A stretch of DNA of 47,969 nt. Source: Promethearchaeota archaeon. Lineage in GTDB: Archaea > Asgardarchaeota > Lokiarchaeia > Sigyniarchaeales > SOKP01. Where the stretch lies: the NCBI GenBank assembly GCA_011364925.1, contig RDOA01000026.1:1-47969 (forward strand). The letters run 5' to 3'. A model generated the notes under the pieces. It was given only the letters and a program-made list of their open reading frames with translations. It was not told the origin of the DNA and did not search any database. The translations under genes were made by a program, and so were the position numbers. Below are positions 1-47,969 of the stretch, in pieces; position 1 is the first letter of the stretch; every line of letters starts with the position of its first letter.

Positions 1-33
1 TTTAATAAAAAAAATAATATTAATAATACTAAT

Positions 34-456
34 ATGGTCAAAAAAGATAAACGGAAACAGAAAAGGGTTAATATTAAAAAAGAACGTCAAAAAAGAATAA
101 GACAAACGAAAAAACTCCATCCTGATCAAGATTTTCAAATGGATAAAAAATCAACTAAAAAGATCGATATACGACTTGAAAAAGAAACAAAATTATATTG
201 GATACGAGCAATTACTGCTGTCGTAAGTGGTTTATTAGGAAGATTATTGTTTGGTATCTATGGTTTCTGGTTGTTTATTTGGATGTTATGTTTCTGGTTT
301 ATCCCTCCTTTTGTAATTAGTTTTTTTATCTTAAAATATAAATACGATAAAGAAGAATGGAATTGGAAAAATATCATAAAACCAGGGATAGGAATATATT
401 TCTTCTTATTTATGATTGTTACGATTATTACACATACCTTTCTCGCATTTCTTTAG
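34..456 (+). CDS. small basic membrane protein, unknown
   Basis: I do not recognise this 140-residue protein. Its first 55 or so residues are extremely rich in lysine and arginine and should stay in the cytoplasm. They are followed by hydrophobic segments at about residues 58-75, 78-98 and 115-138, so it is probably a protein with two or three membrane spans. It starts at an ATG 33 bases from the window edge, so its upstream context is not visible. It converges on the PyrI gene with only four bases between the stops. A membrane anchor that binds nucleic acid or acidic lipid head groups is possible but is only inferred from charge. Confidence 0.6.
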   Translation: MVKKDKRKQKRVNIKKERQKRIRQTKKLHPDQDFQMDKKSTKKIDIRLEKETKLYWIRAITAVVSGLLGRLLFGIYGFWLFIWMLCFWFIPPFVISFFILKYKYDKEEWNWKNIIKPGIGIYFFLFMIVTIITHTFLAFL

Positions 457-460
457 CTAA

Positions 461-964
461 CTACAATTGAATTGTTTGCTTAATCTTTTTCTCAATTTTC
501 TCTTTAGAGCTAAAAACTATTTCATCTAACTTATAAATTCTATTACAATACACACATTGAATCTTTAATGGTTTTTCTTCAAGTACGTTGAATTCGGTTT
601 CTATAGGTTCTTCTGAATTGGAGATACAGGTTTTGTTTTGGCATAAAATTAACGATTTAATAATATTGGGGAGTTTGACCTTTTTCTTTTCAATAACTTT
701 ATAATCATCTATCAAAGAAATCTTGGCATTTGGAGACAGTATTGAAATCTGCTGCATTTGAATTGGATCAAGAAATTCACCCTCAATTTTAATAATATCC
801 TTTTTTTGATATTTTTTTGAGGAAACATTAACGCCAATCGTCATTAGGTTTGGAGATTCACCAAGTCCAGTTAAATTAAGGATAGTTAATGCGTATCCAC
901 TGTCAATATGGTCAATAACCGTTCCTTTTTTTATTTTGTCTATTTTTAATTTTTCTTCGCTCAT
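461..964 (-). CDS. pyrI: aspartate carbamoyltransferase regulatory subunit
   Basis: PyrI is the regulatory chain of aspartate transcarbamoylase, the first committed enzyme of pyrimidine synthesis. It binds nucleotide effectors and touches the catalytic PyrB chain through a zinc domain. The length (167 aa) is slightly longer than usual. The C-terminal domain has the four zinc cysteines in the family spacing: C108 and C113, then C137 and C140. The N-terminal half carries the expected nucleotide-binding pattern around I-x-x-G-T-V-I-D-H-I and the L-x-L-x-G-L-G segment. PyrB usually lies next to it but is not in this window, so the gene is detached from its partner here. The family call is firm. 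Confidence 0.93.
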   Translation of the reverse strand: MSEEKLKIDKIKKGTVIDHIDSGYALTILNLTGLGESPNLMTIGVNVSSKKYQKKDIIKIEGEFLDPIQMQQISILSPNAKISLIDDYKVIEKKKVKLPNIIKSLILCQNKTCISNSEEPIETEFNVLEEKPLKIQCVYCNRIYKLDEIVFSSKEKIEKKIKQTIQL

Positions 965-1022
965 GTTCTTATTTATAAAACTCTCTTATTGAAAAATCTT
1001 GCGAATAAATGTTATCTGTTTC

Positions 1023-2105
1023 TTATGATAACAAGAATATTGATATTAAGAATATTATTGTAGATAATACAAAATTATAGGATAAGTTATCGTCAACATC
1101 TAAATCTAAAAAATCTAAAATCCCTATAACCAAAGCTCCTATTAGAGGAAGTAAAATTAAGATAAATAAATTAATTGCGTAAAATTGGCTCAAAAATACC
1201 AACGTAACAACTCCAGATATAAAAGCTACTAACATCCCACCAATTAAGCCCTCATATGTTTTTTTTGTGTTACGAATTCTGCTATGACCGAATGTTCGTC
1301 CAATTAAATTCGCAGCCATATCTCCAAAGATAGCCATTGTCATTGCCAAGCATATAGAAAATGGGCCTATTGGTTGAAATGGACCGTATAATAGGATTAT
1401 TGAAAAACATCCAATTCCCATTGATATATGTGGTCCCAATCTCATGTGACGTTCTTTTTTCCGAAGAATTCGATTAACTGACTTTAAAGGATATAGTTTT
1501 GGTTTTAATATTCTAAAAAAATCAGCAGTAAGTAAACCAATTAAAGATACACCAACCAAAGAAACTACTAGATATTGAGTAAAAATCATCTTGTTAGCTT
1601 CGATATTATATATGGAATAGAAAAAATCTGAGACTATACTCGGAAAAAAATCTAATACATAAATAAAAATGTTTTGAACTAGAAATCCAAGCGTAAAATA
1701 GAAAAAAACAATGCCTAAAACGACTAAATGAGTCAATTTACGATATATTTCGTATTTAAAGGGGAGTTCTTCTTTTATGTATGACTTATCATCTTCTATT
1801 GGTTTTTCTATTAGTCTATATATACGCTTTTCCCTACGAACTGAAAAGAAAAAATGAGGTAAGAAAATAGCGATGAAGAGTATCATAAATATATCAAAAG
1901 GAAAAATAATAAAATCTATATCTGTAATATTAAGGGAACTAATGCCTATATTAACAGATATGCTAGTAATTAGCACTATTGAATTTACTATGTTATTGAC
2001 AAACGCGCCTTTCTCGGATCTTTTTTTTGCTAATATTGCTATATAAAGGGATATTATCCCGTATAAATACAATAAACCAGCAATGATAATTGATAATAGA
2101 TCCAA
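1023..2105 (-). CDS. CTP-dependent lipid kinase-like membrane protein (Dgk1/Sec59/phytol kinase family)
   Basis: This is a polytopic membrane protein of 360 aa with about nine hydrophobic segments. The C-terminal half holds the family signature G-D-M-A-A-N-L-I-G-R followed by K-K-T-Y-E-G, near residues 255-285. This motif is shared by dolichol kinase, yeast CTP-dependent diacylglycerol kinase, phytol kinase and related CDP-lipid synthases. An upstream Y-R-K-L-T-H motif near residue 122 also fits the family. In archaea such proteins probably phosphorylate a polyprenol or handle archaeol lipids, but the substrate cannot be read from sequence. It lies about 60 bases downstream of pyrI's start on the same strand, with no clear functional link. 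Family assignment is good; substrate is unknown. Confidence 0.8.
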   Translation of the reverse strand: MDLLSIIIAGLLYLYGIISLYIAILAKKRSEKGAFVNNIVNSIVLITSISVNIGISSLNITDIDFIIFPFDIFMILFIAIFLPHFFFSVRREKRIYRLIEKPIEDDKSYIKEELPFKYEIYRKLTHLVVLGIVFFYFTLGFLVQNIFIYVLDFFPSIVSDFFYSIYNIEANKMIFTQYLVVSLVGVSLIGLLTADFFRILKPKLYPLKSVNRILRKKERHMRLGPHISMGIGCFSIILLYGPFQPIGPFSICLAMTMAIFGDMAANLIGRTFGHSRIRNTKKTYEGLIGGMLVAFISGVVTLVFLSQFYAINLFILILLPLIGALVIGILDFLDLDVDDNLSYNFVLSTIIFLISIFLLS

Positions 2106-2206
2106 AAATCAACCATCTCTTTATGTATCTTATAGATATTATCTCTAAAATTTAAAAATCTTTTTTAAAATTAATTATAATAAGAAAAAAAAAGTAATTT
2201 AAATTT

Positions 2207-3607
2207 CTAAAATCGCGTTTCATCCACTTCAGGCATATCAGATGCTGATAAGGCTTTTTGAATTTCTTCATTTGGCAACTCGTAATCTACTAAGTTACCA
2301 TCCATGTATTCTTTGTAGGCTAACAAATCGAAAAATCCGTGTCCGCTCAAACAGAATACAATATTTTTCTTTTCATTGTTTTCTTTAGCTAATAATGCTT
2401 GATCTATTGCTTCTTTTACTGCATGAGCCGTTTCAGGAGCAGGTATGATACCTTCTGTTTTTGCAAATATTAACCCTGATGAGATAACTTCAGTTTGATG
2501 ATGCATGATGGATGTCATTATTTTTTTATTAGATAAAATTGAAATTATTGGAGCCATTCCATGATAACGTAGTCCCCCAGCATGAATTGGACTTGGAATG
2601 AAATTATGACCAAGGGTGTGCATTTTTAAAATTGGAGCTTTTTTAGCTGAATCTCCGTAGTCCCATCTATAATTTCCTTTAGTAACGCTTGGACATGCTC
2701 TTGGTTCTACTCCTACGATTTCTAAATCTGGATTTACACCGTGCAGTTTATCTCGAGCGAAGGGAATCATAAATCCTCCTAAATTAGAACCGCCGCCCAT
2801 ACATCCGATTAATACATCGGGTTGAACTCCAATCTTATTTAGTTGAGCTTTAACTTCTTGTCCTATAATCGTTTGATGTAATAATACGAAATTAACAACG
2901 CTCCCTAAAGAATACCTTGCTGTATCACTTCTCAAGCTGTGTTCAACTGCTTCAGATATCGCTATTCCTAAACTTCCAGGATGGTTAGGATCACTTTCAT
3001 AATACGCTTTTCCCGAATCAGTGAGATTAGTGGGGCTCGCGTGAACTTGAGCGTTATATGCTTGCATTAATATTTTTCTTCCTGGTTTTTGAAGAAAACT
3101 AGCTCGCACCATATAGACCGTACAATTTATATCAAACATGCAGCATCCATATGATAAAGCAGAGCCCCACTGACCAGCACCAGTTTCAGTGATCAATTCA
3201 GTTACCCCATCTCTTTTAGAATAATAGGCTTGTGTCAAAGCTGTATTTGGTTTGTGCGAACCTGTTGGAGATACCGATTCATTTTTAAAGAAGATTTTAA
3301 TATCATCTCCAGATATTCCAAGTTCTTTCTCTAAGAAGTAAGCTCTGTGAAGCGGGGTTGGGCGATAAGTTTTCACAAAAATTTCCCGTAATTCATCAGG
3401 AATTGGAATTAAAGGTTCTTGAGAAACCTCTTGAAGTACACACTCTTTTGGAAATATAGCGAAAGCTAGTTCCGGAGGAGCTGGTTTTCCATCCATAGGA
3501 TTTATTAAGGGCGTCATAGGAGCAGGTAAATCAGGTACAATGTTAACCCATTCCTTTGGAATTTCGTTTGGTTCTAATAAAATTCTTGTTTTATTGAAGT
3601 CAATCAT
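2207..3607 (-). CDS. trpB: tryptophan synthase beta chain, TrpB2 type
   Basis: TrpB joins indole and serine to give tryptophan, using pyridoxal phosphate. The cofactor lysine is K119 in the motif G-S-H-K-P-N-T-A, and the phosphate-binding loop G-G-G-S-N-L-G-G is near residue 270. At 466 aa with an N-terminal extension it belongs to the longer TrpB2 class rather than the 400-residue TrpB1. TrpB2 proteins often lack an adjacent TrpA, and there is none here: the gene stands alone, with no other trp gene in the window. It may act as a stand-alone indole-salvaging enzyme, but that is inference. A short perfect hairpin lies just upstream of the start. Confidence 0.96.
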   Translation of the reverse strand: MIDFNKTRILLEPNEIPKEWVNIVPDLPAPMTPLINPMDGKPAPPELAFAIFPKECVLQEVSQEPLIPIPDELREIFVKTYRPTPLHRAYFLEKELGISGDDIKIFFKNESVSPTGSHKPNTALTQAYYSKRDGVTELITETGAGQWGSALSYGCCMFDINCTVYMVRASFLQKPGRKILMQAYNAQVHASPTNLTDSGKAYYESDPNHPGSLGIAISEAVEHSLRSDTARYSLGSVVNFVLLHQTIIGQEVKAQLNKIGVQPDVLIGCMGGGSNLGGFMIPFARDKLHGVNPDLEIVGVEPRACPSVTKGNYRWDYGDSAKKAPILKMHTLGHNFIPSPIHAGGLRYHGMAPIISILSNKKIMTSIMHHQTEVISSGLIFAKTEGIIPAPETAHAVKEAIDQALLAKENNEKKNIVFCLSGHGFFDLLAYKEYMDGNLVDYELPNEEIQKALSASDMPEVDETRF

Positions 3608-3635
3608 TTTCTATTCCTTCTTTATATTAATGTTC

Positions 3636-3652
3636 ATCTATTTTATAGATGT
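3636..3652 (-). promoter_or_regulatory. hairpin in the trpB leader
   Basis: A perfect inverted repeat with six-base arms (CATCTA / TAGATG) and a five-base A/T loop lies about 29-45 bases upstream of the trpB start codon, within the probable untranslated leader or core promoter. It could be an operator or an RNA hairpin, or chance in AT-rich DNA. Confidence 0.3.
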
Positions 3653-3898
3653 GTCATTTTAAGATTGGATTCCAATTATAATAATGCCCAATTGCAAACG
3701 CAATTGAAAATATGATGGTTTTTAATAAAAAGAGCTTAAAATTTGGTTTATCCTATGAAGAGCGTTTTTAGGAACGCCAAGGCCACTGCCAACAGAAACA
3801 ATTATTTTCAGTAACCATTGATTTAAACCAAGTTTTGATATAATGACATTTTATAATTAAAAACTTATAAAGTTAATCCTCTAGGATCTGATTATTAA

Positions 3899-4303
3899 TT
3901 ATTTTCGCTCAAATATACTGGCTAAATTTTTAGCAGCAACTCTCATAACTTTAACAGTCTTCATCAATGTATCAATAATAGTTCCTGCACATACAATTAC
4001 TAAACGTCCTGCGTTACTTACAATAATGTAACCATTCTCTGCTCTCACGATTATTTCGCTTAAATCTTCTTGAAATAGAGTTTTTATTGTAGAACTTCCT
4101 GTCATTAGAAGGGCGCTTGCGAGGCCGCAAAACTGATCTCCATCTACTTTATATTGAGGTAATGCTGAAAATGCGATCTGATAGCCTTCCAAACTTACAA
4201 GTGCTATGGCTTCAATATCCGCATTTGAAGTGATAAATGTAATTTGAGGACTAATTTTTTCAATTTCTTCGGGTCCAATTCCTAAATCTGTTCCGAATTC
4301 CAA
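3899..4303 (-). CDS. Roadblock/LC7 domain protein
   Basis: This 134-residue protein is a single Roadblock/LC7 domain with little extra sequence. The pattern I-E-A-I-A-L-V-S-L-E-G-Y-Q-I-A near residues 30-45, the central alanine-rich helix (L-A-S-A-L-L-M-T-G), the strand I-I-V-R-A-E-N-G-Y-I-I-V and the closing helix match the MglB/Roadblock fold. These domains dimerise and bind Ras- or MglA-like GTPases as activators or platforms, and Asgard archaea have many of them. No GTPase is adjacent; the divergent neighbour is the pair of large unknown proteins starting at 4524. Candidate partners are the GTPases at 43-45 kb, but there is no direct evidence of pairing. Confidence 0.88.
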   Translation of the reverse strand: MEFGTDLGIGPEEIEKISPQITFITSNADIEAIALVSLEGYQIAFSALPQYKVDGDQFCGLASALLMTGSSTIKTLFQEDLSEIIVRAENGYIIVSNAGRLVIVCAGTIIDTLMKTVKVMRVAAKNLASIFERK

Positions 4304-4491
4304 TACAAAATCACCTTCTACAGCTAGTTAGATCATTTGACATTTGAGATTATAATTAATATAATATTAATACTTTTTATTTCTTTATTTTTTTATCTTC
4401 TTTCTCTTTAATTAAGATTTTGAAAATAGTTGCTACTTAGTTACTTTAAAAAATTCTTTTGCTAAAAGTTAAAATAGATAATTTTTATTTT

Positions 4492-4499
4492 TTATAAAA
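4492..4499 (+). promoter_or_regulatory. TATA box of the large-protein pair
   Basis: TTATAAAA preceded by a T-rich stretch lies 25-32 bases before the ATG at 4524. At the usual archaeal spacing the transcript would start at or next to the start codon, so the mRNA is probably leaderless or nearly so. It is the strongest promoter-like element in the 220-base divergent gap. Confidence 0.5.
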
Positions 4500-4523
4500 A
4501 TGGAATTATAAAATTACAAAATC

Positions 4524-6830
4524 ATGATAACAACACGAGAGTCAATTAATTATCAATTTTCACTAATTTTTGGCTATTCTAGTCCTTCAGATTTAATAGT
4601 AGGTGATGTTGTAGGTCCAGGTAAGCTTACTAAAAAAAAAGTAAATGAGTTATCGCAAGAAGTAATTAAATATCTTAGGATGTACAACGCAATCTTAAGG
4701 GACTTCGCAGGGTCCGAAGTTTTCGCTATTGAATTTGAGTTATACAATTTTGATGAGAAAGATGCTATGACCAACATATATCCTAAATCCATGTTATTAG
4801 TCCCGGGAAGGTTTAAGGAATGTGAGAGTTTATTACTAGCGTTAAAGCCGGAGACAGGTTATCTTGATCCTCATAAATCTAGAGCTTCAGTAAATGAAAT
4901 TTGCAAACTGTTTTATGAGATAGAAGAGTTTACAACTCGCCCAGAATTAAACTCTGACAAGAAAGTTCAGGTTTTTGAGAAATTTGCTACGCGTTTTAGT
5001 AAAAAATTATACAGTGAGTTGATTGAGGACAAATGGAACAAGAAATTAATTGGCCTCAGTGTTTCTTTACCAACCGAAAAGGAATCGTTAACAACTTATG
5101 CATCAATTAGATCGGATGTTGATTTTCTATGGAATAAAAGGCCGATTGAAATTGTCTTTTCTAATCAAATATTTGAGCGATTGAAGTCGCCATATTCAGG
5201 AAAAGCTATGATTGATCATTTAAAATATGCGATTTCAGAGCCAAGTGCCAATTTTGTTGTTGAAAAAACCCTCACTTTAGGAACAAATCTTCTTAAATTA
5301 GCAAATACAGGGACAATTGACGAACTTCAAGTGGATATTATTTCCTATATCATCGCAAAAATAGAAGAACAATTAAGATTGATTAAGGATGTTTGCTCCG
5401 GTGAGGAGGTAATCTCAAAAATAATGCTTCTTTTGAATGATTTAGAAAATAATTTTAAGAGATTTTTGAGTGTTTCTAATAATTTTCTTACAACGGGTGA
5501 AATTGGTGATATTTCGGAGCTTCTAGCCAAATTCAATAGATATGTTATGGATATTGCCGGAGAAGATAAAGAAGTTTTTTTAAAGCTCAGCCAATTAGCA
5601 ATTAATTCAATTAGATTGTCAATTCATGGAGGGGAAACACTGAGATCTATTGAATTGACTTCCGTGATAAATTATTTTACTGAAATCGTTAGGAATAGTT
5701 TTATAATTATAAGGGAATCCTTCCCTCGGTATCTTTCAAATAGAAGATTAAAATCAATGGTTTATACATTTATAAGAAATTTGCAAAATAAGTTTGAAAA
5801 TGAACAAAAGCCCTCGAAGATATTGGGGAACAACTTGTTGAACAAGTTTGAACGGCATTTAAACTCCCAAATTGAAATAAATCCCATTATTCTGACGAAA
5901 ATGGGTAAGTATAACGAAGATGCGTTAAAAAGAGAGCTTAAAAAAATAATAAATGACAATGTTAAATCATTCTTCGGAGATATTAAGCTGAATATTAGTG
6001 ATTTGATAGCTTTTGCGGAAGTGCAAATGGAAAAAGACCCAAATATAATAAAATCTCATATAAAGAAATTTGAGGAATACTCCGGTGAATTAAAATACTT
6101 ATTGAGCTATATATTACGATTTTCTACTATTAACAGATTTTTAAAAGAAGAACCCGATATGGAAATAAAGGACCCCGTTACTTTTGCAAATAGATTTCAT
6201 CGGTTCTTAGAAAAGAGGTTAGGTGGAATTAATTTAACTTGGAAATCCTATATATTGGAGTGGATTAAAGATTACGCTAAAAATTTTTTCAATATAGAAG
6301 AAAAACGCGATTGGCAACTAGACGAGACATTTTTTGATTTCATTAAGTACCTTGAAGAACGTGAATCTATAGAACAGGAATCTGAAGCTTTCTCTGAATT
6401 TTTAGATAAATACATTCAAACTGTTGCTGAAAAAAACGAGAGAGAAAATTTAATAGATTTTTATAAACATTATGAATATTGTATAGGCATAAAAACAGAA
6501 TTTCCGAAATATGTTAAAAGTAAAGTAGAAACAGAAATTAGCTTATTTATTCCGGAGCAAGAAAACAAAACCCCGATAGATTATCTAATTAGTAGTGAGG
6601 GAGACACGTTCAAGGATTTTATTACAGAGAAGGAATTAAAATATTTTTCGAAGTTGATAGCAAGACCTGCCTCTTTGATTTTAAAACAGGATTTAACACC
6701 CGAAGAAGAGGAATTGTTTACTGCTAATCTATTCCAAGTTTTTGAATTCAAATATTGGCACAAAAATACCAAATATAATGTATCAGATAATTTTACGGAA
6801 GTATATAGAGAATGGCTAAAAAATTTGTGA
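4524..6830 (+). CDS. large helical protein, unknown (first of a pair)
   Basis: I do not recognise this 768-residue protein. It has no signal peptide and no convincing membrane span. It is built almost entirely of amphipathic, charged helices rich in K, E, L and I. The first 110 residues look more mixed alpha/beta, with a run V-G-D-V-V-G-P-G-K-L-T-K near residue 27. No Walker motif, zinc cluster or catalytic signature is evident. Its last 19 bases overlap the next gene in another frame, so the two are almost certainly translated together and may form one complex. A scaffold or adaptor role is possible but not shown. A probable leaderless promoter precedes it. Confidence 0.85.
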   Translation: MITTRESINYQFSLIFGYSSPSDLIVGDVVGPGKLTKKKVNELSQEVIKYLRMYNAILRDFAGSEVFAIEFELYNFDEKDAMTNIYPKSMLLVPGRFKECESLLLALKPETGYLDPHKSRASVNEICKLFYEIEEFTTRPELNSDKKVQVFEKFATRFSKKLYSELIEDKWNKKLIGLSVSLPTEKESLTTYASIRSDVDFLWNKRPIEIVFSNQIFERLKSPYSGKAMIDHLKYAISEPSANFVVEKTLTLGTNLLKLANTGTIDELQVDIISYIIAKIEEQLRLIKDVCSGEEVISKIMLLLNDLENNFKRFLSVSNNFLTTGEIGDISELLAKFNRYVMDIAGEDKEVFLKLSQLAINSIRLSIHGGETLRSIELTSVINYFTEIVRNSFIIIRESFPRYLSNRRLKSMVYTFIRNLQNKFENEQKPSKILGNNLLNKFERHLNSQIEINPIILTKMGKYNEDALKRELKKIINDNVKSFFGDIKLNISDLIAFAEVQMEKDPNIIKSHIKKFEEYSGELKYLLSYILRFSTINRFLKEEPDMEIKDPVTFANRFHRFLEKRLGGINLTWKSYILEWIKDYAKNFFNIEEKRDWQLDETFFDFIKYLEERESIEQESEAFSEFLDKYIQTVAEKNERENLIDFYKHYEYCIGIKTEFPKYVKSKVETEISLFIPEQENKTPIDYLISSEGDTFKDFITEKELKYFSKLIARPASLILKQDLTPEEEELFTANLFQVFEFKYWHKNTKYNVSDNFTEVYREWLKNL

Positions 6831-9223
6831 TAAGAGGGATACAGAGAAAATCAACTGCTGTAGAAAGTACTTTTAGGTTCTTTCAAACTATTGATTTGAT
6901 CATATCTCATCTAAAAAGAAAAGGTGATAAAGAAATGATTTTTGAATTGATTCGTAATAATCCTAATCTACGATCGCTTTTAATTGCAACAGCAGCTGTT
7001 CACTTATATCATTACATGGGAATAAAGGTTCAAGAAACTTTGGATTCAAATAAATTTACTGATGACTCTACTCAACTTTTGGAGTTCAAAGAGAAGCAAA
7101 TATTAATGGAAGAAGTTGCCACTCTCCTAAAAAACTCGTTTGAATTAGAAAGAGGTATTTTCGATGAAATAATCGATCTTGAAAATTTATTTTTAACGCT
7201 TTTAATGGAAGAAAGGCTTGGAGATCTTCAAGAAGCTGAAAAGGTAAAAAAAGTCGGAGATATTGAAGATCAGATTGAATTTGGATTGTTAAATATCATC
7301 TCAAATTTTCCATCCTTTTACTTTTATGACTTTATTGGCGATCTAATCGGTTTGAATGATGAGATAAGAAAAGACATATTGGTAGAGGGTGCTGCATTAA
7401 AAAGTGTATCTGTAGAAATAGATAAAAAATTAGAACTTGAAGAGAAGGAAGATAAGTTTATTGAGGTTTTTACGCTAAATCGGGTGATCCAGGCAATGCA
7501 AAATCAGTTTGAATTTAAATCATACAAAGAATTGCAAGTTCAGACTATGTCAATAAGGATGATAAAAAAGAAAATTTTAGAGTACGAACTTAACAAATTC
7601 CCTATTTCTGTCTCTGGATTAAATAGATATATTGAAGGAAATAATTTAAAACGCGAAATTATTAAATATATTAGTAATGCTTTAGAGGAAAATCTTGATT
7701 TTGAAAAATTTGAAGAAAGGATTCTTTCAGATTTAAAGCAAGAAATTTCCAAGCAATTAAAGACAAATCCAAATGATCTTATTTATTTTCTTCAGAGTGT
7801 TTATGAATCGAGTTTTGAAGATGTAATTTTTTTGCTTAACAAGAGAGGAATTAAAGACACATTACATTTAATCAATATCGATTATGAGTTAGCAGAAAAT
7901 GTAAAAAAAACCATGATTAAATACAACATCAATAAACAAGACTTAATCTCGTTAAATGATAATAACAAAAATTTAATTAATCAAGCAAAAAAAGCTTTGT
8001 GTCATCTGAAATTTTCTTATCTTGATAAATTCGCGACAAAATCAGGAGATAACAGTGAATTTGATCTATTCAAAATTCTCTCTAGAAATGATAGTGAATT
8101 TAGTGAATTATGGGATATTCTAGAAAAGAAAACTGGATTTAAAATAAATAATTTGAGGGAATTCGTAAGTAAAAAGCAAAATATAGATAAAATATTTTTT
8201 CAAGAATTAAAATTAAGCAATTATTCTCAAATTCTACTTCTTATTGATTACGAAGAAATCTTTACTAACTTAGTAACTGATTTATTTTATAGCGTATTAG
8301 CCAAAGTCCTTAGACAATTAAGTAGAATCATTGAATTGTATGGTATAATTTCAAACGATAAAGCAATATTTTCAACCGCTTTAAAGAGAGCAGTTCCGTC
8401 GACAGAGATAGAAGATTGGAGTCAAATTAAGCTTGAAGAATTAAGTATTAAGCGTTTAATGAAAAGACAGAATGAATTAGTGGTTGTGTTTAATGCGATC
8501 AATCAGGTATTTTTAGTAAATGGGTTCATTTTATCACGTCTAACAAACAAATCTCTACAGGAAGGCGTTTTTGAATTAAAAAATAAGGAGAGTTATGTGT
8601 ATGAAGGTATTATTCCATTAAAGTTAAAAGCGGATTTAGTTTCACCGGTATCATACTGTATAGCTTATGATTTAATAAAACGATTTGAAGAGGTTGAAGA
8701 ATCTGAAAAAGACAAGGTTATTAGCACTGAAGCAGAAAAACAGAAAAAAGAGGATGACAAAAAGAAAGAATATCACAAAATACAACAGGAGAATCCATTT
8801 AATTGGATCGATCGTAAAATTACTTCTGCAATGATGGGAATTAATCGCCCGGGAATGAACCCTAGTCAATTCTATTGGGAGTCAAAAGATACGAAAATTG
8901 CAACAGAGCAAATAAAAATTCATAGTAGCCTTAAAGATAATCCTTTTGCTAGTTTTTGTGAATTCTATAATTTTGCAGTAGAGAAAATTAAATCGCACAT
9001 TGAAGGTATTGATTTACCCACTCAAGAAGAAATTGAGAAAGATGTTTCTAATTTTATAATTGAAGCTATGTCTGAAGGATTAGACCATCCGCAAAATCTT
9101 AAAGAAATCAAAGAATTGCTTGAAGGTGAAAGATACGATGTAGCAAACAAAATTGCGGAGAAAATCGGAACACTACTTAATAAAGCGCTTTATTTAAAAT
9201 TCAAACAAAAAAGGAAGAAATAA
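6812..9223 (+). CDS. large helical protein, unknown (second of a pair)
   Basis: This 803-residue protein begins inside the end of the preceding gene, with a 19-base overlap, which implies coupled translation. I do not recognise a family. It is soluble and strongly helical, with acidic and lysine-rich stretches and a highly charged linker at about residues 625-655 (many K, E and D). The linker separates a long N-terminal helical part from a C-terminal part of about 150 residues beginning near N-P-F-N-W-I-D-R. It resembles its partner in composition and size but shows no obvious sequence repeat of it. A two-subunit structural assembly is the simplest reading of the arrangement; this is inference. 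Confidence 0.85.
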   Translation: MAKKFVIRGIQRKSTAVESTFRFFQTIDLIISHLKRKGDKEMIFELIRNNPNLRSLLIATAAVHLYHYMGIKVQETLDSNKFTDDSTQLLEFKEKQILMEEVATLLKNSFELERGIFDEIIDLENLFLTLLMEERLGDLQEAEKVKKVGDIEDQIEFGLLNIISNFPSFYFYDFIGDLIGLNDEIRKDILVEGAALKSVSVEIDKKLELEEKEDKFIEVFTLNRVIQAMQNQFEFKSYKELQVQTMSIRMIKKKILEYELNKFPISVSGLNRYIEGNNLKREIIKYISNALEENLDFEKFEERILSDLKQEISKQLKTNPNDLIYFLQSVYESSFEDVIFLLNKRGIKDTLHLINIDYELAENVKKTMIKYNINKQDLISLNDNNKNLINQAKKALCHLKFSYLDKFATKSGDNSEFDLFKILSRNDSEFSELWDILEKKTGFKINNLREFVSKKQNIDKIFFQELKLSNYSQILLLIDYEEIFTNLVTDLFYSVLAKVLRQLSRIIELYGIISNDKAIFSTALKRAVPSTEIEDWSQIKLEELSIKRLMKRQNELVVVFNAINQVFLVNGFILSRLTNKSLQEGVFELKNKESYVYEGIIPLKLKADLVSPVSYCIAYDLIKRFEEVEESEKDKVISTEAEKQKKEDDKKKEYHKIQQENPFNWIDRKITSAMMGINRPGMNPSQFYWESKDTKIATEQIKIHSSLKDNPFASFCEFYNFAVEKIKSHIEGIDLPTQEEIEKDVSNFIIEAMSEGLDHPQNLKEIKELLEGERYDVANKIAEKIGTLLNKALYLKFKQKRKK

Positions 9224-9322
9224 CAAAACAGTTCGAGATAAAATAACAAAAATATTAAAATAATTATGATTTAACTTATTTACAGATTTTATTTCGGAAT
9301 ATCAACCCCAAATGATTAAATC

Positions 9323-9592
9323 ATGTCGGGAATAAAAACAGGCTTAGGATATATAAAAGATTCTTTTTCTCAAATTCTTAAAGGATTAATTCTTTGTATC
9401 CTCGCAACATCTGGTTTAGCATTTGCTATTCTGTTAAAACATTTAGGCTTTAATGGTAGTACCATCGCATCTGCTGGACTAATTCTAGAAACGATTGGAT
9501 TGGTTTTAAGTTACTTACTTCTTCGAAAGCATATTAAGCTTAAAGAAGAGGAGAATAGTAAACAACAAGAAAATAAAGGCAAATTCAAATAA
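9323..9592 (+). CDS. small two-span membrane protein, unknown
   Basis: This is an 89-residue protein with two hydrophobic helices, at about residues 18-40 and 44-66, joined by a short turn containing G-F-N-G-S. A charged tail rich in K, E, N and Q follows. No family is recognised. It is codirectional with the large helical pair, 99 bases downstream, and might be cotranscribed, perhaps as their membrane attachment point; this is only a positional guess. Its stop is six bases from the convergent nuclease gene. Confidence 0.65.
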   Translation: MSGIKTGLGYIKDSFSQILKGLILCILATSGLAFAILLKHLGFNGSTIASAGLILETIGLVLSYLLLRKHIKLKEEENSKQQENKGKFK

Positions 9593-9598
9593 GACAAT

Positions 9599-10324
9599 TT
9601 ATTCTAAAAATTCCTCCCATTTTCTCTCTTCAATTCTCTGGGATATTAAAAAATTTTTTACTTCCCCTAACAAAATATGAGGATCAAATTCCCATGCTTC
9701 TTTTCTGTTGAAGGAAATGCATTCAATTTTATGTAGATTAAACAATGACTCTAAAATGAGCCCATAAGTGGCAACTTGTGGTAAAGATAGCATAAAGTTT
9801 CCTTCGGGTTTATAATCTATTACTTTTATGGTACTATTTTCAATTTGGATGAGATCGATATGTCCTGTAATGTAATCGTTTTTAATTTTTCTCCATATGG
9901 GAATCTCGATTGCAAGCGAATTCTTGTCTCGAATTAAAATGTTTTTTAAAATTGGTTCATGGCCAGGTTTTCTCCAAATTTCAGTGTTTTTAAAAGCTTC
10001 GAAGACATCGTTTACAAATTTAGGTAACCTTGAAGTGGAATTATGATGCCTAATTTTACCTTCTCGAATTAGTCTTTTGCTAAAACTTGAAATAAATGCA
10101 GGTTTCAATCCTCTAATTTTAAACTGTGAAACTCGTGGAAGTTCTCTCTGATTGAATAAATCGTTTGGAATTGTCCCTTGATATACATTTTTAAAATACG
10201 TTCCAAGAGTTCTGAATTCTTCTCTGTTTGGACCTGCTTGAGCTAGCTTTTCTTTATGATGAACTATATTCCAATTGAATGCGTAAGGGATATTTTGATG
10301 TATATATAATTTTTTCTTTAGCAT
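9599..10324 (-). CDS. PD-(D/E)XK superfamily nuclease
   Basis: The C-terminal half contains the PD-(D/E)XK core: G-H-I-D-L-I with D157, then V-I-D-Y-K-P-E with D170 and K172. A following helix has Q-V-A-T-Y-G, the glutamine-tyrosine pattern of the RecB/Cas4-like branch. The protein (241 aa) is therefore probably a metal-dependent DNA nuclease. There are no iron-sulphur cysteines of the Cas4 type, no CRISPR array and no helicase partner nearby, so a Cas4 or AddB role is not supported. The N-terminal 120 residues are basic (many R and K) and may bind DNA. It stands alone, with the tRNA-Arg gene upstream on the same strand. Confidence 0.75.
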   Translation of the reverse strand: MLKKKLYIHQNIPYAFNWNIVHHKEKLAQAGPNREEFRTLGTYFKNVYQGTIPNDLFNQRELPRVSQFKIRGLKPAFISSFSKRLIREGKIRHHNSTSRLPKFVNDVFEAFKNTEIWRKPGHEPILKNILIRDKNSLAIEIPIWRKIKNDYITGHIDLIQIENSTIKVIDYKPEGNFMLSLPQVATYGLILESLFNLHKIECISFNRKEAWEFDPHILLGEVKNFLISQRIEERKWEEFLE

Positions 10325-10522
10325 AAAATTGAGCGTTCAGAGGAATGATATGTGATATTCATTAAGATAATTAATCTATATAATGATTCAATTTTAAAAA
10401 ATAAATAGTATTAATGTTTTATTAATTTCTGAAGTCTATTTTCTAAGAAGGACTAAAATATAATTAAACCATGTAAATCGTAAAGTCAAAATGTTTTTAA
10501 TGTTGAAGCGGACCCGGCAGGA

Positions 10523-10553
10523 TATTCGTTAGAATTACATGTTAATTCAAAAT
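10523..10553 (-). other. tRNA-Arg intron in the T-loop (31 nt, between positions 59 and 60)
   Basis: A strict bulge-helix-bulge can be drawn. The outer helix is the T-stem GCAGG/CCTGC. The central four base pairs are TTCG/CGAA, the two three-base bulges are AAA and TAT, and the inner hairpin is GAATTA/TAATTC. Cutting after the second base of each bulge yields the perfect seven-base loop TTCGAAT. Confidence 0.85.
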
Positions 10554-10594
10554 TTCGAACCTGCGACTTTCGGATTAGAAGTCCGACGCCCTAT

Positions 10595-10623
10595 TTACAC
10601 CGTTTTTACTGGAGTAAAAACAA
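10595..10623 (-). other. tRNA-Arg intron in the D-loop (29 nt, after G19)
   Basis: The outer helix is CCTA/TAGG. The central helix is GCAT/GTGT with two wobble pairs, and the bulges are GGT and AAA. The inner stem is nine base pairs (TGTTTTTAC/GTAAAAACG) with loop TCCA. Cutting each bulge after its second base joins CATGG to ATAGG, the usual archaeal tRNA-Arg D-loop. Confidence 0.82.
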
Positions 10624-10780
10624 CCATGCTAGGCTACGGATCCTTTGTTCAAAAATAATATGTGTAAATCTTGATTATGATTTTTATTAATTAACAAAGA
10701 ATTAAAATTTTATCATAATTTAAAGCGAAATAAACTACTTTAAGATATGTGATTATAGAATAGACATAGAAGTAATCGCT

Positions 10781-11929
10781 TTATTTAATAGGTTTGATGT
10801 TCGCATCTATCACAATCATATCAGCTTTGGGAGAATACGCTTTAACAATTTTAGATGTAATTACTTCCTCTACCTTCCATCCGATTCTATTCAGATGATG
10901 ACTTAAATCTTCTATACCTTTTTCAACTGAATTTGGTTTTTCACAGAATTGATAGAAATGCAGTATCCCTCCAGTACTTTTCGTAAGGAAACAAGCCACA
11001 TCTAGGTAATCAATTGAATGTTCCGGTAAATTCATGATTATTCTGTCTACTTGATTTTTTAGGGAAATTCCTAATTTATTAGACGATTTTACAAGTTCCT
11101 TGACATCTATATTATAAGCGAATATTTTACCAATCAATTTATTCAATTTTATATTTTCATTAAGATATTGATAAGCCACTGGATTAACATCAAATGAATA
11201 AATTTTCACATCGTTACTTCTCGCGATTTGAATAGAGATTGGCCCAACGCCAGCAAACATATCTACAATTACTTCATTTTTAGCCAAGTTTATGAAACTT
11301 AACCTTTTTCGCTCAAAAATTAATCTCGGAGAGAAGTAAGTATTTTTGACATCTAATTTAAAAGTGCAATTATTTTCGTTGTGAATAGTTTCAGATTTAT
11401 CTTTACCTGAAATTAATCGCAATTCTCTTAGCCGATACTGTCCTTTTATTTCGCTTGTTTTCTCGTATACAATCTCAACTATTTTATTCACCTTTATAAT
11501 CGCTTTCGCTACTTTTTTCTTAAAAAGTAAGGCTTTGTCCGCATTTAATGAGTTGAATCGATCAAATTCTATAATTGCGATTTTACCAATAATATCATAC
11601 GATTTTGGTATTAATTCTATAATATGTTCTGGTAATTCGCCAATTAATGCTTCCTCTATAGTACGCGATTTATAGTTTGGATCAAACTCCGCCTTAGAGT
11701 TAACAATTTCAAAGGATAGATCATTTAAATCGCTTTTCATTAATTTATTTAAACCATTCTTGCTTTTTATTAAGGGAAAAAGCACATAAGCTTCGCTATG
11801 GATAACTTTTTTCCTTTTATCAATTAATGTTTCATCGGAATAGCTCTTTTTAATTAATTCTAATAATGAATTAGCGGTTTCCTTTCTAACTTTTAAAAAC
11901 TTAGTTAGTTCTTTGTTTTCGTTACTCAT
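10781..11929 (-). CDS. trm5: tRNA (guanine-37-N1)-methyltransferase Trm5
   Basis: Trm5 transfers a methyl group from S-adenosylmethionine to N1 of G37, next to the anticodon, protecting the reading frame. The SAM-binding motif D-M-F-A-G-V-G-P-I-S-I is near residue 225, and the catalytic N-L-P-E-H-S motif is near residue 296. The upstream E-L-P-E-H-I segment with D-I-I-G-K-I-A-I-I-E (residues 110-145) is the Trm5 D1/D2 region. The size (382 aa) fits a full-length enzyme. Its start overlaps the end of the DUF371 gene by eight bases, so the two are translationally coupled in the tRNA-modification run AK6-TGT-DUF371-Trm5. Confidence 0.93.
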   Translation of the reverse strand: MSNENKELTKFLKVRKETANSLLELIKKSYSDETLIDKRKKVIHSEAYVLFPLIKSKNGLNKLMKSDLNDLSFEIVNSKAEFDPNYKSRTIEEALIGELPEHIIELIPKSYDIIGKIAIIEFDRFNSLNADKALLFKKKVAKAIIKVNKIVEIVYEKTSEIKGQYRLRELRLISGKDKSETIHNENNCTFKLDVKNTYFSPRLIFERKRLSFINLAKNEVIVDMFAGVGPISIQIARSNDVKIYSFDVNPVAYQYLNENIKLNKLIGKIFAYNIDVKELVKSSNKLGISLKNQVDRIIMNLPEHSIDYLDVACFLTKSTGGILHFYQFCEKPNSVEKGIEDLSHHLNRIGWKVEEVITSKIVKAYSPKADMIVIDANIKPIK

Positions 11930-12353
11930 CTACATCAATTACTTGAAAATCGATTGAAATCTGTTGATCGAAATTAGTTAATTTTTTAATAAGAGAGCGA
12001 TTCAAGTCGATTGAGGATTTTGTACAGTTGATGAGTACAGTTCTATCGCAAGTAAAATTACTCTTTCGAAAAACCATATCTTTTTTACTTAGCAAGGTTA
12101 ATGATTTACTACCGTAGCCATAAAAAGAATCAAAGATATCATCTGCCTTTATTATAACCTCAATCTTATCTCCATTCAAAATTTTACGTTTTAATTCTGG
12201 AATTAAATCAAAACATGCTTTTGATGCCTTTATACCTAAAATGCAAGTCCCTTTTTTAGTAAGATAATCTTCCTTAGTTAACTCGATAGTTGTACTATGA
12301 GAACATTGTATAAAGGGATGTCCGGTTGCATTGATTGTATCTAAGATCGTCAT
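11922..12353 (-). CDS. DUF371 family protein
   Basis: This 143-residue protein matches the archaeal DUF371 pattern: an opening I-N-A-T-G-H-P-F-I, then H-S-T-T-I-E-L-T-K-E-D-Y-L-T and G-T-C-I-L-G-I-K-A near residue 40. The family's function is not established. It sits tightly between the tRNA-guanine transglycosylase (three bases away) and trm5 (eight-base overlap). This position suggests a role connected with tRNA or RNA modification, but that rests on neighbours only. No catalytic motif is visible beyond the conserved histidines near its N-terminus. Confidence 0.85.
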   Translation of the reverse strand: MTILDTINATGHPFIQCSHSTTIELTKEDYLTKKGTCILGIKASKACFDLIPELKRKILNGDKIEVIIKADDIFDSFYGYGSKSLTLLSKKDMVFRKSNFTCDRTVLINCTKSSIDLNRSLIKKLTNFDQQISIDFQVIDVDE

Positions 12354-12356
12354 TTC

Positions 12357-14003
12357 TTATCCCTCTCTGAAAAAGCTTGTAAGTTCGACTACAGTTCTAA
12401 ATTTAGAGATATACTTTCCATATTTTTTGTTTAGAAGATCAAATAGATCATAAATAGGATGTGTTTTAGGAAAGTCTTCGAATTCTTTAAATTGGTTTAT
12501 AAAACTATCTGGGATTAGAAATGCGCATTTTTTATAGTTAGTGGAGAACTTATCTATAAAATTTACCGAATTTATTAACGAATTTTGATAAATGTTATTC
12601 TTTATTGAAAATGTAGCACTTATTTCGTATTGTCCCATAGGAAACGATTCAATTAGCTCGTAAGGAATGATTCCATGAATAATGGAGTAAAATGCTAAGT
12701 GGAAATCCATACTTGGTATAAATTCGTTCCTTCTTATTTCTCTTAGCCAATTACTTATAAATTGTGAAGTCGTGCCTTTAACATCCAATTCTGGCATGAT
12801 AACGAGGAATTTGACATTTTTAGGAGGACGGTAATTTTCTAGAATCCTCTTTTCATATCGATATATTAAAGGTCTATTAATGCTTTCTTTGGAAGCATAA
12901 AGTCTCCCGTGACTTTTATATACCTTCTCATATTTCTCAAAAAAAGGTTTATTTAATTTTATTATATCTAATGCTTTTACTAAGTTAGGATGAGTACGAA
13001 CTCTTTGTTCCACTAACTCCCATAAATTGCCTTCTCTTATCGCTTGCCTTATTGTTTTTAATTCAGAGAACGATAAATAGAGGTTATGTTTTGCGAGCAA
13101 TTCGATCCTCAAATTATCTTCGAACTTCCTAATCTCTTTAGGAGAAAAATCAGAGCATATTGGACAATGACAAGGGAATTCTTCTAATTCTTCGAGTTTT
13201 TTTGTACCTGTCGAAAGGGTAAAGTAACGGTTTTCTTTTGCGTATAGCACGTAAGCCGCCGAGTCCATTAAATCGCATCCACAAGCGACAGCTAGAGAAA
13301 AGTATTGTGGTAGTCCTAATCCGAACATATGAATAGGTTTATTAGGAATAATGTGCTTTTTCGTTGTTATTAGCATTTGAGTTGTTAAATCGAATCTATA
13401 ATCTAAAAACGCTTTTACAATTCCACCTATAGCATAAACTCCAAAATCTAATTTACTCATTTCTAGGGAGCTTTCTTTTAACAAGTCTGAATACTTTCCA
13501 CCGTGTATAGGTCCAAACCAAGAGCAATCTGAACGAGTTCTTCTTTTAATATTATCCTTTGCTCTTTGAATTGTAGTTAATACTTTACTTTTTGCGAGTT
13601 CGTAGGAATCCTCCAATTGTACGGGGATATCTAAAATAACAGGAAAATCTGAACCGATATTCTCTTGAAATTTTTCAATTGTATTTGCATCGATATCTAT
13701 AGAATCATCATGATACATATACTGTTGAAACGCGCCACTATCTGTTGCGATTAACCCATCGTAGTTTAAATACTTATGAATTCCTTCTTTTGATACTTGT
13801 TCCCTCAATTTTTCACTCTTAAAAATAATATACGCGTTCGTAAAAAGACATTGCGCACCTATCTTCTTTAAATCCAGTGGGGAGACAATATTTGCAGCGG
13901 GATGGATTACTGGAAATAAATTTGGAGTAATCATTTCTTTATTGTTTAATTTGATCTGACCTAAGCGTGCTAAGGCGTCAATATCAAGTATTTCAAACTT
14001 CAT
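12357..14003 (-). CDS. tgtA: archaeal tRNA-guanine transglycosylase with C-terminal DUF5591-like domain
   Basis: This enzyme swaps G15 in the tRNA D-loop for preQ0, the first step towards archaeosine. Catalytic D88 lies in D-S-G-A-F-Q, and the second aspartate near residue 247 lies in M-D-S-A-A-Y. The zinc site is C-x-C-x-x-C near residue 278 with a later histidine. After about residue 395 comes a domain (V-K-F-L-V-I-M-P-E-L) like that shared with archaeosine synthase. The protein ends at residue 548 without a recognisable PUA domain, which many archaeal TGTs carry at this end. It is transcribed with AK6 upstream and DUF371 and Trm5 downstream. Confidence 0.93.
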   Translation of the reverse strand: MKFEILDIDALARLGQIKLNNKEMITPNLFPVIHPAANIVSPLDLKKIGAQCLFTNAYIIFKSEKLREQVSKEGIHKYLNYDGLIATDSGAFQQYMYHDDSIDIDANTIEKFQENIGSDFPVILDIPVQLEDSYELAKSKVLTTIQRAKDNIKRRTRSDCSWFGPIHGGKYSDLLKESSLEMSKLDFGVYAIGGIVKAFLDYRFDLTTQMLITTKKHIIPNKPIHMFGLGLPQYFSLAVACGCDLMDSAAYVLYAKENRYFTLSTGTKKLEELEEFPCHCPICSDFSPKEIRKFEDNLRIELLAKHNLYLSFSELKTIRQAIREGNLWELVEQRVRTHPNLVKALDIIKLNKPFFEKYEKVYKSHGRLYASKESINRPLIYRYEKRILENYRPPKNVKFLVIMPELDVKGTTSQFISNWLREIRRNEFIPSMDFHLAFYSIIHGIIPYELIESFPMGQYEISATFSIKNNIYQNSLINSVNFIDKFSTNYKKCAFLIPDSFINQFKEFEDFPKTHPIYDLFDLLNKKYGKYISKFRTVVELTSFFREG

Positions 14004-14029
14004 ACATACCCACTTTAAATCAGATATAA

Positions 14030-14626
14030 TTAGTCAAAAAACTTTTCCAAACGATCTTCTTGAAATAGCTTTTCTAACCAGTCCACCTTTCCTACTATAA
14101 AGTCATTTGAATCGATTTTTTTCATAAGAATATCTATTATTGTTTTTGAAACAGATTCGATACTTCTATTTGTAGTATCAATTTCTAGTATAGGCACATT
14201 TAATGGTTTATTTAAAAAATAATTAACACAATTGCCCAATATTTCTGATTGAACATTTTCTCTAATTTTTTCTTCTTTATACCCTCTACTTTTTAACCTA
14301 TTATATAATTCATCAGGTTCGCATCTTAAAATTATAACAAAGTTGATATATTGCTCGGGAACTATGTCAGAGAAATGGCTTTCAATTATTAAAAACTTGG
14401 GGTTCTCTTTATTTTTGTATTCTTCTATTAAACCAATTATATATTCTACTATTTTTCTATTATCTATAACGGAAGTTTCTCTTTTAGAGTCATATTTTTC
14501 TATTAAATTTTCTGAAATTGCTAGTTCGTTTAAGCTTACTACATTAGCTTCAATACAATTTGAAACATTGTTTGAGATTGTAGTTTTTCCCGTTCCGGGA
14601 GTACCAGAAACGACTAAAATTTCCAT
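14030..14626 (-). CDS. AK6/Fap7-type adenylate kinase
   Basis: The P-loop G-T-P-G-T-G-K-T-T occupies residues 8-16, followed by the AK6-type region with V-V-S-L-N-E-L-A near residue 34. The end of the core shows L-R-C-E-P-D-E-L-Y and R-G-Y-K-E-E-K-I-R-E-N, typical of AK6/Fap7. In eukaryotes and archaea these ATPases act late in small ribosomal subunit maturation as well as having adenylate kinase activity. Length (198 aa) is normal. It begins the minus-strand run of RNA-modification genes, 26 bases before tgtA, with tRNA-Ile about 125 bases upstream. Confidence 0.9.
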   Translation of the reverse strand: MEILVVSGTPGTGKTTISNNVSNCIEANVVSLNELAISENLIEKYDSKRETSVIDNRKIVEYIIGLIEEYKNKENPKFLIIESHFSDIVPEQYINFVIILRCEPDELYNRLKSRGYKEEKIRENVQSEILGNCVNYFLNKPLNVPILEIDTTNRSIESVSKTIIDILMKKIDSNDFIVGKVDWLEKLFQEDRLEKFFD

Positions 14627-14750
14627 ATTCTATAAGATTAAATCTTCTATGAAATTTAAAAATAATATTTTAATTTCGAATTATTAGTCTTGAAAGTAGA
14701 AACTATAAAAAATTAGAGATTTGAGTTTAAATAAAAAATTATTGATAAAG

Positions 14751-14854
14751 TGGGAAAGGGGGGCTTCGAACCCCCGACCTCACGGTTATCAGCCGTGCGC
14801 TATACCAGGCTAAGCCACTGAAGAGATTTTTCGATTATAAAAATCCTCTCTCCC
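14751..14854 (-). tRNA. tRNA-Ile (anticodon GAU) with intron after the acceptor stem
   Basis: On the minus strand the acceptor strands GGGAGAG and CTTTCCC pair with one G-U, discriminator A, no CCA. The anticodon stem ACGGC/GCCGT-type arm closes loop CTGATAA, giving anticodon GAT (plus-strand 14788-14790). The T-arm is GGGGG-TTCGAAG-CCCCC. Thirty extra bases separate acceptor position 7 from position 8. Without them the gene reads as a standard 74-nt tRNA-Ile beginning GGGAGAG-TGGCTTAGCC. There is no intron at 37/38. Confidence 0.93.
14818..14847 (-). other. tRNA-Ile intron between positions 7 and 8 (30 nt)
   Basis: A relaxed bulge-helix-bulge fits. The central helix is GGAG/CTTC, the bulges are AGA and AGT, and the inner stem is GGATTTTT/AAAAATCT. 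Cutting after the second bulge base joins GGGAGAG to TGGCTTAGCC. There is no outer helix, as expected this close to the 5' end. Confidence 0.75.
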
Positions 14855-15085
14855 AAGCTCGCATTCCCTTGTATGATAGAATGATCTTAATTATTTTGCT
14901 TTTAAGATTAATTTAATATTTTTTATAATGTATAACTAAAAAATTTTTTGAAATTTCATTTTTGACAAGAAATCTTCCATGAAGCCTCCGAGGGGATTGT
15001 ATCGCATTAAAGGATAATTTTTCATATGATAATGATTTAAAATTAATGAATTCATAGGATGTTATAGCATAAATGTATAATTAAA

Positions 15086-16285
15086 ATGATAATAGAGCCT
15101 TTCATTAAAGAATATATTCTTTTAGCTTTAAGGATTAACAGAATTTCTGATGGGTATGTTGACGCCTATTATGGCCCAGTCGAACTTGAAAAGATTGTAG
15201 AAACTGAGTTAATTAAATCACCAAAAGAATTGATAAATAAAGCTCGAATGCTTCAAAATAGTTTACCGGAACAAATAAGCGAACTTCCTCGTAGAAGATT
15301 TCTTAAAGCAAATCTTAAAGCTATGGAGGTTTTTTTAAACATTCTCTGTGGGAAAAAGATAGGTTTTACTGACCATGTTGAAGCGATACTTGGGATTAAA
15401 CCTGAAACTTTTCAAGATGATAGTGAATTTTATAAGCTTCAAGAAGAATTTAATTTAGTATATTCAGGAGATGGTATATTAACAGAAAGAATGGAATTAT
15501 ATAAGGAACGGAGGCGTATTCCTATTAAGAATCTCGTTTCTAATTTTAAAAGAGCTCTTGAATTAACATGTAATCGGACTAAAGAATTGTTCCCAGATTT
15601 ACTTCCAGAAAAAGAATCAATTAATGTTAAATTTACGGAAGAGAATGTAGGTTGGGCATTTTATAATCATTATAGGGGTGATTTTCGTTCTGTTATTGAA
15701 ATAAATCCTTTTCAACCATTATATTGGACAACTTTTTTGATTAATGCGGCACATGAAGGATATCCGGGTCATCATACAGAATTTTCAGTTAAAAATAATC
15801 TTCTTTCTAATCAATTAAATTGGAGTGAACATAGTTTAATCCTAATGAATACTCCTGCAGGAGCGATTACAGAAGGAATTGCAGAGTGTGCTTCATCTAT
15901 GCTTTTTTCTCCTAATGAGCACATAAGGATTGAATTGGAAGAATTTTGTCTTAAGCCTCTTGAAGAAGATCCAATTGAAATTTTAATTAAGCAGTTTGAG
16001 TTAAAACATAAGGTCAAAAAATTTTTTATTCACCTTGCTAACCTTGCAAATATAGATAATTGGTCCAAGAAAGAATTAATTGATTATGGTATGGAATTTG
16101 GTTTTCTACCTGAAATTAATTTAGAGAGTAGCATTTTATTCCTTCTAAATCCTAAATTTAGAATTATTTATTACACATATAACTATGGAAGAGAATTGAT
16201 TACTCGAAAGTTTGGATTTCCACCAAAAGTGGACGATTTTAGATATTTACTGTCAAATCCGGTTTTACCAAATGAGATAGTATAA
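15086..16285 (+). CDS. DUF885-like zinc metallopeptidase
   Basis: The central motif H-E-G-Y-P-G-H-H at residues 223-230 is the zinc-site signature of the DUF885 peptidase-like family (related to M32 and oligopeptidase-type enzymes). The downstream stretch T-E-G-I-A-E-C-A near residue 262 would supply the third metal ligand. The protein is 399 aa, shorter than bacterial DUF885 proteins (500-600 aa), and has no signal peptide, so it should be a cytoplasmic peptidase. The substrate is unknown. It is a single gene, preceded by a 231-base gap shared with the divergent tRNA-Ile. Confidence 0.78.
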   Translation: MIIEPFIKEYILLALRINRISDGYVDAYYGPVELEKIVETELIKSPKELINKARMLQNSLPEQISELPRRRFLKANLKAMEVFLNILCGKKIGFTDHVEAILGIKPETFQDDSEFYKLQEEFNLVYSGDGILTERMELYKERRRIPIKNLVSNFKRALELTCNRTKELFPDLLPEKESINVKFTEENVGWAFYNHYRGDFRSVIEINPFQPLYWTTFLINAAHEGYPGHHTEFSVKNNLLSNQLNWSEHSLILMNTPAGAITEGIAECASSMLFSPNEHIRIELEEFCLKPLEEDPIEILIKQFELKHKVKKFFIHLANLANIDNWSKKELIDYGMEFGFLPEINLESSILFLLNPKFRIIYYTYNYGRELITRKFGFPPKVDDFRYLLSNPVLPNEIV

Positions 16286-16562
16286 TTTCCAAATAAGCAT
16301 GGAGTTTAAATATCTCTTACTAGGATATATTGTAACAAAAATCAATTAGATGAGGGATTTCCTATGCCAAGTGGAAATATAATTCCAGAATAAGGATTCG
16401 ATTTTTGTATTTCTTTTATATTTTATTTCATTATACTTATATCTCTCCGTTAGAGTTATTAAAATTATGGAATTATAAGTATAAAATTAAATAATTATTT
16501 TCTTCTCAAGCCTTAAAATTTAATAAGTGAAAGAGTGTATTTTCTTATTATAGGTCTCAAAA

Positions 16563-17003
16563 GTGAATTCATTGTCGAAAATATTAAACTATTCAATTAT
16601 AGGTTTGGAAGATTATCTAATCAGTTTTGAAAGTTATTGTTCACCCTGTGATATTCAGAAATTTTGCAAGTATGGTAAAGCAGAACCTTTTACAATAACA
16701 ATAAATTGCGGAGATTTGAACCGAGCGAAAGAGAAAATCAAATTTGACCAGCTCCAGAAGTTACAAAAGAAAGAGGATGTTTCTGTGACTTACGAGGAGT
16801 TAATTAAAAAAGTCAAGATAAATGTGCAAAATATATTTAGCCAAATCTGGAAAGATAAGGTTAAAGCTCAAAAGGAAGAAATTAGATGTCTAGATCCTAA
16901 GAAAGTCGATTCCATGCTTGTAACTCAGCAGGGTCAAGACTGGTGGCAAGATTTTAACGCGACAATGAAAGAAATTAACCACGAATGTGAAAAAATAATG
17001 TGA
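16563..17003 (+). CDS. cysteine-containing protein, unknown
   Basis: I do not recognise this 146-residue soluble protein. Near residues 21-30 it has a C-x-x-C-x(5)-C cluster (C-S-P-C-D-I-Q-K-F-C), and further cysteines occur near residues 35-45 (I-N-C-G), 105 and 140. A metal site, zinc or iron-sulphur, is possible. The rest is a charged helical region. It starts at a GTG. It is followed on the same strand by a membrane protein after 112 bases, with no clear operon. Confidence 0.6.
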   Translation: MNSLSKILNYSIIGLEDYLISFESYCSPCDIQKFCKYGKAEPFTITINCGDLNRAKEKIKFDQLQKLQKKEDVSVTYEELIKKVKINVQNIFSQIWKDKVKAQKEEIRCLDPKKVDSMLVTQQGQDWWQDFNATMKEINHECEKIM

Positions 17004-17115
17004 TATATGTCTAAAGTCTTGAGAATCCTTATTTAGCTGGTTTTTTGTTTTTGAATTTTAATTTTATCAGAATAAAAGTGTAGTTTTTTTATAATTCATT
17101 TTAAATATATGTAAG

Positions 17116-17724
17116 ATGGAAATATCGAATCTCAATGATATAATAACTGATCCCATATATTACTTAGAAAACTTTTGTATCGCTTTTAATCAATATGTTC
17201 AAGTTTACTTTTTTATTTTTAAATACATATTTGTAATTGTTTTATTTGGTTGTGGAATTTTAACGCTTCTAAAAGCAAGAGGCATATATTTCAATTTTAG
17301 AAAATTCACTTCAGAGAAAGAAGAAATTAAAGTAGCCTCACTTACTAAGCCACGGTTAATAGTAGGCACTTTGTACATTGTAGTCGGTTTTGGAATACTT
17401 TTTAATTATTTAATATATTTTTTAATTTGGTTCTTGGATCCTATACCAGATCGATTAATCTTCGGTTTTTTTAGTCTTGATGAAATAGATCCTTATGCTT
17501 TGAATAGAATCTCTGATATCAATTTGGCAATTTTCCCACACGAAAAAACAATTTATTATATAATTGCCATCTTTTCATTTATCGGTACTGTTCATATTTG
17601 CTTTTCGATATATTTGTATTTTAATAGAGTAAAAAAGCCCAGAGTGGCATTTGTCTATTTAGTTAGTTATGTTCCATGGAGTATCCTATTTGGTTTTACG
17701 ACATTTATGCCACTTATGCTATAA
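17116..17724 (+). CDS. four-span membrane protein, unknown
   Basis: This is a 202-residue protein with four clear hydrophobic segments, at about residues 32-53, 76-105, 148-172 and 178-200. There is an N-terminal acidic cytoplasmic or exterior part and a charged loop (E-K-E-E-I-K) after the first span. No family was recognised. It lies about 200 bases upstream of the TFB gene on the same strand, but the long gap makes joint transcription uncertain. Confidence 0.65.
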   Translation: MEISNLNDIITDPIYYLENFCIAFNQYVQVYFFIFKYIFVIVLFGCGILTLLKARGIYFNFRKFTSEKEEIKVASLTKPRLIVGTLYIVVGFGILFNYLIYFLIWFLDPIPDRLIFGFFSLDEIDPYALNRISDINLAIFPHEKTIYYIIAIFSFIGTVHICFSIYLYFNRVKKPRVAFVYLVSYVPWSILFGFTTFMPLML

Positions 17725-17927
17725 TATATTACGAATTATCTCCCATTTATATCATAAGATTTATATATCCAAGTTGCATATAGTTATTTTGCATTCAATT
17801 AATAAATCGATTTCAGTCACAAGAATTTGGATTTATTGTTCTTCAAAAAGATATTCAGTTAGTTTACACGGGAATTTAGGAAAGTTCACAGTTAAGGAAG
17901 TTTGTGTTTTAAAAGAGGTTTTTAAAA

Positions 17928-18815
17928 ATGGAAATAAATTCTAAAGTGAGTATTATATCAAATTTATGCCCAGAATGCGAAGGTAATACAATTTCAATCC
18001 AAGAGAAGGGAGAAATTGTATGTCAGCAGTGTGGGCTAGTAATAAGTGAAAGAATTGTAGATGTTTCTCATAGCGATAAAAGAGCGTTTACAAAACAGGA
18101 AAAAGAGAGTAGAGAAAGAACGGGGTCTCCAATCTCTATCCTTTTACCAGATATGGGTTTAAGCACTGTTATTGATAAAAAGAATATTAAGAGTCCTGAT
18201 TTAAAGCGAGCCGCAAAATGGAATTCTCGAATGACATGGGATAAACGCAACATGTTAATTGCGACTACAGAATTAAAAAGAATAGGAAGTAACTTAAATC
18301 TACCAAATCATGTAAAAAAAACAGCTATTCGACTCTATATAGAAGCTTTTAAGAAAAAACTATTGCGCGGTAGATCCATTAATGGTATGGTGGCCGCGTG
18401 TTTATATTTTGCATGTCGGGAGAGAAAAATCCCAAGAACGCTTCAAGAAATATTAGATCAAACTTCAGTCGATGCTAAAAATGTTAGAAGATGTTATAGA
18501 ACTATAATTCGTGAATTAAACTTGAAAGCACCTTCAACAAATCCGGTTTCTTTAATCCCTCGGTTTGTTGCTGAATTAAATTTAGATGCGGAAACTGAAA
18601 AAAATACAATCAGTATCCTACATTCGTTTGTTATTAAATATTCTACCAGTGGAAAAGACCCAAAGGGACTATGTGCAGGAGCCCTATATCTTGTTTGTAA
18701 AAAAAGAGATAAAAGGATTTCTCAAAAGGAAATTGCTAATGTTGTTGGTGTCACGGAAGTAACTCTTCGTTCAAGATATAAAGAGCTGGTAAATAAATTA
18801 AATATAAAAATATAA
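17928..18815 (+). CDS. tfb: transcription initiation factor B
   Basis: TFB recruits RNA polymerase to the TBP-TATA complex. The N-terminal zinc ribbon uses C14, C17, C32 and C35. The B-finger/reader segment after it is well preserved, with S-D-K-R-A-F near residue 48 and R-T-G-S-P then D-M-G-L-S-T near residues 65-80. Two cyclin-like repeats follow, from about residue 105 and 200, ending in a helix-turn-helix with R-Y-K-E-L that reads the BRE element. All parts of a functional general factor are present, in contrast to the second TFB at 41 kb. The ATG at 17928 leaves the ribbon at the usual distance from the start. Confidence 0.95.
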   Translation: MEINSKVSIISNLCPECEGNTISIQEKGEIVCQQCGLVISERIVDVSHSDKRAFTKQEKESRERTGSPISILLPDMGLSTVIDKKNIKSPDLKRAAKWNSRMTWDKRNMLIATTELKRIGSNLNLPNHVKKTAIRLYIEAFKKKLLRGRSINGMVAACLYFACRERKIPRTLQEILDQTSVDAKNVRRCYRTIIRELNLKAPSTNPVSLIPRFVAELNLDAETEKNTISILHSFVIKYSTSGKDPKGLCAGALYLVCKKRDKRISQKEIANVVGVTEVTLRSRYKELVNKLNIKI

Positions 18816-18822
18816 TTTTTTT

Positions 18823-19416
18823 TTAGATTTCTTTTTTTAAAAGTAATTTGATGAAATCAGGCAGTGTTATCAAATAACTTTGAGCGTTTGGTAATTGTTC
18901 TTTAACTTTCATGAATAATTGAGAATAGTGTTCTGCTCTATCTTTTTGTTTCAAAACTTCATTTCGAGATTGTTCTCGTATAGGCTCTACAGGTATTCCA
19001 CGCAATACGGATCTAGCAGGAATTGTTAAGCCCGGAGGTACTTGACTGTTTTTTAAGATAATGGATCCTTCTCCGATTGAACACTCTTCATAAATTAGAG
19101 TACCCTCCATAATTTGTACATAGTCTTCCATGAAACACCCAAAAATAGTTACTCCCGTCTCAATAATACAATAGCGTCCAATATTAATTGAACTTTTTTG
19201 GGATCGCGTAAACATCATAACTCCATTAAATATAGTAGTATATTCGCTAATGTTTATTTTAGAGTTTTCAGCGCGGATTATAGAACCGGGCCATATAATT
19301 GCGTTATCATTAACGGTGACATCCCCTATTAAAGTTGCGAGAGGAGATACATAGCAATTACTACTAAGTGTTGGACTTCTTCCATTATATTCAAGCAATA
19401 CCATATATTTTTCCAC
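18823..19416 (-). CDS. gamma-carbonic-anhydrase-like hexapeptide-repeat protein lacking the metal histidines
   Basis: The first 145 residues form a left-handed beta-helix of hexapeptide turns, with a C-terminal helix after about residue 150, as in gamma-carbonic anhydrase/YrdA proteins. The family pattern I-W-P-G-S-I-I-R-A and the terminal P-P-G-L-T-I-P-A-R-S-V-L-R-G-I-P are clear. The three histidines that bind the catalytic metal are missing: their places hold residues such as F-T-R-S and T-I-F-G-C-F. Carbonic anhydrase activity is therefore unlikely; a structural or binding role is more plausible. It converges on tfb with only seven bases between the stops. Confidence 0.82.
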   Translation of the reverse strand: MEKYMVLLEYNGRSPTLSSNCYVSPLATLIGDVTVNDNAIIWPGSIIRAENSKINISEYTTIFNGVMMFTRSQKSSINIGRYCIIETGVTIFGCFMEDYVQIMEGTLIYEECSIGEGSIILKNSQVPPGLTIPARSVLRGIPVEPIREQSRNEVLKQKDRAEHYSQLFMKVKEQLPNAQSYLITLPDFIKLLLKKEI

Positions 19417-19556
19417 TTTATTTTTTATTTTAAACTAAAAAGATGGTAAAATTTAAACCATTTAAATTTAATTTTCATAATTTCTACTAAGAATTTCTTT
19501 ACATATGAAAGGGATAATTTGATACTGAATAATTTAAAATGAATATTATTCCTGTT

Positions 19557-20381
19557 TTAGACGAAAACTTGAACAGGGTTTTGAGCTTCAAAAAAGTAGA
19601 AATCGTCATGAGGAAATTCTAAGCTAAGGAGATTATGTAACTTTTTCAAAGCAATTGTGTTACAATTATATAAAGACATCCCTATTAAGGTTAAACCGGT
19701 GTCTTTAGAAAAGCTAGCTTTATTACGATCTATGTCACCAGAAATAAAGCAATCGCATCCAAATTTTAAAGCCTTTCTTAAATAATTTAAATCAATTGTT
19801 TCTTTTCCCACAACACAAATTCTATTAACTATAGAGTTTGAATCACCAACAAATACAACATTATCTGTGTTTAAACTCATTTTAATCCTTTTAAGCAAGT
19901 TACTCATAGTTAATGGTTTCTCAGATTGCCCATAAGAATTGGGCACACATATCCTCCCAATTGGAACTTTTTCATTTTTATTATTCTTTACATTTAGGGG
20001 TCTCTCTAATTTTAAATGGAGGGATTCCATTAGTGTATCAGAAATTCCTCCTTCCGCGGCTATAAAAGAAGAATTTAAGACAAATACTAGTATAGGGTAT
20101 TTAGAGAGTAATGTAAGCTTGTTAATTAGGGCTTGATTAAAGTTAGAAATTGGTCCTCTGGTGAGACTGTTTAGAGAAATGATAAGATTAATTTTGTTTT
20201 TTACAGCAAAGTGAATCGATTCTAAATTTAAATCAACTGTGAACATTATCTTTTTTAAGTGTTTTTTATTATTTACTTGACCGTAATATAATCCGTAAAA
20301 ATCTGAATTAAGGCCATAAATTCTCGGAGAGAATTTTTTTTCAATTAACGCTTGTATCTCGTCATAAAGAATAAATATCAA
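19557..20381 (-). CDS. Nif3-like (DUF34) protein with altered metal site
   Basis: The layout follows the Nif3/DUF34 family. An N-terminal segment V-D-L-N-L-E-S-I near residue 48 is followed by L-I-I-S-L-N-S-L, where active members have H-H-P. The C-terminal half has F-G-C-D-C-F-I-S-G-D-I-D, equivalent to the conserved T-G-D segment, and then L-I-G-M-S-L-Y-N-C-N where the family usually has G-H-Y-A-T-E. The usual metal-binding histidines are thus replaced. It may be a non-metal paralogue, or bind metal differently. Family assignment is moderate because of this divergence. Confidence 0.68.
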   Translation of the reverse strand: MIFILYDEIQALIEKKFSPRIYGLNSDFYGLYYGQVNNKKHLKKIMFTVDLNLESIHFAVKNKINLIISLNSLTRGPISNFNQALINKLTLLSKYPILVFVLNSSFIAAEGGISDTLMESLHLKLERPLNVKNNKNEKVPIGRICVPNSYGQSEKPLTMSNLLKRIKMSLNTDNVVFVGDSNSIVNRICVVGKETIDLNYLRKALKFGCDCFISGDIDRNKASFSKDTGLTLIGMSLYNCNTIALKKLHNLLSLEFPHDDFYFFEAQNPVQVFV

Positions 20382-20471
20382 CCCCTATTAAGCATTATTT
20401 GAGATAAAATTTAGCTACAAAAATTAAAAGGCTGTGTAAGTTTATCTAAAAATTATACATCTTATAGTAAG

Positions 20472-20897
20472 GTGAAAATTTCTTTGAAGGATAAGACATG
20501 TATATTTTGTCAAATTGTTGAAAAAAAAATACCCTCTTATATCTTTTTTGAAAGTGATACCAACTTAGCGTTTTTAGATATTTTTCCTGTTTCAAAAGGT
20601 CATACAATAGTAATACCTAAAAATCATTATAAGAACTTAGAAGATATACCTGATGACGAGTTATCAAAATTATTTAAAACAGTTAAACAAATTTCAAATA
20701 AAATATATAGAAAATTAAAAATTCAAGGATACAATATTTTACAAAACAACTTTCAAGCTGCCGGTCAAGTAATTAATCATTTTCATGTTCATATTATCCC
20801 AAGGAGTAGAAATGATGGAAAACTTCAATTGGTAATTCCAGAAGATCAATCAAAAGAAGAAGAACTCAAAAATACACTTAATTTACTAGTAGAATAA
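20472..20897 (+). CDS. HIT family nucleotide hydrolase
   Basis: The histidine triad H103-F-H105-V-H107-I-I-P is intact. It is preceded by the family blocks C10-I-F-C13 (zinc ligands in many members), L-A-F-L-D-I-F-P near residue 33 and G-H-T-I-V-I-P-K near residue 43. Members hydrolyse adenosine-phosphoramidate or dinucleoside polyphosphates. The length of 141 aa is standard. The start is a GTG at 20472 next to an AAGG-type ribosome-binding sequence. It diverges from the Nif3-like gene across 90 bases and is a single gene. Confidence 0.93.
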   Translation: MKISLKDKTCIFCQIVEKKIPSYIFFESDTNLAFLDIFPVSKGHTIVIPKNHYKNLEDIPDDELSKLFKTVKQISNKIYRKLKIQGYNILQNNFQAAGQVINHFHVHIIPRSRNDGKLQLVIPEDQSKEEELKNTLNLLVE

Positions 20898-20969
20898 AAG
20901 AAATCTATTTTTCTGTTTAGTTTATAAGGATATTTTCAGATTGATGCATAAAACCATGTATCATTAATC

Positions 20970-21191
20970 ATGAAAATATTGAATTCCATTAAAAAATGTA
21001 GCAAAAACCTCAAAAAGAAGGTAAAAGAATTCCTGACGGATGAGTTTGGTGGAAATCTTGTTGAATATGCTTTACTAATTGGGCTAGCTCTGTTTATATT
21101 TTTTATAATTGTCGGTGTTATAACCTCCTTGTTAGAATGGCCCATAGACTTAGCAAATAATTTATGGGATGGAATTGGGGCTAATTTTTAA
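20970..21191 (+). CDS. Flp-type (class III) type IV pilin
   Basis: This 73-residue protein has the layout of a Flp pilin: a basic leader to residue 27, then a hydrophobic helix to about residue 55 and a short tail. Cleavage after G27 would place E32 at mature position +5 and Y33 at +6, the E-Y signature of Flp subunits (G-N-L-V-E-Y-A-L-L). It would be secreted and assembled by a Tad-like system. Candidate machinery lies in this window: the ATPase at 30991, the platform protein at 33617 and the A24 peptidase at 36591. The pilin gene is alone here, 10 kb away from them. Confidence 0.8.
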   Translation: MKILNSIKKCSKNLKKKVKEFLTDEFGGNLVEYALLIGLALFIFFIIVGVITSLLEWPIDLANNLWDGIGANF

Positions 21192-21250
21192 AAAATAATG
21201 ATCGAAATTTAATTTCGGAAGGAATTCAAAAATTTTAAAATAAATAGGTT

Positions 21251-21625
21251 TTATTTAGAGGACTTTATAACTAAATTTTCGACAATCTTGATATTGTATT
21301 TTTCAGCCCAGATATGAATATTTTCTAAAACATGTTTTTTATCAACTTGTAAAAAATCTATGAATTCATTAAAAGGAATTTTATTAACTCCCTTAAACAA
21401 GTTATTAATTTTACTATTAATAGTTTTTTCATCAGGAGGGAACAATTCCCTTTTTTTCGCTTTCATTTTTTCTATTACATCATCGAACCTACCATAGTCA
21501 AAAAAGTGTTCTACAATTCTACTTATTACTGAGGCAGGTGTGCTCCCAAAAACACCAACTAGTTCTTTAACTTGATTCATACTGATTTTACTTAGAGTAA
21601 CTGTTGTTCGTGTTGTTTCAGACAT
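21251..21625 (-). CDS. ribbon-helix-helix-like regulator, unknown
   Basis: The N-terminal 45 residues (T-T-V-T-L-S, then a helix with Q-V-K-E-L-V-G-V-F-G and a second with S-V-I-S-R-I-V) resemble a ribbon-helix-helix DNA-binding domain such as CopG. The remaining 80 residues are charged and helical and not recognised. At 124 aa it could be a small transcription regulator. It lies between the Flp pilin and a winged-helix protein, both on the opposite strand, converging on the pilin gene. Confidence 0.6.
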   Translation of the reverse strand: MSETTRTTVTLSKISMNQVKELVGVFGSTPASVISRIVEHFFDYGRFDDVIEKMKAKKRELFPPDEKTINSKINNLFKGVNKIPFNEFIDFLQVDKKHVLENIHIWAEKYNIKIVENLVIKSSK

Positions 21626-21847
21626 TTTTCTTATTTAATCAGTTTTGATTCACAAATATTCTAATATTTTTGTCGTTTTTAAGATTATGCTTATTGATGA
21701 TAATAATGCATAAATAAGCATCTTTATATAAAAAATGATACTATCATATAATATACATCTAGGTATTGATTCTTTAGTTAAAATGTCGAAAAATTGTCGA
21801 TAAATATTAAAACTAATACAAAAACATGAAATTAGTTGGAATAAATT

Positions 21848-22102
21848 ATGGCTGATAGAATATTTGTCAAGGATGAAATCAAAACCAAAGAATATTTCAC
21901 TCCAATTCAATACAATCTAATGAAAAAACTGGAAACTCATGGACCAACAACTCGCAGGGAATTAGTTAAGAGTCTTAATAGCCCCCGAACTACAATCTAT
22001 GATAATTTACTTAAATTACAAAAAAGGAAACTTATTGAAAAATTTACTAGAAATAATGGAATGAGAGGTAGACCTCTAGTCTTCTGGAAATTAAAAGAAT
22101 AA
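21848..22102 (+). CDS. small winged-helix DNA-binding protein
   Basis: This is an 84-residue winged helix. The helix-turn-helix is at about residues 20-60, with T-R-R-E-L-V-K-S-L then S-P-R-T-T-I-Y-D-N-L-L-K-L as the recognition helix, and the wing is R-N-N-G-M-R-G-R-P. This layout is common among archaeal MarR/TrmB-like one-domain repressors. There is no effector domain. The ATG at 21848 is preceded by a 220-base divergent region shared with the ribbon-helix-helix gene. Its target is unknown. Confidence 0.82.
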   Translation: MADRIFVKDEIKTKEYFTPIQYNLMKKLETHGPTTRRELVKSLNSPRTTIYDNLLKLQKRKLIEKFTRNNGMRGRPLVFWKLKE

Positions 22103-22272
22103 AATACAAATCTTTCTTTTTAATTTTTTATTCAACAATATTAATATTTTAATAAAATCTCTAAAACTCCAAAATTTCCATTGGAATTTTTAATAAAATA
22201 CCGAAAAAAAAAATTTAATTAATAATAATAAAATAGCGCCCAGTTTAAAATTATTTAAGGATATTTAAATAC

Positions 22273-22286
22273 TGTTATTAATAACA
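22273..22286. repeat. 14-base perfect palindrome in a convergent gap
   Basis: TGTTATTAATAACA equals its own reverse complement. It lies in the 292-base gap between the convergent winged-helix and ABCE1 genes. No gene is seen in the gap, which is otherwise AT-rich with T-runs near both stops. Confidence 0.4.
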
Positions 22287-22394
22287 TAATTTCATATCAA
22301 AACATGGTTTAAAATACTTAATTTCGAATGGAAGAAATGGGGTTATCCATCGGGAGTTAAAAACTAACTTTTTTTAAAAGTTTGCCTTTTTTTA

Positions 22395-24215
22395 TTATTT
22401 AGGAATATAGTAATATTCATTTATACGTTTTTGATAGACATCCTTAGTACTACCAATTTTATTAACGCGAGGACGTTTTGTAAGTTTTTCTCTTCTAAAA
22501 GTAATTCCCATCATTTTTAAAAACAGATTAAAACCATCTCTTAAACTTAAGGGAGCAAGAGCTTTTCCCTCGATACCAGGAGTTCCTTCAAAAACCAAGA
22601 TAGAATCAGCAATAAAATCCTGAGTTATGATATCGTGTTCTACTATAAAGGCTGATTTTTTTAATTCCTCTATGGATTTTCTCAATAATTGAGCTACTGT
22701 TAATCGCATTTCAATATCCAAAAAAGCAGATGGTTCATCTAATAAGTAGATATCAGCTTCCGATGACAAACAATCAGCAATAGCAACCCGCTGAAGTTCT
22801 CCGCCACTTAATTCTGAAATGCGACGTTCCTTAATATTTTCTAATTTAAGACCGTTAATCAAACGCTTTTTATAAGATTGACTTAAATAAGGCGCTAATT
22901 TAATTTTATTGAGAGTACTAGATACTAGGTTTGATTCTGGCATTTGAATATACTGAGGTTTTAACGATACTTTAAGTTTATTGAGAGAAATTTCCTCGTT
23001 GATATTGCTAATATCTCCATCCGCTTTTATATTACTAGCTATTAAATCAATAAAAGTAGATTTCCCAATCCCATTAGGGCCTAAAATACCTAAAATCTCT
23101 CCAGCGTGAACTTCACTGCCTACTACACTAAGATGAAAATCACCTAATGTTTTCTCTAAATTTTCATAGGATAGTATACTAGCACCAATATCAAATAAAG
23201 AATCAATGGGAGGTCTTTCATGGAATTTAACAGGTTCCTCTCTAATTCTAACGTTTTCATCCTTAATGTATCCATTCAGATAAATATTTATCCCAACTCG
23301 TACTCCTTGAGGATGGGAGATAATCCCATAAGCACCTGGAACCCCATAAAATAATGAAATATAGTCACTCATGTAATCTAAAATAGCTAAGTCATGTTCA
23401 ACAACTACAACAGTTTTATTGTTATTTGTTAGAGATCGAATTAGTTTAGCCATGTTAATTCTTTCTCTAACATCCAAGTAAGAGCTTGGTTCGTCGATAA
23501 GATAAATATCAGCATTTTTGAGGTAAGCAGCAGCAATGGCAACCCTTTGAACTTCTCCTCCTGATAAAACAGAAAGACTACGATCTAAAATTTCCTTGAG
23601 GTTTAATTCTCCAACAATTTTATCCAAACGATCGTCTATGTCGTTCTTCTTTAGTAAATCATACACTTTACCTGATACATGCTTAGGGATGAGAGTAATA
23701 TTTTGAGGTTTATGAACAACCTTTAACTTATTGTTAAACAAATCTATAAAATATTGCTGTAATTCTGAACCTTTAAAGAAATTTATTATCACCTCATTGT
23801 CAGGTGTGTCCTCTGCGAACTTTCCAAGATTCATTCTTAATTCACCTGATAATATAGACAACATGGTGCTTTTTCCTATACCATTTTGTCCTATCAAACC
23901 CAAGACTTTACCTTTTTTCGGGATTGCCATTCTGAACAATGAAAATTGATCTGGGCCATAGCGATAAGTAATTTGATTTTTTAATGGATCAGGAAGATTT
24001 ATAATGCTTATTGCATTAAAAGGACACTTTTTTATGCAAATTCCACACCCAGTACACAAGCTTTCTGTAATCTCAACAGATTTTCCATTTGAACTCATTT
24101 GAATTGTTTTATCTCCTGTCCTTACTTTTGGACAATATTTAATACATGGCTTTTCTCCGAATGGGCTGCATTTATCGGGTTTGCAGCGATCTTTATTAAG
24201 GACAGCAATTCTCAA
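22395..24215 (-). CDS. rli1: ribosome recycling ATPase ABCE1 (Rli1)
   Basis: ABCE1 splits ribosomes after termination. The N-terminus has two iron-sulphur clusters (cysteines in residues 11-28, then C-T-G-C-G-I-C-I-K-K-C near residue 54). Two ABC ATPase domains follow. The first has Walker A G-Q-N-G-I-G-K-S-T near residue 108 and signature L-S-G-G-E-V-Q-R. The second has G-P-N-G-I-G-K-S-T near residue 378 and L-S-G-G-E-L-Q-R. Both Walker B/D-loop segments (L-I-D-E-P-S and L-L-D-E-P-S) are intact. The size of 606 aa is normal. It diverges from the LysRS gene across 86 bases, so two translation genes share a control region. Confidence 0.97.
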   Translation of the reverse strand: MRIAVLNKDRCKPDKCSPFGEKPCIKYCPKVRTGDKTIQMSSNGKSVEITESLCTGCGICIKKCPFNAISIINLPDPLKNQITYRYGPDQFSLFRMAIPKKGKVLGLIGQNGIGKSTMLSILSGELRMNLGKFAEDTPDNEVIINFFKGSELQQYFIDLFNNKLKVVHKPQNITLIPKHVSGKVYDLLKKNDIDDRLDKIVGELNLKEILDRSLSVLSGGEVQRVAIAAAYLKNADIYLIDEPSSYLDVRERINMAKLIRSLTNNNKTVVVVEHDLAILDYMSDYISLFYGVPGAYGIISHPQGVRVGINIYLNGYIKDENVRIREEPVKFHERPPIDSLFDIGASILSYENLEKTLGDFHLSVVGSEVHAGEILGILGPNGIGKSTFIDLIASNIKADGDISNINEEISLNKLKVSLKPQYIQMPESNLVSSTLNKIKLAPYLSQSYKKRLINGLKLENIKERRISELSGGELQRVAIADCLSSEADIYLLDEPSAFLDIEMRLTVAQLLRKSIEELKKSAFIVEHDIITQDFIADSILVFEGTPGIEGKALAPLSLRDGFNLFLKMMGITFRREKLTKRPRVNKIGSTKDVYQKRINEYYYIPK

Positions 24216-24301
24216 AACTCTTTCACCACTTTTAAAAATGCAAAATCATAAATAATTTTTATCATTTGCTCAGTTAAGGTTTTTTTATTTAGTGATAAAA
24301 T

Positions 24302-26017
24302 ATGTTAAATAAACTATCAGTGCATTGGTTAGAAGATACAATTCATGAAATTTCTAAAAGAAACTTAACCAAAATAACGCTTTCAACTGGGAAAACACCC
24401 TCAGGTCATATTCATATTGGAATTCTAAGGGAAATAATTCTATGTGATGCTATTAGGAGAGTTATTGAAAAGGACGGAATCAAGGTATCTTTTTATCTAT
24501 TTATGGATGACTTTGATGCAGCTAAAAGGTTTCCCGCTTATATTGATAGTGATTATCAAAAAGAATATTTGGGTAAACCCTTTGCTTTAATTCCATGTCC
24601 TTTTGAAGATTGCCAGTGTGAGAGCTATGGTTACCACTTTGGAAACGAATTAATCTCTACATTTAAGCAATTTGGTATTAAAAACGAAATTATATGGTCC
24701 TATGAATTGTATCAGACAAAAGAAATGCAGAAACAAATTAAAATCGCATTAGACAACACAGATGAAATAAAGAAGATTCTAAGGAAATATATCTTACCTA
24801 CTCTAGACGAGGACCGCCAAAAACAATTTACTGATATGCAAAAAACTTGGATACCGGTAATGGTTCTGTGTGAAGAATGTAATAGAATACAAAGTCGAGC
24901 AGAAGACGGTTCCATTCGTCCTAATAGAGCAATAGAATATCTTGAAAAAGAACAAGCTGTAGAATATGAATGTCCTGCTTGCGGTTATAAGGGAAAAGCA
25001 TCAATTTATAGTGGAAAATTAAAACTGAACTGGCGTATCGATTGGCCCGCTAAATGGGCTCTATTTAAGACCACATGTGAACCTGCAGGAAAAGATCATA
25101 GCGTAAAAGGAGGAGCATATGATACCGGATTAGAAATTTGTCAAAAAGTATACAAATATGAAGGACCTATTAAATTACCTTATGAGTGGTTAAGATTAGG
25201 TGATCAAGATATGAAAACTTCAAAAGGGATTGTATTCACTCCAAAAAAATATTTAATATTGGCAGATCCGGAAATATACAGAATGCTAATTTTGAGAACT
25301 AATCCTATGAAACATATTGCATTACGAATCGAGGAAATCCCTCAATATAATGATTACTTTGAAAAAATGGAAAATATTTTTTACGATGTAGAGAAACCCG
25401 AATCTAAAGAGGAATATGATTTTTATAAATATTTATATCCATTAACAAAGATTGAATTAATTCCAGAAGAAAAGCCAATAAGAATCTCATTAAAATTTTT
25501 AACATTCCTTTCTCAAATGCAGAATATTTTGACCTTAGATAAATTACACGAAAAAGCGCTGTCATCTTTAAAAGATAATATGTCTAATAACACAATTTCA
25601 ATTGAAGATTTCAAAATCTTGTTAAAAAGAACAGAAAATTGGATTAATGAAATTAAAAATATAATAAACGAGACACCAGACCCTAAAATAAGAAAAAGTA
25701 TTCAGAACAAAATTGATATTTTTACTATCCTTGAAACGATTGATAAGGATTCTATCAAAAAATTGAGTGAAAACCAAATAGAAGGTCTTAAAATGTTTAG
25801 AAAATTCTTATTAGAAAATGATCAACTTACAGCAGATTTAGTTCAGAATAGAATTTTTTCTATGGCCAAAGAGACACTAAAAATTGCACCAAAAAGAATG
25901 TTTGAAGCCCTTTATCTAGTAATTTTAGGCAAAAAATCAGGACCCCGGTTAGGATCTTTTATAGTAATGTTGGATAAAGATTGGCTTATAGACAGATTAA
26001 ACCAAATAGAAAATTAG
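24302..26017 (+). CDS. lysS: lysyl-tRNA synthetase, class I
   Basis: This enzyme charges tRNA-Lys. It is the archaeal class I type: the HIGH motif appears as H36-I-H38-I-G, following T-G-K-T-P-S-G, and the KMSKS equivalent is M-K-T-S-K-G near residue 305. Two zinc-type cysteine pairs (C-E-E-C near residue 190, C-P-A-C near 222) lie in the connecting region. The C-terminal 200 residues form the helical tRNA-binding domain. The length of 571 aa is slightly above average. It is divergent from ABCE1 and convergent with the small zinc-ribbon gene. Confidence 0.96.
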   Translation: MLNKLSVHWLEDTIHEISKRNLTKITLSTGKTPSGHIHIGILREIILCDAIRRVIEKDGIKVSFYLFMDDFDAAKRFPAYIDSDYQKEYLGKPFALIPCPFEDCQCESYGYHFGNELISTFKQFGIKNEIIWSYELYQTKEMQKQIKIALDNTDEIKKILRKYILPTLDEDRQKQFTDMQKTWIPVMVLCEECNRIQSRAEDGSIRPNRAIEYLEKEQAVEYECPACGYKGKASIYSGKLKLNWRIDWPAKWALFKTTCEPAGKDHSVKGGAYDTGLEICQKVYKYEGPIKLPYEWLRLGDQDMKTSKGIVFTPKKYLILADPEIYRMLILRTNPMKHIALRIEEIPQYNDYFEKMENIFYDVEKPESKEEYDFYKYLYPLTKIELIPEEKPIRISLKFLTFLSQMQNILTLDKLHEKALSSLKDNMSNNTISIEDFKILLKRTENWINEIKNIINETPDPKIRKSIQNKIDIFTILETIDKDSIKKLSENQIEGLKMFRKFLLENDQLTADLVQNRIFSMAKETLKIAPKRMFEALYLVILGKKSGPRLGSFIVMLDKDWLIDRLNQIEN

Positions 26018-26034
26018 AACAATATCTCAACGAA

Positions 26035-26226
26035 TTAGGAAGGGTAACTGATTTCTACTTTCTTTTTCCGTTTAAACCACTTCCTTTTCTTTTTCTCTTG
26101 CAATTTTTTGTAGCAATCAGAGCAATATGTTAAACCTTCCTCAATCATTTGGTTACAGCTTTTACAATGTTTGTGAGGAAAAATATAATCAATAGATTTT
26201 TTTTTATGCCTCTCAAATTTACTCAA
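26035..26226 (-). CDS. small zinc-ribbon protein (DUF2116-like)
   Basis: This 63-residue protein has one zinc ribbon, H-K-H-C21-K-S-C24 and Y-C35-S-D-C38, followed by a very basic stretch (K-K-R-K-W-F-K-R-K-K-K). The pattern resembles the archaeal DUF2116 family, though the membrane helix often seen there is absent. The basic tail suggests binding to RNA, DNA or the ribosome. It lies downstream of the GHMP kinase on the same strand, 44 bases away, and may be cotranscribed with it. Confidence 0.75.
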   Translation of the reverse strand: MSKFERHKKKSIDYIFPHKHCKSCNQMIEEGLTYCSDCYKKLQEKKKRKWFKRKKKVEISYPS

Positions 26227-26270
26227 GTTTACTATTCACCTTAAATGTAATTATAAAAATTTTTTGTAAA

Positions 26271-27530
26271 TTATAACTTTTTCACTCCGCCGACTATTTT
26301 TATTCTATAAAATTTAGCGGCTCTCAATTTTACTCTTAACTCTGAAGGATATTCCGGGAAACGCGATAAAAATGTGGATTCATCATTAATTATTTCATTA
26401 AGATTTTGTTCCCAATCACATAAAACAGTTTCAATTTTATCTGGATTTACCAAAGCAAATACCGAACCACCGCCCCCTGCTCCTGTTAATTTAGCAGAGA
26501 AAACATCGGGGTGATCTTCAATCAATTTGATTAAAATGCTATTAGAGAGTCCAATACCATGAGTAAATCCTACATGTTTCATGATACCATCCATAATGTT
26601 TGTGTTTTTTTTAAAGTACTCACCTAGTAACTTCCAATCATGTTTCATTATTGCGAAACGCGATTTCCACGATAAATCTGCGAGTTTTCTATAAGAATTC
26701 AACACAAGTGGATCCTTTAACAAATAACATCGTCTTAGTCTTTCATGTACACCTCCACTATCATGAGATACTCCGGAAAAGCAAACTATGATAGGTAAAC
26801 TTGATATATTGTAAACTAAATCCATTCGATCGTAGACTGCTAAAGGTTCTAAAGAAATGTCTTTATGGTGTAGTTTTCCATAATAAGAACAAAAACTTAA
26901 TCCTCCTCTTGTAATCACATATCGATCTCCATAACCTGCGGTTATTTTCAAATCATAGTCTTCAACTTTTGTAGCCATTTCAGCGATGATATCTCTGTTT
27001 ATAGGAAAGTCACCTTCTTTCAAGCAATTTATATTCTTATATAAATTATAATATTTAGCGAAACAATACAGAATTGCGATAATTATAGCAGCACTACCTC
27101 CTAGTCCACTTTGTGGTGGAATGGTGGTTAATATTCCAAGTTCAAAATTGGAATTTTTAAATTTCTCCCAAAAGAATGAATTTGTTCTAATAAACCTGTA
27201 AACACTCGCATAAAAGAGTTTAAAAGTCCCATTTAATTGTTCGGTTGGGAGTGTGTTATACTTTAAGATTTCTTCCTCATGGTCGACTTTTATAGTGATT
27301 TCACCAAAGTGATCACTGATCGAGTAAGATTTTATGATACTCATACATTTTCTAGGTTTAATATACACAAAAACAGATAAAGGATTTTTTAGGCCGTTAA
27401 TTGCAACGGATGGCATCCAAAAATCCCCCTCTACTGCATCTAATGGATTTATCAAATTAATCCTAGATGGTGCTTGAATAATAATCTCTGGATCTAAATT
27501 GTTAATATATTCTATAATTTCCTTTAACAT
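26271..27530 (-). CDS. GHMP family small-molecule kinase
   Basis: The protein (419 aa) shows the three GHMP motifs. Motif 1 is A-P-S-R-I-N-L-I near residue 20. The ATP loop P-P-Q-S-G-L-G-G-S-A-A is near residue 137. Motif 3, T-G-A-G-G-G-G-S-V-F-A, is near residue 350. The opening segment resembles sugar kinases of the galactokinase/heptose-kinase branch more than mevalonate kinase. The substrate is not determined; a sugar or sugar-like alcohol is likely. No sugar-metabolism gene is adjacent. Confidence 0.85.
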   Translation of the reverse strand: MLKEIIEYINNLDPEIIIQAPSRINLINPLDAVEGDFWMPSVAINGLKNPLSVFVYIKPRKCMSIIKSYSISDHFGEITIKVDHEEEILKYNTLPTEQLNGTFKLFYASVYRFIRTNSFFWEKFKNSNFELGILTTIPPQSGLGGSAAIIIAILYCFAKYYNLYKNINCLKEGDFPINRDIIAEMATKVEDYDLKITAGYGDRYVITRGGLSFCSYYGKLHHKDISLEPLAVYDRMDLVYNISSLPIIVCFSGVSHDSGGVHERLRRCYLLKDPLVLNSYRKLADLSWKSRFAIMKHDWKLLGEYFKKNTNIMDGIMKHVGFTHGIGLSNSILIKLIEDHPDVFSAKLTGAGGGGSVFALVNPDKIETVLCDWEQNLNEIINDESTFLSRFPEYPSELRVKLRAAKFYRIKIVGGVKKL

Positions 27531-27646
27531 AAGGAAAATTCACACTAATTATTTTATAATATAAATTAATTGAATTCTTAAAATCACTTTTATCAAGCCA
27601 GCAAATATGATAAGTTTTTATAATTTTTCGATATAAAATTTATGAT

Positions 27647-28783
27647 ATGATACAAAAAGGTAAATTTAGACTATTCTCATTCCTAGTTGAACAGCATTTG
27701 ATATACTACAAAAGCTTAAATAAAAATAACAAGATCGTAGCATTTTCTATTTTTAAAATCAATAAGCTACTTAAAATTATCCCGCTTCTAAATGACTTTT
27801 TGCTTAATCATTTTCTCTACTATTATTCTCTTCAGATAAGTATACCTAACAAAAGAACTAAATCGATTATTTTAGCGTTTGTTGATAATGATAAGTCTAA
27901 AATTGACAAATCTTTTAGTTTAATTTTTCAGAGAATTCTAGAATGTGATGAATCTGTTAAATTTTTGAAAAATCATAAATTAGAGAGACATTTTCTTCAT
28001 ATACTTTCTAATAAAACAAATATAGACCTTAATTCTATGCAAACGAAAGATTCTCTGATATTAAAACATGATGAAAAATTACAAGTTTTAAAGTGTTACG
28101 AAATTGATTGTAGTTATATAAAAAATGAAAAAGTTACCATACACAATTTATTAAAAGCACTAAGCAATTTCAATCAAAAGGGCTTTCTAATTTTCAATAT
28201 TAAAGCTCTTAAAAATGGAGTCCTTGTCTTAAATGCCTATTTTGTTGAGATCAAATCGGAGATAGATAATCATCCTTTCGAAATTGAAAATGAACTAAAC
28301 TTACTGTTTCACTGTGAAATCTTAAATAAGAAGATAATACGGCTAAACCAGCTTTATTGCATATTATGGAGATCAAGTTTTGCTGAAGTTTTTTATAACC
28401 TAGATAAAAACACAGATATATTCTTATCTTTAAGCCAATTTAATTTTCATAATTTTTCTAAATTCAGCGCCCAATTTGAAAAAATTTTAAACCTAAACAT
28501 AGTTGAATATCATCGCTTAAAACCAAATCTTTTTTTTATAGAAGAAAAGGTCTTGTTCTTAATTCTAGAATTTTATGATCCTGTGGAGATTAAAAGGATA
28601 TTGGAAAAATTCTTTTCAAAATATTTCATATTCATTTTGATTTTAAATACGGAGGAATATAATAAGCTGACTAAATCTAACGAAATAAGCTTGATGGATA
28701 ACATAAAAACTCTAAATTCTAGAGAATTCACTATGTTTGATTTAAAAACCTTAAAAAATGGATATATATTAAAAAATTCCTAA
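27647..28783 (+). CDS. hypothetical protein
   Basis: I do not recognise this 378-residue protein. It is lysine-, asparagine- and phenylalanine-rich and soluble in character, with several hydrophobic strands. A similar short motif occurs twice, I-K-A-L-K-N-G-V-L near residue 185 and L-K-T-L-K-N-G-Y-I near the C-terminus (about residue 368), each closing a similarly sized half, which hints at an internal duplication. The stop overlaps the convergent uL23 gene by 15 bases. It starts at an ATG after a short AT-rich gap divergent from the GHMP kinase. Confidence 0.7.
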   Translation: MIQKGKFRLFSFLVEQHLIYYKSLNKNNKIVAFSIFKINKLLKIIPLLNDFLLNHFLYYYSLQISIPNKRTKSIILAFVDNDKSKIDKSFSLIFQRILECDESVKFLKNHKLERHFLHILSNKTNIDLNSMQTKDSLILKHDEKLQVLKCYEIDCSYIKNEKVTIHNLLKALSNFNQKGFLIFNIKALKNGVLVLNAYFVEIKSEIDNHPFEIENELNLLFHCEILNKKIIRLNQLYCILWRSSFAEVFYNLDKNTDIFLSLSQFNFHNFSKFSAQFEKILNLNIVEYHRLKPNLFFIEEKVLFLILEFYDPVEIKRILEKFFSKYFIFILILNTEEYNKLTKSNEISLMDNIKTLNSREFTMFDLKTLKNGYILKNS

Positions 28784-29032
28784 ATCAATTGCTATATCTT
28801 GCGCGGAGTAGTTCGGGTGAAGTTTTATTAGAGCTTTCTTTTCTCCTTTTGGAGTTATAATCGTGTGAACTTTAATCACTTTAACATTGTGGATTTTTTC
28901 AATAGCTTGCTTAATTTGGCTTTTATTAGCTCTACTATCAACAATAAAAACCAATTTATTTTCTCTTTCAATTATATCGAATGTTTTTTCTGTGATTAAT
29001 GGCTTTTGAATGATCTTATAATATCTTTCCAT
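28769..29032 (-). CDS. rpl23: ribosomal protein uL23
   Basis: uL23 is a large-subunit protein at the peptide exit. The opening I-I-Q-K-P-L-I-T-E-K-T, the strand N-K-L-V-F-I-V-D, the helix K-S-Q-I-K-Q-A-I-E-K-I and V-K-V-I-K-V-H-T-I-I-T are all typical. The length (87 aa) is normal. It is the last gene of the set uL3-uL4-uL23, one base after uL4. The uL2 gene that usually follows in archaea is absent; instead the gene overlaps a convergent hypothetical protein. Confidence 0.96.
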   Translation of the reverse strand: MERYYKIIQKPLITEKTFDIIERENKLVFIVDSRANKSQIKQAIEKIHNVKVIKVHTIITPKGEKKALIKLHPNYSAQDIAIDLGIF

Positions 29033-29033
29033 T

Positions 29034-29822
29034 TTAAATCAATTCCTCATATTTTTTTAATTCGTTAAAAGCAGATTGAGCCCATAAAATTAAACGCCCT
29101 GGCAAACCTCCAGGTGCTAGATGTGCAATAGATAAATTCTCAAGCTTAACAACATCTATTCCAGGAATATTTCTTGCAGCTTTGACAATACCAAAATCAT
29201 CTTTTATTACAATTAATAAGCTTTTCCTAATTTTGTATTTACGCCCTCGTCTTTTCCCTTTCCCTGCTCTAATTTTCTTACTCTTCTTAACCCTAATTAA
29301 GTCATCTTTTAAACCCAATTCAGTAAGAATTGAGTATATTAACTTAGTTTTTCTTACAGTTTGAATTTTATCGTCAACCACAAGTGGAATCTCAGGAACT
29401 TTATCTATCTTATGACCTCGATTTTTTACCCATTCTGAATCTCCAGAAGCTGAAATTGCAGATATTATTGAGAGTTTATGTATTTTTTTGTTTATTTTTT
29501 TTTCAATATTCTTTTCGGTTTTGATTGGGTGTGCTCTTCTCCCACCTTTGGCGAATGGAACGCGCCCAACGTTTCTAGCTGTAGAAAAGCCCGATCCCTT
29601 TATGCGCGGAGCTCTTGACATTTCATGACCTGTGCCCCAGCTTTCAGCAGTATTCCTTAATCCTGCGCTTTTATTTCTGCCTTGAGCTTGTTTATTTTTA
29701 CTCGAAGCGACCTCACTTGCTATTTGTATCAGGTCTTTTCTGGATTTAGAGTAAAATAACTGAGGTATATCAACTAAATTTTTCTTTTTACCATCTAAAT
29801 CATATATGTTAACTTTTTCCAT
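29034..29822 (-). CDS. rpl4: ribosomal protein uL4
   Basis: uL4 lines the peptide exit tunnel of the large subunit. The archaeal/eukaryotic form is recognised by the tunnel loop with G-T-G-H-E-M-S-R-A-P-R-I-K-G near residue 65 and G-R-R-A-H-P near 93, and by the lysine/arginine-rich segment G-K-G-K-R-R-G-R-K-Y near residue 190. Its length is 262 aa. It lies between uL3 (18 bases upstream) and uL23 (one base downstream), the usual order of the S10-type ribosomal operon. Confidence 0.97.
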   Translation of the reverse strand: MEKVNIYDLDGKKKNLVDIPQLFYSKSRKDLIQIASEVASSKNKQAQGRNKSAGLRNTAESWGTGHEMSRAPRIKGSGFSTARNVGRVPFAKGGRRAHPIKTEKNIEKKINKKIHKLSIISAISASGDSEWVKNRGHKIDKVPEIPLVVDDKIQTVRKTKLIYSILTELGLKDDLIRVKKSKKIRAGKGKRRGRKYKIRKSLLIVIKDDFGIVKAARNIPGIDVVKLENLSIAHLAPGGLPGRLILWAQSAFNELKKYEELI

Positions 29823-29840
29823 AAAATCACAATTTTTACA

Positions 29841-30860
29841 TTATTTTCTTTGTTGACTTTCCCTACAAATGAAGGTAATTTCCGGTGATTTAACAGTAAA
29901 GGTTTTAATTGGTCTTATAGTTTTTCTAATTCTCACTAATCTGTTTTTTGGACCCGGTATTGATCCTAGCACTAAAAGATAATCTCCCTTCACTTTACCA
30001 TATTTTACAAATCCTCCTTTTGGATTAATTTCCTCCTCGTTCTCTCCAATTACCATAATCCTTTTATGATATTCTGTTCTCTGATGAAACCCCAATTGTC
30101 CTGGTCGAGGAACTGTATATAATACTCGTGCTGGGTGCCAAGGGCCTATACACGCTACAGCTCTTTGAACTTTATTGTTTTTTCGTGTTAAGAGTCTGAC
30201 GCCAAATCTTTTAACTGGGCCTTGAAAACCTTTACCTTTAGTCACTGCTAAAATGTCGACTAGTTCTCCTTCTATTAAAATGTCTCGTACCCTAATTTCG
30301 TTCCCTAATAAATTTAAAGCGAAATTAAATTCCTCAACTGAATCACCAACGGAATTTACTTGAATCTCAATAATATCTGGTTTTTTCCTTGGCAATGAGG
30401 TTAGATGAGGCTGAGTTTGAAAAATTCCCCTAATCTGACTTGTATTGTTTAATGCTTTTATTAGTTTTTCTTTCGTTGATTCAAAGTCATAATTTTCAAA
30501 ATTTGGTATACTGATTTTTCTTCTTAGATAATCGTTCAATTCAGTTGAAAAAATATCTCCAACTATATATTTTCCATACTCGTCTTCATTATAAACTCTA
30601 ATTCCAATTAAGATCAATGGTGGTACTTCAATGACGGTAACAGGTTTCATTAATTCTTTACCAAAATAGGGGCTATTCTTTTGGTCCTCTATATAGGTAA
30701 TATGGGTCATTCCCGCCTTGAAACCTGCGTAACCTAAAAATATTAAGCTATCCGATGTATTTAACCATCGTCTTACTCGACCCTTGGTTATAGCAGCCCT
30801 TTTTCTAGGAAGAAAAGCTAAAGAACCATGTCTCGGTGCGTGTTTTTTACGATGCCCCAT
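29841..30860 (-). CDS. rpl3: ribosomal protein uL3
   Basis: uL3 is a core large-subunit protein near the peptidyl transferase centre. The archaeal/eukaryotic form (339 aa) opens with G-H-R-K-K-H-A-P-R-H-G-S-L and has G-Y-A-G-F-K-A-G-M-T-H near residue 44. The loop region V-T-K-G-K-G-F-Q-G-P-V-K-R near residue 210 and G-Q-L-G-F-H-Q-R-T-E-Y near residue 255 contact 23S rRNA. It heads the three-gene ribosomal run and is divergent from the Tad-like ATPase across a 130-base AT-rich region. Confidence 0.97.
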   Translation of the reverse strand: MGHRKKHAPRHGSLAFLPRKRAAITKGRVRRWLNTSDSLIFLGYAGFKAGMTHITYIEDQKNSPYFGKELMKPVTVIEVPPLILIGIRVYNEDEYGKYIVGDIFSTELNDYLRRKISIPNFENYDFESTKEKLIKALNNTSQIRGIFQTQPHLTSLPRKKPDIIEIQVNSVGDSVEEFNFALNLLGNEIRVRDILIEGELVDILAVTKGKGFQGPVKRFGVRLLTRKNNKVQRAVACIGPWHPARVLYTVPRPGQLGFHQRTEYHKRIMVIGENEEEINPKGGFVKYGKVKGDYLLVLGSIPGPKNRLVRIRKTIRPIKTFTVKSPEITFICRESQQRK

Positions 30861-30990
30861 GAATAATCACTTTTATGTTAAAGCTTTAAATTTTTCAAAA
30901 TAAAAAAAGTTTGTCATTCAGAAATGAGTATTATTCCTAGCAAATTAGGAAAAATGGACTTTTTAAATTTTCGTAGAAAATAATTATTAG

Positions 30991-33177
30991 ATGAAATCAA
31001 AGATTGAGAAATTAAATGTACACCTAGTCAAAGAATGCGTATTTAATAAAGATGAGCGAATTTTCACTAAAGATTGCTCTAAGTGTTCAGAATCGATAGG
31101 CGATGTTGATGATTATGAACAATGTGTTAAGTGTCTTTTAAAGAGTATATATTTGGGAAATAATAAGGATTTTAAAAAATCAAATTTGAAAATTCATGGT
31201 ACTGTAATTGAACCCGGTACGATTAAAATTATTTTAAATTATTTTAAAAAGCTCAAGGAAATAAATAAGATTTGGAGGAGGATCGAAAAAGTTGGAAAGT
31301 CTGATTGTATTTTTCAAGAGTTTAATTGTAGGGTTGAGAGTATAAATAATGCATTACTTTCCTTTAATGAAAGTGTTATCTTTGATCCAATTCTAGTATT
31401 CAATTTACTTATTGATGTAAAAGATGAAATTCTTGCTCATAAATTTTTAAATATTGAATGTCAGAAGTGCTCTATAAAGATATTGGACTTGTTGGATTCC
31501 ATTTTAGAAATTTTTAAGAATTTGGAAATTGTTATACAATATTTGAAATTTTTGGAAAATAATAACAATTCTAAAGACATAAGCATGTTTTACAAAAAAA
31601 TTTTTTTTAATTCACAAAAAATCTTTAATGAAAGTGGAATAATTAACGGCATCCTTAGATCTTCTCGTGGCGAATTGCTTGAATCTTATTGTTCTGGTGA
31701 AAATCGAATATTCCAGATATCTATTTTCAATATTAAAGGTGAATATGAAAAGAAATACTTGGTTAACTATGATTTTGATTCAAAAGGCGATGAAAAATAT
31801 TTTAAAACTATCGTGAACGATGTTAAAAATAACCTAACTTTAATCGAGTCTAATGAAATTATACCATTAGAGGAATTAATAAATTTTTACAAGAAAAAAG
31901 CTTCAGATTACTTAAATTTAAAATACAAACTTTCACAAAAAGAAATTGATAAAGTCTCATACATTGCAGCATTATATAAGTTAAACTTAGAGAAGATCTT
32001 TCCCCTTCTAGTTGATGACCTTATCGAGGAAATATTTTTGGATTCTCCAATTGAAAAAATTTATATCAATCACCAAAAATACGGACGCTGTCGGACAGAA
32101 TTAGGATTTAATCATAATGATATCGAAAGAATTAAAACCTTTTTAAGATTGTACAGTGGAAAAAGACTTGATTACTCGAATCCAAGCATCAAAGTAGTAT
32201 TAAAGAATAAATATTTTTATTGTCGATTTGCTGTCGATGTTGAACCAATTCAGTTGAATAATTTTGCGTTAGATATAAGGAAATTAAATAAGAATATATT
32301 AACTATTCAAGATTTGTTAAAAAATGATACTTTAAGTCCGTCACTAGCATCATTTTTATATATATTAGTTTTAAGAAGAATAAATATAACTGTTACCGGA
32401 GAAACAGATACAGGAAAAACAACTTTAATTAATGCATTAGATCTATTAACTCCAAAGGAATTTCGAAAAATATATGTAGAAAATGTGAATGAATCTTTAA
32501 ACCAATCCAGATTCGAAAGACATCAATTAAAATATAAAGTTGATTCTCTTGAAGACCTAACAAATCATCTACTTTCAAAACAAAATCAAATTAAGAATTT
32601 ATTGCACAGAACTCCGGACATTATCTATTTAGGCGAAATTCTAACTAAAAATGAAGCTGAAGCGATGTTTCACTGTTTAGCTGCGGGTTTGCGGGGTTTT
32701 CAAACAATTCATTCTAACACTATTAATTCTTTGATTAATAGAATAATTCATCACTTTAAAATTGATAAAACCTGCTTGCACGACTTAGGAATCTTAATAT
32801 TAATGAAAAAAAACAGAGAAAAAAGATTCATTGATTCTATTACAGAGATGCGCGAAAAGTTAGATGAAGATAATGAAATTTATGAAAATTTATTCAAACG
32901 CGATCCTCGTATAAAAAATTGGACCATGCTTAAAGACTTATATAATTCGAATACTATTAAGACTTTAAGAAAATACGAGGATTTGCAAAAAGAAAAATTT
33001 GATACTTTATTCTATTTATATCATGATGTGTTCGACACGCTTCGAAAGTTAGATAAAATAATTATCACCAAATTAATTGAGCTTTTTGATCAACTTTCGT
33101 TTCAATCATTTATTAGCGTAGACGCCCTTCGTTTATTCTGGAAAAACTGGAAAAACACTTGTGGTTTAAATGTATAG
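30991..33177 (+). CDS. Tad/type IV pilus-like secretion ATPase with cysteine-rich N-terminus
   Basis: This is a hexameric type II/IV secretion ATPase of the TadA/VirB11/ArlI superfamily. Walker A is G470-E-T-D-T-G-K476-T-T. The Walker B-like strand D-I-I-Y-L-G-E-I is near residue 545 and the His box T-I-H-S near 572. The first 50 residues carry a likely zinc site, C29-x-x-C32 and C45-x-x-C48, with C16 nearby. The middle region (60-330) is helical and not recognised. At 728 aa it is much longer than TadA or ArlI (about 500 aa). It begins a co-directional set with a pilin-like protein and a TadC-like platform. Confidence 0.88.
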   Translation: MKSKIEKLNVHLVKECVFNKDERIFTKDCSKCSESIGDVDDYEQCVKCLLKSIYLGNNKDFKKSNLKIHGTVIEPGTIKIILNYFKKLKEINKIWRRIEKVGKSDCIFQEFNCRVESINNALLSFNESVIFDPILVFNLLIDVKDEILAHKFLNIECQKCSIKILDLLDSILEIFKNLEIVIQYLKFLENNNNSKDISMFYKKIFFNSQKIFNESGIINGILRSSRGELLESYCSGENRIFQISIFNIKGEYEKKYLVNYDFDSKGDEKYFKTIVNDVKNNLTLIESNEIIPLEELINFYKKKASDYLNLKYKLSQKEIDKVSYIAALYKLNLEKIFPLLVDDLIEEIFLDSPIEKIYINHQKYGRCRTELGFNHNDIERIKTFLRLYSGKRLDYSNPSIKVVLKNKYFYCRFAVDVEPIQLNNFALDIRKLNKNILTIQDLLKNDTLSPSLASFLYILVLRRINITVTGETDTGKTTLINALDLLTPKEFRKIYVENVNESLNQSRFERHQLKYKVDSLEDLTNHLLSKQNQIKNLLHRTPDIIYLGEILTKNEAEAMFHCLAAGLRGFQTIHSNTINSLINRIIHHFKIDKTCLHDLGILILMKKNREKRFIDSITEMREKLDEDNEIYENLFKRDPRIKNWTMLKDLYNSNTIKTLRKYEDLQKEKFDTLFYLYHDVFDTLRKLDKIIITKLIELFDQLSFQSFISVDALRLFWKNWKNTCGLNV

Positions 33178-33193
33178 ATTAGTATAATGTGAT

Positions 33194-33607
33194 ATGACAA
33201 ATTTGTTAGAAAAAGCATTACTGATGGGTTTTGGAATAATTGTTCTAACAATTTTTATTTCGTTGATTAATCCTTTTATAGTTCAAATATCAGATTTTAA
33301 CGAAAACAATAAATCCAATATAGAACAGTATGAAAATCTCTTTCATGAGGTAGATACAGGAATTAAATTTATAATTGAGAATCCAAATGGGATATTTTCT
33401 AAACCCGTTGAATACCCTAAAAAGCTAAACATAACATTAACGGATTTCTATTGTAAATTTGAGTACATAATAAATGATAATTATTATTATAAAATATTCG
33501 AATATCTTAAACCTTTTATAGATAACAGCTATATAGATTTACCAGAAAGTAGCTATATCTTAAAAATCTCAAGTAGTTACAATTTTGTTGTAGTTCAATT
33601 TAACTAG
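33194..33607 (+). CDS. pilin-like single-span protein
   Basis: This 137-residue protein starts almost directly with a hydrophobic helix (about residues 8-30, M-G-F-G-I-I-V-L-T-I-F-I) followed by a soluble, beta-prone domain. That is the shape of a minor pilin or stator protein of archaeal type IV pilus systems, but no peptidase cleavage motif is visible in front of the helix. Its place between the secretion ATPase (16 bases upstream) and the TadC-like platform (9 bases downstream) makes it part of the same operon and probably of the same machine. Confidence 0.7.
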   Translation: MTNLLEKALLMGFGIIVLTIFISLINPFIVQISDFNENNKSNIEQYENLFHEVDTGIKFIIENPNGIFSKPVEYPKKLNITLTDFYCKFEYIINDNYYYKIFEYLKPFIDNSYIDLPESSYILKISSSYNFVVVQFN

Positions 33608-33616
33608 TTCAATAAT

Positions 33617-35146
33617 GTGGATAAATTTATGAGATCACTTACAACATTAATCCGATTTTATCATTACATTCACCCTTATAAGATTCCTAAATTGAAATTT
33701 AAAGAAATGGATAATCGATACAAAATATTATTGAAAAAAGAATACAATATTGACGAAAATGATATCAATAAATCCAATTTCATAATATTCGTAATTATTT
33801 TTAGTATATTTCTATTCTCTTTGACTTTTTTTACCAAATTCAATATATTAATAAACGTATCCTCCTCTTTTCTACTAGCTTTAATAGGCTCTTATTTTTT
33901 TAGTCAATATCTTTACAAAGAGATTAAAAAAGAAGAGAATCAGTTGAATGCATTACTCTATATTGTGAAAATTTACTTTACTTTAATCCAAAAATCCTAT
34001 GGAGATAAAGCTGATCACGCAATTAATTTCATCAAACTTATCAGCGAATTTAAACTTCCAATCTCAGAAGATTTTAGAAATTTACTCAGTAAAATCCAAT
34101 TAGGTGAAAATCCAGAAATTCTATTGTCAAAAGTAACCACACCCTCTTCGGATTTTAATTTGTATATTAAAAGACTTCTGTTATCAAATTTTAGCTATGA
34201 TAACACTTTTGATGATAATTCCTTGGAAAAGAAGTTTAGAAAGTATCTAAGAGAAATCGAATCAAAATTGAGTATTTTATTTTTTTTTGGGTTGTTTTTC
34301 CCACTAGGATTGTGTTTACTAATACTGTTCCATAGAATGAACTATCTCATATTGGTTTCTACATTGCCTTTATTTTTCATCAGTATAAGGACGCTAAATA
34401 AGAAATTTTTAAAAAAAAATTTTTTCCTTCTCGGATTAATAAATAATTATTCAAGGGAAGAGAAAGCAAAATTTAAAGAATTTATATCTTTTTTACTGAG
34501 CTTTACATTGAATTTGAAGCAGTACACTTCTCCTGAAATAGCATTTGTGAAAGCATATTCAAACAATCAAATTCAGTATAGTATATTGGAGAAACCTTTA
34601 AAATCCCAGATTTATCTACTTTTAAACTTTTCCTGTACCTTTAAGGAGATCCTGGAGAATCTACAGAATAGTTTGACATCAATCAGATATAAAATAATTT
34701 TAGATGTAATTGAGAAATTAGTTGCCAAGAACGCATATTTGTCTCACGAAAAAATTTCAGAAATAATAAATGAGCTATCCTTTCATCAACAACTCGAAAG
34801 CCGGTTAGATATCATAATAAAGGGAGAAAAATTTAAAGTTTTGCTTTTTTTATTTCTTTTACCGATAATAACGGGAGGAATTGGAGGTCTTTTTCCACTG
34901 TTCAATTTTATTTTAGGAAATTTTTCGCTTCATAGTGCCATAAACTTTTCTATTTTCTTTGAATTATTATTGACGTATGATTTCATTATAACATTTCTTT
35001 CCCTTTTGTTTTGTGTTAATATATCCTCTCATTATTTCTTAGAAATCATATCAATTGAGAGAAAAAGGATTCTGACAGCAGTTTCAAATGCAATATTTAT
35101 ACTAGCGTTCTTTTCAACATTTATTAGTATTATTAATTTTTTTTAG
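33617..35146 (+). CDS. TadC/ArlJ-like pilus platform membrane protein
   Basis: This protein (509 aa) has two pairs of membrane spans near the middle of each half (about residues 55-95, 215-260, 410-450 and 475-505) separated by cytoplasmic helical domains. This is the duplicated type II secretion F layout of archaeal TadC and ArlJ platforms. Such proteins sit at the membrane centre of the pilus and are driven by the ATPase encoded two genes upstream. It starts with GTG at 33617; an ATG 12 bases on is an alternative. Sequence motifs are weak, so the call leans on topology and neighbours. Confidence 0.8.
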   Translation: MDKFMRSLTTLIRFYHYIHPYKIPKLKFKEMDNRYKILLKKEYNIDENDINKSNFIIFVIIFSIFLFSLTFFTKFNILINVSSSFLLALIGSYFFSQYLYKEIKKEENQLNALLYIVKIYFTLIQKSYGDKADHAINFIKLISEFKLPISEDFRNLLSKIQLGENPEILLSKVTTPSSDFNLYIKRLLLSNFSYDNTFDDNSLEKKFRKYLREIESKLSILFFFGLFFPLGLCLLILFHRMNYLILVSTLPLFFISIRTLNKKFLKKNFFLLGLINNYSREEKAKFKEFISFLLSFTLNLKQYTSPEIAFVKAYSNNQIQYSILEKPLKSQIYLLLNFSCTFKEILENLQNSLTSIRYKIILDVIEKLVAKNAYLSHEKISEIINELSFHQQLESRLDIIIKGEKFKVLLFLFLLPIITGGIGGLFPLFNFILGNFSLHSAINFSIFFELLLTYDFIITFLSLLFCVNISSHYFLEIISIERKRILTAVSNAIFILAFFSTFISIINFF

Positions 35147-35160
35147 CACCATATCTAACT

Positions 35161-35457
35161 TTAGTTAAAGAAAGAAATGTAAATCAATTCAACAAATAAA
35201 AGAATTCCAATTAATAAAACTATTAGTTGTGAATAAGAAATTATTGATTTAACTAAATTGGTGTCATAACCCTCATTTAAAGCCACTAAGTTTATTTCAC
35301 TTATTACTTGAAAGAAGGGTATTAAAAAAATGAAAAAAAGAATAATAGAAATAAAGACTGTCATAGATTCAGCGGAAATTATTGAAAACATAAATAAAAA
35401 AATAAAAAGTGCTAATAAAATAATGAATTCTATAAAAATTAAATGAAATTCAGTCAT
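35161..35457 (-). CDS. three-span membrane protein, unknown
   Basis: This 98-residue protein is almost entirely hydrophobic, with three membrane spans at about residues 5-27, 33-55 and 72-95 and very short loops. I recognise no family. It is convergent with the pilus platform gene, 14 bases apart, so it is probably not in the same transcript. A link with the pilus is possible by position only. Confidence 0.55.
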   Translation of the reverse strand: MTEFHLIFIEFIILLALFIFLFMFSIISAESMTVFISIILFFIFLIPFFQVISEINLVALNEGYDTNLVKSIISYSQLIVLLIGILLFVELIYISFFN

Positions 35458-35565
35458 ACTCTAGTATTTTTTAAAAAAAATATTTAAAATTCTAAAAAAT
35501 TAAATTGTAAAAGGATTATCGTAATCCTAGAAAATATTATATAAAAAAATGATTTGATTATAATT

Positions 35566-36054
35566 ATGAGAAATTTAAAATTGAAGGGACTAAAATACAA
35601 TAGAGGTAAATACGATTTATACGATGAGCGATTTGTATTTTTCCCTCCCCAAATAATTGATATTTTATCGTCGATTTATGGAGAAGGTGTTAAATCTTTA
35701 TTAGTTTGGTTAGGTAAAAAGGCTGGGTGGGGGCTGATTCAAAATTGGGATGATATTTTAAAGTCAAAATCATTAAATGATTTAGTTACTCAATTTTGTT
35801 CTATTCTAAGCAATCACGGATGGGGGAGATTTTCTCCTACGAAAATATCTGATAACTTAGTTGTAATTGAACTGTTTCATAACATTTCGAATGATTTAAA
35901 TAATCAATCCAAATACGTTTGTTATTATATAACAGGAATTTTGGCTGGTTTTGGGGAATATGCACTTTATAAAGTTAATGTAATAGAAAATACATGTTGT
36001 ATTGAGGATCCAAGTTTAAAATCATGCGAATTTAGGATAGAAAAAAACTTATGA
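35566..36054 (+). CDS. V4R (TRAPP/Bet3-related) domain protein
   Basis: The C-terminal 65 residues match the V4R pattern: V-C-Y-Y-I-T-G-I-L-A-G-F-G-E-Y near residue 122, then V-N-V-I-E-N-T-C-C and S-C-E-F-R-I at the end. V4R domains are small-molecule-binding domains related in fold to the eukaryotic TRAPP subunit Bet3, and Asgard genomes encode several. The N-terminal half has a typical helical opening. The ATG at 35566 is taken as start; an upstream TTG would add only four residues. It is a stand-alone domain with no output domain, so it may be an adaptor. Its neighbours are not functionally linked in any obvious way. Confidence 0.8.
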   Translation: MRNLKLKGLKYNRGKYDLYDERFVFFPPQIIDILSSIYGEGVKSLLVWLGKKAGWGLIQNWDDILKSKSLNDLVTQFCSILSNHGWGRFSPTKISDNLVVIELFHNISNDLNNQSKYVCYYITGILAGFGEYALYKVNVIENTCCIEDPSLKSCEFRIEKNL

Positions 36055-36063
36055 GCGGACAAT

Positions 36064-36450
36064 TCACCAAGGATCCCATTCTTCAGGATTAAGTTCCTCT
36101 GTGTCGTTATCATCAAGAATCTTTTCTTCAATTTCATGCTCATTTTTATATGATTCACTTTTGTTAGGATCTTGATTCATTGCTGGTATTACTTCTTTAG
36201 AATTTAAATCTTCGAGGTTAGAAACCTGATCTTCGCCAATTATCACATCCTTAAAGGCAGAAATTAGTGATAAGAAATTAAAAAACTCCTCCTTTTTCAT
36301 TTCAACAACTAAAGACTCACTATTTTTTAATAAAGTTAGCTTTAGAGTCCGAACTTCTCCACTTACTTCAACTGATGTCAATTCAATGCTTTCATTTTTG
36401 TTTTTTAACTGAATTTTCCATGATGTCTCTCTCGTTTTTTCAATTTCCAT
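36064..36450 (-). CDS. hypothetical protein with acidic tail
   Basis: I do not recognise this 128-residue protein. The first 75 residues look like a small beta-rich domain (alternating hydrophobic strands W-K-I-Q-L, L-K-L-T-L-L, L-V-V-E-M), followed by one helix. The last 45 residues are acidic and disordered, rich in E, D and N, and end with N-P-E-E-W-D-P-W. A charged tail ending in tryptophans could be a docking peptide; this is a guess. It converges with the V4R gene, nine bases between the stops, and lies downstream of the prepilin peptidase. Confidence 0.6.
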   Translation of the reverse strand: MEIEKTRETSWKIQLKNKNESIELTSVEVSGEVRTLKLTLLKNSESLVVEMKKEEFFNFLSLISAFKDVIIGEDQVSNLEDLNSKEVIPAMNQDPNKSESYKNEHEIEEKILDDNDTEELNPEEWDPW

Positions 36451-36590
36451 CTGTCAAAATTCACTCTAAAGGTAATTACAATTCAATTACTTAATAAAAA
36501 TTAACCAATTTAAAATTATCCTTATCACCATTTCATCCTTGTTAAATAAAAGAACACTCAAAGAAAGATTTCATACCACCATCGCCTTCT

Positions 36591-37253
36591 TTAACAAAAA
36601 TAATTGAACATTATGTAATTATTCATAAAAAAGATGAGGATAACAAGGGGAGGTCTATATTGAGCTAGAATTTGAAATTTTTCCTTTTTTCTGTTATATA
36701 ACAAATTCAAAGACTTTATGATGTATTTATTGTTTCGATAATTTTCAATTTGAGAGAAATCTAAAAATCTGTAAAAGATCATGATAAAAACCTTATGTGA
36801 AAAAGTAGGCCTTTCTAATAAACCATATAACATCTCAAACGTACTATTTCTTTCATAAATTTTGAAGAAGAAATATCTAACCAATATCAGGAAGAAATAT
36901 AAGAACAAAAATACGAAAAAGAAAGAGAATATCAAAGAGAAATTAAGTTTTTGAGTAGGATAAAAAAAAATAAGCATAATTAATAATTTACCATCACCCC
37001 CTCCTATTGCTTTTAAACAAAATAATATAAAAGAGAAAATAGCTACAATAAGTAGGAAAAATAACTTTGTGAAGATGAGAATAAAGATGTTATAATAACT
37101 AGCTGTAACTTCAGTAAAAATCAATAAACTCCCAACCAATAAAAATCCAAACAATGGCTCATTTGATATTTCCCTGTATTTAATATCCCGGTACATGCAA
37201 TAAATTAGTACGATATTTGTATAGAACAAAGAAAAAATAACATTTAATATCAT
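36591..37253 (-). CDS. A24 prepilin peptidase
   Basis: The two catalytic aspartates of type IV prepilin peptidases are clear: D23 in Y-R-D-I-K-Y-R-E-I-S-N and D87 in G-G-G-D-G-K. The protein is hydrophobic with about six membrane spans and lacks the bacterial methylase domain, as in TadV/CpaA and archaeal PibD/FlaK. The length is 220 aa. It should process the Flp-like pilin at 20970 and any pilins of the 31-35 kb locus. It starts three bases after the stop of a small HTH gene and, through it, is linked to Orc1/Cdc6 in one probable operon. Confidence 0.9.
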   Translation of the reverse strand: MILNVIFSLFYTNIVLIYCMYRDIKYREISNEPLFGFLLVGSLLIFTEVTASYYNIFILIFTKLFFLLIVAIFSFILFCLKAIGGGDGKLLIMLIFFYPTQKLNFSLIFSFFFVFLFLYFFLILVRYFFFKIYERNSTFEMLYGLLERPTFSHKVFIMIFYRFLDFSQIENYRNNKYIIKSLNLLYNRKKEKFQILAQYRPPLVILIFFMNNYIMFNYFC

Positions 37254-37256
37254 CCC

Positions 37257-37547
37257 TCATAGTTCGCCTTCCCATATCTCTATAAACTTGCTTAAACTCT
37301 TAGCACGTAGATCTTCAAATTTGTATCGATAAATTTTTATTCTCCCAAATAATTTTTCTTGAACCAAGTTATAGGATTTCAAATAAGCTAAATGATTTTT
37401 AACGCTTGTATGATTAAGTTTTGCATCTTTTATGATTTGAGAAATTGACATTTCCTTGTTTTTCGATAATAATTTTAATATTTTTACCCTTGCTCTTGAC
37501 CCTAATAAGTTTTCTATACCGCAGTTTTCAGCTATATCTTCCAGCAT
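37257..37547 (-). CDS. ArsR-like winged-helix regulator
   Basis: This 96-residue protein has a winged helix at about residues 13-80: G-S-R-A-R-V-K-I-L-K-L-L, then M-S-I-S-Q-I-I-K-D and the recognition helix T-S-V-K-N-H-L-A-Y-L, with a wing before Y-R-Y-K-F. The ATG shares one base with the stop codon of orc1/cdc6 (TGATG), showing translational coupling; an in-frame TTG one codon earlier is less likely. It lies between a replication initiator and a pilin peptidase gene and may regulate them, but no operator is apparent. Confidence 0.85.
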   Translation of the reverse strand: MLEDIAENCGIENLLGSRARVKILKLLSKNKEMSISQIIKDAKLNHTSVKNHLAYLKSYNLVQEKLFGRIKIYRYKFEDLRAKSLSKFIEIWEGEL

Positions 37548-38761
37548 CAAATCTCAATCCCCTTAGTTTGTAAAATGTTTACCAGAATTTCTTCAAATTT
37601 TGAAATTGGAATGTCTTGAACCGATATTAAGGCTTTACGACCCTTAATCGACTCACTTTTTATCTCCATATTAATAAGGCACTCTCTTTTAAATTCTTGA
37701 AGGTAGTTCCATAACTGGGAATGAGATCGAGGGTGTATAGCTAAATTCTCACATATTATCAAATAAGAATTAGTTATTTCCAGTACAGAAACCTGAATCC
37801 TTCCACTCTTCTTCAAAGCAGTAATTATTCCTAACAAAAAAATACCTTTTTGTATTGGTATGTATTTCAAAACATCAATAGTAGAAAAAGGAACGATATC
37901 ATGATTTGCTAGTCTCACACACTCCATCGTAATATGTTTTAAATTCTGATTTTCAGCAATTTTAGTTGCTTTCCAGATCAAATTTAAACCATACCTAATG
38001 TCTCCACTTTGATAAACTAAATCTGCAATAGTCTCAATTAGTTTATCTGACATTACATTTTCTTTTAAACTTAGGCTAACCCTATATCTTAAAATAACAC
38101 ATAATTGCTCATTAGTATATTTTTTAAAATGAATTATATTCCTTTGCAAGGTACTCATAGTGCTTATATCTAGACTACTTATACAGGATATATCCCTTAC
38201 AATTCCTATAATAGATATATGTTGCTGATTATTGAAAGAATCATCATTAATTCTTGTAAGAGAATAAATTAAATCTTCACTATTATTTATTAAATAACTT
38301 AATTCGTCTAATACTATTAATAAATGAAAATTTTGATTGTGTACAATGTCTATGATGATGTCAAGCAAATCTTGAGGAGAATATCCCCTTTTAGGAAAAT
38401 TTATGTTAAGAGTATCAATTATTTTGATTAATACTTTATAGCTAGTCCTTTCTTTCCGACAGTTTATGTGGATGTATTTGATTACATTTGATCTTTTACG
38501 CGCTGCGTTCATTAACATTTCTCCAAATAGTTTAATCGTAGCAGTTTTTCCAATCCCAGTTTTCCCGGTAATCAATATTTTCCGCGAAATTGAATTCGGG
38601 TTCGTTATTAATTCTAAAAATAGTCGAGATAGTAGTGATAATTCCTTTTCTCTATGCGGTAGTTTATTAGGAATATAGCTATTCTCTAGAGCTCTCTCAC
38701 ATTTAAATAGTGTTGGTTTTCTTAATAAATCTTCAAAGTAATCAATTGTCATAGAGAACAT
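37547..38761 (-). CDS. cdc6: Orc1/Cdc6 replication initiator
   Basis: Archaeal Orc1/Cdc6 binds origins and loads the MCM helicase. The AAA+ Walker A is G66-K-T-G-I-G-K72-T, Walker B L-I-V-L-D-E-L near residue 145, and sensor/lid regions follow (R-D-I near 203, D-I-R-Y-G near 265). The C-terminal 110 residues form a winged helix for DNA contact. The length (404 aa) is normal. It is preceded by a 260-base gap with inverted repeats that could be an origin. It is the first gene of a tight run with an HTH regulator and a prepilin peptidase. Confidence 0.93.
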   Translation of the reverse strand: MFSMTIDYFEDLLRKPTLFKCERALENSYIPNKLPHREKELSLLSRLFLELITNPNSISRKILITGKTGIGKTATIKLFGEMLMNAARKRSNVIKYIHINCRKERTSYKVLIKIIDTLNINFPKRGYSPQDLLDIIIDIVHNQNFHLLIVLDELSYLINNSEDLIYSLTRINDDSFNNQQHISIIGIVRDISCISSLDISTMSTLQRNIIHFKKYTNEQLCVILRYRVSLSLKENVMSDKLIETIADLVYQSGDIRYGLNLIWKATKIAENQNLKHITMECVRLANHDIVPFSTIDVLKYIPIQKGIFLLGIITALKKSGRIQVSVLEITNSYLIICENLAIHPRSHSQLWNYLQEFKRECLINMEIKSESIKGRKALISVQDIPISKFEEILVNILQTKGIEI

Positions 38762-38793
38762 CTGATAAAATTATATTACAAGTTAGAAAATCA

Positions 38794-38803
38794 TTATATA
38801 TAA
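38794..38803 (-). promoter_or_regulatory. TATA box of cdc6
   Basis: TTATATATAA lies 33-42 bases before the cdc6 start codon, giving a predicted transcription start within about ten bases of the ATG. Confidence 0.5.
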
Positions 38804-38867
38804 CGCAATACAGAGTTCTAATTTTTTATCATAATAATGAATAATTTAAGATATATTCACATATGGT

Positions 38868-38900
38868 ACTCCTTGGAGTGTATTGAATTACACTGTGAAA
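38868..38900. other. inverted-repeat cluster upstream of cdc6, candidate origin element
   Basis: Two inverted repeats overlap: ACTCC-TT-GGAGT (38868-38879) and AGTGTA-TTGAAT-TACACT (38877-38894). They run into TTACACTGTGAAA, which has an imperfect dyad (CAC-T-GTG flanked by TT and AA) somewhat like archaeal mini-ORB sites. Origins often lie beside cdc6 genes. Only one such cluster is seen and the match to known ORB sequences is weak. Confidence 0.3.
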
Positions 38901-39021
38901 GTAATAGATATTCTTCGACAATTTAGAGAAGGGCTATAGCTTTTTTCTGTCGGCTGAAATACATTGTTCGTTGCGAGAATATTACTGCCCACTCTTTTGA
39001 GATTAAGTGATGGATGGGATT

Positions 39022-40239
39022 TTAGAATTTAAATGTTAAATCTCTAATTAGTTTAAATTTATTCCTTTGGAAATTATATAATTTTAGACTAATTAGTGAT
39101 AAGAGCATAAGTAAAATGGAAAAAAGGCTAATGTTCGTCAAGAGAAATTGATTAGAAATTCCTTGAAAAAGGAAATTTTCAATATTTAAGTGTAATGATA
39201 AAGTTAGATTCTCCAATTGACTAGTTCCGTGAAAGGTTATGTCGATATAAACTTCCTTTTCGGTAGTTTGAAAGATGATATTATTCAGAGAAACAACAAT
39301 ACTCAAAAGCCCTGATTGGTTAGTCATTAGGTCTAATTCATGTTCAAAGGTAGTATCACTATAAAAAACCAACTTTATCATCTCGTTTCCAACTGGTTTT
39401 TCACTTTGGTTATACAAGTAATAAAAATAAAGCAATATATCAATAGAATTAGATTTTTCTAGGTTTTTATGAAATCTAGTAATATTCACGAAAACAGGGA
39501 TTTTTTTAACAAATAACTCATAAGAAAATGTAGTGTCGTTATAAATCAAATTGTCTTTTATGCTGAATCTCAGTTCGTTCCTTCCCGGATTTAAGTGAGT
39601 AGTAGACGAGATATTAAATGAAATTTCACCATTTTCATTAGTTGTTAAATTAGTTTGGAAAAGAATCTCTCCATTGCTTAAAGTGAATAGGTTAAGCGTC
39701 TCATTTTTAATAAGAGAGTTATTCTTCGTATCGAAAAAAGTTGCAGTAAAATAGTTAGTTTCTCCAAGTGTTAAAACATCTTTAAAATCGCTTAATTGAC
39801 AGGATAATCCTCTTTTGATAATGCTAATCGTTAAGCTTTCATACAAATAAAATTCCTCACCCCCTGCATGAGAATCTTCGTAAAAATTATACAGTTTTAT
39901 GTATAAGATATTTGCAAAATTCGAGTAAGGAAGATCTAGTAGTTGAATATTTACTGTCCAATTTTTAGTCAAAGTTCCAATAGCATAATATTTGGGAGAA
40001 TTACATATATTATTATCAAATGCGTCAAAAATCTGAATTTGCATAAACGCAGTCTCAATCTCAGGATCATAATATAAATCCCAAGATGCGTTAATTTTTA
40101 TTTTTTCCTGGGTGTAGTAAGTATCTTTGTCAGTTATTAAACTTGTATTTGTACATGTAACTCCGTTTACTGGTCGCGTTAATAAGATTATCACAATCAG
40201 ACTGCATGATAAGATACCTACTTTGATCTTTTTGTTCAC
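39022..40239 (-). CDS. exported, membrane-anchored surface protein
   Basis: The N-terminus (residues 1-26) is a signal peptide or signal anchor: basic start, hydrophobic I-V-I-I-L-L, then a likely cleavage near V-N-G-V. The bulk is beta-strand rich with many asparagine glycosylation-type sequons (N-x-S/T) and two or three Ig/invasin-like segments. One has N-E-N-G-E-I-S-F near residue 205 and another N-Q-S-G-L-L-S-I near 310. A C-terminal membrane helix at about residues 367-388 is followed by a basic tail. It is probably anchored to the outer face of the cell membrane, as S-layer-associated proteins are. No specific function is evident. Confidence 0.78.
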   Translation of the reverse strand: MNKKIKVGILSCSLIVIILLTRPVNGVTCTNTSLITDKDTYYTQEKIKINASWDLYYDPEIETAFMQIQIFDAFDNNICNSPKYYAIGTLTKNWTVNIQLLDLPYSNFANILYIKLYNFYEDSHAGGEEFYLYESLTISIIKRGLSCQLSDFKDVLTLGETNYFTATFFDTKNNSLIKNETLNLFTLSNGEILFQTNLTTNENGEISFNISSTTHLNPGRNELRFSIKDNLIYNDTTFSYELFVKKIPVFVNITRFHKNLEKSNSIDILLYFYYLYNQSEKPVGNEMIKLVFYSDTTFEHELDLMTNQSGLLSIVVSLNNIIFQTTEKEVYIDITFHGTSQLENLTLSLHLNIENFLFQGISNQFLLTNISLFSILLMLLSLISLKLYNFQRNKFKLIRDLTFKF

Positions 40240-40345
40240 ATCATTTTTATTTATTAATATATAAAAACTCAGATAATACCATAAAACATTTATTTTATCA
40301 AATATTTAAATTCAAAACTAAGAAATATGTTTTTACTGAGAGAAA

Positions 40346-40546
40346 ATGGGAAAAGTTCGAACCCTATTAATAAAAAAAGTATCGAAAGAATTAATAAATA
40401 AATATCCTGATGTTTTTTCTACAGATTTTGACGAAAACAAAAAACTATTAGACAAGTATCTTGAAGCAGACTCAAAACATCTAAGAAATCGTATTTCGGG
40501 ATACATTGTCAACCTTGTGAAAATTAAATCTCGAGAACAAGCATAA
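40346..40546 (+). CDS. rps17e: ribosomal protein eS17
   Basis: This 66-residue protein is eS17, a small-subunit protein shared by archaea and eukaryotes. The opening M-G-K-V-R-T-x-x-I-K-K, the D-F-D-x-N-K-K-L-L segment and the closing L-R-N-R-I-S-G-Y-I-V-N-L-V-K-I match the family. The short archaeal length is as expected. It is followed 35 bases later by a UPF0148 gene on the same strand. Confidence 0.93.
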   Translation: MGKVRTLLIKKVSKELINKYPDVFSTDFDENKKLLDKYLEADSKHLRNRISGYIVNLVKIKSREQA

Positions 40547-40581
40547 ATCTTTTTAAAATCACAAGAAATTATAATAGAAAA

Positions 40582-40962
40582 GTGGTATCTATTAAGGAAG
40601 ACGCAAAAATCATGGCAGACCTTTTAAAATCTGGTCATAGAATGCTCAATTTATCTTGTCCTATTTGTAAAAATCCAATTTTCCAGAAAAAAAATGGAAC
40701 TGCTTTTTGTCCAATATGTAATAGGAAAGTGTTATTGGTTGAAGATGAAACAAAATTGGAAAATGAGGAAAAATTAGAACATAAAGGCGATAGTAAGGAA
40801 ATAAAAAATATTAGAAGTATTCTTATTCCTATACTTATTAAAAAGTTTCAGTGGGTTTCTCAAAAACTAGAAGCCGAAACTCAATTAAGCGTATTAAGTG
40901 AATATTTAGAGATAACACTTAAAATTCTTAACTTATTCGATAAAATTAATAACCTAAACTAA
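40582..40962 (+). CDS. UPF0148 (autoantigen p27-like) zinc protein
   Basis: The start (A-D-L-L-K-S-G-H-R-M-L) and the zinc ribbon C26-P-I-C29 / C43-P-I-C46 are the signature of the archaeal UPF0148 family, related to the human Sjogren syndrome/scleroderma autoantigen 1 (p27). A charged linker and a helical tail follow. The function is not established. The GTG at 40582 is used as start; an ATG ten codons on would still leave the ribbon intact. It is downstream of eS17 and probably cotranscribed. Confidence 0.88.
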   Translation: MVSIKEDAKIMADLLKSGHRMLNLSCPICKNPIFQKKNGTAFCPICNRKVLLVEDETKLENEEKLEHKGDSKEIKNIRSILIPILIKKFQWVSQKLEAETQLSVLSEYLEITLKILNLFDKINNLN

Positions 40963-40992
40963 AATCAACTCGTTTTATCTATTCTTTTAAAA

Positions 40993-41102
40993 TGCTTCTG
41001 CCGGGATTTGAACCCGGGTCGCGAGGGTGAGAGCCTCACATGCATAATCCTTCTTTCTAATATAAGAAAAGAGTAAGTTTGACCGAACTACACTACAGAA
41101 GC
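40993..41102 (-). tRNA. tRNA-Glu (anticodon CUC) with D-arm intron
   Basis: On the minus strand the acceptor GCTTCTG/CAGAAGC pairs perfectly, with discriminator A and no CCA. The T-arm is CCGGG-TTCAAAT-CCCGG. The anticodon stem TGAGG/CCTCG closes loop CTCTCAC, giving anticodon CTC. The D-arm GTGTAGTTCGGTCAA is typical of archaeal tRNA-Glu but is interrupted by about 35 bases before its 3' strand. Without these the tRNA is 75 nt. No intron occurs at 37/38. Confidence 0.92.
41044..41078 (-). other. tRNA-Glu intron near positions 21/22 (about 35 nt)
   Basis: The best relaxed bulge-helix-bulge has central helix GGTC/GATT (two wobble pairs), bulges AAA and ATG, and inner pairing CTT/AAG then TTTCT/AGAAA. 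It joins GTCAA to GCATG, making D-stem GTGT/GCAT. Boundaries could shift by two bases. Confidence 0.6.
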
Positions 41103-41234
41103 AACATTATAATTAATGCGTGTTCATTTTAATAAAGGTAATTTAGATTATAAATATAATTAACAAAATTTATAGAAATTAAAAAACAATTTTATTTTAA
41201 TGAACCCAAATTTATGTCAAGAATAAACCAAAGT

Positions 41235-42263
41235 TTAATTTTCTTTTTTTACGAAAACGGGTTTAAGTAGATTTACATAGTGATCTCTAATAGAATATTC
41301 AGCAATATCAGTTGCTTCTGAAATTATTTTCTGAGTTAAGAATGCTTTTTGATTATGCTCTTTAGACAACAATTTATCTGCTAAATATATTATTGCTCCT
41401 GTTAGAATAAAAGGATTTCGTCCTCCACGATCCCAATCAGATAAACTTTTTAGAATAAATCTACACTTACTAGTCAATTTATATTTATAATCTTCTTTGG
41501 ACCAAATAGCCCCTTTTTTTATCAACCTAGTTTCCAAAGATTCATGACTTACGACATTTTCTATTAGTCTGATTAAATAGTCTTCACTCCTATGCGGAAT
41601 AACTTTACTACTTAAATGTGTTTTATATCTAATGCCATCTCTTAAAATGAGCCTTGGATTAACCCTATGACCAAAATTTTGAAATGCATTTGAGATTTCG
41701 TTTATTGTAATTGGTGCGTTATGATACGCTCTGCGGACAGAATAAAAAATACAGAAAGCAATCAATGATATGTTGTTAATTACTTTTTTTTCATTTTTAA
41801 CAATCTTTCGGTAGTAGTATGCGGCATTATTTCTAATATCTTTGCTTAAGTTAAGATAAATAGAAATCTTATTTAGAATATTAAAAACTCTATACTCAGT
41901 TTCATGATTTTTTATTCTTAAGAATTGAGCATAATTTTTCTTTAGCCTTCTGTACAATTTTTGCTCATCTGGGGGCAATAATTTCCCTGTTTTATCTCGA
42001 AGATATTTTGAATTTTCGTAATCGATGAATGTTCCTAATCCTCCAACATAATCAGTCCTCTCTCCTAATGATACATATTGTTTATTTAAGTTACTCTTAT
42101 TATTGACATCGTTAAAGATATATGACGAATCTTGAAATAAATTACCTAGAACTAAGCCACATCCCTTACAAATAATTTCATATGAATTTGTTATAACACG
42201 ATTTCCACATTCAGGACAAGTTTCTCCACTTTTTTTTTCTTCTATATTAACTATCAAATTCAA
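41235..42263 (-). CDS. divergent second TFB
   Basis: A second transcription factor B paralogue of 342 aa. The zinc ribbon is C16-P-E-C19 and C32-K-G-C35. The B-reader shows only part of the usual pattern (G-E-R-T-D-Y-V-G-G-L-G-T-F-I-D near residues 65-82). The cyclin repeats are lysine- and tyrosine-rich and poorly conserved compared with the TFB at 17.9 kb. Extra TFBs in archaea often direct special promoter sets; a BRF-like role is also conceivable. Its start is preceded by a 236-base divergent gap. Confidence 0.87.
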   Translation of the reverse strand: MNLIVNIEEKKSGETCPECGNRVITNSYEIICKGCGLVLGNLFQDSSYIFNDVNNKSNLNKQYVSLGERTDYVGGLGTFIDYENSKYLRDKTGKLLPPDEQKLYRRLKKNYAQFLRIKNHETEYRVFNILNKISIYLNLSKDIRNNAAYYYRKIVKNEKKVINNISLIAFCIFYSVRRAYHNAPITINEISNAFQNFGHRVNPRLILRDGIRYKTHLSSKVIPHRSEDYLIRLIENVVSHESLETRLIKKGAIWSKEDYKYKLTSKCRFILKSLSDWDRGGRNPFILTGAIIYLADKLLSKEHNQKAFLTQKIISEATDIAEYSIRDHYVNLLKPVFVKKEN

Positions 42264-42486
42264 CCCACATCAATTTGTTATTATAACCTAATTAACTAAG
42301 GAAACTTTTATCTCAATTTTGTGAAGGTTTAATTAAATGTGATGAAAACTTATTTCATTAGTAGGTATTAACTTGACTTAGAGTCAGACTGAGAGGATAC
42401 TAGAAGTAAAAAAAAAAGGATTTTATAATAATAGATTCCAATTTATTTAACAGAAATTTTAATCTGGAGTACTGAACTAGTTAGCT

Positions 42487-42494
42487 AGGAGAGG
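42487..42494 (+). promoter_or_regulatory. strong ribosome-binding site before a TTG start
   Basis: AGGAGAGG lies five bases before the TTG at 42500. No in-frame ATG is near, so this site decides the TTG as the start of the 79-residue protein. Confidence 0.6.
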
Positions 42495-42499
42495 ATGAT

Positions 42500-42739
42500 T
42501 TGAATCGAATTCAAAACCAATCTAAGGAAGTCCAATTTATTACACCGTCTCATCACGATTTATTAAAGGAACTTATTGAAGATGTAGAAAAATTTTTGAA
42601 GGGAAAGAGAAATGTAATGTATTCTGATATTATTAATCTAATTATAAGAGAAGACTATAGAGGAAAAAGGTTCAATGAAATAATAGTATGGTGTAATTAT
42701 AAAATAAAGCAAGGAAAGTATGATATAATGATCGAATAG
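42500..42739 (+). CDS. small hypothetical protein
   Basis: This 79-residue, charged, helical protein is unrecognised. It has three predicted helices (residues 17-35, 40-50 and 55-72) with R-E-D-Y-R-G-K-R near the middle, which could be a small DNA- or protein-binding bundle. The strong ribosome-binding site before its TTG start supports real translation. It is followed by a 277-base gap and then the orphan GTPase on the same strand. Confidence 0.55.
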   Translation: MNRIQNQSKEVQFITPSHHDLLKELIEDVEKFLKGKRNVMYSDIINLIIREDYRGKRFNEIIVWCNYKIKQGKYDIMIE

Positions 42740-42959
42740 AATAAACTCTAAAAAAATTTCTTAAAATCAAGAAGAATAACTCAAAGAATTAGTTCTGTTC
42801 ATTAATTTTAGGTATCTAGAATCTTGCAATTGGCTTTTAACTTTAAACTCATACATTACTGAGAATTAAAACTAAAATAAAGTTAAAAATGCGTAATTAT
42901 ATTAATATTTAATAATATTATTTTATAAAGACCAAAGAGATGGTTCTATTATAGTTAGG

Positions 42960-42970
42960 TATATAATAAA
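42960..42970 (+). promoter_or_regulatory. TATA box of the orphan GTPase
   Basis: TATATAATAAA lies 47-57 bases before the ATG at 43017, predicting a transcript with a leader of about 20-30 bases. A GAGG ribosome-binding sequence at 43005-43008 fits such a leader. Confidence 0.45.
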
Positions 42971-43016
42971 CATAGCTCGGTCTTTTATATGAGATAACTT
43001 CAAAGAGGATCATTAT

Positions 43017-43697
43017 ATGGTTCGATGGACTGCAGATCATAATATCTATATAAAAATCCTTTACTGGGGTATGGGTGGATCAGGAAAAACGACAATCGTA
43101 GACACATTATATAGATTAACCAAAGAACAAAAAAAAGATATCACTCCTACGGGAAATCTAACAAAAATTTCAATGGCAAGTGGGTCTACTTTATATTTTG
43201 ATCGAGGTATATTTCAATCAACTAAACAGAATAAGGTATATTACCATGTTTATACAGTTGCAGGCCAAAGTAGGTTTTCTCCCTTGAGAAAAAAGATATT
43301 TAAGGGAACAGATGGTGTTATTTTTGTAGTTGATTCCCAAACTCACTTCTTTGAAGATAACATCGAATCATTAAAAGAGCTAAAAAATATTACACGTGGA
43401 AAGCTAATTAACGAAATTCCCCTTATAACTATGCTAAATAAGCAGGATTTAAATGAAACGATTGGGGAAGAAGATTTTAAACAAGTTCTTAAGGAGGAAA
43501 AGCTTTGGTTCGAACCAGATCACGAATTATATATCTGGAATCCTATAATTTATAAAACTTGTGCTTTATATGAAAAAAAAAGAGATATATACAGAAGTTT
43601 TAGCGAATGTGCTCGACGAACGGGTTTGTATCAGATATATGGAGATGGAAAGGCACCAGTTGGTAACAATTTTAGTCGAGATATCCCTAAATTTTAA
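43017..43697 (+). CDS. MglA/Ras-like small GTPase
   Basis: Small GTPase of 226 aa. The G1 P-loop is G18-M-G-G-S-G-K24-T25. G3 is T80-V-A-G83-Q84, the T-V-x-G-Q form seen in MglA rather than the D-x-x-G-Q of Ras. G4 is N-K-Q-D near residue 142. The strand G-V-I-F-V-V-D-S-Q after G3 is MglA-like too. The C-terminal 60 residues beyond the G domain include aromatic segments and R-R-T-G-L-Y, and there is no lipidation motif. It has its own promoter and is monocistronic. A Roadblock regulator would be expected; candidates lie at 3899 and 45812. Confidence 0.9.
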   Translation: MVRWTADHNIYIKILYWGMGGSGKTTIVDTLYRLTKEQKKDITPTGNLTKISMASGSTLYFDRGIFQSTKQNKVYYHVYTVAGQSRFSPLRKKIFKGTDGVIFVVDSQTHFFEDNIESLKELKNITRGKLINEIPLITMLNKQDLNETIGEEDFKQVLKEEKLWFEPDHELYIWNPIIYKTCALYEKKRDIYRSFSECARRTGLYQIYGDGKAPVGNNFSRDIPKF

Positions 43698-44110
43698 TAA
43701 CTCTTAAACAGTCTCCTTCAATTTGTAATGGTAATTAGAATCAAATAAAGTAATAAAGGAGCAAATATGCTATTTTATTATCAATTTCTAATCGTTATGA
43801 ATTTGCAATATTCAATTAATTACAATTCCGAATAATAATTTACAATAAATAATTAAGAATAATTTCGAGAATATCAACTGAATAATGGTTGCCATTAAAA
43901 TGCTCCTAGGATTTCCCTAAGGCTATAAAAATTCGATGAAAATGACTAAAATACATGACCTATAAAAAAAGGGATGAAATATTATAGTTACCTTGAGGAT
44001 TATAAAAACCTATCTTTCTAAAGATAGTATCTAAATAATTTTAATAAATTATTTATGTTCTAATTCATTTTATTCGGTATTAAGTAATATTTTTCCATGT
44101 TGATATTAAT
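43698..44110. other. 413-base gap between GTPase and small HTH gene
   Basis: No gene is seen. The stretch is very AT-rich with several short inverted repeats (for example AATGG-TTG-CCATT near 43885). Its downstream end holds a TATA-like box and a palindrome described separately. Confidence 0.5.
44000..44027 (+). promoter_or_regulatory. TATA box with adjoining palindromic operator candidate
   Basis: TTATAAAA (44000-44007) is followed after two bases by CTATCTTT-CT-AAAGATAG (44010-44027), a perfect inverted repeat with eight-base arms. It lies between the TATA box and the expected transcription start, a position where a bound repressor would block initiation of the small HTH gene at 44111. Confidence 0.5.
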
Positions 44111-44293
44111 ATGGGAGTATATAACTCTATAAAAGAAGAACTACCAAAACAATTTTCGATTTTTCAGATAATATCCGTTTTAGGAATTGATCCCCAACAA
44201 GTTCGTAAAGTAAGAAATTTACTTAAACAATTTCATAAACAAGGATATATAAAACGTATATCAAAGAATATGTATGAAAAAATTGAGAATTAG
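44111..44293 (+). CDS. small helix-turn-helix-like protein
   Basis: This 60-residue protein has a helix (S-I-F-Q-I-I-S-V-L-G), a turn with D-P-Q-Q-V-R, and a helix V-R-N-L-L-K-Q-F-H-K-Q-G-Y-I followed by a short wing-like strand. It looks like half a winged helix. It is probably a DNA-binding regulator, and its promoter carries a palindrome that could be its own operator. It converges on the MglA-like GTPase operon, eight bases between the stops. Confidence 0.6.
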   Translation: MGVYNSIKEELPKQFSIFQIISVLGIDPQQVRKVRNLLKQFHKQGYIKRISKNMYEKIEN

Positions 44294-44301
44294 AAAATCC
44301 T

Positions 44302-44895
44302 CTAATTAGTAATACTCATTTTTAAAGTCAATTGAGGAAAAATAAATGTTATAATTCTATTAAAAGAATCTAAAATGCCTTTTCCTTCAATTGCTACAGT
44401 TTTATTGACAGATAAATGCTTAAAACGATTTAGATTTATCAAACTTAGAAATTCATGGTTAATTAATTTCTGTGTTACGGCAAAATCAGTCTTATTTAAA
44501 GATATTACAATAGGAATATTAAAAAAATCTTCCCGAAACATAGTCTTCAATTCATTCCAGGATCTTATGTTATGCTGTAAACATTGAGCTCTTGAGTCTA
44601 CAACAAAAATTATACCATCAACACCATTTAAAGTGGCAGGACGAGTACTTGCATAAAAATCTTGCCCTGTAGCAGAATATATTAAAAATTTTAAACTCCA
44701 TTCTGCGCCTTCAAATTGTAAAACACCAAAATCAAAAAATAATGTTCTTCCTATCGTGCTATCTATAGAATTTAGAGTATCCTCCCTATTAAAAAAAGAA
44801 AATAGATGTTTAATTGATGTTGTTTTCCCGGACATAGCAGGACCATAATACACGATCTTAATCTGCAGTGTTTTATTCTCATAATCATATATCAT
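44302..44895 (-). CDS. MglA-like small GTPase (operon with tandem Roadblock protein)
   Basis: The protein (197 aa) begins Q-I-K-I-V-Y-Y-G-P, a hallmark of MglA. The P-loop is G18-P-A-M-S-G-K24-T25. G3 is S-A-T-G-Q-D-F-Y near residue 77, in the MglA form without the Ras aspartate. G4 is N-K-T-D near 138. After G3 comes L-N-G-V-D-G-I-I-F-V-V-D-S-R. MglA-type GTPases switch polarity or motility complexes in bacteria with the Roadblock protein MglB. Here the gene is last in a three-gene operon whose first gene has two Roadblock domains. The preceding gene ends six bases upstream. Confidence 0.92.
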   Translation of the reverse strand: MIYDYENKTLQIKIVYYGPAMSGKTTSIKHLFSFFNREDTLNSIDSTIGRTLFFDFGVLQFEGAEWSLKFLIYSATGQDFYASTRPATLNGVDGIIFVVDSRAQCLQHNIRSWNELKTMFREDFFNIPIVISLNKTDFAVTQKLINHEFLSLINLNRFKHLSVNKTVAIEGKGILDSFNRIITFIFPQLTLKMSITN

Positions 44896-44901
44896 ATTAC
44901 T

Positions 44902-45798
44902 TTAACCCCATAATGATTGCATACTATCAAGCGCATTAACTTTCTTTCCATTCTCAATTAATAGCGAAAAATCTTCCCCCCATTCTTTATCGACAAAAGA
45001 AACAATTCTCTCAATAGGAGCATCGTAATAATCTATGGTTTCTTGAAGTGTTTTGCTCCCAATTTTAGTATTCATGTCAATATTATTCAATAAATTTAAC
45101 CTAGAGAATATAAAAAATGCTCGCTTAGAACCTGAGTAAAAGTTTTGAATCTCTTTCTTAAATATATTTCGCTTTAACTCCTCTTTTTCGATATCAAAAT
45201 CTAAAAGAGTTTTTACCAAATCTTCATCTATCTGTTCTGTTTTAACTTTTCCTAAGAGAGTTCGCTTCATTTTTATAATCGATCTTTCAGTGTCTTGAGA
45301 GATTTTGTGGAGAACTTCCCGCTCAAAAGTAAGATCAAGTAGTTTCCAATTTAATCCTATGACCTCAACCGAAACGGAGTTAGAAAAAAGCGAAATACTC
45401 AAAAAAAGAATGATCTTCTTCTTAATACTATTTATAAATTGACGTACCCTCTCCTTTTCTTGTTGGATCTTAATACCAATTATCCAGGAATTGAATTTCT
45501 CAAATTGATTCAACGCTTTAAGTGCAACACTAGAAGGGCATCTTATATGAGTTCTCTGAGAATTATAATCTACATTTTCATCCATTACTAAATTATTATA
45601 TTCCCCTATTGAGATAAAATCAGTGTAGAAGATAAATTCCTTACGAAAATGGATTAAATTTGATAGATCGATAACAAATTCATCTACATTCATAGCATCA
45701 TCACCGTACACGATAATAGGAACTCTGTCTAATAAAGCGTAAAGAATTAATGCGGCGTCTGGACCTTTTAATAACTCCAGTAAGTTGAAGAAATTCAA
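44902..45798 (-). CDS. unknown protein in GTPase-Roadblock operon
   Basis: I do not recognise this 298-residue protein. The N-terminal 110 residues appear alpha/beta (L-L-K-G-P-D-A-A, then V-P-I-I-V-Y-G-D-D, then F-I-F-Y-T-D-F-I near residue 58), like a small sensor or nucleotide-fold domain. A moderately hydrophobic stretch lies near residues 128-150. The rest is a charged helical region. It lies 13 bases after the tandem-Roadblock gene and six bases before the MglA-like GTPase, so all three are probably made together. It may be the third component or effector of this GTPase module; that is inference from position. Confidence 0.85.
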   Translation of the reverse strand: MNFFNLLELLKGPDAALILYALLDRVPIIVYGDDAMNVDEFVIDLSNLIHFRKEFIFYTDFISIGEYNNLVMDENVDYNSQRTHIRCPSSVALKALNQFEKFNSWIIGIKIQQEKERVRQFINSIKKKIILFLSISLFSNSVSVEVIGLNWKLLDLTFEREVLHKISQDTERSIIKMKRTLLGKVKTEQIDEDLVKTLLDFDIEKEELKRNIFKKEIQNFYSGSKRAFFIFSRLNLLNNIDMNTKIGSKTLQETIDYYDAPIERIVSFVDKEWGEDFSLLIENGKKVNALDSMQSLWG

Positions 45799-45811
45799 TG
45801 CGGTCTCCCTC

Positions 45812-46813
45812 TTATTTAATGACTAATTCTCCTAATAAAGTCTTTATATCAAATGTGCTTTGATTTTGAAGCTCTGATGCTTGCTTAATGAGAGATCGAA
45901 TTTTAGTTGAAAATTGAGGGAGAATTAATCGAATTAATCCAAGTTTTTGTCGAGACTTACCAATTTCCGCACTAAATATAGCTTTTCCTAAACCATAAAT
46001 AAATTGGAATTTATCTTCGCAATCTAGTAGAATACTCTCAGCATTCATTTTTTTTAGCAACCAAGCGCACCTATTTGCTGTTTGAAATAGTGAGTAACTC
46101 ATTGCTGATAAATTATCTAATGTTCCATGGTGCTCATTAGTCTTTTTCAAAATCTTGGATGCGATAAAGCCACCTTCTATTGTAATATAAGCAAATTTTA
46201 AGTCGGGAATGGCAATAGAGAAATTGTTTAAAACTTTCCTCAATTCCATAGAGATACTCTCAGAAAGGTTCAATGAAAAAGAAGATACCTTGAAATTAAC
46301 ATCCTCATTTTCTTTTACATTAAAACCTTCAATTATGCTTTGAATTCTTTGATCATCAAATTGAACGAGAGGGGGTTTAAATGATTCGCCAGATGTAATA
46401 AGTGTTGTTTTAATCTTTTTTAAACACTCGTTAGTTTGAAGAAAAATTCCCCCTAAATTTGTGCTGGGTTGGGCAGTGATGGCTATGAAAAACTCGTGTT
46501 TGTTATCTATAATCCCCTGTTGTTGCAGAATTCGGTTTAAAGAATAATGAACGGGGCTATTAAGTGGTGCTATTAGAATTTTAGCTTTCTTTCCTTCAAT
46601 CAAAATATACTTTAAGTTCTCTGGATGTAAATGTATTCCCACATTGAATATTGCGCTGGTTGCTGAACTCACATTAAAAATTTCATCCTTTGAGAACCAA
46701 ACTCCTGCTGATTGAATTGGATTCCCATCTCTTTGAGTTAAAACCGCGTTCTCTACTCCTTTTAACTGCTTTATCTGATCGAGATGAATTCCTATTTTTT
46801 CGTTTAAATCCAT
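45812..46813 (-). CDS. tandem Roadblock/LC7 protein
   Basis: This 333-residue protein appears to have two Roadblock/LC7-like domains. The first (residues 10-130) has V-E-N-A-V-L-T-Q-R-D-G-N-P-I and a central helix with S-A-T-S-A-I-F. The second (205-325) has F-A-Y-I-T-I-E-G-G-F-I-A and a helix S-A-M-S-Y-S-L-F-Q-T-A, ending in a long helix. MglB works as a dimer of single domains; here two are fused in one chain. It is the first gene of the operon with an unknown protein and an MglA-like GTPase, and is divergent from the 16S rRNA gene. Confidence 0.85.
   Translation of the reverse strand: MDLNEKIGIHLDQIKQLKGVENAVLTQRDGNPIQSAGVWFSKDEIFNVSSATSAIFNVGIHLHPENLKYILIEGKKAKILIAPLNSPVHYSLNRILQQQGIIDNKHEFFIAITAQPSTNLGGIFLQTNECLKKIKTTLITSGESFKPPLVQFDDQRIQSIIEGFNVKENEDVNFKVSSFSLNLSESISMELRKVLNNFSIAIPDLKFAYITIEGGFIASKILKKTNEHHGTLDNLSAMSYSLFQTANRCAWLLKKMNAESILLDCEDKFQFIYGLGKAIFSAEIGKSRQKLGLIRLILPQFSTKIRSLIKQASELQNQSTFDIKTLLGELVIK

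Positions 46814-47969
<1,156 letters not shown>

Follow-up and report, generated by a model that had tools for sequence, protein, structure and literature searches.

Archaeal tRNA genes interrupted by several introns have their older example in the Thermoproteales (PMC8450103, PMC4090602), where, as far as the original studies are cited there (Sugahara 2008; Fujishima 2010), non-canonical bulge-helix-bulge (BHB) introns number up to three per gene and similar introns are common to different isodecoders. Within the Asgard archaea, Atabeyarchaeia and Freyarchaeia have introns in 92-95% of their tRNA genes, over half with several (Valentin-Alvarado et al., PMC11291895). The broad substrate range of the splicing endonuclease EndA is conferred by the Crenarchaea-specific loop (CSL) and its lysine (PMC6379350, PMC12397907), and the texts of these two papers do not mention Asgard archaea. 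In the open literature that we searched, we found no report on tRNA introns in Lokiarchaeia, an absence that proves little, as subscription papers were outside the scope. Here, we describe a tRNA-Arg(UCU) gene with one intron in the D-loop and one in the T-loop, located in a window (the whole stretch of DNA analysed, 47,969 nt) from a Lokiarchaeia MAG of 112 contigs. As a kind, a multi-intron tRNA gene is already known; what is new is the lineage, a clean comparative series, an apparently recent intron transfer and the occurrence of a CSL-type EndA across Asgard genomes.

The gene is encoded on the minus strand at positions 10643-10509, is 135 nt long including introns and has no encoded CCA. 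Exon 1 (10643-10624, GGATCCGTAGCCTAGCATGG) extends from the 5′ strand of the acceptor stem to G19 and is followed by a 29 nt intron at position 19/20 of the D-loop (10623-10595, TTGTTTTTACTCCAGTAAAAACGGTGTAA) with a strict hBHBh' structure. Exon 2 (10594-10554, ATAGGGCGTCGGACTTCTAATCCGAAAGTCGCAGGTTCGAA) runs from A20 to A59, contains the anticodon TCT and is uninterrupted at the canonical 37/38 site. The second intron (10553-10523, 31 nt, ATTTTGAATTAACATGTAATTCTAACGAATA) is located at position 59/60 of the T-loop, also in the hBHBh' form, and exon 3 (10522-10509, TCCTGCCGGGTCCG) covers T60 to the discriminator base G73. Once both inserts are taken out, a 75-nt cloverleaf with the anticodon TCT remains, which is called tRNA-Arg(tct) by ARAGORN. 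Cuts 3′ of the second base in each bulge generate the junctions GCATGG-ATAGG and TTCGAA-TCCTGC and thereby the D-loop AGCATGGATA and the T-loop TTCGAAT. A split or permuted tRNA was considered and rejected, as the three exons lie in order and collinear at this one locus.

In the D-loop intron, an outer helix CCTA/TAGG (4/4 pairs) and an inner helix of nine contiguous pairs flank the bulges GG|T and AA|A and a central helix GCAT/GTGT, in which two of the four pairs are G-U. In the T-loop intron, the T-stem GCAGG/CCTGC itself is the outer helix (4/4 pairs), the central helix TTCG/CGAA is fully paired (4/4) and the bulges are AA|A and TA|T; its inner stem is weaker, particularly beside the bulge, and consists of two pairs, an internal loop and then GAATTA/TAATTC. 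Both inserts thus have the make-up of archaeal BHB introns, with a 4-bp central helix, two opposite 3-nt bulges and flanking helices, and the isotype, splice sites, intron lengths, BHB geometry, outer T-stem helix and restored loops that the first-pass annotation had proposed were all recovered by our BHB search and ARAGORN. The search was run de novo and unbiased: approximately 1000 BHB candidates were spliced singly, the top ones also in pairs, and the resulting cloverleafs were scored. The best solution was the pair at 19/20 and 59/60; relaxing the D register by one base (12-nt D-loop) gave an equal cloverleaf score and a worse BHB. In a control with fixed exons and dinucleotide-shuffled introns (5000 trials, scored by central plus contiguous inner pairing), the observed pairing was reached or exceeded by none of the 5000 shuffles for the D-loop intron and by 0.5% for the T-loop intron. 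In the raw window, the unspliced gene was missed by ARAGORN and also by Rfam at the gathering threshold, the best sub-threshold Rfam tRNA score being 13.6 bits against a cut-off of 29, as would be anticipated with two interruptions in one tRNA. The case illustrates how ordinary finders come to report too few tRNAs in Asgard archaea.

On either side, the gene is bordered by a TRM5/TYW2-family methyltransferase gene (10781-11929, minus strand) and a 241-aa ORF with no Pfam hit (9599-10324, minus strand), which is kept beside the tRNA in relatives. The order DUF371, TRM5/TYW2-like methyltransferase, tRNA-Arg(UCU) and 241-aa ORF can be traced in many relatives, and by the neighbouring methyltransferase the nearest named ones are Candidatus Lokiarchaeota MAGs. 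In several relatives (L040, L046, L047, L053, L059, L060), the tRNA gene looks inverted between the same neighbours.

Nine same-genus genomes, that is, this one and eight relatives, have both introns at identical sites, and these nine species form one clade in a tree built on the adjacent 241-aa protein (support 97/96). Because the MAFFT alignment shifted the D-intron gap by a few bases in relatives without introns, pairs were counted in the splice-site register. Central helix pairing was held in 46 of the 48 cells for the D-loop intron (12 distinct sequences) and in 34/36 for the T-loop intron (9 distinct sequences), the latter count being limited by the near-invariant T-loop, which already constrains the exon side of that helix. 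Two-sided changes were seen at the third central pair of the D-loop intron (A-U in the nine-species clade, C-G in other genera), at the fourth of the T-loop intron (G-C to A-U in G028) and at the first inner pairs of both; the outlying T-loop introns of G034 and G075 form three of the four central pairs. Orthologues in other genera also have a T-loop intron at 59/60, with a different sequence and a largely similar central helix. Both introns are real, typical of intron-rich archaeal tRNAs and kept in sister species, and this comparison with relatives is stronger evidence than the shuffle controls.

Altogether, 47 genomes, including this one, were parsed for intron content; three D sites were set by hand, as the 22/23 position given by the parser for G036, G041 and G045 was changed to 19/20, yielding a GCCT/GGGT-type central helix like that of G028. 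The gene was intron-free in 24 of the 47 genomes, contained D- and T-loop introns together in 12 (11 of them at 19/20 and 59/60), a D-loop intron alone, at one of several positions, in 10 and a T-loop intron alone in one. The syntenic intronless orthologues are uninterrupted genes at the same locus. With none, one or two introns in the 47 genomes, this is one orthologous gene with fluid intron content, and presence and absence are fluid across the family for tRNA-Arg(UCU) and its isoacceptor alike. G015, counted among the genomes with only a D-loop intron, has its copy on a mosaic contig (C50, near 75738; L045, L161) with the junction inside the tRNA gene, one side being 96.5% identical to G037, from another genus, and the other 99.3% to G023; either the assembly is chimeric here or recombination took place at the tRNA.

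A decaying pseudogene, with D- and T-loops broken by random insertions, would also be missed by the standard tRNA finders, but we consider this highly improbable and largely refuted: the exons are intact, removing the two BHB motifs restores a standard tRNA, and nine species of a single clade retain the insertions, with the splice sites conserved and the helix changes paired. The first-pass annotation had named another complete tRNA-Arg(UCU) as the observation that would make this copy a pseudogene, and none was found in the genome by BLAST, by the Rfam tRNA model or by a pattern for the anticodon arm that tolerated three mismatches at most, although AGA, the codon read by this tRNA, is the commonest Arg codon (72 of 145 in nine ORFs of the window). 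One anticodon-arm candidate, at G000:C35:25456, was rejected as there was no T-arm or D-arm nearby. Such searches could miss a second gene that is strongly diverged or interrupted several times, and the assembly is a MAG in 112 contigs. As no second copy was found and AGA is frequent, the gene is very probably needed.

The weaker inner stem of the T-loop intron and its modest shuffle result on a single sequence might suggest that only one insertion is an intron and that the mature RNA retains the other as a larger loop. There is very little chance of this, given that the tRNA T-loop is nearly invariant, that orthologues from other genera place introns of different sequence but mostly the same central helix at 59/60, that both tRNA-Lys genes of this genome carry strict BHB introns there and that the tRNA-Arg(UCG) gene of a sister species (G002) shares this intron, again at 59/60. 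Patchy presence among relatives and that identical copy in another tRNA gene would also be in line with self-splicing or mobile-element remnants of the group I or II type, independent of EndA. However, 29 and 31 nt leave no room for a ribozyme core, Rfam gave no match to an intron family and each junction shows explicit BHB geometry, which makes this the least probable of the alternatives. It is thus almost certain that the gene is a functional, apparently single-copy tRNA-Arg(UCU) whose precursor contains two archaeal BHB introns, removed via EndA and RtcB and inherited from the ancestor of the clade.

The genome encodes both a splicing endonuclease and a ligase, with two EndA-family proteins and one RtcB gene (L099). 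The alpha subunit (200 aa, L066, G000:C29) is closest to the EndA of A. pernix (3P1Z; E-value 3.2e-34, match over most of the length), possesses the catalytic residues Y141, H149 and K180 and aligns K58-P59-R60 with K44-P45-R46 in the CSL of A. pernix. The 205-aa protein (L067) resembles alpha and has Asp where the catalytic His should be, and lacking this residue it is likely the structural beta subunit. Judged from these alignments, the pair would correspond to the (alpha-beta)2 EndA of broad specificity, with a catalytic subunit, a triad-lacking one and the loop lysine. It thus resembles the A. pernix enzyme (3P1Z; PMC6379350, PMC12397907) in its two subunits, the Tyr/His/Lys triad and the K-P-R motif of the CSL, but differs in belonging to an Asgard archaeon, outside the group after which the loop is named, and in that its quaternary structure and activity are predicted from sequence. 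Two EndA-family genes were present in 51 of the 58 genomes searched across the phylum and one in the other 7, several of which are incomplete assemblies. The CSL lysine was found in all 30 Asgard alpha subunits examined (L066, L194-L222), in all but one as K-P-R/K; as aligned, the "Crenarchaea-specific" loop occurs outside Crenarchaeota, in Asgard archaea. The relation of this loop in Asgard EndA to the eukaryotic TSEN loop is a point of interest for structural comparison.

We propose that the precursor folds with one BHB at each splice junction and that the predicted (alpha-beta)2 EndA, with its CSL-bearing catalytic subunit, would cut after the second bulge base at 19/20 and 59/60. RtcB would then join the exons, and the 29- and 31-nt introns would probably be circularised; cutting and joining by these enzymes are attributed through family membership, and we infer that cleavage and ligation take place, that intron circles form and that the mature tRNA is functional. 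With D-loop and T-loop both interrupted, both introns would have to be removed before the elbow between these loops forms. Both would already have been present in the ancestor of the nine-species clade and have been kept by descent.

The two-intron tRNA-Arg(UCU) is not exceptional within its own genome. In a census based on a T-arm pattern and Rfam hits, which is incomplete and under-counts tRNAs with an interrupted T-arm, the parser resolved 24 tRNA genes, of which 22 looked reliable (the tally excludes the parses for tRNA-Asp, L074, and for L028, which could not be trusted); seven had no intron and 15 had at least one. Canonical 37/38 introns were restricted to three of these 15 (Gly-GCC, Ser-GGA and Ser-TGA). 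Both tRNA-Lys genes (G000:C16 and C101; L017, L027) have their strict BHB introns, 30 nt long, at the site of the Arg T-loop intron, and tRNA-Arg(UCG) likewise carries two introns, although its exact sites are uncertain, as are those in tRNA-Glu(CTC) and tRNA-Phe, the Arg(UCG) parse having a 14-nt variable loop. Non-canonical introns occur in each of the three tRNAs that we detected in the window: besides tRNA-Arg(UCU), these are tRNA-Ile(GAU) (14757-14819, extending upstream to ~14855, minus strand), with a 30-nt intron near 7/8 and an Rfam match to its 3′ part only, and tRNA-Glu(CUC) (40993-41102, minus strand), with an intron in the D-arm region and ARAGORN bounds (40994-41066) that omit the 5′ part. 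The gene had initially been described as unusual for its two non-canonical introns and empty 37/38 site, but it is less so than that description suggests, as most resolved tRNAs of this genome have introns, mainly non-canonical ones; likewise, Thermoproteales remain the older example of multi-intron tRNAs, but other Asgard archaea have them too (PMC11291895). With Atabeyarchaeia and Freyarchaeia, this genome shares the Asgard affiliation, the non-canonical positions and the presence of several introns per tRNA, while it differs in belonging to Lokiarchaeia, in a lower share of intron-bearing genes (15/22 parsed, from the incomplete census) and in allowing a comparison within a genus.

In G002, the T-loop intron of tRNA-Arg(UCU) has an identical counterpart (31/31 nt) in the tRNA-Arg(UCG) gene (G002:C49:5167-5272; L164, L160). 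On both flanks, the DNA around the latter can be aligned with the Arg(UCG) loci of G013, G003 and G017, none of which has an insert in the T-loop. Past the intron, the acceptor strand is complementary to the 5′ strand of Arg(UCG) itself (GGGCCTA/TAGGCCC), so that the arrangement is not explained by a simple join of the two Arg genes during assembly. The variable loop next to the intron reads ATGTC, as in Arg(UCU), and ATTTC in the Arg(UCG) genes of G003 and G013, which hints at gene conversion, weakly so since G017 shares ATGTC. The pattern suggests a recent event between isoacceptor genes, either intron transfer or gene conversion. We consider it likely that BHB introns in Lokiarchaeia are now mobile between isoacceptor genes, that in G002, once it had separated from its closest relatives, an unchanged copy passed from UCU to UCG, either by transposition or by gene conversion across the T-arm common to both genes, and that a CSL-type EndA tolerates such arrivals, making the gain nearly neutral. 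In Thermoproteales, introns have been proposed to be gained in this way (Fujishima 2010, as cited in PMC4090602); compared with what is relayed there, the lineage is unrelated, and the donor and recipient are pinned to a single sister species whose relatives have uninterrupted orthologues.

Multi-intron non-canonical tRNA genes are thus documented in Lokiarchaeia, with one syntenic orthologous gene containing zero, one or two introns in related species and one apparent recent donor-to-recipient transfer as a comparative system. The intron load is linked to an EndA carrying a loop of the Crenarchaea type, in the phylum of archaea closest to eukaryotes. Across the genus, tRNA-Arg(UCG) (L177-L185, read by eye) has either no insert or inserts in the D-arm, anticodon arm or variable loop, depending on the species.
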